NCBI GenBank assembly: GCA_003868215.1
Contig: QWDQ01000007.1
Span: 62,001 to 126,000 of the forward strand
DNA: 64,000 bases
Direction of reading: 5' to 3'
Origin: Pseudophaeomoniella oleicola
Lineage: Eukaryota > Ascomycota > Eurotiomycetes > Phaeomoniellales > Phaeomoniellaceae
Shown: positions 1-64,000 of the stretch, piece after piece
Layout of the letters: every line of letters starts with the position of its first letter
How positions within the stretch are numbered: the first letter of the stretch is position 1
Position numbers and translations under genes: made by a program
The notes under the pieces: model-generated
Told to the model about the DNA's origin: nothing
The model's database searches: none
Seen by the model: the letters and a program-made list of their open reading frames with translations, nothing else

Positions 1-140
1 TGGCACACGCCGCAAGCCTCAATCTTGACGAGTATTTCACCACGCTGCGGAAGCACCAGCTCGACATCTTCTAGAGTCAGGCTGCCGCCTTGTTCCTTGA
101 AGACAGCTTGTCTGTAGGTCTTCGGGAGGGAACTAGTCAT
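1..140 (-). CDS. Zinc-type alcohol dehydrogenase, N-terminal fragment cut by window edge
   Basis: The first 46 codons of a gene that runs off the left edge. Translation from the ATG at 140-138 gives a protein starting MTSSLPKTYRQAVF and ending in the window with KIEACGVC followed by a partial His codon. The 'GEILVKIEACGVCH' pattern is the start of the GroES-like catalytic domain of medium-chain zinc dehydrogenases, and the Cys of GVCH is normally a ligand of the catalytic zinc. Such enzymes oxidise alcohols with NAD(P)+. There is no mitochondrial leader in the visible part, so a cytosolic enzyme is likely. Too little is visible to name the substrate or the ADH class. The start is favoured because it is the first ATG in frame and family members begin with a similar short leader. 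Confidence 0.8.
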   Translation of the reverse strand, partial: MTSSLPKTYRQAVFKEQGGSLTLEDVELVLPQRGEILVKIEACGVC

Positions 141-1032
141 CTTGAGGATTGATAGATAATAGATCCAGTTGAAAGCTGTAAGAAAGCTGACTGATTGAAT
201 AAATCGATGAGAGCAAGAGAATTTGAACAGGAAAACAAGCTCCCCTAATATACTTCAAAGATGCATTCCCGCTCTGCGTCTCTTTTACCTGGCCAGGGGG
301 GTGGGTTGCAGAGGGGTAAGAGCAAAGCAGCAACGAAGCACAACAAGATGATAGGTAGGACCAAAGTAGATAAGCAATGCTTACTCACGACGCCTCTTCG
401 CCATTTACCAATGATTAGTGAACAATACCAGAAGCAACGAATATGCATATGCATGATGACCAGACCAGACCGGACCGGACACACTCAGATCCACCAGAAT
501 CTTGGCCTTATCCAATGGCATGACTGTCTCCTCATCAAGGCGTCCAAGCTGGCAACCTATAGACGGCAATATTTACAAGGGGCGGGACAAGTAGGCAAAC
601 GGAGTGATGATGATAGTGGTCCTTCAGTCTCTCAGAATCAATAATATTAATGCAATACTTTTATTTCTGATTACTAAGGTCGCATAAGCGTCGATTACTA
701 AACTAAGGTATGGAACCGTCATTTGTGTAATTGAACTTCATCTGCTTTGTCGAAGATGAGATTTCAGCCCACCAGTTCAAAGAGAAATATACGACATGAA
801 TTCTGCCCTGTGGGGTGTTTCCAATTGATTGTGGTCAAGCCAAGGTACATAGTAAAGCGGTTTGATAAATCGAAAAAAGATAAGTAAACCCCTGATGATA
901 CACATATGATGCGATCCCTAGGTATTCAGGCAATCCCCCTGTCTTCTTAGTTGGTTCTGTTATGAAGTTCTTCGTTCATCATGCTCTGTTAAGAAATTCC
1001 TGGAGAGTAAATAAATCCTCCGTGGACGTATT
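141..1032. other. Intergenic region between alcohol dehydrogenase and aminopeptidase
   Basis: This holds the promoter side of the leftward alcohol dehydrogenase gene and the 3' flank of the leftward aminopeptidase gene. Open frames here (for example 261-644 on the plus strand) have no recognisable domain and look accidental. I see no RNA gene or repeat. Confidence 0.5.
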
Positions 1033-3844
1033 TCAATATCCATTTTCCGTCAACCATTTCTCAACGTCACTTCCGTCTCGCTCCACCCATTTGACCTTTG
1101 CAAGAACCGAGTCGAGTGCTTGTGCAAGGTAGGAGTTGTATCCCTGTGTAAGTACCAGCAACGTCAGCCACTGTTCGCCTAAGGATGACATATACTGTTT
1201 TACACATAAACCGGGAAACTGACCTGTGTGTCCTTATCTTCGAAGAAGGCGACAGCCTCATCATACTGCTCCCGTTTCGTCAATCCTTGCACGCAGGTTT
1301 TCACAACGCTCCCGAGCGCCCCAAGGCCAGTACTCAATAAAGCTTCGAGCTGATCATAATCGTTCTTCAACCATTCCCACAGCGCTTGTTTCCCAGCCCT
1401 ATGCCGGGAAAGCGATCCAATTAATGCTGGTGTCTCGTTGCGAGCGACGACTTTCAATGATTTTGCGAGTTCTAAGGCACAGGATAGTAACGAAGGGTCC
1501 TGGACAGCTCCGAGTGCTTTGATGATTGTATCGTGTTGTTCAGCATTGGACGTGTCATCCAGAAGAGCAACGAGTGCGTTGTACTGGATTGCGTATCTTA
1601 CAGTCAGCGATTTGGCTCGTAGACCCACCGTGTTTTCTATGTAAAACGAGGGGAATATGGCATGTTGTTTACCTCTTTATGAGAACCTGTCGCCAGGACT
1701 GTAGTAAACACCGCACTGCGCAAGTTGGGATTGATAGCAGACTTGTCGCCCTCAATGAACTTGTCGAACATTTCTTTGGCTGCCTTGACAACTTCTGGCT
1801 CGTCCGTAGCGTTCGCGAAAAGAAGAGGCTTGAACAACTGGTGCGTGAAGCTTTCGTCCTTGGCAAATTCCCAGCCCAACTTCATCAATTGCTTGTGGAC
1901 GAGAATCTTCTTGAACTTACTCAAGGATGATATCACGGTTTCGGACTCAAAATCCCACGCGCTGATCACTGTCGAGATACAATTCATCATTTGTAACCAG
2001 ACGAAGTATGAGCTCTCATCGCTGAAATTTTCCAGCAAGCCTAGTGCCGTTGAGGACTTTGCTCCGTTGAACCCGCTGGATGCTAAGGCAAAGGCATCAG
2101 ACAAGATGCCAATCCTGTCCTCAACCGATAGTAGTCCGCTCTTCGCATTTTCACCGAGGATGATGAATCGTTCTGGACTATAAGCAACGCGGTAAAATCC
2201 GACTTGATCCGCGTTTAGCTTGAAGAAATCAGTAGACGTTTGAAGTTTGATGGACCGTTGCATCATCATGGTGTCTTCGTCGACCCCTTTCTTCGTACGT
2301 AGTCGAATGGGTACGGGGTACACTAATTGATTCTCTGTGACATTCTCACTGCCTCCCTGAAGGAAACGGTGTTGGGTAATGCGAATTTGGTCATGCTTCT
2401 GGTCCTCAACAACATTAAGCACCGGATAACCGACAGTGTTTGTCCATACGCCAAAAGTCTTTCCGACATCATACCCAGCGGCCTCACTCAGCGACTTCCA
2501 GAGATCCTCTGTCACAGTATTTCCGTATGAATTATCCTTCAGATACTTAGAAACGCCCTTCACAAAGACTTCATGCCCAATGATCCCTGATATCATTCTT
2601 ATCACAGATTGTCCCTTCCTGTAAGTGATGTCATCGAAGATCTGTTCCACATCGCTGTCGCTCTTGATCATCACCTCAATGGGATGGCTTGCCTTGTTTG
2701 AATCAAGGCCTAGTGCCAACTGGAAGTTTGTGGCAAGAAAACTGTTCCACATACCCCATTCCGGTTCCAGGTCATCCCAAGCATCTGTTTCGGCCCAACT
2801 AGCAAAAGCTTCATTAAGCCACAGAAAATCCCAGAACTTGGTCGTCACAATGTTCCCAAACCACTGGTGGGCAAGTTCATGGACTATTACGGAAGCATTC
2901 ATCTGCGATTGGCGCGCACTACCGTTCTTTACATCTTGTATGAGGAGGGGTTCGGCGTATGCGACCAACCCCCAATTTTCCATTGCACCACGGTTGCCAG
3001 GCACAGCAATCATGTCTACTTTCGGAAGCGGGTAGAGGACCTCGAATGTCTTTTCGAAATGGTCGAGACATCTTGCAGCCGTTACCAGAGCCTGTTGACA
3101 GTGGTCGATATTTATGTATTTCGCAGCGTAGACTCGAATCGGAACTCTGAAAGCCTTCGTTTCGATAAAATTGAATTCACCTGCCGCAAACGCCACAAGG
3201 TATGTGCTCACGAGGGGGGTATTGTTGAATGTGGTTGCTTTCTTCTGCTTGTTTTGAGACCAGACCATTACTTCCTGCGCGACGTCCATATTCCCCAAAC
3301 ATGTCAAGTGCGGCTCAGCGATCAAAGTGACCGAGAATGTAGCTTTAAGGGCAGGTTCATCAAAGCAAGGGAACGCCAGCCGAGCTCCAAAAGGCTCGAA
3401 TTGAGTCGTTGCAACCCACTGTGAAGCTCCATCCAGGCCTTTGACAGGCCCACGAAAGAAGCCACTGCCATGATGAAGAAGACTACCAGTATACTTTTGC
3501 TTGAGTTGCAGCTGAGACGGAGCTGGCACAGGATGTCTCAAGTTAATTGTAATGATATCTCTTGAATCGTCCTTGTCGATATCAGTAATGTCAACCGTCT
3601 CGCCCTCATTGTTCAAAACTTCCGTGTCGTGTATCTCAAGATCCTTGGCGTGCAATGAGATGGATGATGTCCTTTCAAGGACAAAAAGATCTATGGTAAC
3701 AGTCCCCTTGAAGTCGACCGCCTTTTCCAGATCGGGTTCGAATGATAATTGATAATGAGTTGGACGAACGTTGGTGGGGAGAAGTTCTCGGCGACTCGGC
3801 CTGGAGTCCGTACTCTCCGAAAGGGACGGACGAACCTCACGCAT
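1033..3844 (-). CDS. M1-family zinc aminopeptidase (Ape2/Aap1, puromycin-sensitive type)
   Basis: Cleaves N-terminal residues from peptides; fungal relatives act in the cytosol or periplasm. Three exons by splice signals: 3844-1673, 1583-1224 and 1143-1033, giving 880 residues, the usual length for the family. The introns are 89 and 80 nt; the first has a CTGAC branch site. Visible motifs: the GAMEN exopeptidase motif near residue 288, and the zinc site HELAH near residues 321-325 with the third ligand Glu in NEAFASWAE 18 residues later. The C-terminal ERAP1-like helical domain is encoded mostly by exons 2 and 3. The first intron acceptor was chosen so that the product reads SHKE-YNALV, which matches the family; the nearer AG at 1637-1638 would leave a 36-nt intron and the wrong frame. 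No signal peptide is visible. Yeast has two close paralogues (AAP1, APE2) and I cannot choose between them. Confidence 0.93.
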
Positions 3845-4612
3845 CTTGGAAGTGAGATATCCTATATAGAAAGAACGCGATACCCGATCTCTGGATTGGA
3901 CGTCCCTTAAATAACAAGTGGCTTATACTCTTTTTATCTATGTACTGACCTAGAAAGTCATGGCATTTAGTGGCCTGAATGCGCTTATGTTGGGGAGGTG
4001 TTGTATCGGGTTGACCACTAAGTTATCGGGGTCACAAAGCAACGCAACCAATTGACTGGATCTGGAAGGTGTGCAAGATCGCACAACGTAATCTACCGTC
4101 ATCGAAGGCTAACGACAACTGCGAGCGATTCTTCCAATATCGCTCGTATATCATTCCAGGAGGAATCAATAAGCGAGGACTCCAAAACGTTATAGCGTAA
4201 GGCAAAGGTCAGACGAGATGTCGTGTGTTGTGCCGTGCCGTGTGTCGGTCTCTGATTGCCTCAGCCAAAATGGCATCGCTTGATTGACACGCAATTTCTA
4301 CGTAAGCAAAAGATGGGAAGGCTTCTGAACACAATACGACCTAAGTCATTCATTTGATTGCGGCCAATCTTGCTTCGCTGCGGATCTCAATATAGGACAG
4401 GGCATGACAGGATTTGCTTCTTTGGATTGTTAGATGAATTCTTTTCCACACGTCCAAGGTATCACTATAGTCAAACAACACGTCTGATATTATAAGAGTT
4501 AGGAAGCGACAGCACTAGGCATTTTAAACGCGCGGTCACAGGAATGATGATAGGAGTACGTGGAAACATGACAGGTAGCATCCACGACACACGTATTGAT
4601 TCTCGTCGAGTC
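3845..4612. other. Intergenic region upstream of the aminopeptidase
   Basis: About 0.77 kb between the aminopeptidase start and the MTC6 stop, both leftward genes. It should hold the aminopeptidase promoter and the MTC6 3' end. No ORF with family resemblance, RNA gene or repeat was seen. Confidence 0.5.
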
Positions 4613-6587
4613 TCAGGATGGAACTCCTTCGTAATCCCACCCGCCCTCTCCCCTCTTTCTTCTTTTATTCGTCCTCCTATTAACATTACATTTAACGAAC
4701 AGCGTTATGGCAGTAACAGCCAAAATGACGATCGCTGAAATGAGGGGTACAAGTATGGTCCTTTCGTGCACTTCCTCCTCATTGACAGAATAAGGGCATG
4801 TAGTATTAGCACCTGCCTCTGTCCAACAGCCCTGAACATCTAAACTGTTGAAATTGATCCAAACTCCCGATTCAACATCTCCAGAATCCGAATCTGGGTT
4901 GATCACAGACCGTGGAAGGGATGAAAGATAATGATGGAGATACGTCGATTCAAGGCTGGTTCTAGGAATGGAGAAGCTGCTATTGTCTGGACAAGCATCT
5001 TCGGCATCGGCAAATTCGATGGCATTGTCAGTAATCTGCCAGACATAAGGCTGATTTGCGATCTGGCACGCGGCTCGGTAACGCTGATGACAGTGTTCAA
5101 CACGCCACCTGCCATTATGAGAGGAAGTGATGTCCATTAAAGCGCATCGGAACACCGAGGCATTGCCATCAACTTCTGAGGAACGGTTTTTTGGTTCACC
5201 ATACGACCAAGTCCAGACAGCAGCCTGGCTGATGTTGAGATAAGGTATCGGCATAGTGTCGGCGGTCTGGTTTGACAGGGTCTGATTCAACTCGATTGAA
5301 ATGCCGCACATGGCAAGATTGTTGGTAGCATCTTGAAGAGATTGTATAGAGTCATCCTCCGAAGCGATAAGCCCATAATTTCGGAGCTCAGAGCTAGCCC
5401 AAGATGCATCTACCACTAGAGCATCCCGATTTTCAGCGTCATATAAACATCCGTTGGTAATGCTACCATCAGTGTCAGACTCCACGGTCCTTTCGGAAAC
5501 AAGACTCCTTCTTGGGAAGATGTTGGAATCACCACTGAAGTTGTAGTGACTCATCTGCGGATCGACGCTACCCCAAGATAACAGCAGTCGTTTGGTTCTC
5601 TGAAACAACACATAGGCTGTATTTGGCCAGCCACTAGACGTTGTGAGATCTCCGTCACGCGTCGTCTGTAAAGAGAGGTATTGTGCAATTGGCCGTCTGC
5701 TTGATGTCACTCGGTACCACGACTGGTTGAGATTATTGCGGTCTGACGACAATTGTCCTGGCGTGTAGATGAAGGAATCGAGAACGTCTGAGAACCGGGT
5801 CCCTATGAGGGAAGAGGTAGAAGGCATCTGACTAGGTACCGATGCAGGTGAATCAACGTCATCCGGGGATAAAGAAGCGTGCAGACTGAGCTCAAGGAAC
5901 AACAAGTTGGCTTTCAGCGTAGTTTCGGACGCCTCTATGAATCTCTGTGTCATCTGTACCAACCATGATACGTCAAGTGTTTGGCTGCATTGATATGGAC
6001 CGATTTGATACAGAGTGGCGTTTGAGGATGTAGGGCTCGTCTGGACGGCTGTAGCGGACGTCGTCTGTGTCCCACCATTGTTCACTCCACTAGCTTGGGA
6101 AGAGGCAGGGCCGGCAGATGTCTGTCGAGCAGGTATATTATTCCCAGGGCCTCCACTAAGCGTGCCAAGGCCAACGAATGATAAACCAGCCGTCTGCAAA
6201 CCAGGTGGACCGGAAGACGTAGTTGTGTCGTTCATGGATAAGGAACTCGGAAGCATTGCAGGGCACAAGTAGAACTGTTCGGCATCTCCATCCCAGTATA
6301 GATCTATAAGGAGTCGCTGAAAACCGGACTGAAGGATGTTCGACATGCAACTAGTAGCTCGTGCATCATCATATATATTGTCGGCGAAGCATGCTGCGGT
6401 GACGCTTATGGCGGGTCGTGTCAAATAGTTGATAGGTACTCTCAAAGAAGCATCCCGCGTCGACTATGCCAATTAGCAACACCTTTGAGACACGCACGAG
6501 GATCAAGAAATGGCTTACCAGCGAGATAGTCGACCATAAAGCGTTCGGAACGACATTAGGATCTGGATCGAAGGACGGGACTGACAT
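4613..6587 (-). CDS. MTC6: Maintenance of telomere capping protein 6 (MTC6) homologue
   Basis: Two exons, 6587-6519 and 6463-4613, separated by a 55-nt intron (donor GTAAGC, acceptor CATAG), give 639 residues. The N-terminal block with LRVPINYLTRPAISVTAACF, then DDARATSC and LLIDLYWD, matches fungal MTC6 proteins. A large Ser/Thr/Asn-rich middle with many N-x-S/T sequons and spaced cysteines suggests a luminal or extracellular domain. Near the C-terminus a hydrophobic helix (LVPLISAIVILAVTAITLFV) is followed by a basic tail with RRTNKRRKR, so it is probably a single-pass type I membrane protein. In yeast MTC6 was named from a genetic interaction with the cdc13-1 telomere-capping mutant; its molecular function is not known. 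The telomere role is therefore only inherited from the name. It shares a 478-bp divergent promoter with SEC62. Confidence 0.8.
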
Positions 6588-7065
6588 CTAGGTGTTGATA
6601 TGGTTCACCTTGGTAGAATGACTGCAAAGCTGGGCAACATGGCCGAATGCGACTGATGCGGCAGCGACTGCACCGACCGCAAGCGTGCTCACTTTCTAAC
6701 ATACAATCTACAGTGCTTGCCAATATTGCGTAGGAGAGAGGCACAGCCGCATATGATGTTTGCTCGCCGGGTTGACCGCGGAGGCTAGTAACCAGAGGAA
6801 AGTAGCCGCCGCGGGGAACCTTCTACGTTAGGTTGCGCGGTCCTCCAGAAATATGGCTGATTTGTCCTCAAGGTAATAATGAAACAGCATCATACGGCAT
6901 TCTAACTTGCGAAGTGACAACCAAGGGCCTGCACTCTTTCTGCCCGTGCCATCTAGTGTCACTCTTGCACAGGAGGCACAGGCCTTTTCAGTGAACGATT
7001 ATCTGTATCTCTTCCCGATCTCTTCATCGCTATTGATATCACGCTCTGTAAACACAGTTACGACC
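6588..7065. promoter_or_regulatory. Divergent promoter between MTC6 and SEC62
   Basis: This 478-bp gap separates two start codons that point away from each other, so it should carry the promoters and 5' leaders of both genes. Pyrimidine-rich stretches lie just ahead of the SEC62 ATG. No specific factor site can be assigned with confidence. Confidence 0.5.
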
Positions 7066-8390
7066 ATGGCCTCAGCGGGCGCACCACCGCCCTCAGGGCC
7101 GCCACAACCAACACCCCAGCAACTCGCACAGATGGCGCAGATGCAGGCGCATATTGCTAGTGAAGCAAAGAAGCGCGGTCTGACTCCTCAGCAATTTCAA
7201 GAGCAGCAGAAGAAAGCGCTTGAAGCCGAAGCAGCGAAGCGAGGTATGACACCACAGGATTATTTCAACCAGCTGAGAGCCCAAGCTGCGCAACAAGCTC
7301 AGATGCAGCAACAAATGCGTCAGCAACAGCAACAGCAACCACAGCCGCCTGGTCAGCCTCCGGTGCAGCCTGGCCAACAGCAAATACCTGTAAACCCAGG
7401 CATGCAAGCTAAACCAGAAGCATTGGCTGTAGCAAAGTTTCTGCGAGGGCAGAACCTAAAGACAAGAATTTGTATCTTGGATGGGCAAAGAAAAGATATG
7501 TTTAAAGGTAAACTATCCTCACGGCTTCGATCGCTCAATTCTTAACCTCAATCTTGTACAGTCAAGCGGGCTATACGAGCACTACAGTCTCCAGCATATG
7601 CAAAAGCACGCGGCAAGAAGAATTCCCTTTTACCTGAGGTCAAAGATGAAGCGATGGCGCGACAAGCATTGGCAATGCTTCCTCTCAACATGCTCGCGCT
7701 GCGGGTGTCTAAAGTAGACCCCCATGAAGGCCACGACCACGCCAAACCGAAAAAGGACCCGAAAAGAACCAAAGGGCTGTGGACCGTGAAGGTGGAACGT
7801 AATCAGGAGTTCGAGCCCATGATGCACTATATATGGCTGTACGAGGGATCGCAGTGGAAACAAAAGGCTATGGCTGCCGGTGCATTGCTCGCCATCATCG
7901 CGGTTGTTATGTTTCCCCTGTGGCCACTAATCCTCCGTCAAGGGGTCTGGTACTTAAGTGTGGGTATGATGGGTCTCTTGGGTCTCTTCTTCGCCATGGC
8001 TATCTTCCGCCTAATATTCTTTTGTGTCACATTCCTTGTTGTACCACCTGGATTGTGGTTATACCCCAATCTCTTCGAGGACGTGGGCTTCTTTGACAGT
8101 TTCAGGCCTTTCTGGGGCTGGCATGAGGTAAGTCAGGTGAACGATCTGAGAGTGCTCTTGCTAATTGGTTCCAGAGCAAGGAGGCGCAAAAGGCGGCTAA
8201 AAAGGCGAAGAAAGCTCAAAAGGCTGAAAGGACTGCGACGGCTGAAATGGATACGAAATCAGGACCAATAGGGACATCGGCTCCCAAATCGGCCAATTCA
8301 GAATCTGCAGTGCACACTGGATCCGAGGCAACGTCTGCTCTAGGATCTACGACTCACAGAGCACCCCAAGTTGAGGAAGCAGATGAATGA
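7066..8390 (+). CDS. SEC62: ER protein-translocation subunit Sec62
   Basis: Part of the Sec62/Sec63 complex that helps the Sec61 channel import proteins post-translationally into the endoplasmic reticulum. Three exons: 7066-7507, 7562-8127 and 8175-8390, with introns of 54 and 47 nt, give 407 residues. The first 100 or so residues are Gln/Pro/Ala rich, with near-repeats KKRGLTPQQF and AKRGMTPQDY and a QQQ run. The conserved cytosolic domain (KFLRGQNLKTRICILDGQRKDMF to LLPEV) follows. Two membrane helices lie near residues 245-300, ending in the family motif PPGLWLYPNLFEDVGF. The C-terminal tail is Lys/Ala rich (KAAKKAKKAQKAE), as in fungal Sec62. Start: the ATG is preceded by CGACC, and an in-frame extension further upstream has no other ATG. 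The length fits filamentous fungal Sec62; the Q-rich leader is longer than in yeast. Confidence 0.95.
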
Positions 8391-9489
8391 TTGCGATTGC
8401 ACGGTGTGTTTTGCAGTAGATCGTTATCATAGCTTACACTTGCATTAGGGGCGTCAGCTCTCTGGGGGGAAAGCACGAATTCTAAACGAGGCTGATGGTG
8501 GCTTCATTGACTTAAGTTATTGCGACATATGCACGAACCAAAATCAGACTTTGCGTCAAGCAGTAATGATTGTTGTATTCGAAGGATACGGCGTAGGATG
8601 ATGCAGTAGAACTCGTTGACTTGTCCCACTGTGACCTTGGACGGTAACAAGCGAAAGATTGGCGACCTTGGATAACTTGGTACTGCCCCTGCATGTTCGA
8701 GATAGATGATACGAGATGCAATCGCTCCGTTTTCTCCCCGATCGCAAATAGGAACTTCAATATTACGTGTAAGCGAGCTCGAAACAAAGGACAGTCGTTG
8801 GAAATACTCGCAAAGGTCACGCAATCCAACTTATTTAACTTACCTTTTGGTATTCATTCGGCGTGGTCGATCGCATCGCATTGATTGGAATGAACGATGG
8901 AGTTTTGATCGGGCAAGTAATTGGGTAGTAAGCTATCAACTAATATATATGTTGATTCAATGATCTCAGGTTACAGTAATCATCACAAGCTCTGTCTTTA
9001 CCAGGCACCTGTAATTAGTACATACATAATAATTAGTAACTTAACGTGGCTTGGAATTCCCCCTGAAAACACGGCCAACACACGATGATTGGCAGATGTG
9101 GCAGTGAGGCTTTGAAACCCCTCCGAATGGGGACTTGTTCAGCCTTGATCCCCTGAGCGGATTACCGAGCTACTCCAGGAAGCCCCTTGTTCACTCGTTC
9201 TACTATCAATATCACCACAACCGCATTATTGAAACACTGCACAGTATGGACCAGGATAGACCGAAAAAGATGATCTCCTCCCTGTCTCACCCATTCATTA
9301 CTGCCAATGTTGTCCTTTCTGAGACCTTTGACACCTTTGAGACCCTCGCGTCTCCGATGAAAGTCTAGCCGATCCCTAAATCTCCCCGTTCCTGAACCAT
9401 ACCAAGAACAGCACAACGTCAGGCAACCTAGTCCAAACGCCTGGCGCTGTTACTACTACTACTACTACTATTACTACTACTACTACTAT

Positions 9490-9524
<35 letters not shown>

Positions 9525-9525
9525 T

Positions 9526-9564
<39 letters not shown>

Positions 9565-10860
9565 GGTAGTAGGAGTTCAAACTAAAAGAAGCCATTGATT
9601 GTTGGTTGCACTATGCAATATTGCCGACATCCACTGTCACATCCACTGTCACATCCACCTCTCCACGTCCCCTCTGGACCTCCCATGCTTCTCTGCTGCT
9701 CAGTGGTTCCTTTACTTTCGGGGTGTTCTGCGGATCGTGTCCTTCGAGATACATTCGGATCGCCCGTAACTTATCTCCTGGGGTTTCTAACTGCCTGATG
9801 CGTCAGTTCCATTCTGCAATTTCCACCTTACTACTACGGTAGATGGATCGAGGGACCGGTGGCTGATCATCTCTGATCCACGCTTCTTTGTTACAATCCG
9901 CGCATGCCCACCAGCTTCGTTTGAGGGTGCACGTTTGCGTGAAGTAGAGTAATTACTACTCTACGTTGACTGTGGTCTGTGTGAGATGATTCATTCCTCC
10001 CAGTTCACATGTGAGCTCACAACTCAATTGACCCCAAATCGCTCAAACCCAGTTTGACAGACTTTGCAAGTGAGCAGGTTGTTTCACTTTGGGCTGTGCA
10101 CGATCTACCATATTTACTCCAGCTGTACCCATTTCGTTTGCAGCCTGTGATACCCCTTGGGCAGCATTGGCCCACAGTTTTCGACGTCGCTCCATATCGT
10201 TTCCAATCCTCTGGATACAAACGTGAAAAAGCCCGGCCCGCTGCGGGTACACCTCTACTACGCGCCCTTGCTACCCACTGTCACGCCGTTTTGGGGCATT
10301 CTACCGCCTATCTCTCGTCGGCTGCGGAACTAGATCGAATCCATCACTTTCGTTGTGGTCATTTCCTGCGCGTTGCACATCACTGTCTTCTGGCGTTGGC
10401 GAGGACTTTCAAAGGAAAAAAGCTCATACCTACCTACGAGCGGTACTTTCGGATCGTTGATAACTCGCGTGCATTGGTCTCTGGCATTCACCAACTCAAT
10501 GAATGTAGACAGAAGAGGATAGAGAAAGCAAATTGGTGCTCTTCCTATGGCTGCTCGTCCATGTCGAAACACACTCCTAGGATAGACAATCAAGACAAAA
10601 TATCTAGCTGGGCCGGGCAAAGCAACAACTCATACTTATGGCCCAGGACCTACACCATCACAGATCACACGAATAGCCTGTCCTGGCAGATTACTAGTAA
10701 CGAGGTGAAGGGGTGTCATCTGCGGTCTTGATCGAATCGTCTTGCCTCCCTTGTCCGCTCCTAGGCCATCGATAGAAATCCGCGAGCGCTTGGTCACACG
10801 GACAGGCCAGACCGAAGGGTTTACAGCGGTACTACCACGTCGCAACTGGCGCACTAAGCC
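8391..10860. other. Long intergenic region (2.5 kb) before the PH-domain gene
   Basis: No ORF here resembles a known family. It contains the 3' flank of SEC62, a TAC microsatellite at 9451-9564, a short direct repeat CACTGTCACATC near 9632-9655, and pyrimidine-rich DNA. The 225-codon open frame at 10054-10731 ends shortly before the PH-domain gene and has no domain; it is more likely 5' leader or chance. The size leaves room for a long regulated promoter for the downstream gene or for a non-coding RNA, neither of which can be shown here. Confidence 0.45.
9451..9564. repeat. (TAC)n trinucleotide microsatellite
   Basis: About 38 units of TAC (equivalently CTA/ACT) over 114 nt, with three TAT interruptions that break it into blocks. 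It is in intergenic DNA 1.3 kb upstream of the PH-domain gene. Short isolated TACTAC stretches recur downstream near 9828 and 9953. Confidence 0.97.
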
Positions 10861-13428
10861 ATGAAAAATACTCCTCTCACCGACCCTGCCGAGGGGGATT
10901 CATCACTTGCGCAGTGGCGCGAGCTAGCACCTTTGGATAGAACACTCAGTCGAGGACAAAGAACGAGGCCTCCTGAACCCCTCAAGAACACCAATTGTGT
11001 CACCACCGGGCCACTCGATCCCCAGCCAAATCTTGCCAGACGGCGTTCTCGTAACAGCTTCATAGGCTTCTTCGGGAGGTCGAAATCGGTTAGAGCTTCT
11101 GCAAGCACCGGTCAGCTGAATGTCGTAACGGAGGAGCCCAATGAGACAAGGGAGCGCTCGCGATCAGCCCTCAGGAGTTCTCCCCACGGACCTCAGGTCT
11201 CCGCGCTCCTGAGTCCTGTATCAACACGCAGCGGCCAGTCCTCGAAAGTAAGCCGCAGCAGATCCGTCAAGAGCCCACGGTCAGCATCCATGGATCCACC
11301 GCCGTTGTTCCAAGCGTATCCTCAATCAGTCAAACATACAACTTTAACAGTCCCAGTTCTTGAAGCAGATTTCATTTTGAAAGCACAGAAAGCCGCTGCA
11401 AACTCTGTTGCTGATTTCACCAACGAAGGTTCAGACGATCCCCACGCTGAAGGAATACAACAGAAACAAGAGGAGATGGAGAGGCGACATAGACGGAGAA
11501 TGACTGGATCACTGAGCAAGTCCGACTGGGCTCGAAAGATATATGTCCTCGTCACTTCTGGTTACATACTGCAATATGCCGACAACGGCACGTTCGATCG
11601 ATTACCGGAGAGGATGATGCGCTTACAAAAGGACTCAGCCGTATTCGTCAGTGACGCCATACCAGGAAGACCATATGTACTCCAAATATCTCAATGCTCG
11701 ACGAGCAACGGAGAAGTCATGCTAGACTCGTCGAAAACTATCTTCTCGAAGATTGGTATTCGCACGGCTGACTCAAGGCGTATAACCAGCAACTTCTTAC
11801 TTATATTCGAGACCCCTGAAGAGATGCAATCCTGGCTGGTAATCGTCCGTCGAGAGATTGAGTCCCTCGGCGGCGAGATCCGGCCGCGCTCGCCTTCTCA
11901 ACCCATAATTTCGCAGCCTGTACTCCAACACAAATTGAGCGAACGATTTCTAGTAACTAGAGACGCAAATCGGCTTTCCAGAATGGACGCATCGAATGAG
12001 ACATCCAAGGTTATGGGCTTTGCCTCCAGCCAACAAACTAGTTCAGAAAACATGTCACCATTAGCAGTCCACCCTGGCTATTCTGATAGACAAAGAACAT
12101 CCTTCGCTCCGACCGAAACGCCTTCGTTATCAACATCGGCTACTTCACTTGATCTCGAAGAAGCCCAGGAGTCTCGTCAATCGGTCTTTATCCAGGAGAA
12201 CCAGCGCCATAGTACTTGTTATTCTCGACCAACCTCCTCAGTCTCGGGTAGTTATAATTTCACTCTACCAGACCTTGCACCCTTCGACTATCCCGACCCT
12301 CCTCATGCACTTCACGCACAAGTATTATCGATGCAAGCATGCATTCCAGATCATGTCTCTGAACATTTCGAGAACAATGGCAGGCCGAAGCTTCAAATTG
12401 ACGTAACTAGGACATCTGTCGTGCCCCCTAACTTCAGTGTGCCATCGTTCAGTCGGAGGTTTTCTCCAGCAACTTCCCCATCTCCTTCAAGTCCGTCCCG
12501 CTCTACAAGGACATCCCAGGATTTCCCAGACCGCAGGCCGATGTCACGGGCAGCTATAGACTTTGATTTTGGGGAACCCGGGCCAGTGTCTATCATTGAC
12601 GAGTTGCCGTCGTCATCAACAATCATTGCTCCTCCCCTCTCAACTCGTGGGTCCAGGTTGTCAACCAATTTCACTGCAGGCCCCATTCATTTATCAACTT
12701 CATGTATAGCGACGGCAGATGCTGACGTCAAGGACGATTGGGTTACCTCCAATAAAGGCAGAGACTTGTCTCAGGGTCTGGCCGAACCATCAGGCGAGAT
12801 AATCCGTCCACAACGCCACTCATCCTTGCAGCATGCGCGGCGGGGTGGCCCCATGGAAATCTTGTCTCCTCCAACAACGCAATTGCCGACGTTACCGACC
12901 GAAGTCGATTCTGGCCCCAGAGATACCCCTAGATTCGCCGCATCGACACTGGCAGATCGTGCATTCCAGAACCAGCAGTTGCCCTCTGGATTACGCCATC
13001 GTCGGGACAGCGTACAGGCTGTACCGCGCTCTTACAAACCCTCCTCTTGGGAAAGAGAAATCAACGGCCCCGCTGGCTACATGTATCGCGGTCCAAGTGC
13101 TCCTCTTGTGAATCAATCACCCGATAACTCAAGCAGTATGACGGCGCTACGTCGGGTGCCTTTGACAGTTACTCCCCGAAAATCAATGCCAGATCTTATG
13201 GCTCTCGGGCCGCCTGCTCCTCCGCCTAATTGTCCTCTCCCAGCTCTACCGCCTGGTCTACTATCCTCAGCGCAACACAAAACCAAACTTCGGACAAGAC
13301 CGTCATTGAATTTACCGCGGGTCCTGCACAGTGGAACAGACTTCGTCTCTCCCTCGCATGCGCAGTCTCTGCAACGTCAGGATAGGGATTACATCCGAAG
13401 CACGAGATCCAGAGTACCAGTACGTTGA
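10861..13428 (+). CDS. PH-domain protein with long disordered tail
   Basis: A single uninterrupted reading frame of 855 residues. A basic Ser-rich leader (RRRSRNSFIGFFGRSKSV) precedes a helical stretch (KQEEMERRHRRRM) and a pleckstrin-homology domain at about residues 205-336: strands TGSLSKSDWARKIYVLV and GYILQYAD, then a long middle, ending with FETPEEMQSWLVIVRREIE, which contains the expected Trp in the C-terminal helix. Such domains bind phosphoinositides or proteins at membranes. The remaining 500 residues are Ser/Pro rich with many SP/TP sites and proline runs (PPAPPPNCPLPALPPG), typical of a phosphorylated scaffold and possible SH3 ligand. Similar PH proteins are conserved in filamentous ascomycetes without an assigned function. 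The start is the first ATG in frame, directly after a stop-containing leader. Confidence 0.85.
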   Translation: MKNTPLTDPAEGDSSLAQWRELAPLDRTLSRGQRTRPPEPLKNTNCVTTGPLDPQPNLARRRSRNSFIGFFGRSKSVRASASTGQLNVVTEEPNETRERSRSALRSSPHGPQVSALLSPVSTRSGQSSKVSRSRSVKSPRSASMDPPPLFQAYPQSVKHTTLTVPVLEADFILKAQKAAANSVADFTNEGSDDPHAEGIQQKQEEMERRHRRRMTGSLSKSDWARKIYVLVTSGYILQYADNGTFDRLPERMMRLQKDSAVFVSDAIPGRPYVLQISQCSTSNGEVMLDSSKTIFSKIGIRTADSRRITSNFLLIFETPEEMQSWLVIVRREIESLGGEIRPRSPSQPIISQPVLQHKLSERFLVTRDANRLSRMDASNETSKVMGFASSQQTSSENMSPLAVHPGYSDRQRTSFAPTETPSLSTSATSLDLEEAQESRQSVFIQENQRHSTCYSRPTSSVSGSYNFTLPDLAPFDYPDPPHALHAQVLSMQACIPDHVSEHFENNGRPKLQIDVTRTSVVPPNFSVPSFSRRFSPATSPSPSSPSRSTRTSQDFPDRRPMSRAAIDFDFGEPGPVSIIDELPSSSTIIAPPLSTRGSRLSTNFTAGPIHLSTSCIATADADVKDDWVTSNKGRDLSQGLAEPSGEIIRPQRHSSLQHARRGGPMEILSPPTTQLPTLPTEVDSGPRDTPRFAASTLADRAFQNQQLPSGLRHRRDSVQAVPRSYKPSSWEREINGPAGYMYRGPSAPLVNQSPDNSSSMTALRRVPLTVTPRKSMPDLMALGPPAPPPNCPLPALPPGLLSSAQHKTKLRTRPSLNLPRVLHSGTDFVSPSHAQSLQRQDRDYIRSTRSRVPVR

Positions 13429-14289
13429 AAGAGCGGCTGAACATGTGTCCCGTTTTTCGGAAACGGATTGCTCACCACATCTGCATCTCCTGCTCTTCTC
13501 TTCTTGTATTGCTACACACTTTCAACACTTACTGACCGACCGAGTCTCTTTTTATATGCCTTTGAAATCTCCTTCCTTCTCTCGCCTTCCAACGAAGCCC
13601 TTTTATTTGTGGACTCATGTGTTAACGATGTATATTGTGAATGAAAAAGACAAGTTTCGGGACTGCAACCCATATCTCCTTGATGTTTTATTGGTTTTTT
13701 TGGAACTGAGGGTATAATCAAAAGTTCGGAAACTTTCGATGTGACAAGACACATGTATCATTATTTTATTTTGCTTTACCGCCGTCTTTCGCTCCCGTCA
13801 CTCAGTCAGGTGGTGTACGAAATTTTCCTTTCTTGTCAGGAATTGAAAGACAAGTAGAGGACTTGTGCTTTCGGTCGACGCCACTCTCCACAACTAGCTG
13901 TAACATAGATGAAGGGCTGTGCCAATAGTTGAGCTTGAATGCGTATTCCCAACCAAGACTTCCAAGTAGACCCAAAGCTCTGCGTCAATGGATAGCAGTC
14001 TTCCTCGCTAAAAGCGCTTCCTGAACGGGCTTGCTCGGTCTTTGCGTCCGGTTTTGACTATCTCAAAGAGCTTGTGCATCCTAATGCTCTGGTTGTCTCG
14101 GCTTCCCTGGCTTTCCCAGCCATCAGGCACGTAAGCTTCGCGCTTTTCACCCTTCGTCACTGCATTCTAGACAAGCAGCGGATATGTAAATCAGTAGCTG
14201 ATGTACCGACGCACAAAGAAGTCTGACAGCCTCAAGTGTCCAAGCACGAGTCAACAGCTGCGCATATTAAAACTCTCCATGTAGCCCTT
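13429..14289. other. Convergent intergenic region
   Basis: Lies between the ends of the rightward PH-domain gene and the leftward AP-3 sigma gene, so it should hold both transcript 3' ends. T-rich stretches near 13690-13780 could serve in 3' end formation. No gene, RNA or repeat was seen. Confidence 0.45.
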
Positions 14290-14955
14290 TCACCGCCATC
14301 CACTACCTATGCCACTGAAACCCAATGACGCCGCCATTCCCCTTCCAACGCTACCCACACTACCGAGGCCTTTGCCGGCATCCCTGCCGATACTCCCCTC
14401 ATTCACAGCCCTTCTCCTACCCTTGCCCCCTTCAACAGCCCTCACTCCTTCCACGATCTTCTCCGTACTCGTCTCGACCACGACGCCGCCCACGATCATC
14501 TCCGCCAACACAGCATGTAGCGTCTCGAAGCCAAAGATCAAGTCCAATTCACACACGTTCTCGAAGAGACGATCCAGCGCTTCCACGAAGACCTGGATGA
14601 AATCTAGCAGCGCCAAGGGTGACTCGGTGGACGTCGAGATGACGATGAAGTACAGCGTCGCATAATGTCGATAGGTTACTTGGGTGGGTGCGTCGGAGTG
14701 GCCGTCGGAATCCGCTGCCGAAGGGGCGAGGAGGGGTGGGAGCGGGAGGAAATTGCAAGCAGAGGATGCGCGGATGGAAACTAAGTGGAAGATTTGAGAC
14801 AGCAGGGACTGTTGGGTGGCGGTATCCTGGAGGGAAGAATGAAGTTAACTGTACTGCCCTGCAAGGTGCTATGCGAGAAAACTTACGAGTTGTGTATAGA
14901 ACTTGGTCAGTCGGGGTTGCCCGCTGTTGTTGAAGACGAGCACAGCGTTGATCAT
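14290..14955 (-). CDS. APS3: AP-3 adaptor complex sigma subunit
   Basis: Small subunit of the AP-3 coat that carries cargo from the Golgi or endosome straight to the vacuole. Two exons, 14955-14887 and 14826-14290, with a 60-nt intron, give 201 residues. The N-terminus MINAVLVFNNSGQPRLTKFY and the block YATLYFIVISTSTESPLAL, then FVEALDRLFENVCELDLIF, are diagnostic for sigma-3 adaptins. An insertion of about 25 Pro/Ala/Asp/Ser-rich residues (near PPLLAPSAADSDGHSD) splits the longin fold, as in other fungal sigma-3 chains, and the C-terminus has a Gly/Ser-rich tail of about 45 residues beyond the fold. The frame shifts seen by simple ORF calling disappear once the intron is removed. It is divergent from the EngB-type GTPase gene, with 312 bp between their start codons. 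Confidence 0.95.
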
Positions 14956-15267
14956 GATGCGGGTATTTGAGTGTTACAGAATGCCATTCGAGCAGCGCTC
15001 ACTCTGTTATGCATTCAAACTGTCATGGTGTTCTCCAAGTTACACGGCGTCAATTACGCGGTTCGATGTTTCATAGGGCTGAGAGATAGATGCACGATCA
15101 TCTAACGTCGTTGGGAATCCTCGGCAAAGTTGCCTGAAGCTTCCTGACCTCCGCGGCGAGACTTTTATTTTTGGACGAGATATGACGGCAACGATCACGA
15201 AGTATAAATATTTTTGAAGTGCAGCTGGTCAGGGAACTGACTTGAAACGAAGACTGCATCCACAGGT
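14956..15267. promoter_or_regulatory. Divergent promoter between APS3 and the EngB-type GTPase
   Basis: 312 bp separate the two start codons. A TATAAATA sequence near 15203-15210 lies about 60 bp upstream of the GTPase ATG and may be a TATA element for it. Nothing else specific is visible. Confidence 0.45.
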
Positions 15268-17058
15268 ATGCTACCTTCGACATGTCCAGCATGCCGCCAC
15301 AGCTTACGCTTACGCCTACACTGGAAGGTCGCAGTATTGCAACGACGCAGATATAGCGCGCAACAAGACCCCCCGTCAAATAATGAAGAAGAATCACCAG
15401 ATTATAGCACCCTGCTTCGTGGCGCGAACAGTTTCTTCCAAAAGTACAAAGCCAAACCCTCTTGGGTGGGATCGGAATGGCGCAAATTGAGGACTTCGAC
15501 CGTGCCAGAGGTTGCGTTCGTCGGAACCACGAACGTCGGCAAGTCTAGTCTCATCAACAAACTAGCTGGGGAGGAGATATGTAATATAGGTCCAACTCCT
15601 GGAAAAACAAGAGAGTTGAGGGCTTATGCATTCACTGCTAGGAAATCATGGGGTGGAGCAGGCCGTGGTGGAGAAATGGACGACAAGTTCGCATTACTCG
15701 ATACTCCAGGGTATGGCTTCGCCGGTGACAAGGTCGATGGTGACTCGATTGTTCGATATCTCCTACGTCGCCAGCAACTGCGAAAAGTGTTCGTCTGTAT
15801 GGATGTCGGAAAGGAGAAGAGATCGCGAGAGATCAGTACTTTGGCGCTCCTGCGGGAGTTCGATATACCTTTTCAGATTATACTCACCAAGGTCGATAAG
15901 CTATACCCAAATCCTTCTCAGACTGAGCAAATGTCCGTGAAAACGAACTTCGCAACTATGTTCAATGCATCTGGGCTGGCACATAGAGAGCAGACAAAAA
16001 ATGGGACGACGAGTAATCCCTTTTCCGGAGCTCGGCAATCTACTGGGCGATATGACCCAATTCTCCCTGAGGATGTGCTCCTGACCGGCAATGTATGGAA
16101 CAATAGAGGGAAACGCATGATCGATGAGGTTAGATGGGCCGTATTGGTAGCTACACGTTGTGATCGTTTCGTCAATCGCCTTACCGGCGAACTGAGGGAT
16201 GCCCCTTCTAGAGCAGATGCGGCATCCTTGTTGACCTCCCGAACGCTTCAGGAGATCCCAGGTCTGTCTCGGATGCAGAACATGAATATCATGGATGGCT
16301 GGAGCAGCGATCGTGAAACAGGAGATCAGCCAGTGCCTAGAAGAGCTTCTCGGGGAGGTGGGGAGCCACAGTCTTTCAATTCAGCCAATGCAGCAGTCGA
16401 CGCAGAAATGGGACTGCCGGACTTAGCAGAAGCAGATGAGAAGCCTCATCGCAGTACTTCGATCGCTGAGGATGAAGAACCGTCCAGAAAAGGATCTACT
16501 CAAGATGTGCAAGGGGATCATACCGCTAGGCTCAGCGCAGTCGATCAGTTTCTCTCCAGTGAAGAAGTACGGCCCAAGAAAGAAGCTCTGCCCAAGAAGG
16601 AGCCGAGTCCCAAGAAGGACACGGTTTACAAAAAGGAGACGGTGCAAAGTCCGCGCGCAGTCCTTTCCAGAAAAGTTGGCACAGCCAGACGTGTGACATC
16701 GAGCAGGAAGCCGTCCGCGTCGACTCGTGACGAAGACTTCCTCTTATCTAGACTCGTTACGCCTGCGAGTCCAGCAAGCACATCTGCCTCCCGCAATTCA
16801 CCCACCAATAGCTCTCCCTCGAACACTTCCGCTCCCGGAACTTCTTCCACTATCTCTTCTCCTTCTGCACAAGGAGTCGACCCAAAAGTCATCAGATTCA
16901 TCCCCACCCGTCTCGCCCACGACGACGACAACGACAACGACGAAATGCCGAAGCCGATAACCGCCAGCTCTGATAAACCAAACCACCAGCGAGCCCGGGC
17001 AATCGCCATGAGAAGGCATCGTAAGAAAACGTCAACTTCGTCGCCGCCATCGTCCTAG
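15268..17058 (+). CDS. EngB/YihA-type GTPase, probably mitochondrial, with long C-terminal extension
   Basis: Relatives (bacterial EngB/YsxC, yeast Mrx8) are GTPases linked to ribosome assembly or mitochondrial translation. One exon, 596 residues. The Arg-rich, acid-free start (CRHSLRLRLHWK...RRRYSAQ) looks like a mitochondrial presequence. G-domain motifs: G1 GTTNVGKSS near residues 86-94, G2 around TPGKTR, G3 DTPGYG, G4 TKVDK. The GxxNxGKSS form of G1 and the GPTPGKTR switch are typical of EngB. After the core (about residue 320) comes a 275-residue low-complexity tail absent from bacterial EngB: acidic and basic blocks, four to five KKE/KKD repeats (PKKEALPKKEPSPKKD) and a Ser/Thr/Asn-rich end. 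The tail is in the same frame without splice signals, so it looks real. Its role is unknown. Confidence 0.9.
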   Translation: MLPSTCPACRHSLRLRLHWKVAVLQRRRYSAQQDPPSNNEEESPDYSTLLRGANSFFQKYKAKPSWVGSEWRKLRTSTVPEVAFVGTTNVGKSSLINKLAGEEICNIGPTPGKTRELRAYAFTARKSWGGAGRGGEMDDKFALLDTPGYGFAGDKVDGDSIVRYLLRRQQLRKVFVCMDVGKEKRSREISTLALLREFDIPFQIILTKVDKLYPNPSQTEQMSVKTNFATMFNASGLAHREQTKNGTTSNPFSGARQSTGRYDPILPEDVLLTGNVWNNRGKRMIDEVRWAVLVATRCDRFVNRLTGELRDAPSRADAASLLTSRTLQEIPGLSRMQNMNIMDGWSSDRETGDQPVPRRASRGGGEPQSFNSANAAVDAEMGLPDLAEADEKPHRSTSIAEDEEPSRKGSTQDVQGDHTARLSAVDQFLSSEEVRPKKEALPKKEPSPKKDTVYKKETVQSPRAVLSRKVGTARRVTSSRKPSASTRDEDFLLSRLVTPASPASTSASRNSPTNSSPSNTSAPGTSSTISSPSAQGVDPKVIRFIPTRLAHDDDNDNDEMPKPITASSDKPNHQRARAIAMRRHRKKTSTSSPPSS

Positions 17059-18287
17059 ATGAGATGAGCGAGAAAAGAACTACAGTAACAATATCAATGA
17101 ATGAATACCTTTGTCAGGAGGGGGGGGGTTTGTAACATCATGTATTTAAATCAGATAGGTAATTATTACTGTACCAATCTTATTACCTAGGTACTATCTC
17201 CATTTCCTTTCCAATATTTATCACCGGTGTGCAGAAATGGATGTAGTAGGTGTGTAGTAATATCCCTCTCTCTCTCTTCTTCAAGACCTTCACACACTTC
17301 ACCCCCCCCCCCTTTTCAAACTTCTTCTTCTCCTTCTCCTTCTCATCCTTCTTCTCACCACCACCATCAACCACTAGCAGCGGCTAATTACCTAGTATCT
17401 CTTAATACATTTATCTTTTCATCTCTAGGTAAACTAACTTACCGTCTCAAATCCAGTAAGTATCCAGTATCCAGTATCCAGTCTCCTGTCAAATCGATTT
17501 TACACGCATACCAGGTAGGTACCTACCGACCTAGGTATCTACCTTAGATACCTGTACAGGGCGTGGCGTGGTACACTCTTACTATTCAGAATCGAACAAC
17601 GGTCCTTTCTCTCTCATTGTGTGTTGAGGACTCACGTTTACGTTTATGTTTTATGACGGCCCTTTTTTAAGAACAACTACGGATTAATCCTGCAGTTGCA
17701 TATCTGCGTGCTTGCTTGTTATTCAATGAACTTGAGATGAACAGATATTAAAATAACTTCCCAGCGTGATAGAACCGGACAGACAGACATAAGAGTAATA
17801 ATCTCCTCATGAAAAGAAACAGAAAAAGGGCACCGACGGGGTACTTCAGGTCCCGTAAATCTGAAGCCCGAAAGATAGAGAGATACATCAAAGATGACGC
17901 CTACTTGAGCCCGTTTTGCTAGCGAACCGGCTAGCTGACTTCCAAAGTCTCCAGACGCCCTGGCCAAACATAGCGGATGGGGTATCAGAGGGATGGTGTG
18001 GAGGCAATTACGCATGGTTTGATGCCCGAACGCATGCATAACGTAGATGGGGGTAGCGGGGGTGAGATACAGTGCCACAGAAAAATACATTTCTTTCGTA
18101 AGAATTGAGACGGACACTTCGAAGATCATGGATCCTAAAAGACCCCTTTCCTTCTCGTCCAGCCATTTCAAGAATGTCGTCAGTTCGGTAGTCGTAAAAT
18201 ATGATTGCGCTTTCATTTCGATGATTGGGTACCAGTAAAGGCAGTCGCTAAAAAGCATTTGCACTTTTATTTCTCATGGTTATGACA
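17059..18287. other. Convergent intergenic region with homopolymers and short repeats
   Basis: Lies between the rightward GTPase gene and the leftward CDC4-like gene. It contains a G run near 17120, a C run near 17301-17312, CT-rich and CTT-rich DNA at 17263-17360, three tandem TATCCAG units at 17461-17481 and an AGGTAGGTACCTACC palindrome at 17513-17527. The 181-codon open frame on the minus strand at 17719-18264 has no recognisable domain and lies in the expected 3' region of the CDC4-like gene. Confidence 0.5.
17461..17481. repeat. Three tandem TATCCAG units
   Basis: Three perfect 7-nt units, preceded by a degenerate one (AATCCAG), immediately upstream of a GGTACC-centred palindrome. Too short and without spacers to be a CRISPR-type array. 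Confidence 0.8.
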
Positions 18288-21200
18288 TTAATTGTGGGTG
18301 TCCAGGTCGATAACTCCATCCATTTGCTCTGGTAACTCTTCCCCGTTGATGTCGACAACTATACGTCTTCCACGGTCCTTCTCAGTCACACCATCTCTCG
18401 AAGCGCCAAAGTCAAGAACCTTTGATCAAGTATTAGCATCGGGGTGATCAATCATTGTGTTAGCATAACAACGTACCTCAACGTAAGTCATATTCTCCCT
18501 CTGGACTGCAGCAACACATCTTCTGTCATTGAATTTCACTTGCCAGACTCCGGTAAGGTCTGTCAGAAGATCCTTAACACATTCCCCTGTCTTGACGTTC
18601 CACATCTTCAGTGTTCTGTCAGACCCTGATATCACCTTTTGCCCATCATGTTGAAAACAAGTGATTGCTCCCGTGTGTGCACTGAGTGTGGCTTTGCACT
18701 GTCCATTTTCTGGATCCCAGATTCGGAGGGTAGAGTCTGCAGCAGCAGAAACGAGACGTTCCGAATTAAGATCCAATAGCCCCACCAGAGAGGCGTGTCC
18801 ATCGAGAGTGTAGATGCATGTCCCAGTTTCGAGTGACCAAATCTTGACAAGGTTGTCCATTGAGCCGCTGATGCAACGATTGCGGGAGTGGTCAAGCACT
18901 ACGCTGTAGACTTTCTGCGAGTGGCCTTGTAGCCTATGAAGAACCTCTCCGGTCGAGATCTTCCAGACACGTACAGTAGTATCATAGCTACCACTAACGA
19001 GAGTGTCTCCGTGCGCAGCAATTGCTCGTACGGAATGCCCGTGGCCGGAGAGGATCCGAACAAAATAGGGATTGTCGGCATCCTCCAGAGGAGCGCCAGC
19101 GGCGAAATAGTAAGGATCTCCAGGTTGGGGTAGCCGCCAGACGCGAAGATTAGAATCACGTGATCCGGTGATAATCAATGGCTGCTTCGGCATCATGATC
19201 TCCTGTCCATCGGCAGTCTCGCCGACCTTCGTTGGCAACAGTATCTGCAGGCAACGCACCGTGGAAGTATGTCCTTGGAAGACGTGTGTCTGTCTACCTC
19301 TTTCGACATCCCATACCCTAACAGATCGATCCGTGGATCCAGAAACGAGGATGTTGCCTTCGTACTGTAGAGCCCAGACTCCTCCTTCATGACCCTGAAG
19401 CGTTGCGCGAAGAGCCCCTGTCTTCGTATCGTATACGTTGATATTCGTATCGTCGCTTCCAGTTATGATCTTATCCGTGTCAAACTGCAGGCACGTGACC
19501 ACGTGTCGATCGTGAGCGCGGAAGGCGATATGTCGCGGTTTCACATCTTCGTCCATCCAGCTTTTGCGAATGACATAGTGGCGTCGATAGAGCGATTTGA
19601 AAAGATGCATATCCTTAAGCGAAGGGAAGTCCACTTGTGGGTATGGAACGGCTAGCGACGCTGCATTGGCAGCGTTGTATGGGCCTTCTCGGTTGGACAG
19701 CTGGCTGAGCAAAGAGACGGGTTGCAGCAAGTCACTTTCATCTTGAGTATCCCGTCTCTTCGCCTGCTTGCTACGGCCGGATGCTTTCATGGCGGCTTTC
19801 CGCTTTGGCCTTCGATTTGCTGTGCCAGCTAACGCATTGAGGGTCTGTCGCTGGATAGACGGCGGCACATGCGGAGTCGTTGGACGAGAGACATCGCTGT
19901 CCGATCGGTTTGTAGGAGCGCTGATATCACGTTCCCAACCTTCACAGCCAGATGGATCTTGCCAGCCCCAGCCCTCTACAATGGCCCGTTTCAATTCTCC
20001 CTCGGCTAGAATGAAACCGTCCTTATCAAAGAGTCCTTTCCAAGCCTTTTCATCGGTGTTGATAATGTGTCTCCACTTCTTAGAGACCTGCGATGCACGG
20101 CACAGGCTTTGGGCATCCAGATATTTCAATATGTTGAGACTGAGTTCCGTCGGCAACAAACCAAGGAAGTCGCATTTCAAGGCTGGATTAACGACATCTG
20201 CGACAACTTGCAATGCCGTTTTGGGGCACCTTCGAAGGAGTTGGTGCATGACCCAACCTTTGAGTTCGTCAGGTATTGACTCGAAGAGTTCCAGCATGGC
20301 AGGTATGTCATTGAACGGCATATTCCTCGCCGCAGCATTCACACCCTTCAGTTCCCCTAGGGCTGGACTCCGTCTGCACGCAGCCAATGATGCTCTTGAA
20401 GGAGTTTCGCTCAAATAGATACCATAATCTTCAACATCAGCATCCTGTTGGGCTGTCTGGTCTGAAGATGAATCTGTATCTGCGAAATAGCCACCACCGA
20501 TCCGAATGCTTGCAGCTGCTGTAATGGGTGACAGACTCGGACTAGGAAGACTTCCATCCTGTCCGGACGCACTCTCTGTATTCGTCAGACGCGAAGGTAC
20601 GGACGACAAATTGCCACGTCCCGCAGGTCGACTGAACAGTATCTCATCATCGTCTTGAATGGGTGGTGTGGGAACCACGTTTTCCGGCAGAGGTCCGCGT
20701 TGGCTGTAATTCTGCTGAAAGTATGGTTTAATGCTCGAAGGCGTCGACAATGTATTAGTCTTCAATCTTCGAAGTTGTCGCATGTCGGCCCTCGGGGGGT
20801 TCTCTTGGGTACTGCCAGTGTTGACCTCCCCTGCGAAGGTCTGTTGACGACCGTGTTTGCCGGAAAGCGTATCACCGCTAAACATGTTGTCTAGTTTCCT
20901 TTTGTTCTTCCTTATATCATTGTTATTGTGTCTCTCGCTAGCTGGTGGTGTGGTAGGGCTCGTAGGGCTCGTAGGACCAGAGTCAATAACGTCGTCCGTA
21001 TGCCCTGGGCTTGTGGGACCAAGGCCAAGAACGTCGTCTGCATATCCCGAACATCCTCCACTGGATGACTTCGCAATGCGTGCCTTACTCTCCATTGCTT
21101 TGTGTATTGCAAGACCGTTCTTGCCTTCGCTTTTTATGGTATCGTAGGGTCGCTTGTAGCTACCGGCGCTTGTATACGGATCGAAACTTCCAGTCAGGGT

Positions 21201-21730
21201 GGAGAGAGAATGATTATCCCTATGATTGAACGTCTTAACGTTCTTTACACTACCTCTAGACAGTTCGAGTCTTTGGCTTTCTTGCTGGTACTGGATTATG
21301 TCAGCGAGGCACTCGGAATATGCGGCATCGGCGTGATACTGACCTGTTCCAACGCCATGCTAGTGTCTTCAGCTTCCGTGAAGATTGTTTTCCTTCCATC
21401 GATCTCAAATGGTATCTTTTTCAACGATGAAGGCGTTGGCGTGTTAGCCAAAGGGTACATTTTTGGGTCAAGGTTCTGTCTTGGGCGTGGCATGATGAAA
21501 GGCGGAAACCGTGTAGTAGTCGTCGTAGTGGTGGTGACCACGGTTGTTTGAGTAGCTGGTGCAAACTGGAATTGACCAAGAACATTTTCCGCCTGTCCCT
21601 GCTGCCGGCTCTTGCTATCCATAGCAAGAGGCTGGCTTATTGTTCGGTCTTGTTTGGAGTCGACAAGAGATCCAATGTCCAGTCCCTCAGTTTTGAATAT
21701 GGCCTCATCATCCAAAACAGCAGCCGCCAT
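18288..21730 (-). CDS. F-box/WD40 protein, CDC4/Pop1 type (SCF ubiquitin ligase substrate receptor)
   Basis: Cdc4-type proteins hold phosphorylated substrates such as CDK inhibitors for ubiquitination by the SCF ligase. Three exons: 21730-21344, 21290-18477 and 18419-18288, with introns of 53 and 57 nt, giving 1110 residues. Order: about 430 disordered residues with Ser/Thr/Pro-rich segments; a helical dimerisation-like segment (MLELFESIPDELKGWVMHQL); an F-box near residues 500-545 (LLPTELSLNILKYLDAQ); a basic linker with RRPKRKAAMK and KQAKRRD; then seven or eight WD40 repeats from about 725 to 1060, with GSDDTNINVYD, GSTDRSVRVWD, GSYDTTVRVWK and GSMDNLVKIW. The last exon gives the family ending EVLDFG plus an acidic tail. 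The linker after the F-box (DKDGFILAEGELK) is typical of fungal Cdc4 orthologues, so this is more likely Cdc4 than the sulphur regulator SconB/Met30. The start is the ATG giving MAAAVLDDEAIF. Confidence 0.9.
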
Positions 21731-24030
21731 TGCAGTGGAGAGTGTCCCAGGTGGTTTAGTCTGTCGCGATATCTTAAAGGCGACACAACGCGAGCCTGAC
21801 ACGAGAGATGGCCGCGTCAGGTGCAGGTGAAGCACACACTCCTTACCCGGCGTGAAACCTATAGCATGAAGTATTTCGCACCTTCACTCATCTTTCCCTT
21901 TGTGTGTGAATGCTGGCACAGGGTTGTCGTCGCAGGAGAGACACCCAAAAAGTCGGGAGGGGGCGTACCAACGTAGACGTGCTCGGTGGTCGATAGCGGA
22001 ATGTGTCGAGTATGAAGGCAAAAAGTCGTCAAACTCTTGTGCCTGGGACCAATACTTCTGCTGGTAGAAGCCTTATCCTTGAATATGTTTCGACGTGGAA
22101 GATGACAAAAAATTGGGTGGCTGCCCTCGAATCAAAGGCGGAGTGAATGAATGGATTACGGAAGGTGGAGAGGCGTCAGAGTGGGAAGTGTCAAGGCTCG
22201 GCTGGACAGACGCTTGGGGGGCGCTTGGACCTTGGACCGGGCGGCGAGGCGGATTTGAATTTTGTGGGCTGGTGACCGCCAAGACAAGGACAATCCGCCA
22301 CGCCAGTGAAGTGTAGACACCATTCTTCTCCTGCTTGACATGCCACCGCCTCCTAGCTCTCTGGATAGATGTCCATCATCTTCCAAGATATCTCGCTATA
22401 CAATCATCTGTATGGTCATTGGGCTCCAACTCATGGTGAGTCTGAGCCATAGAGTCCATATCTCAATGATATAACAGACGCATGTCGCCGCCTCCGTCTC
22501 TCTATCGCCACTAGAAGATTCATTAACAACATCTCTGTGCCTTTGTTCTTGAAAGATCCTTCCAGCTCCAAGTGGGCCGCGACGATACTACCGGTGATAT
22601 TGACCTACTTACGTACAACATAATGAGTTCTGTCTCATATGGATCCAAGGGTACCACGACGTGTAGGCCTGTATAACTTGCAACGCTCATTGCCGGTCCT
22701 TTTCGTCTGTTAGGCATCATTTGCAATTGGACAGCTGCTAGGGGCGTTATTACCCCTAGAACAGAAAGAAGAGAAGCTGGGTGCCTGGTGGGAACTCGTC
22801 AACATGGCAAAGGGGGATATCGCTACTTCATACTACGACGGAGCCAACATGGAGTTAGATCCACCAAGGTCTGGCTGTTCCAGCTATAGATCAAATATGC
22901 CAGCGATATGGTTCCATTGGCTAAGAGCATATGACGGCTTCCCTAGCACTTACGTGGACATGCTTCTTACACAAGAAAGCGTTAAGACACTATCTTCACT
23001 CCTTGTGTGTCATGGGAGCCAACCTGATTTAGATGCAGTCACGGCATTCAGTATTGACTTATTACCTTGAAGAGTAAAAGATCAAATTGTTTACATACAG
23101 TCTAATGTAGGTATGACATAGCCAAGGATACCTCCCCTCCAGCATGCATCAAAGCTGCCATGTTTTGATGACTGTCTACCTACCAGTCCTTTGCTGATCA
23201 GATAATTCATATGAATCAGATCCGTGGCGATTCAGCCTTGGTCCTCGTATAGCCGCTCGAAGTCTTGCGAGTTGCACCAGGCCAGGGTTGTGCAAAACAT
23301 TCATATCCTTAGCCCACCAAAGCAGACGGACCTGGCTTCGGTCTCGGTGACCTTGATACTTGTGTGAGTGTTCCGTTGTCGAGTTGCACCAAGCCAGAGA
23401 ACGGAGAGTAAGAGATGTTTGAACAGAATTAGCCAATAGAAAGATGGCCGTTGCAACAGTCATGACTGTCACCAAATGACTGACCATTGGCTTATCTGCG
23501 CACTGATGTTGGCAAACCACAGACCATTAGATTGAAGCAAAGCATAGTCTCATTATGCTCCTAGATGAAAGGAAGTTTCTAGTGATGATATCCATGCAAC
23601 GTACCCAACTGGTCTCTTCGAAATCGTACAAAGCGTCTCTGATTGTTGTCTACAGGCCTTCAACGCTGAAGTAGCCTGGCATGTTTTCCGTGACAATGCA
23701 AAAGACAGGGTCACCATCACTTGCTTTTACGTCGAAAGTCGGTAGGGGAATGTGAAGGTGCGTACACGACGGGGCCCCCCAGCTCGACAGATGACATCGC
23801 TTTCGCGGTATTGGTCGGTTCTGCCAACACCCCACGCCCAAATGCGACTTTCAATATTTGATTCCATTGCTTCTACTTTCTTTCCATCTTGCCACTTGTT
23901 CATCTTCATCCTCGGTGGTATTCCACTGCTTCCAGCCAGGAGTTGTGGAGTTTTCATCACTTTTCATTGCTGATATAGATATTCTGCAAGCCTCCTCACA
24001 GACGCTGCCCACAGGCATACGGCTTTGAAA
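21731..24030. other. Intergenic region (2.3 kb) between the CDC4-like gene and HOP1
   Basis: Promoter side of both flanking genes, which point away from each other. Short open frames (22804-23070 plus; 23176-23520 minus; 23851-24222 minus) show no domain or family motif. No RNA gene or repeat was seen. The right end may contain an unrecognised first exon of HOP1. Confidence 0.45.
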
Positions 24031-26697
24031 ATGAGCTCCCGGTTGGTGATCAAAGAGGGCGACCGGGGCGACCCGGGCGATCTCAGGGACGGTCTGCAAG
24101 ATACAATGTCTCATATCGAAGCAGATGACATTATCACTCGAGACTGTGGTTATCACCAGAGCGATGCTGACGAAGTTGCCGATGGCGATCACGCAGCTGT
24201 GCCTGTATCCGATCTCAAACATTCTGCAGATCTAATCATGGATCGGACGCAGAGCTTAAGGCTGACAAAGATCTTGATCAACTCTTGTGTAAGGACAGCT
24301 GATCCTATTTCCGACACCGCTAACATTTTGAAACATCATAGCTTGCGTGGATCTTACTTGTCCGGTAGTTCTTCCAGAGATCGAAGTCTCCCCTGGTCGC
24401 ATTTTACTGACACGTTGGCAGAGGTCTCGTTGAAGGCAATGAAGAGAGCATTGGTGAACACAAGTTTGAGGATCTGGCAACCGAGACTGGTGTTGTCTAT
24501 TATGAAGATCTCATCAAGCAGAAAGACAGTGAGCTTGGCTCATCCGCAGATGTCTTCATGATTCTGCGTAAAGGCAGATACGATAAGGTCGATAAGCTTT
24601 TGGAGCTGTTGGTAAGTTCGAGAAGTCCACAACAGCTCCTATGAGGTAATTGACCCCTTCAAGGATTCCAGTGTCTTTCCAGTGTTGGAGGAGGGTGCGC
24701 TTGACTCTCTCGAGGTCTGCTTCATCCCCAATAAGACAAAGCAGGATGAAGTTATCGAATCATATCGCTTTTGCTTCCGATATCTAAGGATCGAGCTGAA
24801 CGGTTCACTCCTCAGCGTTGCGGGATACCATGGCAAAGTCCTAGCTCTTGACGCATACAATAATTTTGCGCGGTTCACGCTAGTATTGAGGGAATATCTC
24901 GCCACGCAAAAGAACCGCTTGCCACGTAAGCACGCTACTGGAAGCTGTCGGGAGTGTGCTAATGCGTCTTGAATAAAGCCAAACGCTTCCTCTCTCTCAA
25001 CATGTTCATCTTCGACCCTCGGACGTCGCAAAAGCCCATGACAGGTTTCACTGAAGTCAACAACCTTGTCGTCAAATATCCTACCAAGGACGATAGTGGC
25101 CGTCCCTGGAATATGAGAGCTCAAAAATGTCCTAGCCAGAAATCTGGGTTTCATGAGTAAGGCATCGACAACGTGTGGTGGTATTTCGCTGATTCTCTCA
25201 GGGTTGGATTATCTGTGCTCTCTCCAGCAATTAATGGAAGCCCCAATAGTGTTAAAGCAACATTGTTAGAGGTACCCGAGGTTCTTGGTTTTTGGGAGCA
25301 CAGAGATATTCGTGCGGATTCTTCAACGCCTTCTCAAAAATGCAACCAATCGAATTGCAGCAAGGGCCGCAGTGAGGGTAATATATATCGTGCATGATAC
25401 TTGACTTAGCTGATCTGTTCGCTAGTGACAGCCACTCCAAGCTTGAATGAATCCTCGTCACAGCGAAGTCATGACAAGATCATTCGAGATACAATAAATG
25501 GAATGCAGGAAATGGTGCGTTTGACTAGAGAAGCACGAGAATAAAACACTAACGCTCTCCACATAGACCTCATCTGTTCCTGCAAATGGTCTCGTGCCAA
25601 CCCAAAGCCAATATCGCCAACTCGATGATCAATACTCCGACTTTGAACCTAGTCCCAAAGTGCAGAAAACCTTGCAGAGCGATTCTCGACGCCGGCGCCA
25701 TATTTGTCCCGAAAAGCTTGCAGAATTGGAGTACCAGAACGAGAAGACAGCACGGACGAAGCCTACCAACAACCCAATTAGATGTGAATGTAACGATTTC
25801 CAGAGATCCAACCTAGCGGGAAATGACCTCGTATTGAAGCCCGGGCCTCCACCTATCTACCACAGCTAGCTAACAAACTTCAGATTGAATGCTTCCTCTG
25901 CGGTTATTCCCAGCACAAACAATGCTACGGCTACTTTGGTCACAAACGATTTACACGGCTTCCTAAACGTCATGCGTGTTACAATTGTCTTCTGCTGCCC
26001 TTGCAAAAGTCTAAAAATGACAAGATGCCATTGGTCGTTAAATATCGTCTCGCGTTGGCTCATATGTACTGGTTCCTTTCCGGAAGCGCCGAATACCGCA
26101 TCAAAGAAAACGCAGTGCTAGGGCTCAACTTGACGGATTCGGAGTCAGTCGGTCGGATTGAAGAGTTCATGCGTAAGTTTCTCGTGGGAGGCTTCCACAT
26201 ATACTTACATGGAACCTAGACGAGCGAGAGACTTCGACAGTGCTAGAGATCTTGGAAGGTCTCGTAAAGAAGGGATACCTGGTCCGCAAGAACGATGATT
26301 TCCATGTCGTCAACAGCAAGATTGACGAGGGAATTCTGAAATTCATCGACCCAATGGTCCATGTGTTTGAACATGTAAGTGCTCTCCCTGACGCCTAATT
26401 AGCGACCACGCATAGTAACCTGCGCAGTATGACGCCGAAAAGGACTACGAGCGCCACAACGGTCGAGATGATAGAGAGTCTGCAGCCCGCAGGGCTCTCA
26501 GTAGCGAGATTAAAGACGGGGGGGTTGACAAGGTCGTCGTTGAGGACAGTTTTGGAGGAAAGGTGTGTAGATATGGGCGTTACCCATCTTTGGGTGGGAA
26601 GAGAAGCTTCGACGATGCTTTCGCCAGCATCGAGAGCTTCTACCAGGCAGATAGCCCCATTAACATGGGAAGAGTGGATTGGGAGATGTACGGTTGA
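24031..26697 (+). CDS. HOP1: Meiotic chromosome-axis protein Hop1 (HORMA domain plus PHD-like zinc finger)
   Basis: Hop1 coats meiotic chromosome axes and promotes double-strand breaks and homologue bias. Eleven exons join in frame: 24031-24288, 24342-24364, 24422-24611, 24664-24925, 24979-25156, 25202-25377, 25426-25514, 25567-25830, 25884-26172, 26220-26374 and 26428-26697; 717 residues. The joins restore the HORMA pattern: SLRLTKILINSC-LAWILLVR-GLVEGN, then VIESYRFCFRYL, then NRLP-PKRFLSLNMF. Later comes a PHD-like finger (RCECNDF, IECFLCGYSQHKQCYGY, HACYNC) and a winged-helix-like region (VLEILEGLVKKGYLV), as in the Hop1 central region. Exon 2 is only 23 nt. The first exon is the weak point: residues 1-69 resemble nothing, so the true start may be the ATG at 24238 or an upstream exon. 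Its presence suggests a sexual cycle. Confidence 0.85.
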
Positions 26698-27151
26698 GTG
26701 AGGATAGGGGCGGTTGGCCACAAAAGATAGTTGATAATAAAACTGGTTATCCTAAAGCTGCTGATGACCACTCACATTTTCTCGCGGCCTCTGTAGTAGT
26801 CTGTGTGTCTCATTGTCTTTCACCCGTTATATATCAGGTACCCCCGACAGTGTCCTTTTCCAAGAAGTCTGCCAGTACCTTGACCCAAGACACCAGCCCC
26901 TGTTGACAAGGGCTTCATGACCTCGTCTGCTTAACGACGGACGGTGCACAGGTCCAAGACGCATCTTTACAGCATGAGCACCTGACACCCTCGTCAAATA
27001 CATTGGTGTCATGACGATCAATCCCGAGCATAAAGAAACCCCACGCCAAGCTTCATATCTTTTGTTTATCACTTGCTGTCTTACACCTCTTGAGGTATAA
27101 ATGTAGTCAAAAGAATTTCGATTCTGCCTTATATCTATTATTGGGAAGGAT
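26698..27151. other. Convergent intergenic region
   Basis: 454 bp between the ends of HOP1 (rightward) and the SRPK-like kinase gene (leftward). No gene, RNA or repeat was seen. Confidence 0.5.
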
Positions 27152-29121
<1,970 letters not shown>

Positions 29122-30132
29122 TTAGTGCATCAAACTTTCTTGCTGCGGTACCGTTACAGGAGGAGGAGGAAAATAGCGAAAGCGCTTCAATCGTTCTTGA
29201 ACATCCTCTTTCATCCCTTCTTCCCCCAAGGCTTCGAGTACGGTAGCTTGCATTCGATACCTCTCTGCATCGGTGAGCCTTCCCCGAGTCTCGGCCTCCT
29301 CACTTGGTTGTAGTGCAGCGTCATCTTGTTGAAGTTTACTCTTCGCTGCCGCTTGCTGTGCCATGAGATACAGCTCCCACACCTTCTGTGCCCATGCTCT
29401 CTGTCGTGCTTCTTGCGTTGGCTTGGACAGGCTGAGGTCTTTCTTCTTGAGGGCCTGAGCATTCAGGGTCGCAATTGTGTGGTTTTTAAAGCGCAGATAT
29501 TCTGACTCTAGGCTCTCTGCTTCGGGGAGGATTTCTTGATCAGGATCGTCCTCGTCCTCGTCGTCCTCGTCATCCTCGTCATCTTCTCCAACTTCCTGGT
29601 CGTTGTCGGCATCGTCATTGTTTCCTTTCTTCTCTGTTTTCTCCTTATCTTCTTCATCACCACTTGTGAGAGGTATGTCTGCAATCATTCCAAAGCCGAG
29701 GGATCCATGAGGCTCTGCAAGATACGGAGTAGGATACCCTTCAGTCGTTACTGCCTCTCGTCCGACTTGATGTTCGTGACTCTCGAGACGTATACTCTGT
29801 GAACTATCGCTCTCAGAAGTTGTCAATGGTTTCTCCAGGATGAGAGATGGTCGAGCTTGATGCTTTTGAAAGCCGGTCGCCAATGAGCATAAGACTGTAT
29901 GTCCTGCTAGTTGATCTTCTTCGATGAGTCTCACTGGCACCCAGATGAGGGCCGGGTCATTGATAGAGCCTTCACATGCGAGGAACGATCGGCCACTACA
30001 AGGAGAAGGGGTGTGGTCTGTGTCCAGAGTAGTTGCATCATGTCGACACTCTGAAGTATCCTTGGTGGCTGACACTCTATGACAATCACAGCTGCAGACC
30101 TGGAAGATCGTTTTGCTTTCGTTAGGTGACAT
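29122..30132 (-). CDS. Unrecognised acidic, coiled-coil-like protein
   Basis: One reading frame of 336 residues from the ATG at 30132-30130. I do not recognise the family. The first 60 residues have several Cys and His (CSCDCHR, ECRHD, SPCSGRSFLACEG). A highly acidic stretch (EDDEDDEDDEDEDDPDQE) lies at about residues 185-220. It is followed by charged, Ala/Gln-rich probable helices (QKVWELYLMAQQAAAKSKLQ, AERYRMQATVLEALGEEG) ending in RFRYFPPPPVTVP. The composition suits a nuclear or chromatin-associated protein, but that is inference. The downstream helical part, with no stops over 1 kb, supports a real gene; the Cys-rich beginning could still hide an intron. The length of the open frame partly reflects the acidic repeat, so some doubt remains. 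Confidence 0.55.
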   Translation of the reverse strand: MSPNESKTIFQVCSCDCHRVSATKDTSECRHDATTLDTDHTPSPCSGRSFLACEGSINDPALIWVPVRLIEEDQLAGHTVLCSLATGFQKHQARPSLILEKPLTTSESDSSQSIRLESHEHQVGREAVTTEGYPTPYLAEPHGSLGFGMIADIPLTSGDEEDKEKTEKKGNNDDADNDQEVGEDDEDDEDDEDEDDPDQEILPEAESLESEYLRFKNHTIATLNAQALKKKDLSLSKPTQEARQRAWAQKVWELYLMAQQAAAKSKLQQDDAALQPSEEAETRGRLTDAERYRMQATVLEALGEEGMKEDVQERLKRFRYFPPPPVTVPQQESLMH

Positions 30133-31559
30133 AATGAAGGTAGCTGTTGACGTGCAAGGGTGCAAGAATATCTAGAGCCTTTGCAACAGTACCGCTGGAC
30201 GATAATTGGGGATTCCATGGTCCACGTATGGAGGAGAATGCGACTTATACTTGAAGCAAATGCTGTCTACAGCGGTACATCACAGCTGGAGGCCATCTCC
30301 TGTGCAGAGAAGTATAGCACATCCCCATTTGCATATCATATCCCGGTGAAGGAAATCTGTGTGGTACAATGACACTGAAAAAGGGAAAAGAAACCTGGAT
30401 ATCAACAAGTAACAGGCAAATCAACGTCGGTCTACGAGTTTATTATCCGGCAAGTCGATTCCGGCTCTCCCGCAACCAAATAACGGCAGGAATTCACTGT
30501 TGTACGAAGACGAGCATGCCATTTATCTTAGTATGTGACTGGCTTACCATGCCGGGTCCCCGTCACCAGCTCAGTCACCGCTAAGCTTGACTCTTCTGAT
30601 TGGTGCAACCGTCATAGAGTCACTAGGTTTCAGAGATTGGTCGATTCGTCATCGCCATGATGCTGTTTCACAGAAGGGAACACGAGCGTCAATGAATATC
30701 CCTCCCCAATCATTTACGGCCTCGCAGCTGAGAGCCAATGCACAATATCTGTACGTGAAACGCTTCATGGAAGACCAATGAATCTGCGTTGCGTTGTTTC
30801 CGCTACGGTTATTCTACACCTAACAGTTTATTGTTCTATGTACCGTGCAAAGAGACTAGCCTCTTGTTCTTCCTGTGCCCTTGAGCTCTGTTATTCCACA
30901 CACCATGAAACAGGACAGACACCAGTTCCGAATGACCGGGTGTTGTAAAACATGGTCAATTGCCTCTCTTGCCCTCTTTCCCGGATACAAGACTTAATGA
31001 GATCAATATGTTTGTGTGACGTGAAATGGTAATGACATGTCACATTTCTGACAAAAAGATGTGTTTTGATGTTACGACTGTCACCTGGCCCAGACGAGGA
31101 TCAATGCCTCGTTCTATTTCCAATCGAGCTTCTGGATCTACATCACAAGACGATGCCGCTGACCACCCATTCCTATCCACATATGATGGAGGAGATCAGT
31201 TGCTAGTTCCAGGGGTGCATCTGCTGTGTCATGGAGGGACCCCTCGCAGCCACCATACGATGAGCGGTCATCCATGCGAACGATTGAATAGTGATAATGG
31301 TATCGACAGCCATGGCCAAATCTTCCACGCATTACATGGTGGTGTGGTGAACGAACATGTAGGACACGGTATACCTAATCAACGAGTTGGCGTCTGTCGA
31401 GCAGGTTAGTGTCCGAAGGCTGACTTGTGATCAATGTTATGATTGAGGCACACAATGTTGGAAACCCATGTGGAAAGTCCTCGGGGGGTGTGCTCTGGCT
31501 TGAGCGTAGCGCCGTGATAGTAGGTATTGGTAAGAACGAAGGTAAGCCACTCGAGTGTT
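30133..31559. other. Intergenic region (1.4 kb)
   Basis: Lies between the acidic protein start and the SDHAF4 stop, both leftward. A 127-codon open frame at 31026-31409 on the plus strand is His/Gly rich with no known domain and is probably accidental. No RNA gene or repeat was seen. Confidence 0.45.
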
Positions 31560-32108
31560 CTAGAAGTCGGTGGTTCTGCCATTGTAGCTCCACTCTCCTT
31601 CTGCTCCCCATCTCAAGGGTTCATTCTTTGGTCCACCAACCTCGCCGGTCTTTGGATTGACGTCTCCCTCGAACTCCGGTTGAGCACCTCGCCGTAAATT
31701 TGGATGTACAGTCTCTGCGTCATCCTCGATATCAATCTTCTTACTCAGAGCGTCTTCTGGCCCTTTCCCTGGTGATGTGTTCCCTCTCAACTTTGCAAGC
31801 CGCTGTGCAATTGCATTCTTCGCTTCGTCAACTTCAGAGGCGGATGCATCGGGAGACTGGTTGAGTTCTGTCGGCTCAGGGGTATCCTCGAAGCGTTGCG
31901 ACCGAGGTGTAGAGAAGGCGCCAGTGGACTGTCGCTGGAGTTCTTCAAAGACTTTCTGGTCTTCTTCGGGTAGTCTTGGAGGTGCAGGACCAGACCTGAA
32001 CGGAAAGCTTGCCTGCGCGACGGACGAAGCGGCGAAAGTACGAGTTTGGCCCGCGCAAACCCGTGTGGCGATGGGTCTGCTGAGTAAGTATGCACGACTA
32101 AATGACAT
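31560..32108 (-). CDS. Succinate dehydrogenase assembly factor 4, mitochondrial (Sdh8/SDHAF4)
   Basis: SDHAF4 binds flavinylated Sdh1 in the mitochondrial matrix and helps it join Sdh2, limiting side reactions of the free subunit. One exon, 182 residues. The N-terminus (MSFSRAYLLSRPIATRVCAG) is Arg/Ser rich without acids, a likely mitochondrial presequence. A long variable middle follows. The C-terminal family signature is clear: DVNPKTGEVGGPKNEPLRWG then GEWSYNGRTTDF, ending exactly at the conserved Asp-Phe. At 182 residues it is longer than yeast or human SDHAF4 because of the middle, as in other filamentous fungi. The start is the ATG at 32108; an in-frame extension upstream has only a TTG. 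Confidence 0.93.
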   Translation of the reverse strand: MSFSRAYLLSRPIATRVCAGQTRTFAASSVAQASFPFRSGPAPPRLPEEDQKVFEELQRQSTGAFSTPRSQRFEDTPEPTELNQSPDASASEVDEAKNAIAQRLAKLRGNTSPGKGPEDALSKKIDIEDDAETVHPNLRRGAQPEFEGDVNPKTGEVGGPKNEPLRWGAEGEWSYNGRTTDF

Positions 32109-33249
32109 GCCGAATGTTGTCTGTTGACTCGGAAACAAATAATGATACTTCCAATACCCAGTGAAATATTTGAAGGTATTATATCGATAGTCCTCGTAGC
32201 ATAGACTAGCGACAGAATACGTAGTACTCTACAGTAAAGTCAAGGTGGGACGGGAACAAATTCGATGGAGAACGATGGAGAACGCTGGGGAAGTTTGGCC
32301 GGACCCAGTTTTCTTCGGACCGACACTCACGTCTACTGAAGTGTGCATATCATCAAAAAAGCTCTACAAGTATTGATAGTATTACCACAAGGCACCCACA
32401 GTTGACTCCGAGCCGCTGCTCAATGCTTGTCATGCAACTGTATATTCATGACGATTGGAACGACGTCAATGGACCGGCCAAGGTGTCCATTCAAATTGTG
32501 TCCGTCTCGTGCCAATAACCAGCAGTGCCGCTTGTGTCAGGTCTCGTCAGCGGAGGGCATTGGGCAGCATATGTCATCGAACGTGTTGTAGCTTGGGATA
32601 TCAAGTCAAAACACATGGTGTTTGCCGATCAGCACGAGGGTCTGTAGCCCTGTGGCCCCAATGATGTAAGTATGCCCAATGGACCTGTTTTTTGAATGAC
32701 CCATCTCTTTGAGGTTCTTATCCTCCGGCTGCGAGTCAAATCCGCAGTCGCTATGTCCCAACATCGTTACCAAATGAAGTACGACCCTTGTCGCTTCTGT
32801 ACGTATACATGGTCGGGTTCTGTCGAGTGACCTTGTCCGTGCGGGCTCGGGTCATACATAAGGTACGAAGGGAGGCAATCGGGCAGCACACGTGGGTATA
32901 TAGAATTGCGGTATCGAGGTAGGCCGCAATGACCATGTATACCAATGAGCAATGCTGCAAGTGGAAGGAGTATCGCCGGTGGCCCTAGCAATCCATGCTG
33001 TCACTCCCTACATCCCGACAGGTGACTAGGCATGTAGTGCAAGGGCCACGGACCACGAATCAATGCCGACGTTGCAAAAGGCTGCACCACTGTTGATCTC
33101 GCTATAATCAGGTCGCTACCGTTCCTGTGCTTCTGGTGGAGGCAATGGCCATATATACGTCCATTCCCGCCAAATACAACAGCACTCTGCGTGGCCAGTC
33201 CTTGATCGTTCTATTGTCAGATCACTCCATGCTGTCTCGGCCATCCGCT
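32109..33249. other. Intergenic region upstream of SDHAF4
   Basis: About 1.1 kb holding the SDHAF4 promoter. Short open frames have no domain. No RNA gene or repeat was recognised. Confidence 0.4.
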
Positions 33250-33447
33250 ATGTCCTACACCAGATGTACAATCACGTATAGCAAGTACCGTTGCGGTTGT
33301 GTCGCTCGTCCTGTTGTGACCGCCGTCGAAGATTGTCCGGCATGTAAAGAAGCTGGAAAGCATTGCAAACCGAGAGAATGGAGAATAAATGTTGCTGAGA
33401 TCTGCCCAGACTACCAAAAGCATGTGCAGAGCTCCGTGCTGTGGTGA
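33250..33447 (+). CDS. Possible small cysteine-rich protein
   Basis: A 65-residue open frame beginning MSYTRCTITYSKYRCGC, with seven cysteines including CGC and CPACKEAGKHC. The spacing (Y/C..CGC..., CxxC...C) resembles small fungal proteins with a putative zinc-binding knuckle that often start with a Cys/Tyr pattern, but I cannot name a family. There is no signal peptide from this Met; an upstream in-frame extension to 33127 adds 41 residues, part of them hydrophobic (SLIVLLSDH). It is short and isolated, so it may be chance. Confidence 0.3.
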   Translation: MSYTRCTITYSKYRCGCVARPVVTAVEDCPACKEAGKHCKPREWRINVAEICPDYQKHVQSSVLW

Positions 33448-34378
33448 CGATTCTCATGCCTCAATCCTCTGCGGAAGGGTCAAGGGGAAGCTCCATGGGC
33501 TTTTGAAAATTCCTTGAGGTTAGTGATTGGGATAGAATGGAAGATGAAAACACGAATGACGCGTGATGAGGTTATCTCAGGTGTTGATGAAGGTGTTGCC
33601 ACGACTCCAACAGCCGGCTCCCTAGCAACGTGATATACGGCTACCCTACCCTATTAAGTCAGCGCCAGCTGAATACTACCCTGGGTAAGGTATATAATGT
33701 TGAATAACCCAATTCTTCCATCGCCAAAACAAAAGTGATGATGGCTCAGGACAAACCAGCACCGGCTGGGGGCGGCCAAAATCACTTCCGAATCCCTTAA
33801 TTAACACAACAACCCGAATCGAAATTAACACCAAAGGTCGCCAGTTCGACTCCGACACGACGCAAGTCCTCAAAAAAACCCCTCGAGGGGTTTTCATCCT
33901 GGCAACTGCCTCCCAACACAGAGTTGGGACGCAGCACATAGGTTTTTGCCATTTTTCCTCAGTGTTACCCTATCCTCTATCTACATGAGGTAGTCTTGTT
34001 TTGCACACATGAAGGCAACCACTTGCTGTGGGCATCTACAGATCTACAAATCTCCTTTTTCGCTTGGTTGCACTACAGCACCATACTGTATTTATGACGG
34101 AGATCAAGATTGTCTAGCTAGTTAAGTCAATGACGGGTGTATCCACACTCAACTCTCATGATTATTCATGGTACTTAGTTCATTCTCTTATTGCTAATAG
34201 GATATGGTCATATGGTCTGCCATGCCTATCCACATTACCATGTATGTAGCTATGTTTGAAGAGTGTCAAGAATGTCGCGAATGATTGACCACAAGTAGTC
34301 GTTCCCCTAACGCCATGCTACTGTATCGCAGTGATTTAGCTGTCATAGAATTAGTCCTTTTGATACACCATAAAGCCT
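33448..34378. other. Intergenic region with a perfect palindrome
   Basis: Gene-free between the possible small protein and the VPS60 stop. It contains a 20-bp perfect palindrome at 33875-33894 and, 40 bp before it, a Pol III B-box-like sequence AGTTCGACTCC at 33843-33853. A complete tRNA fold could not be made from it. Confidence 0.45.
33875..33894. repeat. 20-bp perfect palindrome centred on CTCGAG
   Basis: AAAACCCCTCGAGGGGTTTT reads the same on both strands. As RNA it would form a short GC-capped stem with almost no loop, so a DNA-level site or a chance palindrome is more likely than a structured RNA. Confidence 0.85.
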
Positions 34379-35094
34379 TTAGCCAACACCGCCAGCCGTC
34401 TCCTTAATCTTGTTGGTCTCTGGAGCCTCATCTATGAACTGTGGTGGACCCGCTACTTCCTCCTGCAAGAATCCAGGCTCGCCCAACCCATTCTCCTGTT
34501 CCCACGCCGTCTCCTCCCCTAATGCCTCCAATTCAGCGTCAAGCTCGGCTTCGTCCACATCGTCAGGGACCTCATACGCCCGACTGATGCTCTCGTTGAT
34601 CTCGTTGCCCACGTCCATCAAATCCTGCATCTCGTCCTGCATCCTCTCGATCTTGTCGATGTCAATTTTTCCGTACTGTTGCTTCAAGGCTTTATTCGTT
34701 GTCTTCATCGCATCGACTGTCGTCATGACGTTCTTGAGGTTGTCCTGCATCATGTTTGCTTGCTCCATATTCCACGACTGCTGCTGCAGCTGATCACGCT
34801 GGGACTCGTACATTTTCCGTCGTTGAAGTACTTTGAGCGCTTTCTGCTTGAGAGCGGTCTTCCCAGGACCGTCGCGCATTTTGGCGATCTTCTGTTGGTA
34901 GGTGGAAAGTTCGGCATTGAGGGAGGAGAGTTTGACATCGAGCGAGCCGACGCGCGTGTCTACCTATACAGTGATTACATGTGTTAGCATCCGAGGGACG
35001 ACAACTACTGGCCTCGGGACCTCCTTACATTTGAGATCGCACCGTCGAGCGTCGGTTTGGGCGCATTACTCTTTGCGCCGAATAGTCGATTCAT
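34379..35094 (-). CDS. VPS60: ESCRT-III component Vps60/CHMP5
   Basis: A Snf7-family protein acting in late multivesicular-body sorting, where it binds Vta1 and stimulates the Vps4 ATPase. Two exons, 35094-35029 and 34963-34379, with a 65-nt intron, give 216 residues, the normal length. The start MNRLFGAKSNAPKPTLDGAI matches the conserved MNRxFG N-terminus of CHMP5. Helices follow with GKTALKQKALKVLQRRKMYE, NMEQANMMQDNLKNV and an acidic C-terminal half (VDEAELDAELEALGEE), and the typical ending before the stop. The basic N-terminal half and acidic C-terminal half are as expected for an autoinhibited ESCRT-III subunit. It faces away from the SAPS gene across 1.6 kb. Confidence 0.95.
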
Positions 35095-36701
35095 AGTAGT
35101 AGCGGGGTGACCAGCAGGCGTCAGTCACTATGGTATTCGTTAAATATCCCCCTCGGGATTCAGAAGACCCAAGCAGTCTTGAAGTCCGATTAGTTTATTG
35201 AGATAGGATTAGAAACATATAAGTTAGTGGTTCTTGTTGTCGTTGCCCCAACTGTAGGTTAGGTATGGACGGACCACTTGTTGCGGGACTCGTTTCCCAC
35301 CCAAACGTCACAGTTCGAGATGGACTATCAAAATCTTGGTCACGTGCTCTGGCCCCTCCTTGACCAAAATTGCGATAAACAAATAATAGTATCTTATGAC
35401 CTGTATCATGCGTGCAGGGTATAGAAGGTCAGATACCATAGATGCAAAGAAATGGAAGGAGCCTCAATATCTCCGAGAGTTGGTTTCTACTTAGTGTAGA
35501 ATAGACAGGGGTGAGATGATGGCCCCTACTTTGTGAACGAGTAATTATAAGAGGCTACCGGTCATACGTTACATAGCAGCTTCAATCCTCTTACCTACAA
35601 AAGAGCCCAGAGGAAGGGAAATTCCGGGGGAGCAAGAATGAACCTTGTTGATACTAAACAGAAAGGAGCAGCTATTTGGTCTTTGTAGTTCTCGAGTCTA
35701 CTATATGTAGGTATGTACACATGTACTTTATCTGTCTCATGTCTCAAGGTAAATCTAGGTACATCTTCATTAGGATGTACTACATCGCTATCGGATGTTT
35801 ATCATTTGATTGATAAGGCAACCCGAGTCCATCTCGTAACTAACGATGCAGACCGGTGTCTCTTCAGCAGTCTGGCGATCGGAACATTATGAATGGTCGT
35901 ACGGAGTAACATCTCTCGTTTATTAGGCGATCAGCAACCAACCGACCCCTATTATTGATACGGGTTGCAGGCCATCCATGGGGGCTCGGGAGGTCTCTCG
36001 TTGCAACCTGAGCTTACCTCCGGTAACTTACTGTAAGATGTAAAGTTACCCAGTACTTAATACTGTAATACTGTAGAAATATTACCTTGTAATGATCCTC
36101 CCCCAGCAAATGCATGCCTAACCTTAGCAAAGTGTTCACCGTTCATCGATCATATCGCGGGTGCCCCCAATTCCCAGAAACTCCACTTCGACCACACTGC
36201 ATCTCCGAATGACCTGCGACCACACGAGACTCTCATTGTGCCCAACTATTCTTACCACACCTACGACTACCATCGATCTATACGTCAACGGCCTCAGATA
36301 ATCTTGTTTACACTATGCGCATTTCATTTCTTGTCTCTCTTTGGTTTTGATAGTAAGTCCTTTCCTGTGGGAGGTTAGCACGTCAGAGCACAGCTGTCCG
36401 GCAAGCCTCGTTCCCACCCGGAGTCTGGACTCCACCATGCCTTGATATCTACAGTATCATTCCAGCACCCGCTGACCTATCAAAAGTAGAGCGCTTGATT
36501 GCGCCCGAATCGTTCTACGTCGTTCACCTTCTTGTGTTGAATATCGACGCTGATCCTGTTTCTGCATTACGATTGGGCTTCTCAGTACCCTCGGTCCTAC
36601 CGCGACGAGAGCTCCGTACGATAAATGACCGACACAGATATAGAGCACCGTCGCCTTCCCATGAACCACCATTCCAACCTTCAGATCATACTTAGCGCAA
36701 C
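35095..36701. promoter_or_regulatory. Divergent intergenic region (1.6 kb) between VPS60 and the SAPS gene
   Basis: Start codons on both sides point outward, so promoters of both genes should lie here. AT-rich stretches near 36040-36090 repeat TACTGTA-like words. Pyrimidine-rich DNA and a possible spliced 5' leader (GTAAGTCC at 36352) lie upstream of the SAPS ATG. No protein-coding signal was seen. Confidence 0.4.
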
Positions 36702-39700
36702 ATGTTTTGGCGTTTTGGTGGATATGCTAACGCATCCACGATCGACACTTTACTCGACAAACCTGATGTTACACTAGAAGAACTGCTAGATGAATCAGAC
36801 CTCATCCAGGAGCTGAAACAGCATAACACGAAACTGATAGAGTTTCTCAGAGATGAAAATGCTCTAAAGAGATTGCTGCAGTACGTGACCGCGCCAGGTC
36901 CTCCGGAGGAAGAGGACGAGGAAGATGAGGATCTCTCGAGACCGGAGCCGGAATTAAACAAGGAGAGAAGCAGGCTCAGCGATGTCTCTGAAGAAGATCA
37001 AGAGAAGGCAGAAAAGAACCGACTGAAATATTCCTATGTCGCCTGCGAGATACTGTCCTCTGAAACATGGTCGATCCTCGAAGCTTTGATGCAGAATGAA
37101 GAACCTCTGCGGGAGTTCTGGGATTTCATGAAAAGACCTCCTTCGTTGGATCCGCTGCAAGCAGGCTATTTCACCAAAGTGAACGAAACACTACTGGAGA
37201 AAAAGACGGAAGAAATGCTAGGCTTCCTGAGATCCATCGACGGCATCATTCCCGCCATGCTACAACATGTGGATTGTCCAATGGTTATGGACCTTCTTCT
37301 GAAAATAATCAGTCTTGAAAAGGCCGAAGGTGGTCAGGGGATTGTTGATGTGAGTAATGTTTGGCGCAATTGCTGCGAAACACTAACGTTGGCATAGTGG
37401 CTGCAATCACAAAATTTGATCCCGATCCTCCTCTCCTATCTTTCATTTGATTCGCCGCCATCAACGCAGACATCAGCCGGTGATTTCCTAAAAGCAATCA
37501 TCACTATTTCTGCCAATGCATCGCAAAACGAACAATCATGCATCGGACCCAATAGCCTGACCAGACAACTGGTTTCCGAAGAGTGTGTACAGACCCTTGT
37601 GTCATCCATGCTACGAGGTGGAAACCCTTTAACGGTCGGAGTTGGCATTGTGATCGAAGTGATACGCAAGAACAACTCTGACTATGACCCTGAAAATGGT
37701 CACAATCCAGATGCACCGCCCACGAGCCACGATCCAATATACTTGGGTACACTCCTCCGATTATTTGCCAAACATGTGCCAGACTTTATGGAACTTATCC
37801 TCAGCTCCAAACATGCAGTCAATGAAGGTGATAAAGCGATCGTGAAAGAGCGAGGTACCCTAAAGGCCGCATGGGGCACGCAAATTGAACCCTTGGGCTT
37901 CGATAGATTCAAGACCTGTGAACTAATGGCTGAGCTGCTTCACTGTAGTAACATGGGGTTATTGAATGAACGGGGAAGCGAAGAATTTATAAGACAAAGA
38001 GACGCAGAAAGGGAACGTTTATGTGCAATGGGAGCGTTCAATCCCAAGCGAGAAGGTGAAGACTCAACCGTCGACATGTCAGAGGATTCATCGCAGTTCA
38101 ACAACGGCGTTCCAGTATCACAGCAAGGCTCTCCCGAGGACGTAAGAGCTGCAAATGCTACTGAAGATGACGGCTTTGAACAAGTGGCTCGCTCAGATGT
38201 GCCGTCCGATCCGGAGAAAGCCAACCCTTCCTCAGCAAACGAAACCTTCGCCGAGATCCAGGAGAGAACCGGGCTGACCCTCGAAGGTGATCTGGTTGAC
38301 GAACCCCTGTCATCACCTAATAGGGCGCAATTCTCAGAGAAGGTAGAGGGGGTAGAAGTGCCCTCACCGCTGAAACCTAGGGATACTACGGTACCATCAC
38401 CCGACAATCTTGCTGATAACGTACGAAGGGTGAGCCTGGAAGATACAGCAATGACTTCCCCTCCATCTGAGGATCAAGGCGCAGCAATGCCTTCCAAGGC
38501 GTCTCCCGAACCAGCCATAGATGAATCTTCTGATCAAGGCACCGAGAAAATTCCTAGCTCTGATAGACATAGCGGGGACGAAGGTGAGACTCAAGGTTTA
38601 GTGAACACCAGCACGCTATCCGCAACCCACGAATCTGAGACTCGAGATTATCCTACGGGTGTAGAGCTTGAAACAAGCGGGAATCCTGTCGTCGGCGACT
38701 ATCTCAAGCTCATGTTCGTTGAGAACAGGGTTGTTCCTACAATCCTGGTAAGTCATCGTGACTCTGCCCCCATTTAGAGAATGCTAACAGCAAAACAGAA
38801 CTTTTTCTTCCGCTTTCCATGGAATAACTTCTTGCATAACGTTGTTTATGATGTCGTTCAGCAAGTGTTCAATGGGCCAATGGACCGGGGGTTCAATAGA
38901 TCTCTAGCTATCGATCTCTTCGAGACAGGTTCCATCACCGAGCAGATAGTTGAAGGCCAACGCCGCAGTGACGACGCCCAGAAAACTAAGAATATGCGCC
39001 TTGGCTATATGGGTCATCTCACGCTCGTTGCAGAGGAGGTCGTGAAATTCAGTGAGAGACATCCGCCCGAGCTTCTATCACAATCAGTGATGGAACGCGT
39101 ACTCAACCAGCAATGGATTGATTACGTCGAGCAGACACTGTCTGATACAAGAGAGCGTGATAACGCCATTTTAGGAGGCGTCAGGCCTGATATGTCAGTT
39201 GGACCAAGACAAGCGGTCCTGAATGCAGTCAATGCGGCTCAAGGCTTCGGTGGGTCTTCCGCACTGGCGAACGCCGGTCTGACTGGTGGACAACATGGCC
39301 TTGATAGCTTAGATTTGTCCAACGGCGGAAGTGCGTCTAGCGGAGCTTTCAGCTCAAGCGGGGGATCGCTGCTCAGTGGCTTTGGAAGCTCAAGCGATGA
39401 TGACGATGAAGAAATGGAGGAAGCAGAAGAGGAGAGCTCGCATGAAAATGCAACAAGAGCAGCATTGCAGCTGGCAACCGCGGATGCAGGACCGCAATCG
39501 ACCGAAAATGTGGGTGCAGATACTTCCGCTCCTCCTTTTGTGGATATTGATATGAATGATTCATAACGTCATGGTATTGGCAAAGTTGTCTGAAGGTGTG
39601 AATCAGGAAGGGACGTTACATCGGTGACTTCGGCTCTTCTACATGATGTTAGAATCTGGGCGTTTTTGCATAGTCGTCGTGCATTGGCTGCCTAGAAGGA

Positions 39701-40835
39701 AACCCATGCAGAAGAGTTTTATCACTCGATGCCAAACGTGTACGACCCCTGGTTCGCTTCGGCAAGCGTACATTTCCCATATTAGCTACCCTCCATTGCT
39801 TTGTCTTGGGATTGGTCTATATACATTGAAACCTTTCCGTGGCCCAACCAGGGAACAAGTCGGAGTTTTCTCTTATCAGCTTATCCTCGGGCACCGCTAC
39901 ACAAGAACCGAACCAATCGAATGCTAACTTTTCCATATTAGGAATCGGATCAACCAATACCTCTCCTCCCACCACCACCGGCCCCATTGAACATTCCACC
40001 TTCCCGAGCACGTCGCCAGCTAGCCGCTCGTCTGGCGATGCACAAGCAACAAGCTGCGCAAACCGAGCACAGCACATCAGAGACAGAGTCTGGGCAAGGA
40101 GATGACCAGTCTTTCGCCCATACGCAGTCTCACTTTTTTGACTCGGACAATAATGATGACCCGTTCAAAGCTCTTGGGGACGATGACGTTGAGGACGAAA
40201 TAGGCGATGATCACGGTGAGGAATTGGGCGATTCTCATGAGAGGGTCAAAAGTAGTGGAAGATCAACAAAGCGCAACCTCGGCCCCTCTGCCTTCGGGTC
40301 CGTTGGACGAGGCATAAGCTCTCTATTCTCGTCTTCGTCGAAATCAAAGCAGACAAGCTCTAGTCTGGAGAACGACGATCCTTATGCTCGTCATTCCTCT
40401 GAAGAAGACGAGTCTACGGAGTCTGATGATGATAGTTCCTCCTCCGACAGCCATCATGCCTTGGAAGCGACTACATCAAAAGACCGCATCCCGATCGACG
40501 GCGACAGTGACGAGGAAATGGGCGAGATGGTCGCCCCTTCCAGCTCGACAGATGACGAGAAGCAGGGTGACTCGTCTGGCGACGAGATGGTGCTTTCTCC
40601 AATCGAACGCGAACGCCTTGGCCTTCCTGTATCGGGCAGCGATGCAGACAAGGAGTTACGACGCCATAACTCTGATCTTGTAGATCGATTTTCCTCGATG
40701 AGCGGCTTTGAAAGTGGCAATGGCACGTCGCACAGGCATCTTTTATTTGACGATGAAGACGAATTCGGCGCCGAGATAGGTGCAGACAAGAGTGATGATG
40801 AGGGTGAGGACGTGGAAATTGCCATTAGGCGTTAG
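36702..40835 (+). CDS. SAPS-domain protein (Sit4-associated, Sap155/Sap190/Ekc1 family)
   Basis: SAPS proteins are regulatory partners of the PP6-type phosphatase Sit4. Exons 36702-37349, 37398-38747 and 38799 onward are clear: MFWRFGGYANASTIDTLLDK, TLEELLDESDLIQELKQHN and VDCPMVMDLLLKIISLE mark the SAPS helical repeats, with an acidic insert in exon 2 and MLQHVDC-like blocks. Exon 3 reads to a stop at 39566. However, the conserved fungal C-terminal block NIPPSRARRQLAARLA lies further on, in a frame that opens after the acceptor TTAG at 39938-39941 and runs to 40835 with DDPFKALGDDD. Joining needs a donor before the stop; GTGGAT at 39540 or GTGGGT at 39510 would keep frame, giving about 1200 residues and a 402- or 432-nt intron. 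If unspliced, the protein ends at MNDS (about 921 residues). Confidence 0.85.
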
Positions 40836-41488
40836 GAAGAGCATTGAACCATACCAACGATTACTACTGCTAGACCTTGATGGAAGGGGAGGGTATATGG
40901 GAAGTTACTTCCTGGCCCGTGTTTAGGAGGGATATGGGACGAGGGACATATTCGGAGTTGACTGAAGGAGCGACGAAGAGCAGAGGCGTCATCACGACTT
41001 GTTGAGCTTGGCTATACCTGAAGCAAAGCAGAGTAGCCGGGTGCTTCGTTTGCGCTTTGGTAGATTTTGGTTTACTACCATGGGTGAGAACCCTTTGTAC
41101 GATACGGTGTATGTTTGAGGTGGCGATGACGATAGCTGTATGATTTGACAGTTGATACCCTCGTTAATGCTGCGTTCCGTACATTGAAGGATGGGAATGA
41201 TCGATGTGGCGTATATTATCGACCCCCTTATCCTGCCTAAATCGAGTCTTACTCATAAGGAAAGCGACGGGAAGAAGTGCTGTGCGTAGATAAATTTTTC
41301 CTCTTATCGATAAGAGAACCCCAGTCATTTTCAAGCGTCACTCATATCCCCGATCCTCCCAATGCGCACAATCGACTCGATTGGGGAGAGAAGAGTGACT
41401 TACTGCCTGATACACGCAAAAAAAGGAGCGGTGCTTTAGAGTCGTTGCACGCTGCGCCTGTTTCGCCAGGGCTGAGAGCAGTATCACG
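40836..41488. promoter_or_regulatory. Intergenic region upstream of acetylornithine aminotransferase
   Basis: Holds the SAPS 3' end and the promoter of the arginine gene. TGACTTA (41395) and TGAGTAA (reverse strand, 41249) are each one base from the Gcn4/CpcA consensus TGASTCA. Cross-pathway control of arginine genes is established in fungi, but these near-matches are weak evidence for it here. Confidence 0.35.
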
Positions 41489-43008
41489 ATGTCGGTTGCC
41501 TTCGCTTCCAAGCGCTTTGTCGCGCAGCTCTCGTGTCACCGTCATCGAATTGTCAGTACCAGTGTGAGAACATATGCCTCTGGTGCCGCTGCGTCAGGAC
41601 TGTCAGAACAGTTGAAATCTGACATAACTGTATGAAAGTTTGTTCTCTATCAACAGCGCATCTACTGACAGGATCACAGAGGGAAGCCTCACTGTCCAAT
41701 GCCGATCCACCAGAAGACTCTCAAACAGTCGCATTTCTGAAAAGTAGGGCACCCTATATGGTCCCTACATATGTCCGGCCTCCTCCAATCATGACCAAAG
41801 GGGAAGGATGTTATATATGGGATATGGAAAATCGTCGCTACCTGGATTTCACGGCGGGTATCGCTGTCAACTCGCTCGGCCATTGCGATGAGGGCATGGT
41901 CAATTGGATGGCGCAACAGTCGGCAACGCTGATCCATGCTTCCAACCTCTACCACAATGCATGGACCCCGGAGCTATCGAAACTTCTTATCGATAAAACC
42001 AAGGAAGCTGATCCAGACTCTAAGCTCTCCCAGGTATTTATATGCAACTCGGGTTCCGAGGCGAATGAGGCAGCATTGAAGTTCGCCAGAAAGGTTGCAT
42101 ACGCCAAAGATCCCAACTCGGATAAGAGGGAGATCGTCTCTTTTCACAACAGTTTTCACGGGAGAACGTACGGTTCCTTATCCGCTACACCGAACAAGAA
42201 GTATCAAGCACCATTCGGACCAATGGTCCCAGGTTTCAGATATGGTAACTACAATGACATTGATGCTCTTTCTGAATTGGTCACAGAAAAGACATGCGGT
42301 GTTATAATAGAACCGATCCAGGGCGAGGGCGGTATCAACGTGGCGTCCAAAGAGTTCTTGGAAGCGCTTCGCAAGCGTTGTGACGAGGTTGATGCTGTGC
42401 TCATATTTGATGAAATTCAGTGCGGCCTATCGCGGACTGGAAGTCTGTGGGCCTACATGGAGACTGGTGTACAGCCAGATATCCTTACGACGGCAAAAGC
42501 TCTGGGTAACGGCTTCCCGATTGGTGCCACACTAGCTGCCGAAGAGACAGTGACCCGATACATAAACACGGGCGATCACGGAACCACCTTTGGTGGTAAC
42601 CCCTTGGCCTGTCGTCTTGCGCATTATATTGTCAAACGCCTAGTTGATCCAGATCTTCAGCTGGGTGTCATTTCGAAAACGGCCCCCTTCCAGGCCGCGT
42701 TTGAGACGTGGCAGAAAAAGTATCCTGGAGTGTTCACTGAGTTCCGTGGCAAAGGTCTCATCCTCGGGATGCAGCTCGCAGAAGAGCATCATGCCAAGGC
42801 CACGGAAATTGTCACAGCGGCAAGAGAGCGTGGTCTCTTGATCATTACTGCAGGGACGGGCTGTTTGAGGATAGTGCCTCCTCTTGTTATCAGCGAAGAC
42901 GAGATTCAAGAAGGTCTTGACATTTTAGAGCAAGCTCTGGAGACCGTCTTCACGAAGTCGGAAAGTGTGAGCAAAACTACAGGTCAGCAGGAGATGGCGG
43001 GAAGATGA
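41489..43008 (+). CDS. ARG8: Acetylornithine aminotransferase, mitochondrial
   Basis: Transfers an amino group from glutamate to N-acetylglutamate semialdehyde, giving N-acetylornithine for arginine synthesis in the mitochondrial matrix; uses pyridoxal phosphate. Two exons, 41489-41629 and 41680-43008, with a 50-nt intron, give 489 residues. The first exon supplies a presequence (MSVAFASKRFVAQLSCHRHR) without acids. Class III aminotransferase motifs follow: LDFTAGIAVNSLGH, NSGSEANEAALKFAR, SFHGRTYGSLSAT, IIEPIQGEGGI, LIFDEIQCGLSRTG, then the PLP Lys in LTTAKALGNGFPIGA (about residue 320) and GTTFGGNPLAC. GGI and the SFHGRT block favour acetylornithine over ornithine or GABA aminotransferase. 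The second-exon acceptor was chosen because only it keeps the frame. Confidence 0.93.
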
Positions 43009-43798
43009 TCAGACAAGCGTGCTTTCGTGTTAGTTGTGGTTATTGTTCGAAGTCGATATATGATATTAGTATTAGGTATAGACGGCTGATCATTTTCATG
43101 ACCTGTGGCACAAGATGTTCGTATCTACTACGTAGTTCGTATCTACCTTTCAGAGAACCCAGACTATACCTCTTTGGAAGTCGGGATAATGAACGGTATC
43201 TAGGCATCTGCATATTGACATCCCTCAAGTAAGTAATTACTTAAGTAAATAACAAATCTACGAAGAATTCGCCAGACTGGGTAATAAGTATAAGTCGGAG
43301 CATAATTCATCCGACTCGGCTGGTTGCTCTAAGCGGCGAGGGCGGCTCAACTTTCCACCGATTCGGGCGACGGAACAATCGACAGCAGTTCGTTGTTTGT
43401 AATGACTACACTGCTCGTGTTGGTTCAACTGTCCCATGCTCGCCATGTTCATTCAATTGCTCCATATTGACCCTTCAATCGGCCCACGATCAGTCCGTCT
43501 CTACTATGACTACCAATTTCAGCGGACGTAACCAGGACGGTGGGTTTCATGCTCCTGTTCTCCGTTCTCTTCAGTTTAGGTAGGTGATATATATATATAT
43601 ATCATGAGGGAGTACACTTTCATCATGTCTTTCCGTTCGTGGTTAAGAAACAACACCAAGGAGTTTGTACTAGCACGACAAAAAGATCCGGCAGCATCAG
43701 CAATTGTCGCTTGACAGAGCCTTACCATTGAAAGTCCATCGACTGTTAGTTCACCCTCCAGCGCAACTGAGCAACAATTGTCATTTCACCCTGCAACT
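43009..43798. other. Intergenic region upstream of the MFS transporter
   Basis: Contains an ACTACGTAGT palindrome at 43127-43136 and a GATATATATATATATATATC palindromic TA tract near 43586-43603, followed by pyrimidine-rich and CAACAAT-rich leader DNA before the transporter ATG. No coding sequence was recognised. Confidence 0.5.
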
Positions 43799-45553
43799 AT
43801 GTCTGCTGCACCAACTCCAGTCCAGCCGGAACCGGAGGAGCAACCGCCTCAGCTAAATGGCATTGAAACCGAAGTCCCTCGCCTGTCTTCCTCTTCCTCC
43901 GAGAAACCTGAAATTCCCGACAACGACTTCCACCCAGGCGTTCGATTCTATTTTGCTTTCGCTTCATTGATGCTGCTAGCCCTCATGGTGGCCCTAGATG
44001 GCACAACCATCTCTGTCGCTCTTCCCATCATGACCCGCAAGCTCAGGGGCACAGCAATACAAGCATTCTGGACGGGAACTTCCTTTCTGCTAGCGAGTGC
44101 AGTGATCCAGCCACTCGTGGCATCACTATCCCATATTTTTGGTCGACGACCGCTTGTCTTTGCGTCGATAGCCTTCTTCTTTGTCGGAGCCCTTATCTCT
44201 GCTCTCGCCCATAATTTCACCGTCATGATCGTCGGACGTTCTATTCAGGGCATCGGAGGAGGCGGTATTATGTCTATGATTGAGGTGTTGATCACAGATC
44301 TCGTTCCGCTGCGCCGCCGGGGTGAGTGGATGGGTATCCTTTCGGTGATGTGGTCACTCGGTAGTGTCACAGGTCCAGTCATCGGAGGTGCGTTCTCACA
44401 GAACGTTACGTGGCGATGGATCTTCTACCTCAACTTTCCGTTCATCGGCATCGGCCTCCCAATAGTTTGGTTCTTCTTGAAGATGAACTTTCAGGAGTCG
44501 GCGCTCATCGATAAGCTCCGTCGGGTCGATTGGGTTGGCATGATACTGTTCGTCGCTTCCATGACTTCTTTCCTTGTACCCGTCACATGGGGCGGCGTGA
44601 TGTATGCCTGGGACTCTTGGCACACTCTGGTCCCCCTTTTGGTTGGTATCGCTGGACTTGCAGCCTTCTTCGCCTGGGAGATGTTTTTTGCGAAAGAGCA
44701 ACTCATACGGCTGGTAATCTTCCGGCATAACACAGCAAAGATTGCCTATCTTACGACCTTTATGCACGGATTCATACTCTGGGGTGTTCTATACTACATG
44801 CCACTATACTACCAGGCTGTCAAGGGCTACAGTCCCATCGTCAGTGGCATCGCTATCTTCCCGGGCACTTTCACGGTTGCTCCCTTCGCAGGTTTGTGTG
44901 GCTTTCTGATTTCCAAAACCGGACATTATCGGTGGTTCATCATCATCGGTTGGGCCATCAGCACGTTGGGTGGCGGGATCCTTATTTTGTTGGATGTGAA
45001 CACATCAATTCCTGCCTGGATCTTCCTCACGCTGGTCTTTGGAGTCGGCCTCGGCATCCTCTTCCCAGCTCTCACATTCGCCGTACAAGCCGCCAACGAA
45101 GAAGAAGACATGGCCTTCGCCGTCTCCATGTTCGCCTTTTTCCGCACCCTCGGCCAAGCCATCGGCGTCGCAATCGGCGGCGTCGTCTTCCAAAACCAAA
45201 TGCGCCACAACCTACAAAAGTACCCCCACTTCGCTGCCCGCGCCCAAGACCTCGCCAAAGACGCCACGAGCCTCGTACACATCATCAAAGAGATGCCGTC
45301 CGGCCCGGACAAGACCGACCTCAAACACGCGTTCGCCGACAGTCTGAAGACGGTCTGGATCCTGCTCACGGCCTTCGCGGCTTTCTGCTTCGTGCTGAGT
45401 TGGTTCATCCAGTCGCTCGATATGAACAGGGCGCTGGGAACGCAGCAGGGGTTCAAGCATGCGGGTGAAAGGAATAGCAGCAACGAGAAGGAGGGGAAAG
45501 ACGTGGAGAAGGCGGCTGCTGCTGCTGCGGGAGAGGATACGATCGGAAAGTAG
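43799..45553 (+). CDS. MFS drug/H+ antiporter, DHA2 (14-helix) family
   Basis: Probable plasma-membrane exporter of drugs or toxic metabolites driven by protons. Single exon, 584 residues from the ATG at 43799. About 60 polar residues precede the first helix (FYFAFASLMLLALMVALDGT). The motif after helix 2 reads ASLSHIFGRRPLVFASI, with the GRRP core of MFS motif A. The antiporter motif C and its DHA2 partner appear as GSVTGPVIGGAFSQ followed by WRWIFYLNFP. Enough hydrophobic segments are present for 14 helices, and the protein ends with a charged tail with an alanine run (EKAAAAAAGED). There is no neighbouring biosynthetic enzyme or regulator, so the substrate cannot be inferred. GC content rises clearly in the last 500 nt (all frames open), which produces several false overlapping frames. 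Confidence 0.92.
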   Translation: MSAAPTPVQPEPEEQPPQLNGIETEVPRLSSSSSEKPEIPDNDFHPGVRFYFAFASLMLLALMVALDGTTISVALPIMTRKLRGTAIQAFWTGTSFLLASAVIQPLVASLSHIFGRRPLVFASIAFFFVGALISALAHNFTVMIVGRSIQGIGGGGIMSMIEVLITDLVPLRRRGEWMGILSVMWSLGSVTGPVIGGAFSQNVTWRWIFYLNFPFIGIGLPIVWFFLKMNFQESALIDKLRRVDWVGMILFVASMTSFLVPVTWGGVMYAWDSWHTLVPLLVGIAGLAAFFAWEMFFAKEQLIRLVIFRHNTAKIAYLTTFMHGFILWGVLYYMPLYYQAVKGYSPIVSGIAIFPGTFTVAPFAGLCGFLISKTGHYRWFIIIGWAISTLGGGILILLDVNTSIPAWIFLTLVFGVGLGILFPALTFAVQAANEEEDMAFAVSMFAFFRTLGQAIGVAIGGVVFQNQMRHNLQKYPHFAARAQDLAKDATSLVHIIKEMPSGPDKTDLKHAFADSLKTVWILLTAFAAFCFVLSWFIQSLDMNRALGTQQGFKHAGERNSSNEKEGKDVEKAAAAAAGEDTIGK

Positions 45554-45823
45554 GACGTATGTAATAGGAGACGCTTATGATCTTTTTCTTCTTCGCGTTC
45601 GTTGGCGTAGAATATATAGAGAGAGAGAGAGACACAGCGTTTGTCACACACTCTCTCCCCATCCTTGATATATATTAGGTATCTAGGTACCTAGAAACAT
45701 GACATGCAATACAGTAGTAATACATAATCAACAATTCATTTATCTATCTATTTATTTATATAATAATATCTTGAATTTGTTTTTTCTTTCCTGCCCCCTT
45801 CTCATTTGGAGATCTATTTTTAT

Positions 45824-45859
<36 letters not shown>

Positions 45860-46361
45860 ATATACTGCTAGAAATTCCAACTTTGTTCAATCAATCAGAG
45901 AGAGAGAGAGAGAGAGAGAGCACACAACAAAAAAAAAAAAAAAAAGAGGGGGGGATTTATATATCTAGATGATGAAAAAAAAAAAAAAAAAATCCGTAGA
46001 AAGAGAGCGAATTAATTTTGTTTGTAATTCTTTTTTTCATGGGAAATGGAGGAGAGAAGAGAAGGGGGGAGGGGGGGGAAGGAAAAAAAGAAAAAGGGAT
46101 GAGTGAGGAGCAGAAGAGCAGAAGAAGAAGAGATGAAATAAAAAGAAAGGGATAGTGAATGGGTTTTCTGGATTTTCTTGGATTTGTCTTTCATCTCTCC
46201 CTCTCTCCCACACCCTCCTCTCTTATATATAGGTAGGTAGGTAAGTAGGTAGGTAGGTATCCCTCTAGGTTCTCATTTTGCAGATAGAGTACGTACGCAT
46301 GGTTTTGTTTCTGAGCAAACTTTCATTTTTGACCGATCATCCATCCATTTCTCAAACCCAG
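45554..46361. repeat. Intergenic low-complexity tract
   Basis: An unusual 0.8-kb run of simple sequence between convergent genes. In order: GA tract 45618-45632; TAGGTATCTAGGTACCTA at 45676-45693; TATCTATCTATTTATTTATA near 45740-45760; T27 at 45829-45855; (AG)12 at 45897-45920; A-run near 45930-45945; A18 at 45975-45992; a purine-rich stretch of about 130 nt (GGGGGGAGGGGGGGGAAGG, then AAGAAGAAGAG) at 46043-46155; CTCTCTCCC; and AGGT tetranucleotides at 46231-46259. No coding sequence fits. Confidence 0.9.
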
Positions 46362-47756
46362 TCATTCATTCACGTCTTCTTTTACTTCTTCTTCATCATC
46401 AACGACAATAACTCCGTTCTTCAACGGCTTCAAGACCTGTTTCGCCGTCTCTCTCTTCATGATGCCATCTGTCACCAGAGCCCCGACATCGCTCGAGACA
46501 ACACACAGCGTGTGCTCGCCGCCCATTTTGATGAAGACCTGATTGCCTTCGTCGACTGGTGGAGCGAGCACGGCGCCACCTGTCGGCATGTCATATTTGC
46601 GGCAGGTGTCGCGGAAGACCTGTAGGGCGTCGAGCCATTCGGGTTCGGAGCAGTGAGGTAAGGGAAATCCGGGGAGGTCCATGGAGACGCGGAGGTCGAG
46701 CGTGCCGAGCCAGACCATGTCGATGGAGGAGCGGCAGGCGGAGAGGATGGCGTCGAGGTTGTAGACGGCGGGGAGGGTTTCGATTTGGAGCATTATCGCG
46801 GCTTGGGCGTTGAGGTTGATGGCGAAGGGGAGGCTGGGGTCGGAAGGGGTGTCGGTTATGGTGGGGATGAGGCGGTAGGGAGGATCTGGTAGGGGGAGCG
46901 CGAAGTGGTCAGTTAAGGAGGTGGTCTTTTTTTGGGCCTGGGGTATGAAGAGATTTGGTGGGGGATTACAAGATCTGGTGCCATTGGCACGGTTTCCGAA
47001 TTTTGCAGCGGAGCAGACCTGTAGAGACGATGCCTTGGTTAGCCGATGGGAATATCAATATGGTTGAGAGAGGTGACGATTAGCAACAAATAATGATGCG
47101 TTAAATGCCAAAGAGCCGTCGTCGCCCTTTGAAGGAAACTCAGGGGTAAGATGGCCACAGTGATAGAATGATGAGCCTTGTTCCTCCTTACATGTTTTGC
47201 TTCCTCCACCGTCTCGACTTGAGGTATGACAATAGAAGCACCGGCATCAAGTGCAAAACCTATTGCTGCGTGATCATGTCCAGGGACACTGACGAGAGGA
47301 GAGGTTATCAACAGCTTGTCATCTTGTTGATGTAACAGTACACAGTAGACTTCTGACTTACCGAACCCAAGGCACAGTGTGTCCTTCGCTCATGAATTGG
47401 ATTTCATGGACCATCTACAGACAAGGTCAGTGACAGCTCCACGGTGAGCATTCGCTCTTCCAGGAGGAAGTGTAAGGCCTGTTGATATCCAATGTACATA
47501 CAGTTGTCATGGTCTCAACGCCACAGCTACTATGCTCCCAATCAACCCAGACAACGTCGTACCCTAAGGTCGCAATCACCCTTGCAGTCGGGACGGTAGA
47601 AAGCCCCATATAATATCCCAACAACCGTGGCCGTTTTCCTTCGTAGGCGTCTCGAATCGCTTTTCGGACATGATGCGGTTGGAACAGAGACGGAGCTCGA
47701 TAGGGAACCATGCCGTAACTTCCAGTTGGAGCAGATGCAGGGTGATGTTCTCCCAT
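46362..47756 (-). CDS. HpcH/HpaI-family aldolase
   Basis: The family makes or cleaves carbon-carbon bonds using pyruvate or acetyl donors and a divalent metal; fungal members are mostly uncharacterised. Five exons: 47756-47502, 47414-47362, 47288-47192, 47018-46970 and 46885-46362 give 325 residues. Motifs: LGYDVVWVDWEHS near residue 65, the R in TVPWVRVPGHD formed across an intron, GASIVIPQVETVEEAKH, the block AAKFGNRANGTRS, then PPYRLIPTITD, IMLQIET (metal-binding Glu) and LGTLDLRVSMDLPG. The fourth intron (84 nt, 46969-46886) keeps the frame without stops, so a simple ORF view adds 28 odd residues; removing it restores the conserved RSxPPxRLIP block. The substrate is unknown. No leader peptide is visible. 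Confidence 0.88.
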
Positions 47757-49548
47757 CTTGTTTGCAGCTATGTAGATGCGTGAGTTTCTTCAAGGAGAAA
47801 AAAGATGGGAAGCGATCAAGCAGGGTTTATGGTCTGTGTGGTAGAGAAAGATAGGGAAAAGATCTCGAGCGTATGGAACACGGAGAGGGGGGGATTCTAG
47901 GAAATTATATAGATGAAGCTCTAGGGGATCCTCTTAGACTATCCCCAGTAAGCGGAACAGATATGATCTCGATCGATCGCCCCGGGGTTCTTGACAATGG
48001 GGAACCAGGGATCACCATCCTCCACTGGGAAATAAGGAATACAGGCCGATGTAAGCACTATGAGGTGAACCCAATGGGATTCGTTTCACGTTCAATTCCA
48101 ATATTGCTGCGGTACAGCAGTATCTGCCAACTTCCTACCTGTCTTCCCATCGATCCAATGAAGATATCTGTCGTATAGATTGGAGGAATGATATCATCCA
48201 AGAGGCTAGAGTAGTGACAGTCGTGTAGAAAACAGCTGGTGAGGCCAAGAACTCATCGCGGATGGTGTCAGAATAAGCTGACCTCGGGCGCATGTCTCTG
48301 CATTCTGTGCACCAGTAGTAGAGCAATATCATCTATTCCACGCCTGTGTGCCACTGGAGATGCACACCGACAGCGTGCTAACAGCGAGTGAGATCAACGG
48401 CCGGAACACCTGCAGCGACGATAACAGTTTTGCTGAAACTGTGAACGTTGTTGATCCTGTGACGCTGGCAAAACTGCGTCTCAGACTGTTATAGTCAGAT
48501 CGTCAGTGCAGTGACATCAATGACCTGGCCTGAGGTAGGACAGCGTGCATAGGTCATAAACGACTGTTGAGGGTCGGTCATCTTGTTTCATCTCTCAAAT
48601 CTCTCGAATCATCACAAAACAGGTCGGGAATGTGGCGTAAGGACCCGAGTCTGGTGTATTGGATGTTGTAGGAAACTTGTCAGGACTTCGGATTGATATC
48701 AGACATGTGGGGGATACTGTAATGTAATTACGTGAGACGGAGGTATCAGGTACGTACTTCATCTTTCCTATAATATCAATGTCATTCGTCCGTAGCAATG
48801 TACACATTCCCTCTATTCGGAAATTCATCTGTTATATCTGTATCCATCCCTCAGCAATGAACAGGATTCTGACAAGCATGTCCACTTCATCACAAGAGAC
48901 TTGTCGTCAACCCACTCGACCTATGGTAGGCTTGGCCTCTTGGTTGTCGACCATGGGACTTCCTGCCGCTGGAAATAGTCCGGGCGCCTGATGTCCGGCC
49001 TTGAAAGCAAAATAGAAGATAGATAAAGGAAACTAGGGGTATCCTATGTCGAGAATGAGACCGTAAGCATTCGGAACGAACGAGTGATCCTTGTCATGTA
49101 TGATCTGGCACTACTGCAGTCGTTGGTTGTTAGTTTTCCGATTACTCGGGATCTATGCTGATGGATTGATCCAAAAAGAGTGGATGCGCTTACATGTTCT
49201 ATATAAAATTGTTGCCTGCCTGCATTACCTTGACGCTACACTCATCAACTCTTTGCGATATTGCGACAGTCCGAAAAGATCATCCATTTTTGACATTGGC
49301 TGGACACCAAATACAGCACGCCAAACATCTCGAGAAACACACTCCTTGTAAAGGCAACAGTTCTAATTTCGTTCAATATTACTTGTTCATTGGTCATCGT
49401 GAAATCGTTTCCCGGTCATTTCCAATTCCAAAGGCCAGTGCGTTTCGCCTTGGCCCGAAGTACCGTAAGGAACCTCGTACCCCCTTACGACTTGGAAAAT
49501 CCGAAAGAACCCGAAAGGCTTGTCCGCTCCTACGCAGAAGACAGTTCG
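47757..49548. other. Intergenic region (1.8 kb)
   Basis: Lies between the aldolase start and the RGS-LOV stop, both leftward, so it holds the aldolase promoter. Open frames reach at most about 140 codons (49194-49613), overlap the end of the RGS-LOV gene and show no domain. No RNA gene or repeat was recognised. Confidence 0.45.
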
Positions 49549-52206
49549 TTACTCGTCATCGTTATAGCCACCTCCCGACCGTCTCCAACCTTCTTCGTGA
49601 CCCCTTGTATTAATGTGAGCTGGTGCCATTCCGATATCGTCTGGTCTTATAGATACTCTTTTCACTGCTTTTGCGTGGCCATTGACCTTCCCGTTGGTCC
49701 TTGGAGCATTGTCAGCCCCTGACCGCATCGGGCGCGGCCCACCGACACCCTCATTGCTGGAAACCGATCGAGATGAGGTCTCTGCCATATGGTGCGGGTT
49801 GTACGTATCAATATTTTCTTTCGCGAAATTGGCCTTTGGCAGTGAAACCGGTCTCCCGTCGGCTGCGGTGGGAGATATATTCGGTTTGCTGCGGCTTAGG
49901 TATCGACTTCGGTAGGATCGATGGTTGTAGTCGTCTATCATGTCATAGGGAGGAGAGTCTTCCGTCGGAACCTGCCATTTCTCCGCTGGGGTCTGCCATC
50001 TTTCTTCTTCAGGCGGAGGATTAGTGTACTGTGGAGTCTCCTCTTCGTATGCGTTCATATCTGGTTGCCTGTGTGGAGTGGCCTGGGACATCGCAGCTTG
50101 TGGCCTGTTTCTTGTGGTTGCATTGGGGTCCCTCTCCGGTTGCCTCTCAGGTTGCCTTTCCGGTTGTCTTTCGGGCACTCTGTCTAGCCGTCGGTCTGCT
50201 TGTCTTCCCGGTTGCCTATCAGGCTCTACACGTTGAGGTGGTGCAGATACAGCGGGTGCAGGGCCATTTCCGTTAGTTGTTCTTTCGGCGTCATTTTTGT
50301 TGATGAGTAAAATGATCCAAACACCAACTTTATCATCACTCCCAAACAGCGGAGTCGCAGTGATCCATATGGGTTGTCCACGCACGGATTGGCCCTCCGA
50401 TTCGCTTCCGTCGTGAGGAATATCCCATCGGACCTTGGCTGTCACTGGGCAATCAGTAGCAAATGAGTCTTGGAGCCCTGCCATAGTGCTTTCAGAGGCC
50501 GAGATTTGCGACAGGAACCGGGATTGATGGAGGTCCTTACCCAGATGGCGGAGCGATGGAGAGACGAAAATGATCCTAAGAGAGCCTGGACGGACTATGA
50601 GGTAGTTCTGGTAGATCCCAGGAAGGCCCTTCGAAGATCCTGATTTGGCGGAAGAGCGATCAATGTTTTGCGCTTGATCCTGAGATTCAGAATCGAGCTG
50701 CTTGATCGTGTTCTCGAGAATTATCCGTCGTTGCGTCTCAGGTGGATCGTTAGGTGTTGGTATCGGGTTCTGTGCATACCTTGTTAAGGTGTTGGATCCG
50801 TTTTGTTCCTGAACGACGGCGGATTCCGGAAGGTCAAACATCTCAGACAGCTCACGAAGACGAGATAGTGGTGAAGAGTTGTCGTTGTCCGCAAGGTCGC
50901 CTCTGGATGCCGAGAACCTTGTTGGTTTATTCTGCAGGAGCTTCTCGAGGCTCTGGAGACCACGTCCATCTTCCACTAGACTGGTCACATCCACCTGTGC
51001 ACCAATCCAATATCGAAGTTTCCCATTGTTATCGAGCAGAGGCGCTATGCTCAGGCAATTAACGAAGGGTGTGCCGTCTCGTCGGTAATTCAGAATTGTT
51101 TCTGTGACCTCTCGACCATGTTCTATTGCCTTACGTAGCCTTTCCATGCTCTGAGGTCGCTTTTGGTGCCCCTGGAGGATCCGACAATTTCTCCCTATGG
51201 TCATCTCTTTGGTGAAGCCTGTCATTTTGTAAAATCCTGGCTTGATTAGCATTGTAGTCCATCACGTAATTCAGCATTGCATACCTGAAGAAGCAAATAT
51301 GATAGGATTATCAGGTTGATTTGGGTCAGTGATGCAGAATGCCTCCGTGAGTCCATTCCCCGCGTTTCTCGTGACCTGCGTGCCAACAATGTCGCCCATT
51401 AAATGTTCTGTGGCTGCCTTGACGAGTCGGAATGTCACAAAAGCCGGTAGAGCTTCGTTGAGTAGAGTTTCAAAGCATCGTCTGCTTTTCATCTCGAAAA
51501 AGCTGTCCAGACATGCAACCGTACGAGGAATCTGGCTTGGCTTCTCTCCATCCAGGGAACGCAGATTGGTTGCAACAGCGTTGGCATACTGCACTGCTTT
51601 CAACGCCTTGGTCATTTCAAGGTACCTGATTAGCGCTGAGACTTCCTGGGGTCGATATCCATGAAGAAACGCAGTAAATTGTGCGAAGGGCTTCGGATCT
51701 CGTATAATGATCTCTAGGTGCTCTGGTGCGAACAGCAACTCGGTCAGTACCTCCATTGAGTTCATAGCCCTAGTCGGTGGTGGTGCTCCGAGATCATAGG
51801 ATGTTTCATCATTGGCAAGGAAGGGTGTTTTCGCCATGTTCCGTTGAAGTTCGAGTGACGGCTCATGTCGTAAGTTATACACGTCAGGGGCAGGCTGCAT
51901 GCTGTATCGGGTATCTTGGGTTGGCTGTACATTTAGACGTGGGTTGGATTCATGCGAGAACGTAGCGACACCACGGCTCGGTCTAGGTTCAGGCATACTG
52001 TTTCGCACTGGCAGCCGATCGCCGTTCAGGTGCTGCAGTTCGCTAACACTGTGAATGACGGCGGTCGTCGGTCTGCTGTTACGTTCTTCCTCCCAACCGG
52101 ACCCTACAGAGTCCTCTCTTGACGGCATACCATTTTGGGCGCCTATCTTTGAACGCCTTTTATCACGACCCAGCCTGAAATTCTGTTTGAAAGTGTCAAA
52201 GCCCAT
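49549..52206 (-). CDS. RGS-LOV blue-light photoreceptor (BcLOV4-type)
   Basis: Two exons, 52206-51285 and 51236-49549, joined by a 48-nt intron that splits the LOV domain; 869 residues. Order: disordered leader; RGS-like helical region at about 145-268 (DPKPFAQFTAFLHGYRPQ, then MTKALKAVQYANAVATNL); LOV domain at about 275-390; linker; a second PAS-like fold at about 515-620 (YLIVRPGSLRIIFVSPSLR, then VGVWIILLI); and a 240-residue disordered tail with ERQP repeats. The LOV core is intact: GRNCRILQG with the flavin-adduct Cys at about residue 325, the flavin-contacting Asn pair in NYRRDGTPFVN and the Gln in WIGAQVDVT. This order matches the fungal RGS-LOV class, where blue light drives reversible binding to anionic membrane lipids. 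A role in light control of G-protein signalling is inferred from the RGS part. Confidence 0.9.
50130..50215. repeat. Coding 12-nt repeat in the RGS-LOV tail
   Basis: On the minus strand the coding sequence repeats a GAAAGGCAACCT-like unit at least four times, giving RQPERQPERQPERDP preceded by degenerate copies (PDRQPGRQADRRLDRVPERQ). The block adds alternating positive and negative charges to the disordered tail. Tandem codon repeats of this kind commonly vary in number between strains. Confidence 0.8.
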
Positions 52207-53566
52207 AACGAAGAAGCCTCAAGTGGGTGGTGATAGTGAAGGAGGAAGAAGATCAGAAGCCAGATCCAAGATGAGGAAAGAGCAGGAACAATGGAAATCT
52301 TATGGAGAATTAGAGAATAGAAGAGCAGATGGCAGGGAGATGATGTGGTGTTTGTCTCATGAGATTCAAATTGAATCAAATGTACGGAGGACAAAGGGTG
52401 GTACCATTCAGGGAAGAGTTGCAGGACCTTGATGTACGAAGACCCAGCCACCTCCGACTCTTAACCTGTCAATCTCTCATTCACTTTCCGTTTACTTGCA
52501 TCCTGGACGGAGTACAGAACACACACTACGTCTGCGTGGATCCCACACCTCGCAAGCTGATCATTGTCCGCTTCTTCCATGATCCATGAAACGTCGAGTG
52601 GCTGGGTGCTTGCCATTGTCTACTTTACGTACAGTAATACAATCCATGCCCATTGTTTGAATCTCGATTAAATTTCGAGTTTATTTTCCGATAAGACGGG
52701 TACGGGTAAAGATAACCTAAAGAAAGTAACTAAGACACCTAATTAAGTACCTACTACGTAGTATAGTTAACGTTACCTTAGGTACCTACCTTACCTAGGT
52801 AAACTACCTTACCTTACCTAAATAAGCCGTGTCATTGTTATAAATATCATTGTAGGCAGGGCCTGGGCAGATCACACTCCCTTCGGCCTTTGGGACTACC
52901 ACGATCATAAATAATCAACTTCAGAGCCGAGATGCATATTCTACAAGTCCAAACCAAGTCCAAGGACTCCTATGATATCTACGGAGACACATGCGTCGTT
53001 TGTCTCACTTTTATTATCATAGGTTGCGTGGCCTGCGAGGTTGGGCGCAATAAAGTACCCTGGTCGCCCAGCCACAAACTTTAGAGACGGGTGAGCTCAA
53101 CAACTCAACCAAATAATATATCTCTTTGTCAACAACCTGCTTAGCCATCATTGTTAGGTCCCAAGGTATGGGACAGATACTATCAAGTAGCATTATATAT
53201 AATTTTGTAAGAAAGTGTGATCAGATCACCGACTCAAGGACTAGCCGTAGGCTGCCGATCGTGTCATCTATCATACCGTCATCTACATCCAAGCTTCCGC
53301 AGTTCCTGACTGGAGTGTATACCACTAGTAGACCTCACCTCCATGACTGAGAGTCTTCCCCCTTCTATGAAACATGCTTCTGACGGATGTGAAGGGCCAT
53401 GTCGAAGACAACATATAGCTCTCGCTGCCTCGTTTGTCTACCGAATGGACATGGCACCTCCGCGGTCATATCTGAAGGCATCTGCATCTCGCAGATGTTC
53501 TCATCGGTGCCGAAATAGTCTCCCCTCGGTCACTCCAATATCGAAGATAACGACGAGTCTGGATTA
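52207..53566. promoter_or_regulatory. Intergenic region upstream of the RGS-LOV gene
   Basis: 1.36 kb between the RGS-LOV start and the VPS29 stop, both leftward, so it carries the photoreceptor promoter. A dense palindromic patch at 52745-52820 contains TACTACGTAGTA, CCTTAGGTACCTACC, CCTAGGTA and tandem CTTAC units. No coding sequence was recognised. Confidence 0.5.
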
Positions 53567-54562
53567 TCATGCTGGTACTGGAACTTGTTTTCTGAATGAA
53601 ACCTTTTCCACTGCAACATTCTCGTTTCCTTTCTCATCCGTCCGCAGCTGGTACACGTAGAGGACAAGGACGTCTCCTTGGACCTGTAAGCGAACATTAT
53701 GTCAGCATTGTTGTATCAAGAGTCACAATTGCAGTCCAGGACAGTAAATCATGATGAAGCTCGAGTCCTTATGCCCTTGAACGGTGTTCATCAAGGATAC
53801 AGTCTTGCGCCTTCTTACGCCAATGACAGAAGGGGCAATGAAGCAGAAGCAGGCCTTCCCCGCCGCAGCCTGTACTTACATCCATCAAGCAGAAACTCGG
53901 CGTGACTTCATGATCGTCTCCCGTCCAACCCCAGCCCATGCTTGGAGCCCCCGTGGCGCTGCCAGGATTGACAAAGAATTTCCCTTCAAGTTCGTACGCC
54001 TCGAATCTATGTGTTCCACCCGACCATAATAATACATCGACATCCATCTGACGAGCCGCGATCAAGAGGGCATCCGCATCCCCCACTGGTATTATCGTTG
54101 AGCCATGCGTGAACCCAATGCGAAGGCTACCATGTGTAACAACTTTTGACAACGCAAGAGACGATGGGTTGGGTGTCGTATGTCCGGGATTATCGGCAGA
54201 AGACAGAAGCGCATCATATGGTCCACGAACGAGCTGTAGATCCGGAGCGACGGAGCGGAGGAAATCATATGTTGGAGGGTCTGTGATGTTGCCTAAGCAT
54301 AGTGTCTGGCCTATCTTCCCTGGAGTGAGAAGCTTTTTGAACTGCGAAAGTCAAAGGTCAACCTTCATTCAATTCCCAAGTTGTGAACATGTTGCTGAGA
54401 GACGTACTTTGGCTGGGATGTCCTGCAAGGCAACATTGTTAGCAGCTGTCGCGGACTGTCGGTGATCATGCGACGGCCAACACTAGACAGAAGAGGTATA
54501 CTTACTGGAGCCCTGTCTGGGATGAATAGGTCCCCGATGATGAGAACGAGTCTCGAGGCCAT
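53567..54562 (-). CDS. VPS29: Retromer subunit Vps29
   Basis: Part of the Vps26-Vps29-Vps35 retromer core that returns receptors from endosomes to the Golgi; it has a metallophosphatase fold but serves as a scaffold. Four exons: 54562-54506, 54422-54408, 54341-53880 and 53683-53567, giving 216 residues. Joined, the start reads [36 protein letters not shown], which matches the family exactly and confirms the 15-nt second exon (DIPAK). Further motifs: LCLGN, LVRG, KIG-like SLRIGFTHGSTIIP, LLWSGGTHRFEAYE and FFVNPGSATGAP. In phosphoesterases the sequence before THRFEA is SGHTH; here it is SGGTHR, with Gly for the first His. The third intron is 196 nt, long for this genome. Insertions near SSADNPGHTTPNPS explain the extra length over human Vps29. 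Confidence 0.95.
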
Positions 54563-54893
54563 GGTAGATGTGATTACAAACAGTACAACCGCAACATGCC
54601 GCAGTCATCGATTGTGTGTAAATACAGTCGCAAGAGCCTAACACCATATGTCCGGTAGTAGGTACAATAGGCTACGTAGAGGTCGTTGCTTGGCAAAACG
54701 TTAACCTTGATAGTACTGGTCCGTACTGTATCCGACTTTCAACAACTACAGTGGGATCATAGCTTCCCCGGAGCTTCGCGCATTGGGAAGACAAAAGTTC
54801 TGAAGATAAATCTACACCAACATCTACAGCCGGCCAACTTTCTTGTGCTCAAGTTGTGCGTTGTTTTGGCTGAATAAACGTCAGGGGGAAACG
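54563..54893. promoter_or_regulatory. Divergent promoter between VPS29 and EAF7
   Basis: 331 bp between two outward-facing start codons, so both genes' promoters and leaders must share this DNA. It contains CTACGTAG at about 54672, the core of the palindrome seen elsewhere in the window. Confidence 0.5.
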
Positions 54894-55883
54894 ATGCCAC
54901 CAAAGCGCAAACTTGGCCGTGCTTCAAATCTCGAGGCCTCTTCTCCTCCAGCTTCAAGCCCTTCGCAGTCAGACAGCCAACAACCGTCAAAGCTTAATGC
55001 TTCTGCCGTTAAGACTCAGGCGCCTGGCGCCCCAACCCTGCAGTCGCTACTCGACGATCCTTGGACGGACGAGCAGGAGATTGCACTCCTGAAAGCGATC
55101 GTACGGTGGAAACCTGTAGGAATGCACAAACATTTCAGAATGATTGCAATCAAACAGTATATGGACGGTCAAGGGTGCGTGAATCCGGAGAAAGACACAC
55201 ACTGCTCGATGCCCGGGATCTGGGAGAAGTTGGCAACGTGGTACAATTTGCCTGTGCTCGATGAGCGGGTAAGTCAAGCCTGTAGTTTCTGCATCGAGAT
55301 ACTGATACTCTGCTATTTTGTACAGGAAGATTCTATCCTAGCCTCACCACCTCAATCACCAAATCCCAGCGTCAAGCCAAAGTCATTACAATCCTCTTCA
55401 ACTTTCCAACCCTTCAGCCTGCCACCAGAATTCCACGACCTTATGTTCGAACGTCGTCTTGCTCCTGAAGGGTCCAAGTCTCCTCCGCTCTCGGCACTTA
55501 GCCGGTCTAGGCGGGGCAGCACTATGCAGTACTCTGAGGAACCACGGTCTTCACCAGCGACAGGTTCCAAAGGACGGAGAGGAGGTAGGAGTACACGCGC
55601 GGCAGGAAGGGCCGCTGCAACTGCGAAAAGAGAAGTGGAAGCAGAGGCGGAAGAAGAGGATGCTGATGCAGAGGGTCAGGAGGCGAGCGGGGATGAAGAG
55701 GAAGAAGATGAAGAAGAAGGAAGTGGGGACGAAGGAGAACAGGAGCAGGAGGAGGAAGAGGAAGATTTGTCGACACGAATAAAGAGGAGAAGATCAGTGG
55801 TATCAGCCACGCCTTCTAGTTCGAAGACCAAAGCACCCGCAGCTCGAGGGCGCGCCCGGGGTCGAGGTAGAGGTAGGAGGTGA
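54894..55883 (+). CDS. EAF7: NuA4 histone acetyltransferase subunit Eaf7 (MRGBP family)
   Basis: Eaf7 joins Eaf3 and Eaf5 in the NuA4 complex and in the TINTIN module that acts during transcription. Two exons, 54894-55268 and 55326-55883, give 310 residues. The CT20 family domain is at about residues 50-125: DDPWTDEQEIALLKAIVRW, then KPVGMHKHFRMIAI and WEKLATWYNLPVLDE. Exon 2 continues with FHDLMFERRLAPE, then an RG-rich segment, a very acidic stretch of about 45 residues (DEEEEDEEEGSGDEG) and a basic end RGRARGRGRGRR. The 57-nt intron (GTAAGTC to TACAG) has no stop in frame, so retained transcripts would add 19 residues. The ATG was chosen at MPPKRKLG because it fits the short basic start of relatives. 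Confidence 0.92.
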   Translation: MPPKRKLGRASNLEASSPPASSPSQSDSQQPSKLNASAVKTQAPGAPTLQSLLDDPWTDEQEIALLKAIVRWKPVGMHKHFRMIAIKQYMDGQGCVNPEKDTHCSMPGIWEKLATWYNLPVLDERVSQACSFCIEILILCYFVQEDSILASPPQSPNPSVKPKSLQSSSTFQPFSLPPEFHDLMFERRLAPEGSKSPPLSALSRSRRGSTMQYSEEPRSSPATGSKGRRGGRSTRAAGRAAATAKREVEAEAEEEDADAEGQEASGDEEEEDEEEGSGDEGEQEQEEEEEDLSTRIKRRRSVVSATPSSSKTKAPAARGRARGRGRGRR

Positions 55884-57455
55884 AGGACGTGACCTCAACT
55901 CTTCTTTCATTTCTGCTATTTGAGATACCCCGTCCAATGCATACTATCCCAAGCGCCACAGATGCTATCTAGTTATGCTAAAGTCTTTCTCGCGTTCCGG
56001 GACTCGGTGCAGACATCACATGTCATCGCAGTCACCAAAACAATGGGCATGGCTATCTAGAGGCCAAAATCGCGCGAATCTCTATTCCTCCGGTCTCTCC
56101 TGAGTATTTCTATATCCTTGTCCTTGTGAATACTGTTTGACCCCTCATTGGGGGCCTTTGAAGGGCTATAATCACCATCGAAACTACAATCATGTGATTC
56201 AGGGGGTCACATCTTATGTGCAGCATTGCTGGTAAGGTCTGCAATTCGTATGTGCAAACACGGCATACAGTGCGTCATCATCGTCATCATTATCATCGTG
56301 AAACATGATTACTGAAACGTCTTCTCTTATGGAGTAGAGGGTTGGTCCGTGCATTTCTAGACCGTTATTTCACGAGCGGGAAAAAACTCTGTTGGGGGAG
56401 GCAACAATGGTGACAATCGCCTTCCTCTTGAAAACGGCAGAATGCCAGTAATTACTATCTCATGGAATCCTTTTTCTCTCCATTCATCTAAAGAAAAAAG
56501 ACATGATAACAGGAATGATATTCTCGTGGGATTGTAATAGAATTGCGAGAACATGATAACATGATTGATGTTCGGTGGTAATTGATTGGCTGTGCATTGG
56601 AGGGCATGGGCCATCCCCTCTCATCTATCCCCAGAAGAAAGTCCCCCGCGAGCCCGCTACGCTGATTGCTCAAGAGGAGGAAGCTCCGCCTCGGGGGTGG
56701 ACAAGCACCCAGAATATGGGATAGTATAGTGGGACTTTAATTATCCTATGTAGTGTTAACGCCTAAGAGCATGGGGCGTATCTTAACAAAAAACATGACT
56801 TAACCCTATTCAGGTATCCTGTTAAAGCTATGTCTTCAACTAAGCATGGGGTTTGCTGGGTCCTTTCCCGTATCTCCAATGCCCATTCATGAAATATGAC
56901 GAGAGTGACGCACATCAAGTTCAAGTAGTACGATTGATAGTTTGGAGGCTCTATCGATAGCGTCTCACCGTTCCCAGTCTTTTCCTCCCACCCAAAGATT
57001 AGACAAATTCCCTCTCCTCGGCCTCTTGCTGCTGTTGCTGCAAACTCTGGTACTCACCCCTCTTGGTACCTGCAGTAATCATTACTGCCGTCTACCAACA
57101 CTCTACCTCCTTGTCAAAACCAAGTCGTTATCTTGGGAAGCTTTCGTGCTCTGACAAATCCGGGATCTGTCTTCCTTTTGACCTTATCTTCTCACATATC
57201 TTGCATTAAAGCCTCGGGTCAACGGTTGTCGGCTTTTTTGCTCTAGCAGAGCTATCTTCGCAACTGCCAGACCATCTTGTCATTCAATTTATAGCTTTTT
57301 TTGCCACTTAGATGAACTGATAGTACATACTCAAGTTCCTGAGTTCCTGCGCTTATCCAGTCGTTGTTGTCGACCAACTGCTCCATTGGGTCATTCTTCA
57401 TCCTGTCGCGCATACTACTCGCGGATACTACTCAACGTCAGATCGTGAATTCACC
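55884..57455. promoter_or_regulatory. Intergenic region (1.6 kb) upstream of the GH63 gene
   Basis: Holds the EAF7 3' end and the GH63 promoter and leader. The last 500 bp (56950-57455) are strongly pyrimidine rich with repeated CTTG and TCTTC words, common ahead of highly expressed fungal genes. A CATCAT-type run (TCATCATCGTCATCATTATC) lies at 56276-56295. No coding sequence was recognised. Confidence 0.45.
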
Positions 57456-60400
57456 ATGGTAGTCACGGATAACCATGAGTATCTTTGCGCCGAAGAGCGC
57501 CGGCTGAAAGAGGAGCGGGAACGCAAGAGATACTGGAAGAAATGGGGACCCTATGTCGCCGAGAGACAGTGGGCTACCGTCCGAGAAGACTACTCAGGCG
57601 ATGGGGATGCGTGGTCGCATTTTTCCCACGACCACTCTAGGTCCAGAGCTTATCGCTGGGGTGAAGACGGCATAGCCGGTGTGAGTGACACGCATGGCTT
57701 GCAAAACATTGCTCTCGCATTCTGGAATGAGAAGGATGATCTCTTGAAGGAGCGGTTGTTCGGTCTCAGCAACCCTCAGGGGAATCATGGAGAAAGTGTC
57801 AAGGAAGCACATTTCCATCTTGATAATACCCCAAGTCATTGTAAGTGCAAGATGATCTCTGCTTTCGATGCGCACTGTTGCTAAGGATTTTCAGCCTACA
57901 TGAAGTATCTATACAAGCTTCCACAGCGCAAGTTCCCGTACGAAGAGCTCGTCGCTGAGAACGCAAAACGTGGCAAGGACGAGAGAGAGTATAATATCGT
58001 CGATACCGGTATCTTCGATGAAAACAGGTATTTCGATATCTTCATTGAAGTGGCTAAAGAAGCGGATGACGAAGAAGAATTATTGTTCCGTGTGACGGCG
58101 TACAACAGAGGGCCAGAAGCTGCTCCTTTGCACATCATTCCGCATGTGTGGTTCAGGAATACATGGTCCTGGGGATATGACAGCACAAAACCGTCAATCA
58201 AGATGGTGGGACCGTTGACCGCGCAAACGAAGCACCAGAAAATTGGCACGAGATTCTTTCAACTTTCACCATCCCCAGGCACCGGACCGAATACCGAGGA
58301 TGTACAGCCGCGGCTGCTTTTCACTGAAAACGAGACGAATTTCGATAAGTTGTATGGTGGCGAGAACAAGCAGCCGTATGTGAAGGATGCCTTCCATCGA
58401 TGGATCGTCGATGAAGAGAAGGGAGCAGTCAATCCAAGAGCACACGGCACCAAATGTGCGGCTTGGTACTCCTTCGATGAAGGCGATGGTGTGCCTCCCG
58501 GTGAATGCGCCGTCGTTCGTTTCAGGCTATCACGCAAGTTCGATGGATACCTCAACGAGGAACTTCTTGATGACATTATCGAGCAACGACGTGCTGAGGC
58601 TGACGAGTTCTACTACCGTATCAGCCCTCTTCCAATGGCGGATGATCAAAGAAACATCCAGCGACAAGCTTTCTCGGGTATGCTCTGGTGTAAGCAGCAC
58701 TACCATTTCATTTGGGATCAATGGGCGAACGGTGACCCTGCTATGCCTCCACCTCCGCCAGAACGAAAAGCTATCCGAAACACGAATTGGAAGCATATGT
58801 ATCTCGACGATATCCTTTCAATGCCAGACTCCTGGGAGTACCCATTCTTTGCAGCATGGGATACCGCCTTCCACTGTATCCCTTTGGCCATGATTGATCC
58901 TGACTTTGCAAAGAAACAATTGGATATTTTGACCAGAGAATGGTATATGCATCCGAACGGGCAGCTGCCTGCTTACGAATGGAACTTTGGTGACGTGAAC
59001 CCTCCTGTACACGCCTGGGCTGTTTTCAGGACCTTCAAGATCGAACGTAAGATATATGGTCGCCAGGATCTAGACTTTCTGGAGCGTGTCTTTCAAAAGC
59101 TGCTGCTCAACTTTACTTGGTGGGTCAACCGTAAGGACTTCGAAGGCAAGAACGTCTTCGAAGGAGGTTTCCTAGGCCTTGACAATATCGGCTTGTTCAA
59201 CCGATCAGATCCACTTCCTACGGGCGGTGTCCTGGAACAGGCTGACAGCACTGGATGGATGGCCTTTTACTGTCTCTGCATGCTCAACATTGCTCTAGAG
59301 CTTGCCAAGCACCGTCGCATCTATGAAGATATTGCCTCCAAGTTTTTCGAGCATTTCATACTTATTTCCGATGCCATGTCCTATTCTTCCGATGGAAATG
59401 AGAGGTCGCTGTGGAACGATGATGACGGATTCTACTATGATGCTATCTCTTGGGGTGGGCCCTTCTCACAGCAGCTTCCCGTCCGCTCCCTGGTCGGACT
59501 TATTCCACTCTACGCAACACTCACGCTGGAGCCCGAACTTATTGACAAGTTCCCCAGCTTCAAACGCCGCATGAACTGGTTCATTGAAAACCGGCATGGC
59601 GTCGCTGAGAGAAATATTGCCTCGATGAAGAAACGCGGAAAGGGCGACCGTCTCCTTCTTGCTCTCGTCAACCGTGAACGCCTTGAGAAAATCTTGAAGC
59701 GTATGCTCGACGAGACAGAGTTCTTGTCAGAACATGGTATTCGATCGTTGTCGAAGCACCATGAGGCAAATCCTTATAGCATGGACGTCAATGGTCAGAC
59801 TTTTAAAGTGGGCTATGTCCCGGGTGACAGCGATAGCGGTCTCTTTGGAGGGAACTCCAATTGGCGCGGACCTATCTGGATGGCTGTGAATTTCCTGCTT
59901 GTCGAATCGCTCTTGCGTTTCTACATGTTCTACGGGAATTCACTTCAAGTTGAATGTCCTACAGGGTCCGGTGACTATATGCATCTAGGTCATGTCGCAG
60001 AAGAAATCCAGCACAGACTACAGCACTTGTTTGTCAAAAGTGATGATGGAAGAAGAGCAGTCAACAACGGTAATGATCTTCTTGATTTCGATCCCAATTG
60101 GAAGGATTACCTCTGGTTTTATGAGTTCTTTGATGGAGACAGTGGTAGAGGTCTTGGTGCATCACATCAGTGTGGGTGGACTGGTCTGATCGCCAAGTTG
60201 ATTCATGATACTGGGTACGTATTACATTGCTGAGTTATCTCTTACTGTCGGCTGGTCACTAACATCTAGTGTAGTGTCAATTGTCGTCTCCCACAGACTC
60301 CAAGGACTCCGTCCACCGCTGCTGCTCATTACTTTGACGATGTCTTCACCCGCGCCGCCGAACAACGTTCAAAATCCCGTCCTGGATCTCGCTCTGGTGT

Positions 60401-60731
60401 TCCGGCCATGATCCGTCGCTCGAGTACGTCTCGTTCCATCGGTGCCAGATCGTCGTATAATACATCTTTCGCAGATCCGAGCGAGGATCCTCATTATCGG
60501 GATGACGATACCAAATCAGAAAAGTCCAGTGCAGCAGAAGAAGATACATTTGGAAGACCTAGCCGGTTGGCCAATGGTGCAAATGGACATCAAGACACAT
60601 CTTCGGAGAAACAGGAAGCCGATGCTCACATCGACAAATACGTTGCCGATCAACTCCGCCGGTTCAGTACGGGAGATGATCCCAACTCGGCTGTTTACGA
60701 AGATGAGTTCGAAGCTCAATTGGATGGCTAG
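57456..60731 (+). CDS. GH63-family glycoside hydrolase, probably cytosolic
   Basis: GH63 enzymes are alpha-glucosidases and related hydrolases with an (alpha/alpha)6 barrel. Three exons, 57456-57840, 57895-60214 and 60275-60731, with 54- and 60-nt introns, give 1053 residues. The N-terminal part (WATVREDYSGDGDAW, then RWGEDGIAG and QNIALAFWNEKDD) and the barrel part (GMLWCKQHYHFIWDQW, WEYPFFAAWDTAFHCIPL, NDDDGFYYDAISW, SNWRGPIWMAVNFLL, HQCGWTGLIAKLI) fit the large bacterial/fungal GH63 branch, not ER glucosidase I. There is no signal peptide or membrane helix, so ER N-glycan trimming is unlikely. The third exon adds about 150 residues rich in Ser/Arg/Asp, with RRSSTSRSIGARSS, that look disordered and phosphorylatable. 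The natural substrate is unknown. Confidence 0.85.
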
Positions 60732-63002
60732 AAATTCGGATGAGATCAGGATAACACTGAGCAGTATGATCACCACCAACTTCCCCCACCCTAGAGATAA
60801 TAGTAAGGATCTTGAAACCAAAATAGAGAAATAGAAGATAGAATTTAGAGAACTCGGGGTAGTAGTATTGAAGAATTTACTGGCAACAGAAGCCCCTTTT
60901 CTTTTGAAAATATACATATATATTTTATACCCGGGCGGCAAGAAGTCGAAAACGTCCACACGAGACAACTACAACTTTGGACTCACTCATCTCCTCTTAT
61001 CAAGGGGGATCCAGCATTTGCCTCTCTCACAACAATTCCTTCCTCTTTTACCACCACCCGAAATCGCTTTGAAGCGCCTTGCCTTGTTTGTGTCCTCTTC
61101 TAATTATGTCATCTTAAGTCCGTGGGGCATCTAGATCTAGATTCGAGAGGTAAGTTCGTTCGTTTGTTCATTCAAACTATGTACGCTATCGCTACGGCTA
61201 CTGCAGAGAGGAGAGGAGGTACAGCGCCGTGTAGGGACAGGCCCCCCATCTATGGACTCTACTAAGTAGAGGGGAAGAGGGGAGGTAAGTGGTAAGTATC
61301 GACCTATCACCAGGGGGGGAGGAGGTAGAGGGGATCGAAGTCGCAAGATACTCGCGATACGCGCACGCACGCACAGTGTTCCTCTCTCCCAGTCACTGTA
61401 TATCTAGATATCCCCTTTACATGCGGCTACATGCTCTAACATCCTGGAACATGCTCTACATGCGTCGGTCATCCTTCGGGGGTTCCTTCCAACCTTTCCT
61501 CTCTCCTCTTCTCTACCCAACCTTCTAGACCATCTTTCCGATGCTTCCCTTCCATTCCATTTCCGGCCTCGTTTCTGTTCATATTCCTCTCGTACGAGCC
61601 TGTAGGGCTTAAGTTTACTCTCCACGTACTTAATGTAAATTGCCTTACCCAGTAAGAAGTGGTGGTAGAAAAAGCGAATCGGGATTAAAGTTTTTCCGGC
61701 ATCTGGCTTTTTGAACTGATTGCCGCAAAACTCAATCTCACGTGGATGAGTACCCATAAGTTAGTAATAAATAACCTACGGTACTGCCATCCGTAGCTAG
61801 GTCCAGCCACATCCATTTACTACGTAGTAATCAGATATGACTAATGTCCATAGGAAAAACGCGGCTGGGAGGAGCAGAATTGTGGCTGGTGGTTCCTTTT
61901 GAACCTTCTTTCCTCTTTCCCCGTTTCTTTTTTCTTTCAACAAACTGTAAGCACGTCATTTTCGTGAGTAGAGACGGCACGGCAGGCAGGCGTAAGAAAG
62001 GAATAGGTTGGCTAACCCTACCTGAGGTAGGTAGCTAGCTGCCATGCACGACGGCGACGACGACGACGATGTTGGGATTGTCGTCAGCATACGTAAAAAC
62101 GTGCTCAGTCACTTTTTGCTTTCTTTCTTTGACTCGTTTCTTTCTTTCCTATATAAAGTTGTTCTAATGATCGTTTGCGGGCAGCCGTATTGACGTCTAT
62201 GGTCGTTTGGGTTTTTCGTACTCTTGGCTTTTTCAGGTCGACCCTCCGAGGATGCCCGAAAGCTACCTGAGCCTACCTTAAAACCTACTGCATATAAGAT
62301 ATGACGTTGATGGTGGTGGTGGTGATGATGATGATGATGATGACAATGTTTCTCCAGGACAAGGGAGAGGGATTAGCTCCGATGGACAAAATGAATTGTA
62401 TCATTAATGAGCAGTTCTAGGCCTGTCTCGTTGGGATCATGTTGGAAAGGAATGAAGAATAAGTAAGGAGATGATATGCAGGCAGAGGAGAATGGCACAT
62501 CGATAGGAATGAATGACACTAAACTGAATAGGTACTAGGGCCAAGAGTATCACTGAAGGTGTCGTGAATTCGGGCTGTGCTCTTTCTCTCATTCTTCAGA
62601 CAACACATGTCTAACTACAAGCCACGGCATGGAATCCTCGAAACGGATATTCTTCTGTGTATTGGGCTGTGTATTGGGCATGATATTTTCTTCGTAGCTA
62701 TCAAAACAGAAAACTCCCTACCCTAACCTGGGCTATGCTATGCAATGTAAATCTCACACAAAAGAGATCTGATCTTGGTGTAAAAGTTTAGAAAGCTATC
62801 TCGTCAATCGTATGAAATTTTTGTAGCCAAAGTAAATCTTTGACCGATGATGATATTCGTCGAGCTTCCGAGTTCATTGACTCCTGTCCACCCAAACGGT
62901 CCTCCAATCATTGATCTCATGCATCATTATGTTAAAATGAAAGGAAATTCGACTACCGTAGATTTCGTGCTCAAGCAGTCGCTGAAGTCGTTGGGGATCA
63001 CG
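60732..63002. other. Intergenic region (2.3 kb) with short simple repeats
   Basis: Lies between converging genes (GH63 rightward, cyclin leftward). It holds TATACATATATATTTTATA near 60909, a TTACTACGTAGTAA palindrome at 61817-61830, CCTGAGGTAGGTAGCTAGCT near 62020-62040, an ACG run at 62049-62069 and a GGT/GAT run at 62311-62343. Open frames such as 61404-61757 (minus) have no domain. The length would suit a long cyclin 3' UTR or an unrecognised non-coding transcript, neither shown here. Confidence 0.45.
62311..62343. repeat. (GGT)n(GAT)n microsatellite
   Basis: Four to five TGG/GGT units pass directly into six to seven GAT units in intergenic DNA. Confidence 0.85.
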
Positions 63003-64000
63003 CTAATGAACCAACTGCTGTTGGTAGTCGTACGCATGATGGGGGGGAATTTGATGCTGTTGGCTGCGACCAGTAGCAGTGTTGAAAATCCTTGCCATCA
63101 TACCACCCATGACGCCAGCAGGTGCAATTGACATTTTAGCCTTTTTAGATGGTTGTTGTTCACCGTGGTAACTGAGTTGATGAGTCTTGAGCTGAGGTCG
63201 TAGTGCTGCCTTGTAGTGGTGTCCAGAGGCTGTGTCATCCACGATAAGGATTTGCTCATCATTGTTAGAGCAGATCGATGAAGGAGTAGTACTGCGGAGC
63301 GAAGGTGCAACGCTAGAGGAACGCGACGATGGAATAGAGCTGTTGAGGGTTTGGGAGGTACTGGACCGCGATAGAGCGGGTAGATCCCGCACCGAAGGTG
63401 GAGAGATGGAGCGTCGGCTGATGGCACTTGGTGAGGCTCTCCGTTTGTGGACGAGCGGTGGGAGGTGAATCGAATGTGAGGATGCTGGGTAGCGAGCTGG
63501 GCTGCATAGTCTGTCGTCTGTGAAAGAGCGTGCAGACTCGTAGACCGGAGCTTGTTGCTTGTGAATAGGATGCATGACTGGATGTTGAAAGTATTGCTGT
63601 GGTGGCATGAAAGATGTCGGTCCAAAGTTGTAAGCATCAGCCATACGGCGTTGCTCTTCTTGTATGTCGAGCTCGATCTGGATCCTGATTGGTGCAAGGA
63701 AAGGTTCGAAGTGCTCGAAAAGATCCTGCTCGGCGACGGTGGTATCGAAATCCAACAGATAGAGTAATTGTCGCTCCATCAAGTTAACCTCGGCGAGAGA
63801 GAAGCCAAATCCATCATACCCTTTGACAGCGGTGAACCTTGCCCAGTGCTTGTTCTTTGGGCTTGAATCGTTCAGGCTCTTGGCGGCGAGGATGAGGGAA
63901 GCCAGGAAGATACGGTGGACGGTGCATCGCATACCCTTCGCAACGGGTGGCAGTCGTGCCTGCAATCTGCTCAAGAAGACCAAGGAGCTCATCAAGGTTG
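63003..64000 (-). CDS. Pcl-type cyclin, 5' end beyond window edge
   Basis: Pcl cyclins activate the Pho85-type CDK in cell-cycle start, polarity and nutrient signalling. The reading frame is open to the right edge and ends at 63003, so the N-terminus is missing; about 332 codons are visible. The cyclin box is clear: SLVFLSRLQARLPPVAKGM, then CTVHRIFLASLILAAKSLND, then NKHWARFT and VNLMERQLLYLLDFDTTV, with the conserved Lys of AAK. It ends near residue 115 of the visible part. The rest is Ser/Pro/His/Gln-rich and probably disordered, with SP sites and a basic patch (SKKAKMSIAPAG). The SPKNKHWARF block is typical of the Pcl1/2 (Aspergillus PclA) branch. No intron is evident in the visible part. 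Confidence 0.88.
   Translation of the reverse strand, partial: TLMSSLVFLSRLQARLPPVAKGMRCTVHRIFLASLILAAKSLNDSSPKNKHWARFTAVKGYDGFGFSLAEVNLMERQLLYLLDFDTTVAEQDLFEHFEPFLAPIRIQIELDIQEEQRRMADAYNFGPTSFMPPQQYFQHPVMHPIHKQQAPVYESARSFTDDRLCSPARYPASSHSIHLPPLVHKRRASPSAISRRSISPPSVRDLPALSRSSTSQTLNSSIPSSRSSSVAPSLRSTTPSSICSNNDEQILIVDDTASGHHYKAALRPQLKTHQLSYHGEQQPSKKAKMSIAPAGVMGGMMARIFNTATGRSQQHQIPPHHAYDYQQQLVH

What the first reader, a model, noticed from the sequence alone, without database searches (positions are those of the whole stretch)
49549..52206. Intact RGS-LOV photoreceptor with an unusually charged repeat tail
The joined exons encode RGS-like region, LOV, second PAS fold and a long tail, the order of the fungal RGS-LOV class (BcLOV4), where light makes the protein bind anionic membrane lipids. 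All LOV photochemistry residues I can check are present (adduct Cys about 325, flavin Asn pair, terminal Gln). The last 240 residues, with ERQP charge-alternating repeats, are not part of the described core and could tune membrane binding or partner choice.
Basis: partly seen in the sequence, partly recalled or inferred. Interest (0 to 1): 0.75.

Follow-up and report, generated by a model that had tools for sequence, protein, structure and literature searches.

The report
Sister-class fungal light receptor, hidden RGS
This fungal gene encodes an intact-looking blue-light receptor that is not the membrane-binding BcLOV4 type it was taken for but a sister class, in which a worn-down G-protein-regulator (RGS) domain can still be recognised although standard annotation does not see it.

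Summary
The gene is real: minus strand, exons 52206-51285 and 51236-49549, 48-nt intron, 869 aa, order RGS-like, LOV, second PAS, tail; LOV residues C325, N357, N367, Q388 present. The family assignment must change. The same genome carries a separate canonical RGS-LOV (BcLOV4 type) on contig C55, with Pfam-detectable RGS and a basic linker. The window protein lies outside that LOV clade (100/99). Its class best fits the uncharacterised LOV3 type (BcLOV3/LovA/LOV-u), described in the passages seen as lacking a recognisable regulatory domain; no BcLOV3 sequence was available to align. I find a cryptic RGS there: no Pfam RGS (0 of 11 proteins), but a profile of the domain finds BcLOV4-type RGS domains above decoys (best 16.4 bits against 1.6), and RGS/RH structures fill the first 34 of 50 fold-match rows, each weakly. 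The C-terminal PAS-like domain is shared (hhalign E 7e-9). Galpha-contact residues and the basic linker helix are missing here; a basic-hydrophobic N-terminus is a candidate replacement. The tail is typical in charge; its ERQP repeat is a 12-bp minisatellite.

The parts
51285..52206 (-). Exon 1 of the LOV gene (start codon 52206-52204)
   Evidence: Spliced open frame; the start MGFxxFKQNFRL is shared with the closest homolog P0001
51237..51284 (-). Intron, 48 nt, GTATGC...CAG, branch-site-like GCTAAT
   Evidence: the three other in-frame acceptors tried (introns of 66, 78 and 90 nt) delete LOV residues
49549..51236 (-). Exon 2 (stop codon at 49551-49549)
52147..52200 (-). N-terminal basic-hydrophobic motif, residues 3-20 (FDTFKQNFRLGRDKRRSK): candidate membrane-binding segment or nuclear localisation signal
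   Evidence: Most basic 18-residue stretch of the protein lies here (net +6) and the best N-terminal 14-mer ranks 16 of 856 by helical moment; motif in 79 of 169 class members starting with M (window included) and 0 of 121 BcLOV4-type proteins; not modelled as a confident helix in P0001
51382..51759 (-). Cryptic RGS-like domain, residues about 150-275, including the class hallmark YLExxKAxKAVxYANAVA
   Evidence: AlphaFold2 pLDDT 84.9; Foldseek ranks 1-10 and VIA-align rows 1-34 are all RGS/RH, each weak; profile matches to BcLOV4-type RGS; no Pfam RGS
50977..51357 (-). LOV domain, residues 284-394 (spans the intron)
   Evidence: PAS_9 E 6.7e-19; PDB LOV hits to E 1e-28
51184..51186 (-). Codon of the flavin-adduct cysteine C325 (GRNCRILQG)
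50812..50868 (-). Conserved linker segment, residues 431-449 (LSRLRELSEMFDLPESAVV); not polybasic
   Evidence: Class consensus LRELSEMFDLEESAVV; helices at the matching place in the P0001 model
50293..50625 (-). Degenerate second PAS domain, residues 512-622
   Evidence: PAS topology in the P0001 model; homologous to the C-terminal domain of BcLOV4-type proteins, hhalign E 7.3e-9
49549..50283 (-). Tail, residues 626-869, predicted disordered
   Evidence: P0001 tail pLDDT under 50 nearly throughout; length 244 against a median of 214 in 162 homologs; charged fraction typical
50131..50172 (-). 12-bp minisatellite that encodes the ERQP repeats
   Evidence: TRF 3.0-3.5 copies, score 56-58; ERQP occurs in 1 of 174 homologs

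Best explanation
The gene encodes a blue-light LOV photoreceptor of a fungal class sister to RGS-LOV (most probably BcLOV3/LovA/LOV-u). Supported by computation: both classes share the order RGS-like, LOV, degenerate PAS and look like paralogs over that whole stretch; in this class the RGS has diverged past Pfam recognition, has lost the Galpha-contact residues, and has gained a strongly conserved long helix (YLExQKAxKAVxYANAVA). Inferred: flavin-C325 adduct formation loosens the contact between LOV and the RGS-like domain through the post-LOV helices, as proposed for BcLOV4. The RGS-like domain acts as an intramolecular or partner-binding module and not as a GTPase-activating protein. The released output is recruitment of the protein, perhaps through its basic-hydrophobic N-terminus, to membrane or to a partner held by the YANAVA helix and the PAS domain. 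The tail is a flexible spacer.
For: Gene model. LOV residues. LOV tree: 32 window-class and 30 BcLOV4-type rows fall apart at 100/99, in 100% of 200 bootstrap trees. The own genome holds one gene of each class, and 18 species appear by name in both hit lists. Pfam RGS: 0 of 11 window-class proteins at E<=1, 6 of 6 of the other class above cut-off. RGS homology: a profile of 160 N-domains scores 112 BcLOV4-type N-parts up to 16.4 bits, median 5.55, against at most 1.6 for reversed and 1.0 for shuffled decoys, with matches inside the helical domain; joint core alignment score 315.59 against 120 shuffles, maximum 315.48, median 304.4; fold search; structure and sequence registers against RGS7 agree within 2 residues at both ends (by hand). 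Shared C-terminal domain: hhalign E 7.3e-9, score 52.2 against a null maximum of 27.1 in 100. Galpha-contact Glu/Asn: 109 and 87 of 112 in the BcLOV4 type; Glu 19 of 160 and no preferred Asn in the window class.
Confidence: 0.75

Rival explanations
1. It is a true RGS-LOV (BcLOV4 orthologue) in which light exposes a lipid-binding helix, tuned by the tail.
For: Same domain order; RGS-like fold and a shared C-terminal PAS-like domain.
Against: LOV domain outside the BcLOV4-type clade; a separate BcLOV4-type gene in the same genome; no polybasic linker helix; no Pfam RGS.
Confidence: 0.07
2. The N-terminal domain is still a working, though divergent, light-gated GTPase-activating protein for Galpha.
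For: RGS fold beside a LOV domain; MoRgs5, the RGS-PAS protein of Magnaporthe, is reported to interact with two of three Galpha subunits (PMC10056346, passage).
Against: Galpha-contact Glu/Asn not conserved at the aligned positions; the Asn-bearing loop that the BcLOV4 type keeps in 69 of 112 is replaced by a variable loop.
Confidence: 0.15
3. The first domain is an unrelated helical domain that only resembles RGS; the two LOV classes gained their N-terminal domains separately.
For: Weak individual fold scores; no RGS in Pfam or PDB profile searches; marginal N-domain hhalign.
Against: The first 34 of 50 structural rows are RGS/RH; the profile signal is above reversed and shuffled decoys; LOV and the C-terminal domain are collinear homologs.
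Confidence: 0.12
4. The basic N-terminus is a nuclear localisation signal and the protein is a light-gated nuclear regulator or modulator of the White Collar complex, not a membrane protein.
For: Clustered K/R in the motif; bclov3 light induction depends on BcWCL1 (PMC10218500, passages), which shows a regulatory link only.
Against: No DNA-binding domain found by Pfam; the hydrophobic residues F3, F6, F10, L12 are unusual for a plain NLS (inference).
Confidence: 0.25

Closest known systems
BcLOV3 of Botrytis cinerea (Bcin10g03870), MlLOV3, Fusarium LovA, Verticillium lov-u
   Same: Further fungal LOV type without an annotated RGS; MlLOV3 836 aa beside MlLOV4 588 aa (PMC7827745, passage), as window 869 aa beside C55 629 aa. 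Papers call it PAS/LOV, short-LOV, or without recognisable regulatory domain (PMC3886904, PMC12941744, PMC10056346; passages). That lov-u of Verticillium (PMC7493669, passages) is the same type is my inference
   Different: No sequence of these proteins was available here, so the orthology is inferred from class, size and co-occurrence; a cryptic RGS and second PAS are not mentioned in the passages seen
BcLOV4-type RGS-LOV (BcLOV4, MoRgs5, Fusarium LovB; here the C55 protein)
   Same: Collinear RGS, LOV and PAS-like C-terminal domain
   Different: Separate LOV clade; keeps a Pfam-detectable RGS and Galpha-contact residues; C55 has a polybasic linker and ends right after its C-terminal domain. 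No BcLOV4 sequence was seen either: the class name rests on RGS plus LOV content and on a Pyricularia oryzae member (P0221)
Non-GAP RGS-homology domains (axin, SNX25, GPCR kinases)
   Same: RGS fold, among the structural matches
   Different: No sequence relationship detected; different partners (their lack of GAP function is recalled)

Membership tests
LOV photoreceptor | PAS-type LOV domain with GxNCRxLQ adduct cysteine, Asn pair and terminal Gln | tested here: met
   C325, N357, N367, Q388; PAS_9 E 6.7e-19
LOV photoreceptor | Flavin binding and photocycle | not testable with these tools
   Needs spectroscopy
RGS-LOV (BcLOV4 class) | LOV domain inside the BcLOV4-type clade | tested here: not met
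   Opposite side of a 100/99 branch (65 rows, a subset of the hits then in hand)
RGS-LOV (BcLOV4 class) | RGS domain recognised by the Pfam RGS model | tested here: not met
   No hit at E<=1, nor at E<=10 for the domain alone or any of 16 class pieces; 6 of 6 BcLOV4-type proteins hit above cut-off
RGS-LOV (BcLOV4 class) | Polybasic amphipathic helix between LOV and the C-terminal domain | tested here: not met
   Linker maximum net +3 per 18 residues against +10 in C55. The feature is from PMC8993538 (passage), which calls its role speculated
RGS-LOV (BcLOV4 class) | C-terminal domain after the linker | tested here: met
   Homologous PAS-like domain, hhalign E 7.3e-9
RGS fold / RGS homology | RGS helical core | tested here: met
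Catalytic RGS (Galpha GAP) | Galpha-contact Glu-Asn in the alpha3-alpha4 loop (RGS4 E87/N88, recalled) | tested here: not met
   P186-Q187-E188 at the aligned positions; Glu 19 of 160 in the class; the register comes from a marginal alignment
BcLOV3/LovA class | Sequence orthology to Bcin10g03870 or FfLovA | tested here: inconclusive
   No Botrytis or Fusarium name among the 120 rows listed or the 120 (of 1335 and 438 matches); inferred from class, size and co-occurrence

The most novel reading that the evidence does not exclude
The fungal LOV class filed as having no recognisable effector domain is an ancient duplicate of RGS-LOV that kept the whole RGS-LOV-PAS chassis but turned its RGS into a non-catalytic, light-gated pseudo-RGS with a new conserved interface (YANAVA helix), and moved its membrane-binding element from the post-LOV linker to the N-terminus. 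One ancestral light-gated scaffold would thus have split into two photoreceptors with different outputs, kept side by side in many Pezizomycotina.
Probability: 0.3. Interest if true: 0.65.

Novelty: new variant of a known kind. Interest (0 to 1): 0.5.

Why it matters
BcLOV4 is a single-component optogenetic membrane-recruitment tool. A sister class with the same chassis but a degenerate RGS and other output surfaces gives a natural comparison for how light is routed through an RGS-LOV-PAS protein. It also gives the little-studied LOV3 type a concrete hypothesis: pseudo-RGS, no GAP activity, test the N-terminus and the YANAVA helix.

Tried and rejected
Direct Pfam and PDB searches for RGS in the first domain: negative, so fold and profile-profile routes were used. 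hhalign of the N-domains alone was only marginal, so reciprocal hmmsearch with decoys and a joint core alignment were added. C-terminal leakage of LOV residues into the N-domain profiles was looked for and not seen. Linker net charge as a class marker: rejected, medians equal. The helical moment of the C55 linker helix came out low (0.21) beside the window's N-terminus (0.59), so this measure does not show the C55 helix to be amphipathic. Light-response GATC pairs in the window, one of them at 53219: no more than chance, 18 against 14.05 expected, reached in 16 of 100 shuffles. Search for a Botrytis BcLOV3 sequence through a Hymenoscyphus homolog: none among the 120 rows listed. Whole-protein fold searches of P0001 returned mainly LOV structures in the rows shown, with Brucella LOV-PAS first in Foldseek, so the PAS2 fold rests on topology and. 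Glantz 2016, Glantz 2018 and Pal 2023 are not held.

Dropped rows: 9 of 174 window-class and 9 of 120 BcLOV4-type rows did not fit the pattern used for cutting; the 8 window-class ones printed do carry NCRFLQ. Six more window-class rows had too little N-terminal sequence, leaving 160 N-domain rows with the window and 112 with C55. The tree used every fourth hit of each class plus three named ones. In one search, 16 of 18 window-class partners show the YANAVA pattern and 17 of 18 BcLOV4-type partners the Glu-Asn pattern.

Full report
Gene and observation. The finding's coordinates are exact. On the minus strand, exon 1 (52206-51285) and exon 2 (51236-49549) join over a 48-nt GT-AG intron into 869 codons plus stop. 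The intron falls inside the LOV domain, and the 48-nt splice gives the LOV-like stretch FASSGFYKMTGF; three longer in-frame introns delete LOV residues. The closest database homolog, P0001 (807 aa, 43% identity over 99% of the query), starts with nearly the same peptide (MGFEVFKQNFRL), so the start codon is likely right.

LOV domain. Pfam PAS_9 matches residues 288-392 at E 6.7e-19, and the best solved structures are LOV domains (E 1e-28). Adduct cysteine C325, N357, N367 and Q388 are present; the last three are the same in 166 of 166 aligned rows, window included.

It is not the BcLOV4 type. Pfam finds no RGS in the window protein at E<=1, nor in 10 homologs; none of the 174 homologs listed (the best 120 of 1335 and of 438 matches) carries a precomputed RGS domain. 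The genome (26 Mb, 112 contigs, unnamed) has five RGS exon matches, and one of them, on contig C55, lies directly beside a LOV match. Joining that gene's exons gives a 629-aa protein with RGS E 1.4e-14 and PAS_9 E 2.2e-16 and the basic linker KKTRKKGLFKRLRSKSA. Of its 120 listed homologs (of 887 matches), 118 carry PF00615 (not P0157 and P0158). A LOV-domain tree of 65 rows puts the window with 31 of its homologs on one side and C55 with 29 of its own on the other, at 100/99 and in 100% of 200 bootstrap trees. Both classes together separate from the three outgroup rows (phototropin, the own WC-1-type domain, a bacterial kinase) at 99/96, and the window class alone has 95/78; outgroup branches are long. 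Eighteen species appear by name in both lists.

Name of the class. Papers recognise two further fungal LOV types: one with RGS, and one without recognisable regulatory domains (PMC10056346, passages). In Botrytis and Monilinia these are LOV4 (588 aa, 'regulator of G protein') and LOV3 (836 aa) (sizes for Monilinia laxa; PMC7827745, passage). The window protein fits LOV3 by size, domain content and co-occurrence, but no LOV3 or BcLOV4 sequence was available, so both class names are inference.

Shared C-terminal domain. The P0001 model shows a second PAS fold at 510-612, although Pfam does not see it. Its profile matches the C-terminal domain of the BcLOV4 type at E 7.3e-9, score 52.2 against a null maximum of 27.1 in 100. 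That domain is called 'of unidentified function' in a review (PMC8993538, passage); it also matches LOV profiles (scores 28.5 and 26.7; the second was set against a null maximum of 25.4 in 100), so it is probably a degenerate PAS, whereas PAS2 of the window class does not match its own LOV profile beyond chance (17.8 against 20.5). The two classes are therefore best read as paralogs over the whole RGS-LOV-PAS chassis.

What differs. In the BcLOV4 type, the Galpha-contact Glu and Asn (RGS4 E87/N88, recalled) are kept in 109 and 87 of 112; in the window class the positions aligned by hhalign read P186-Q187-E188, with Glu in 19 of 160. Instead, the class has a strongly conserved long helix, KxxxA-x-YANAVA, in 160 of 174 homologs and 0 of 120 of the BcLOV4 type. 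The window linker has no polybasic helix (+3 against +10 in C55), though linker charge does not separate the classes overall. The most basic stretch of the window protein is its N-terminus (net +6 per 18), a motif found in 79 of 169 class members and 0 of 121 of the other class. It could bind membrane or act as a nuclear localisation signal.

Tail. It is 244 aa long (median of 162 homologs 214), charged fraction 0.291 (median 0.289 of 141), net +1 (median -14), and predicted disordered in P0001. The ERQP repeats come from a 12-bp minisatellite and ERQP occurs in 1 of 174 homologs. About half of the class (82 of 174) ends in a YSVD-like motif, which the window and P0001 lack. The tail is not a distinguishing feature.

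Mechanism. Supported by computation: domain content, paralogy, loss of Galpha contacts. Inferred: a light-driven adduct at C325 loosens the RGS-like/LOV/linker packing, as in the BcLOV4 model in which RGS seems to hold the protein off the membrane in the dark (PMC8993538, passage), and exposes a recruitment surface. In Botrytis, a light pulse induces the blue-light receptor genes with bclov4 the only exception, and bclov3 induction depends on BcWCL1 (PMC10218500, passages), so the two types are also regulated differently there.

Literature. In the library, 7 papers hold 'BcLOV3'. I saw passages of all 7, and none of those passages mentions an RGS or a second PAS in it. The primary BcLOV4 and LOV-survey papers are not held, so I cannot exclude that the cryptic RGS was noted there.

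Noticed in passing
G000 contig C55, about 145797-147902 (locus L013:1298-3403, + strand): Canonical BcLOV4-type RGS-LOV gene, five exons as joined here, 629 aa, with basic linker RQSKKTRKKGLFKRLRSK; a candidate for the light-driven membrane idea.
   Followed up: yes
C-terminal domain of the BcLOV4 type (C55 protein about 510-629): The 'domain of unidentified function' of BcLOV4-type proteins looks like a degenerate PAS: it matches LOV profiles (hhalign scores 28.5 and 26.7) and the second PAS of the sister class (E 7.3e-9); Pfam PAS_4 is sub-threshold (E 0.066).
   Followed up: partly
P0006/P0257 and P0058/P0249 (two Pyrenula records marked MAG): Two different window-class proteins are recorded for each of two Pyrenula species, which suggests a further duplication or mixed records.
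   Followed up: no
P0041 (Fonsecaea erecta, 1387 aa): Window-class protein with an extra PF06966 domain; either a fusion or a gene-model error.
   Followed up: no
window 53769-54347 (-), 54810-55880 (+), 46365-47054 (-): Neighbours are ordinary: a calcineurin-like phosphoesterase (Vps29-like by eye), an EAF7 chromatin protein and an HpcH/HpaI aldolase.
   Followed up: partly
G000 contig C34:68553-68894 (L006): A third LOV gene whose loop insertion after the NCRFLQ motif suggests WC-1 or VVD type (by eye).
   Followed up: no
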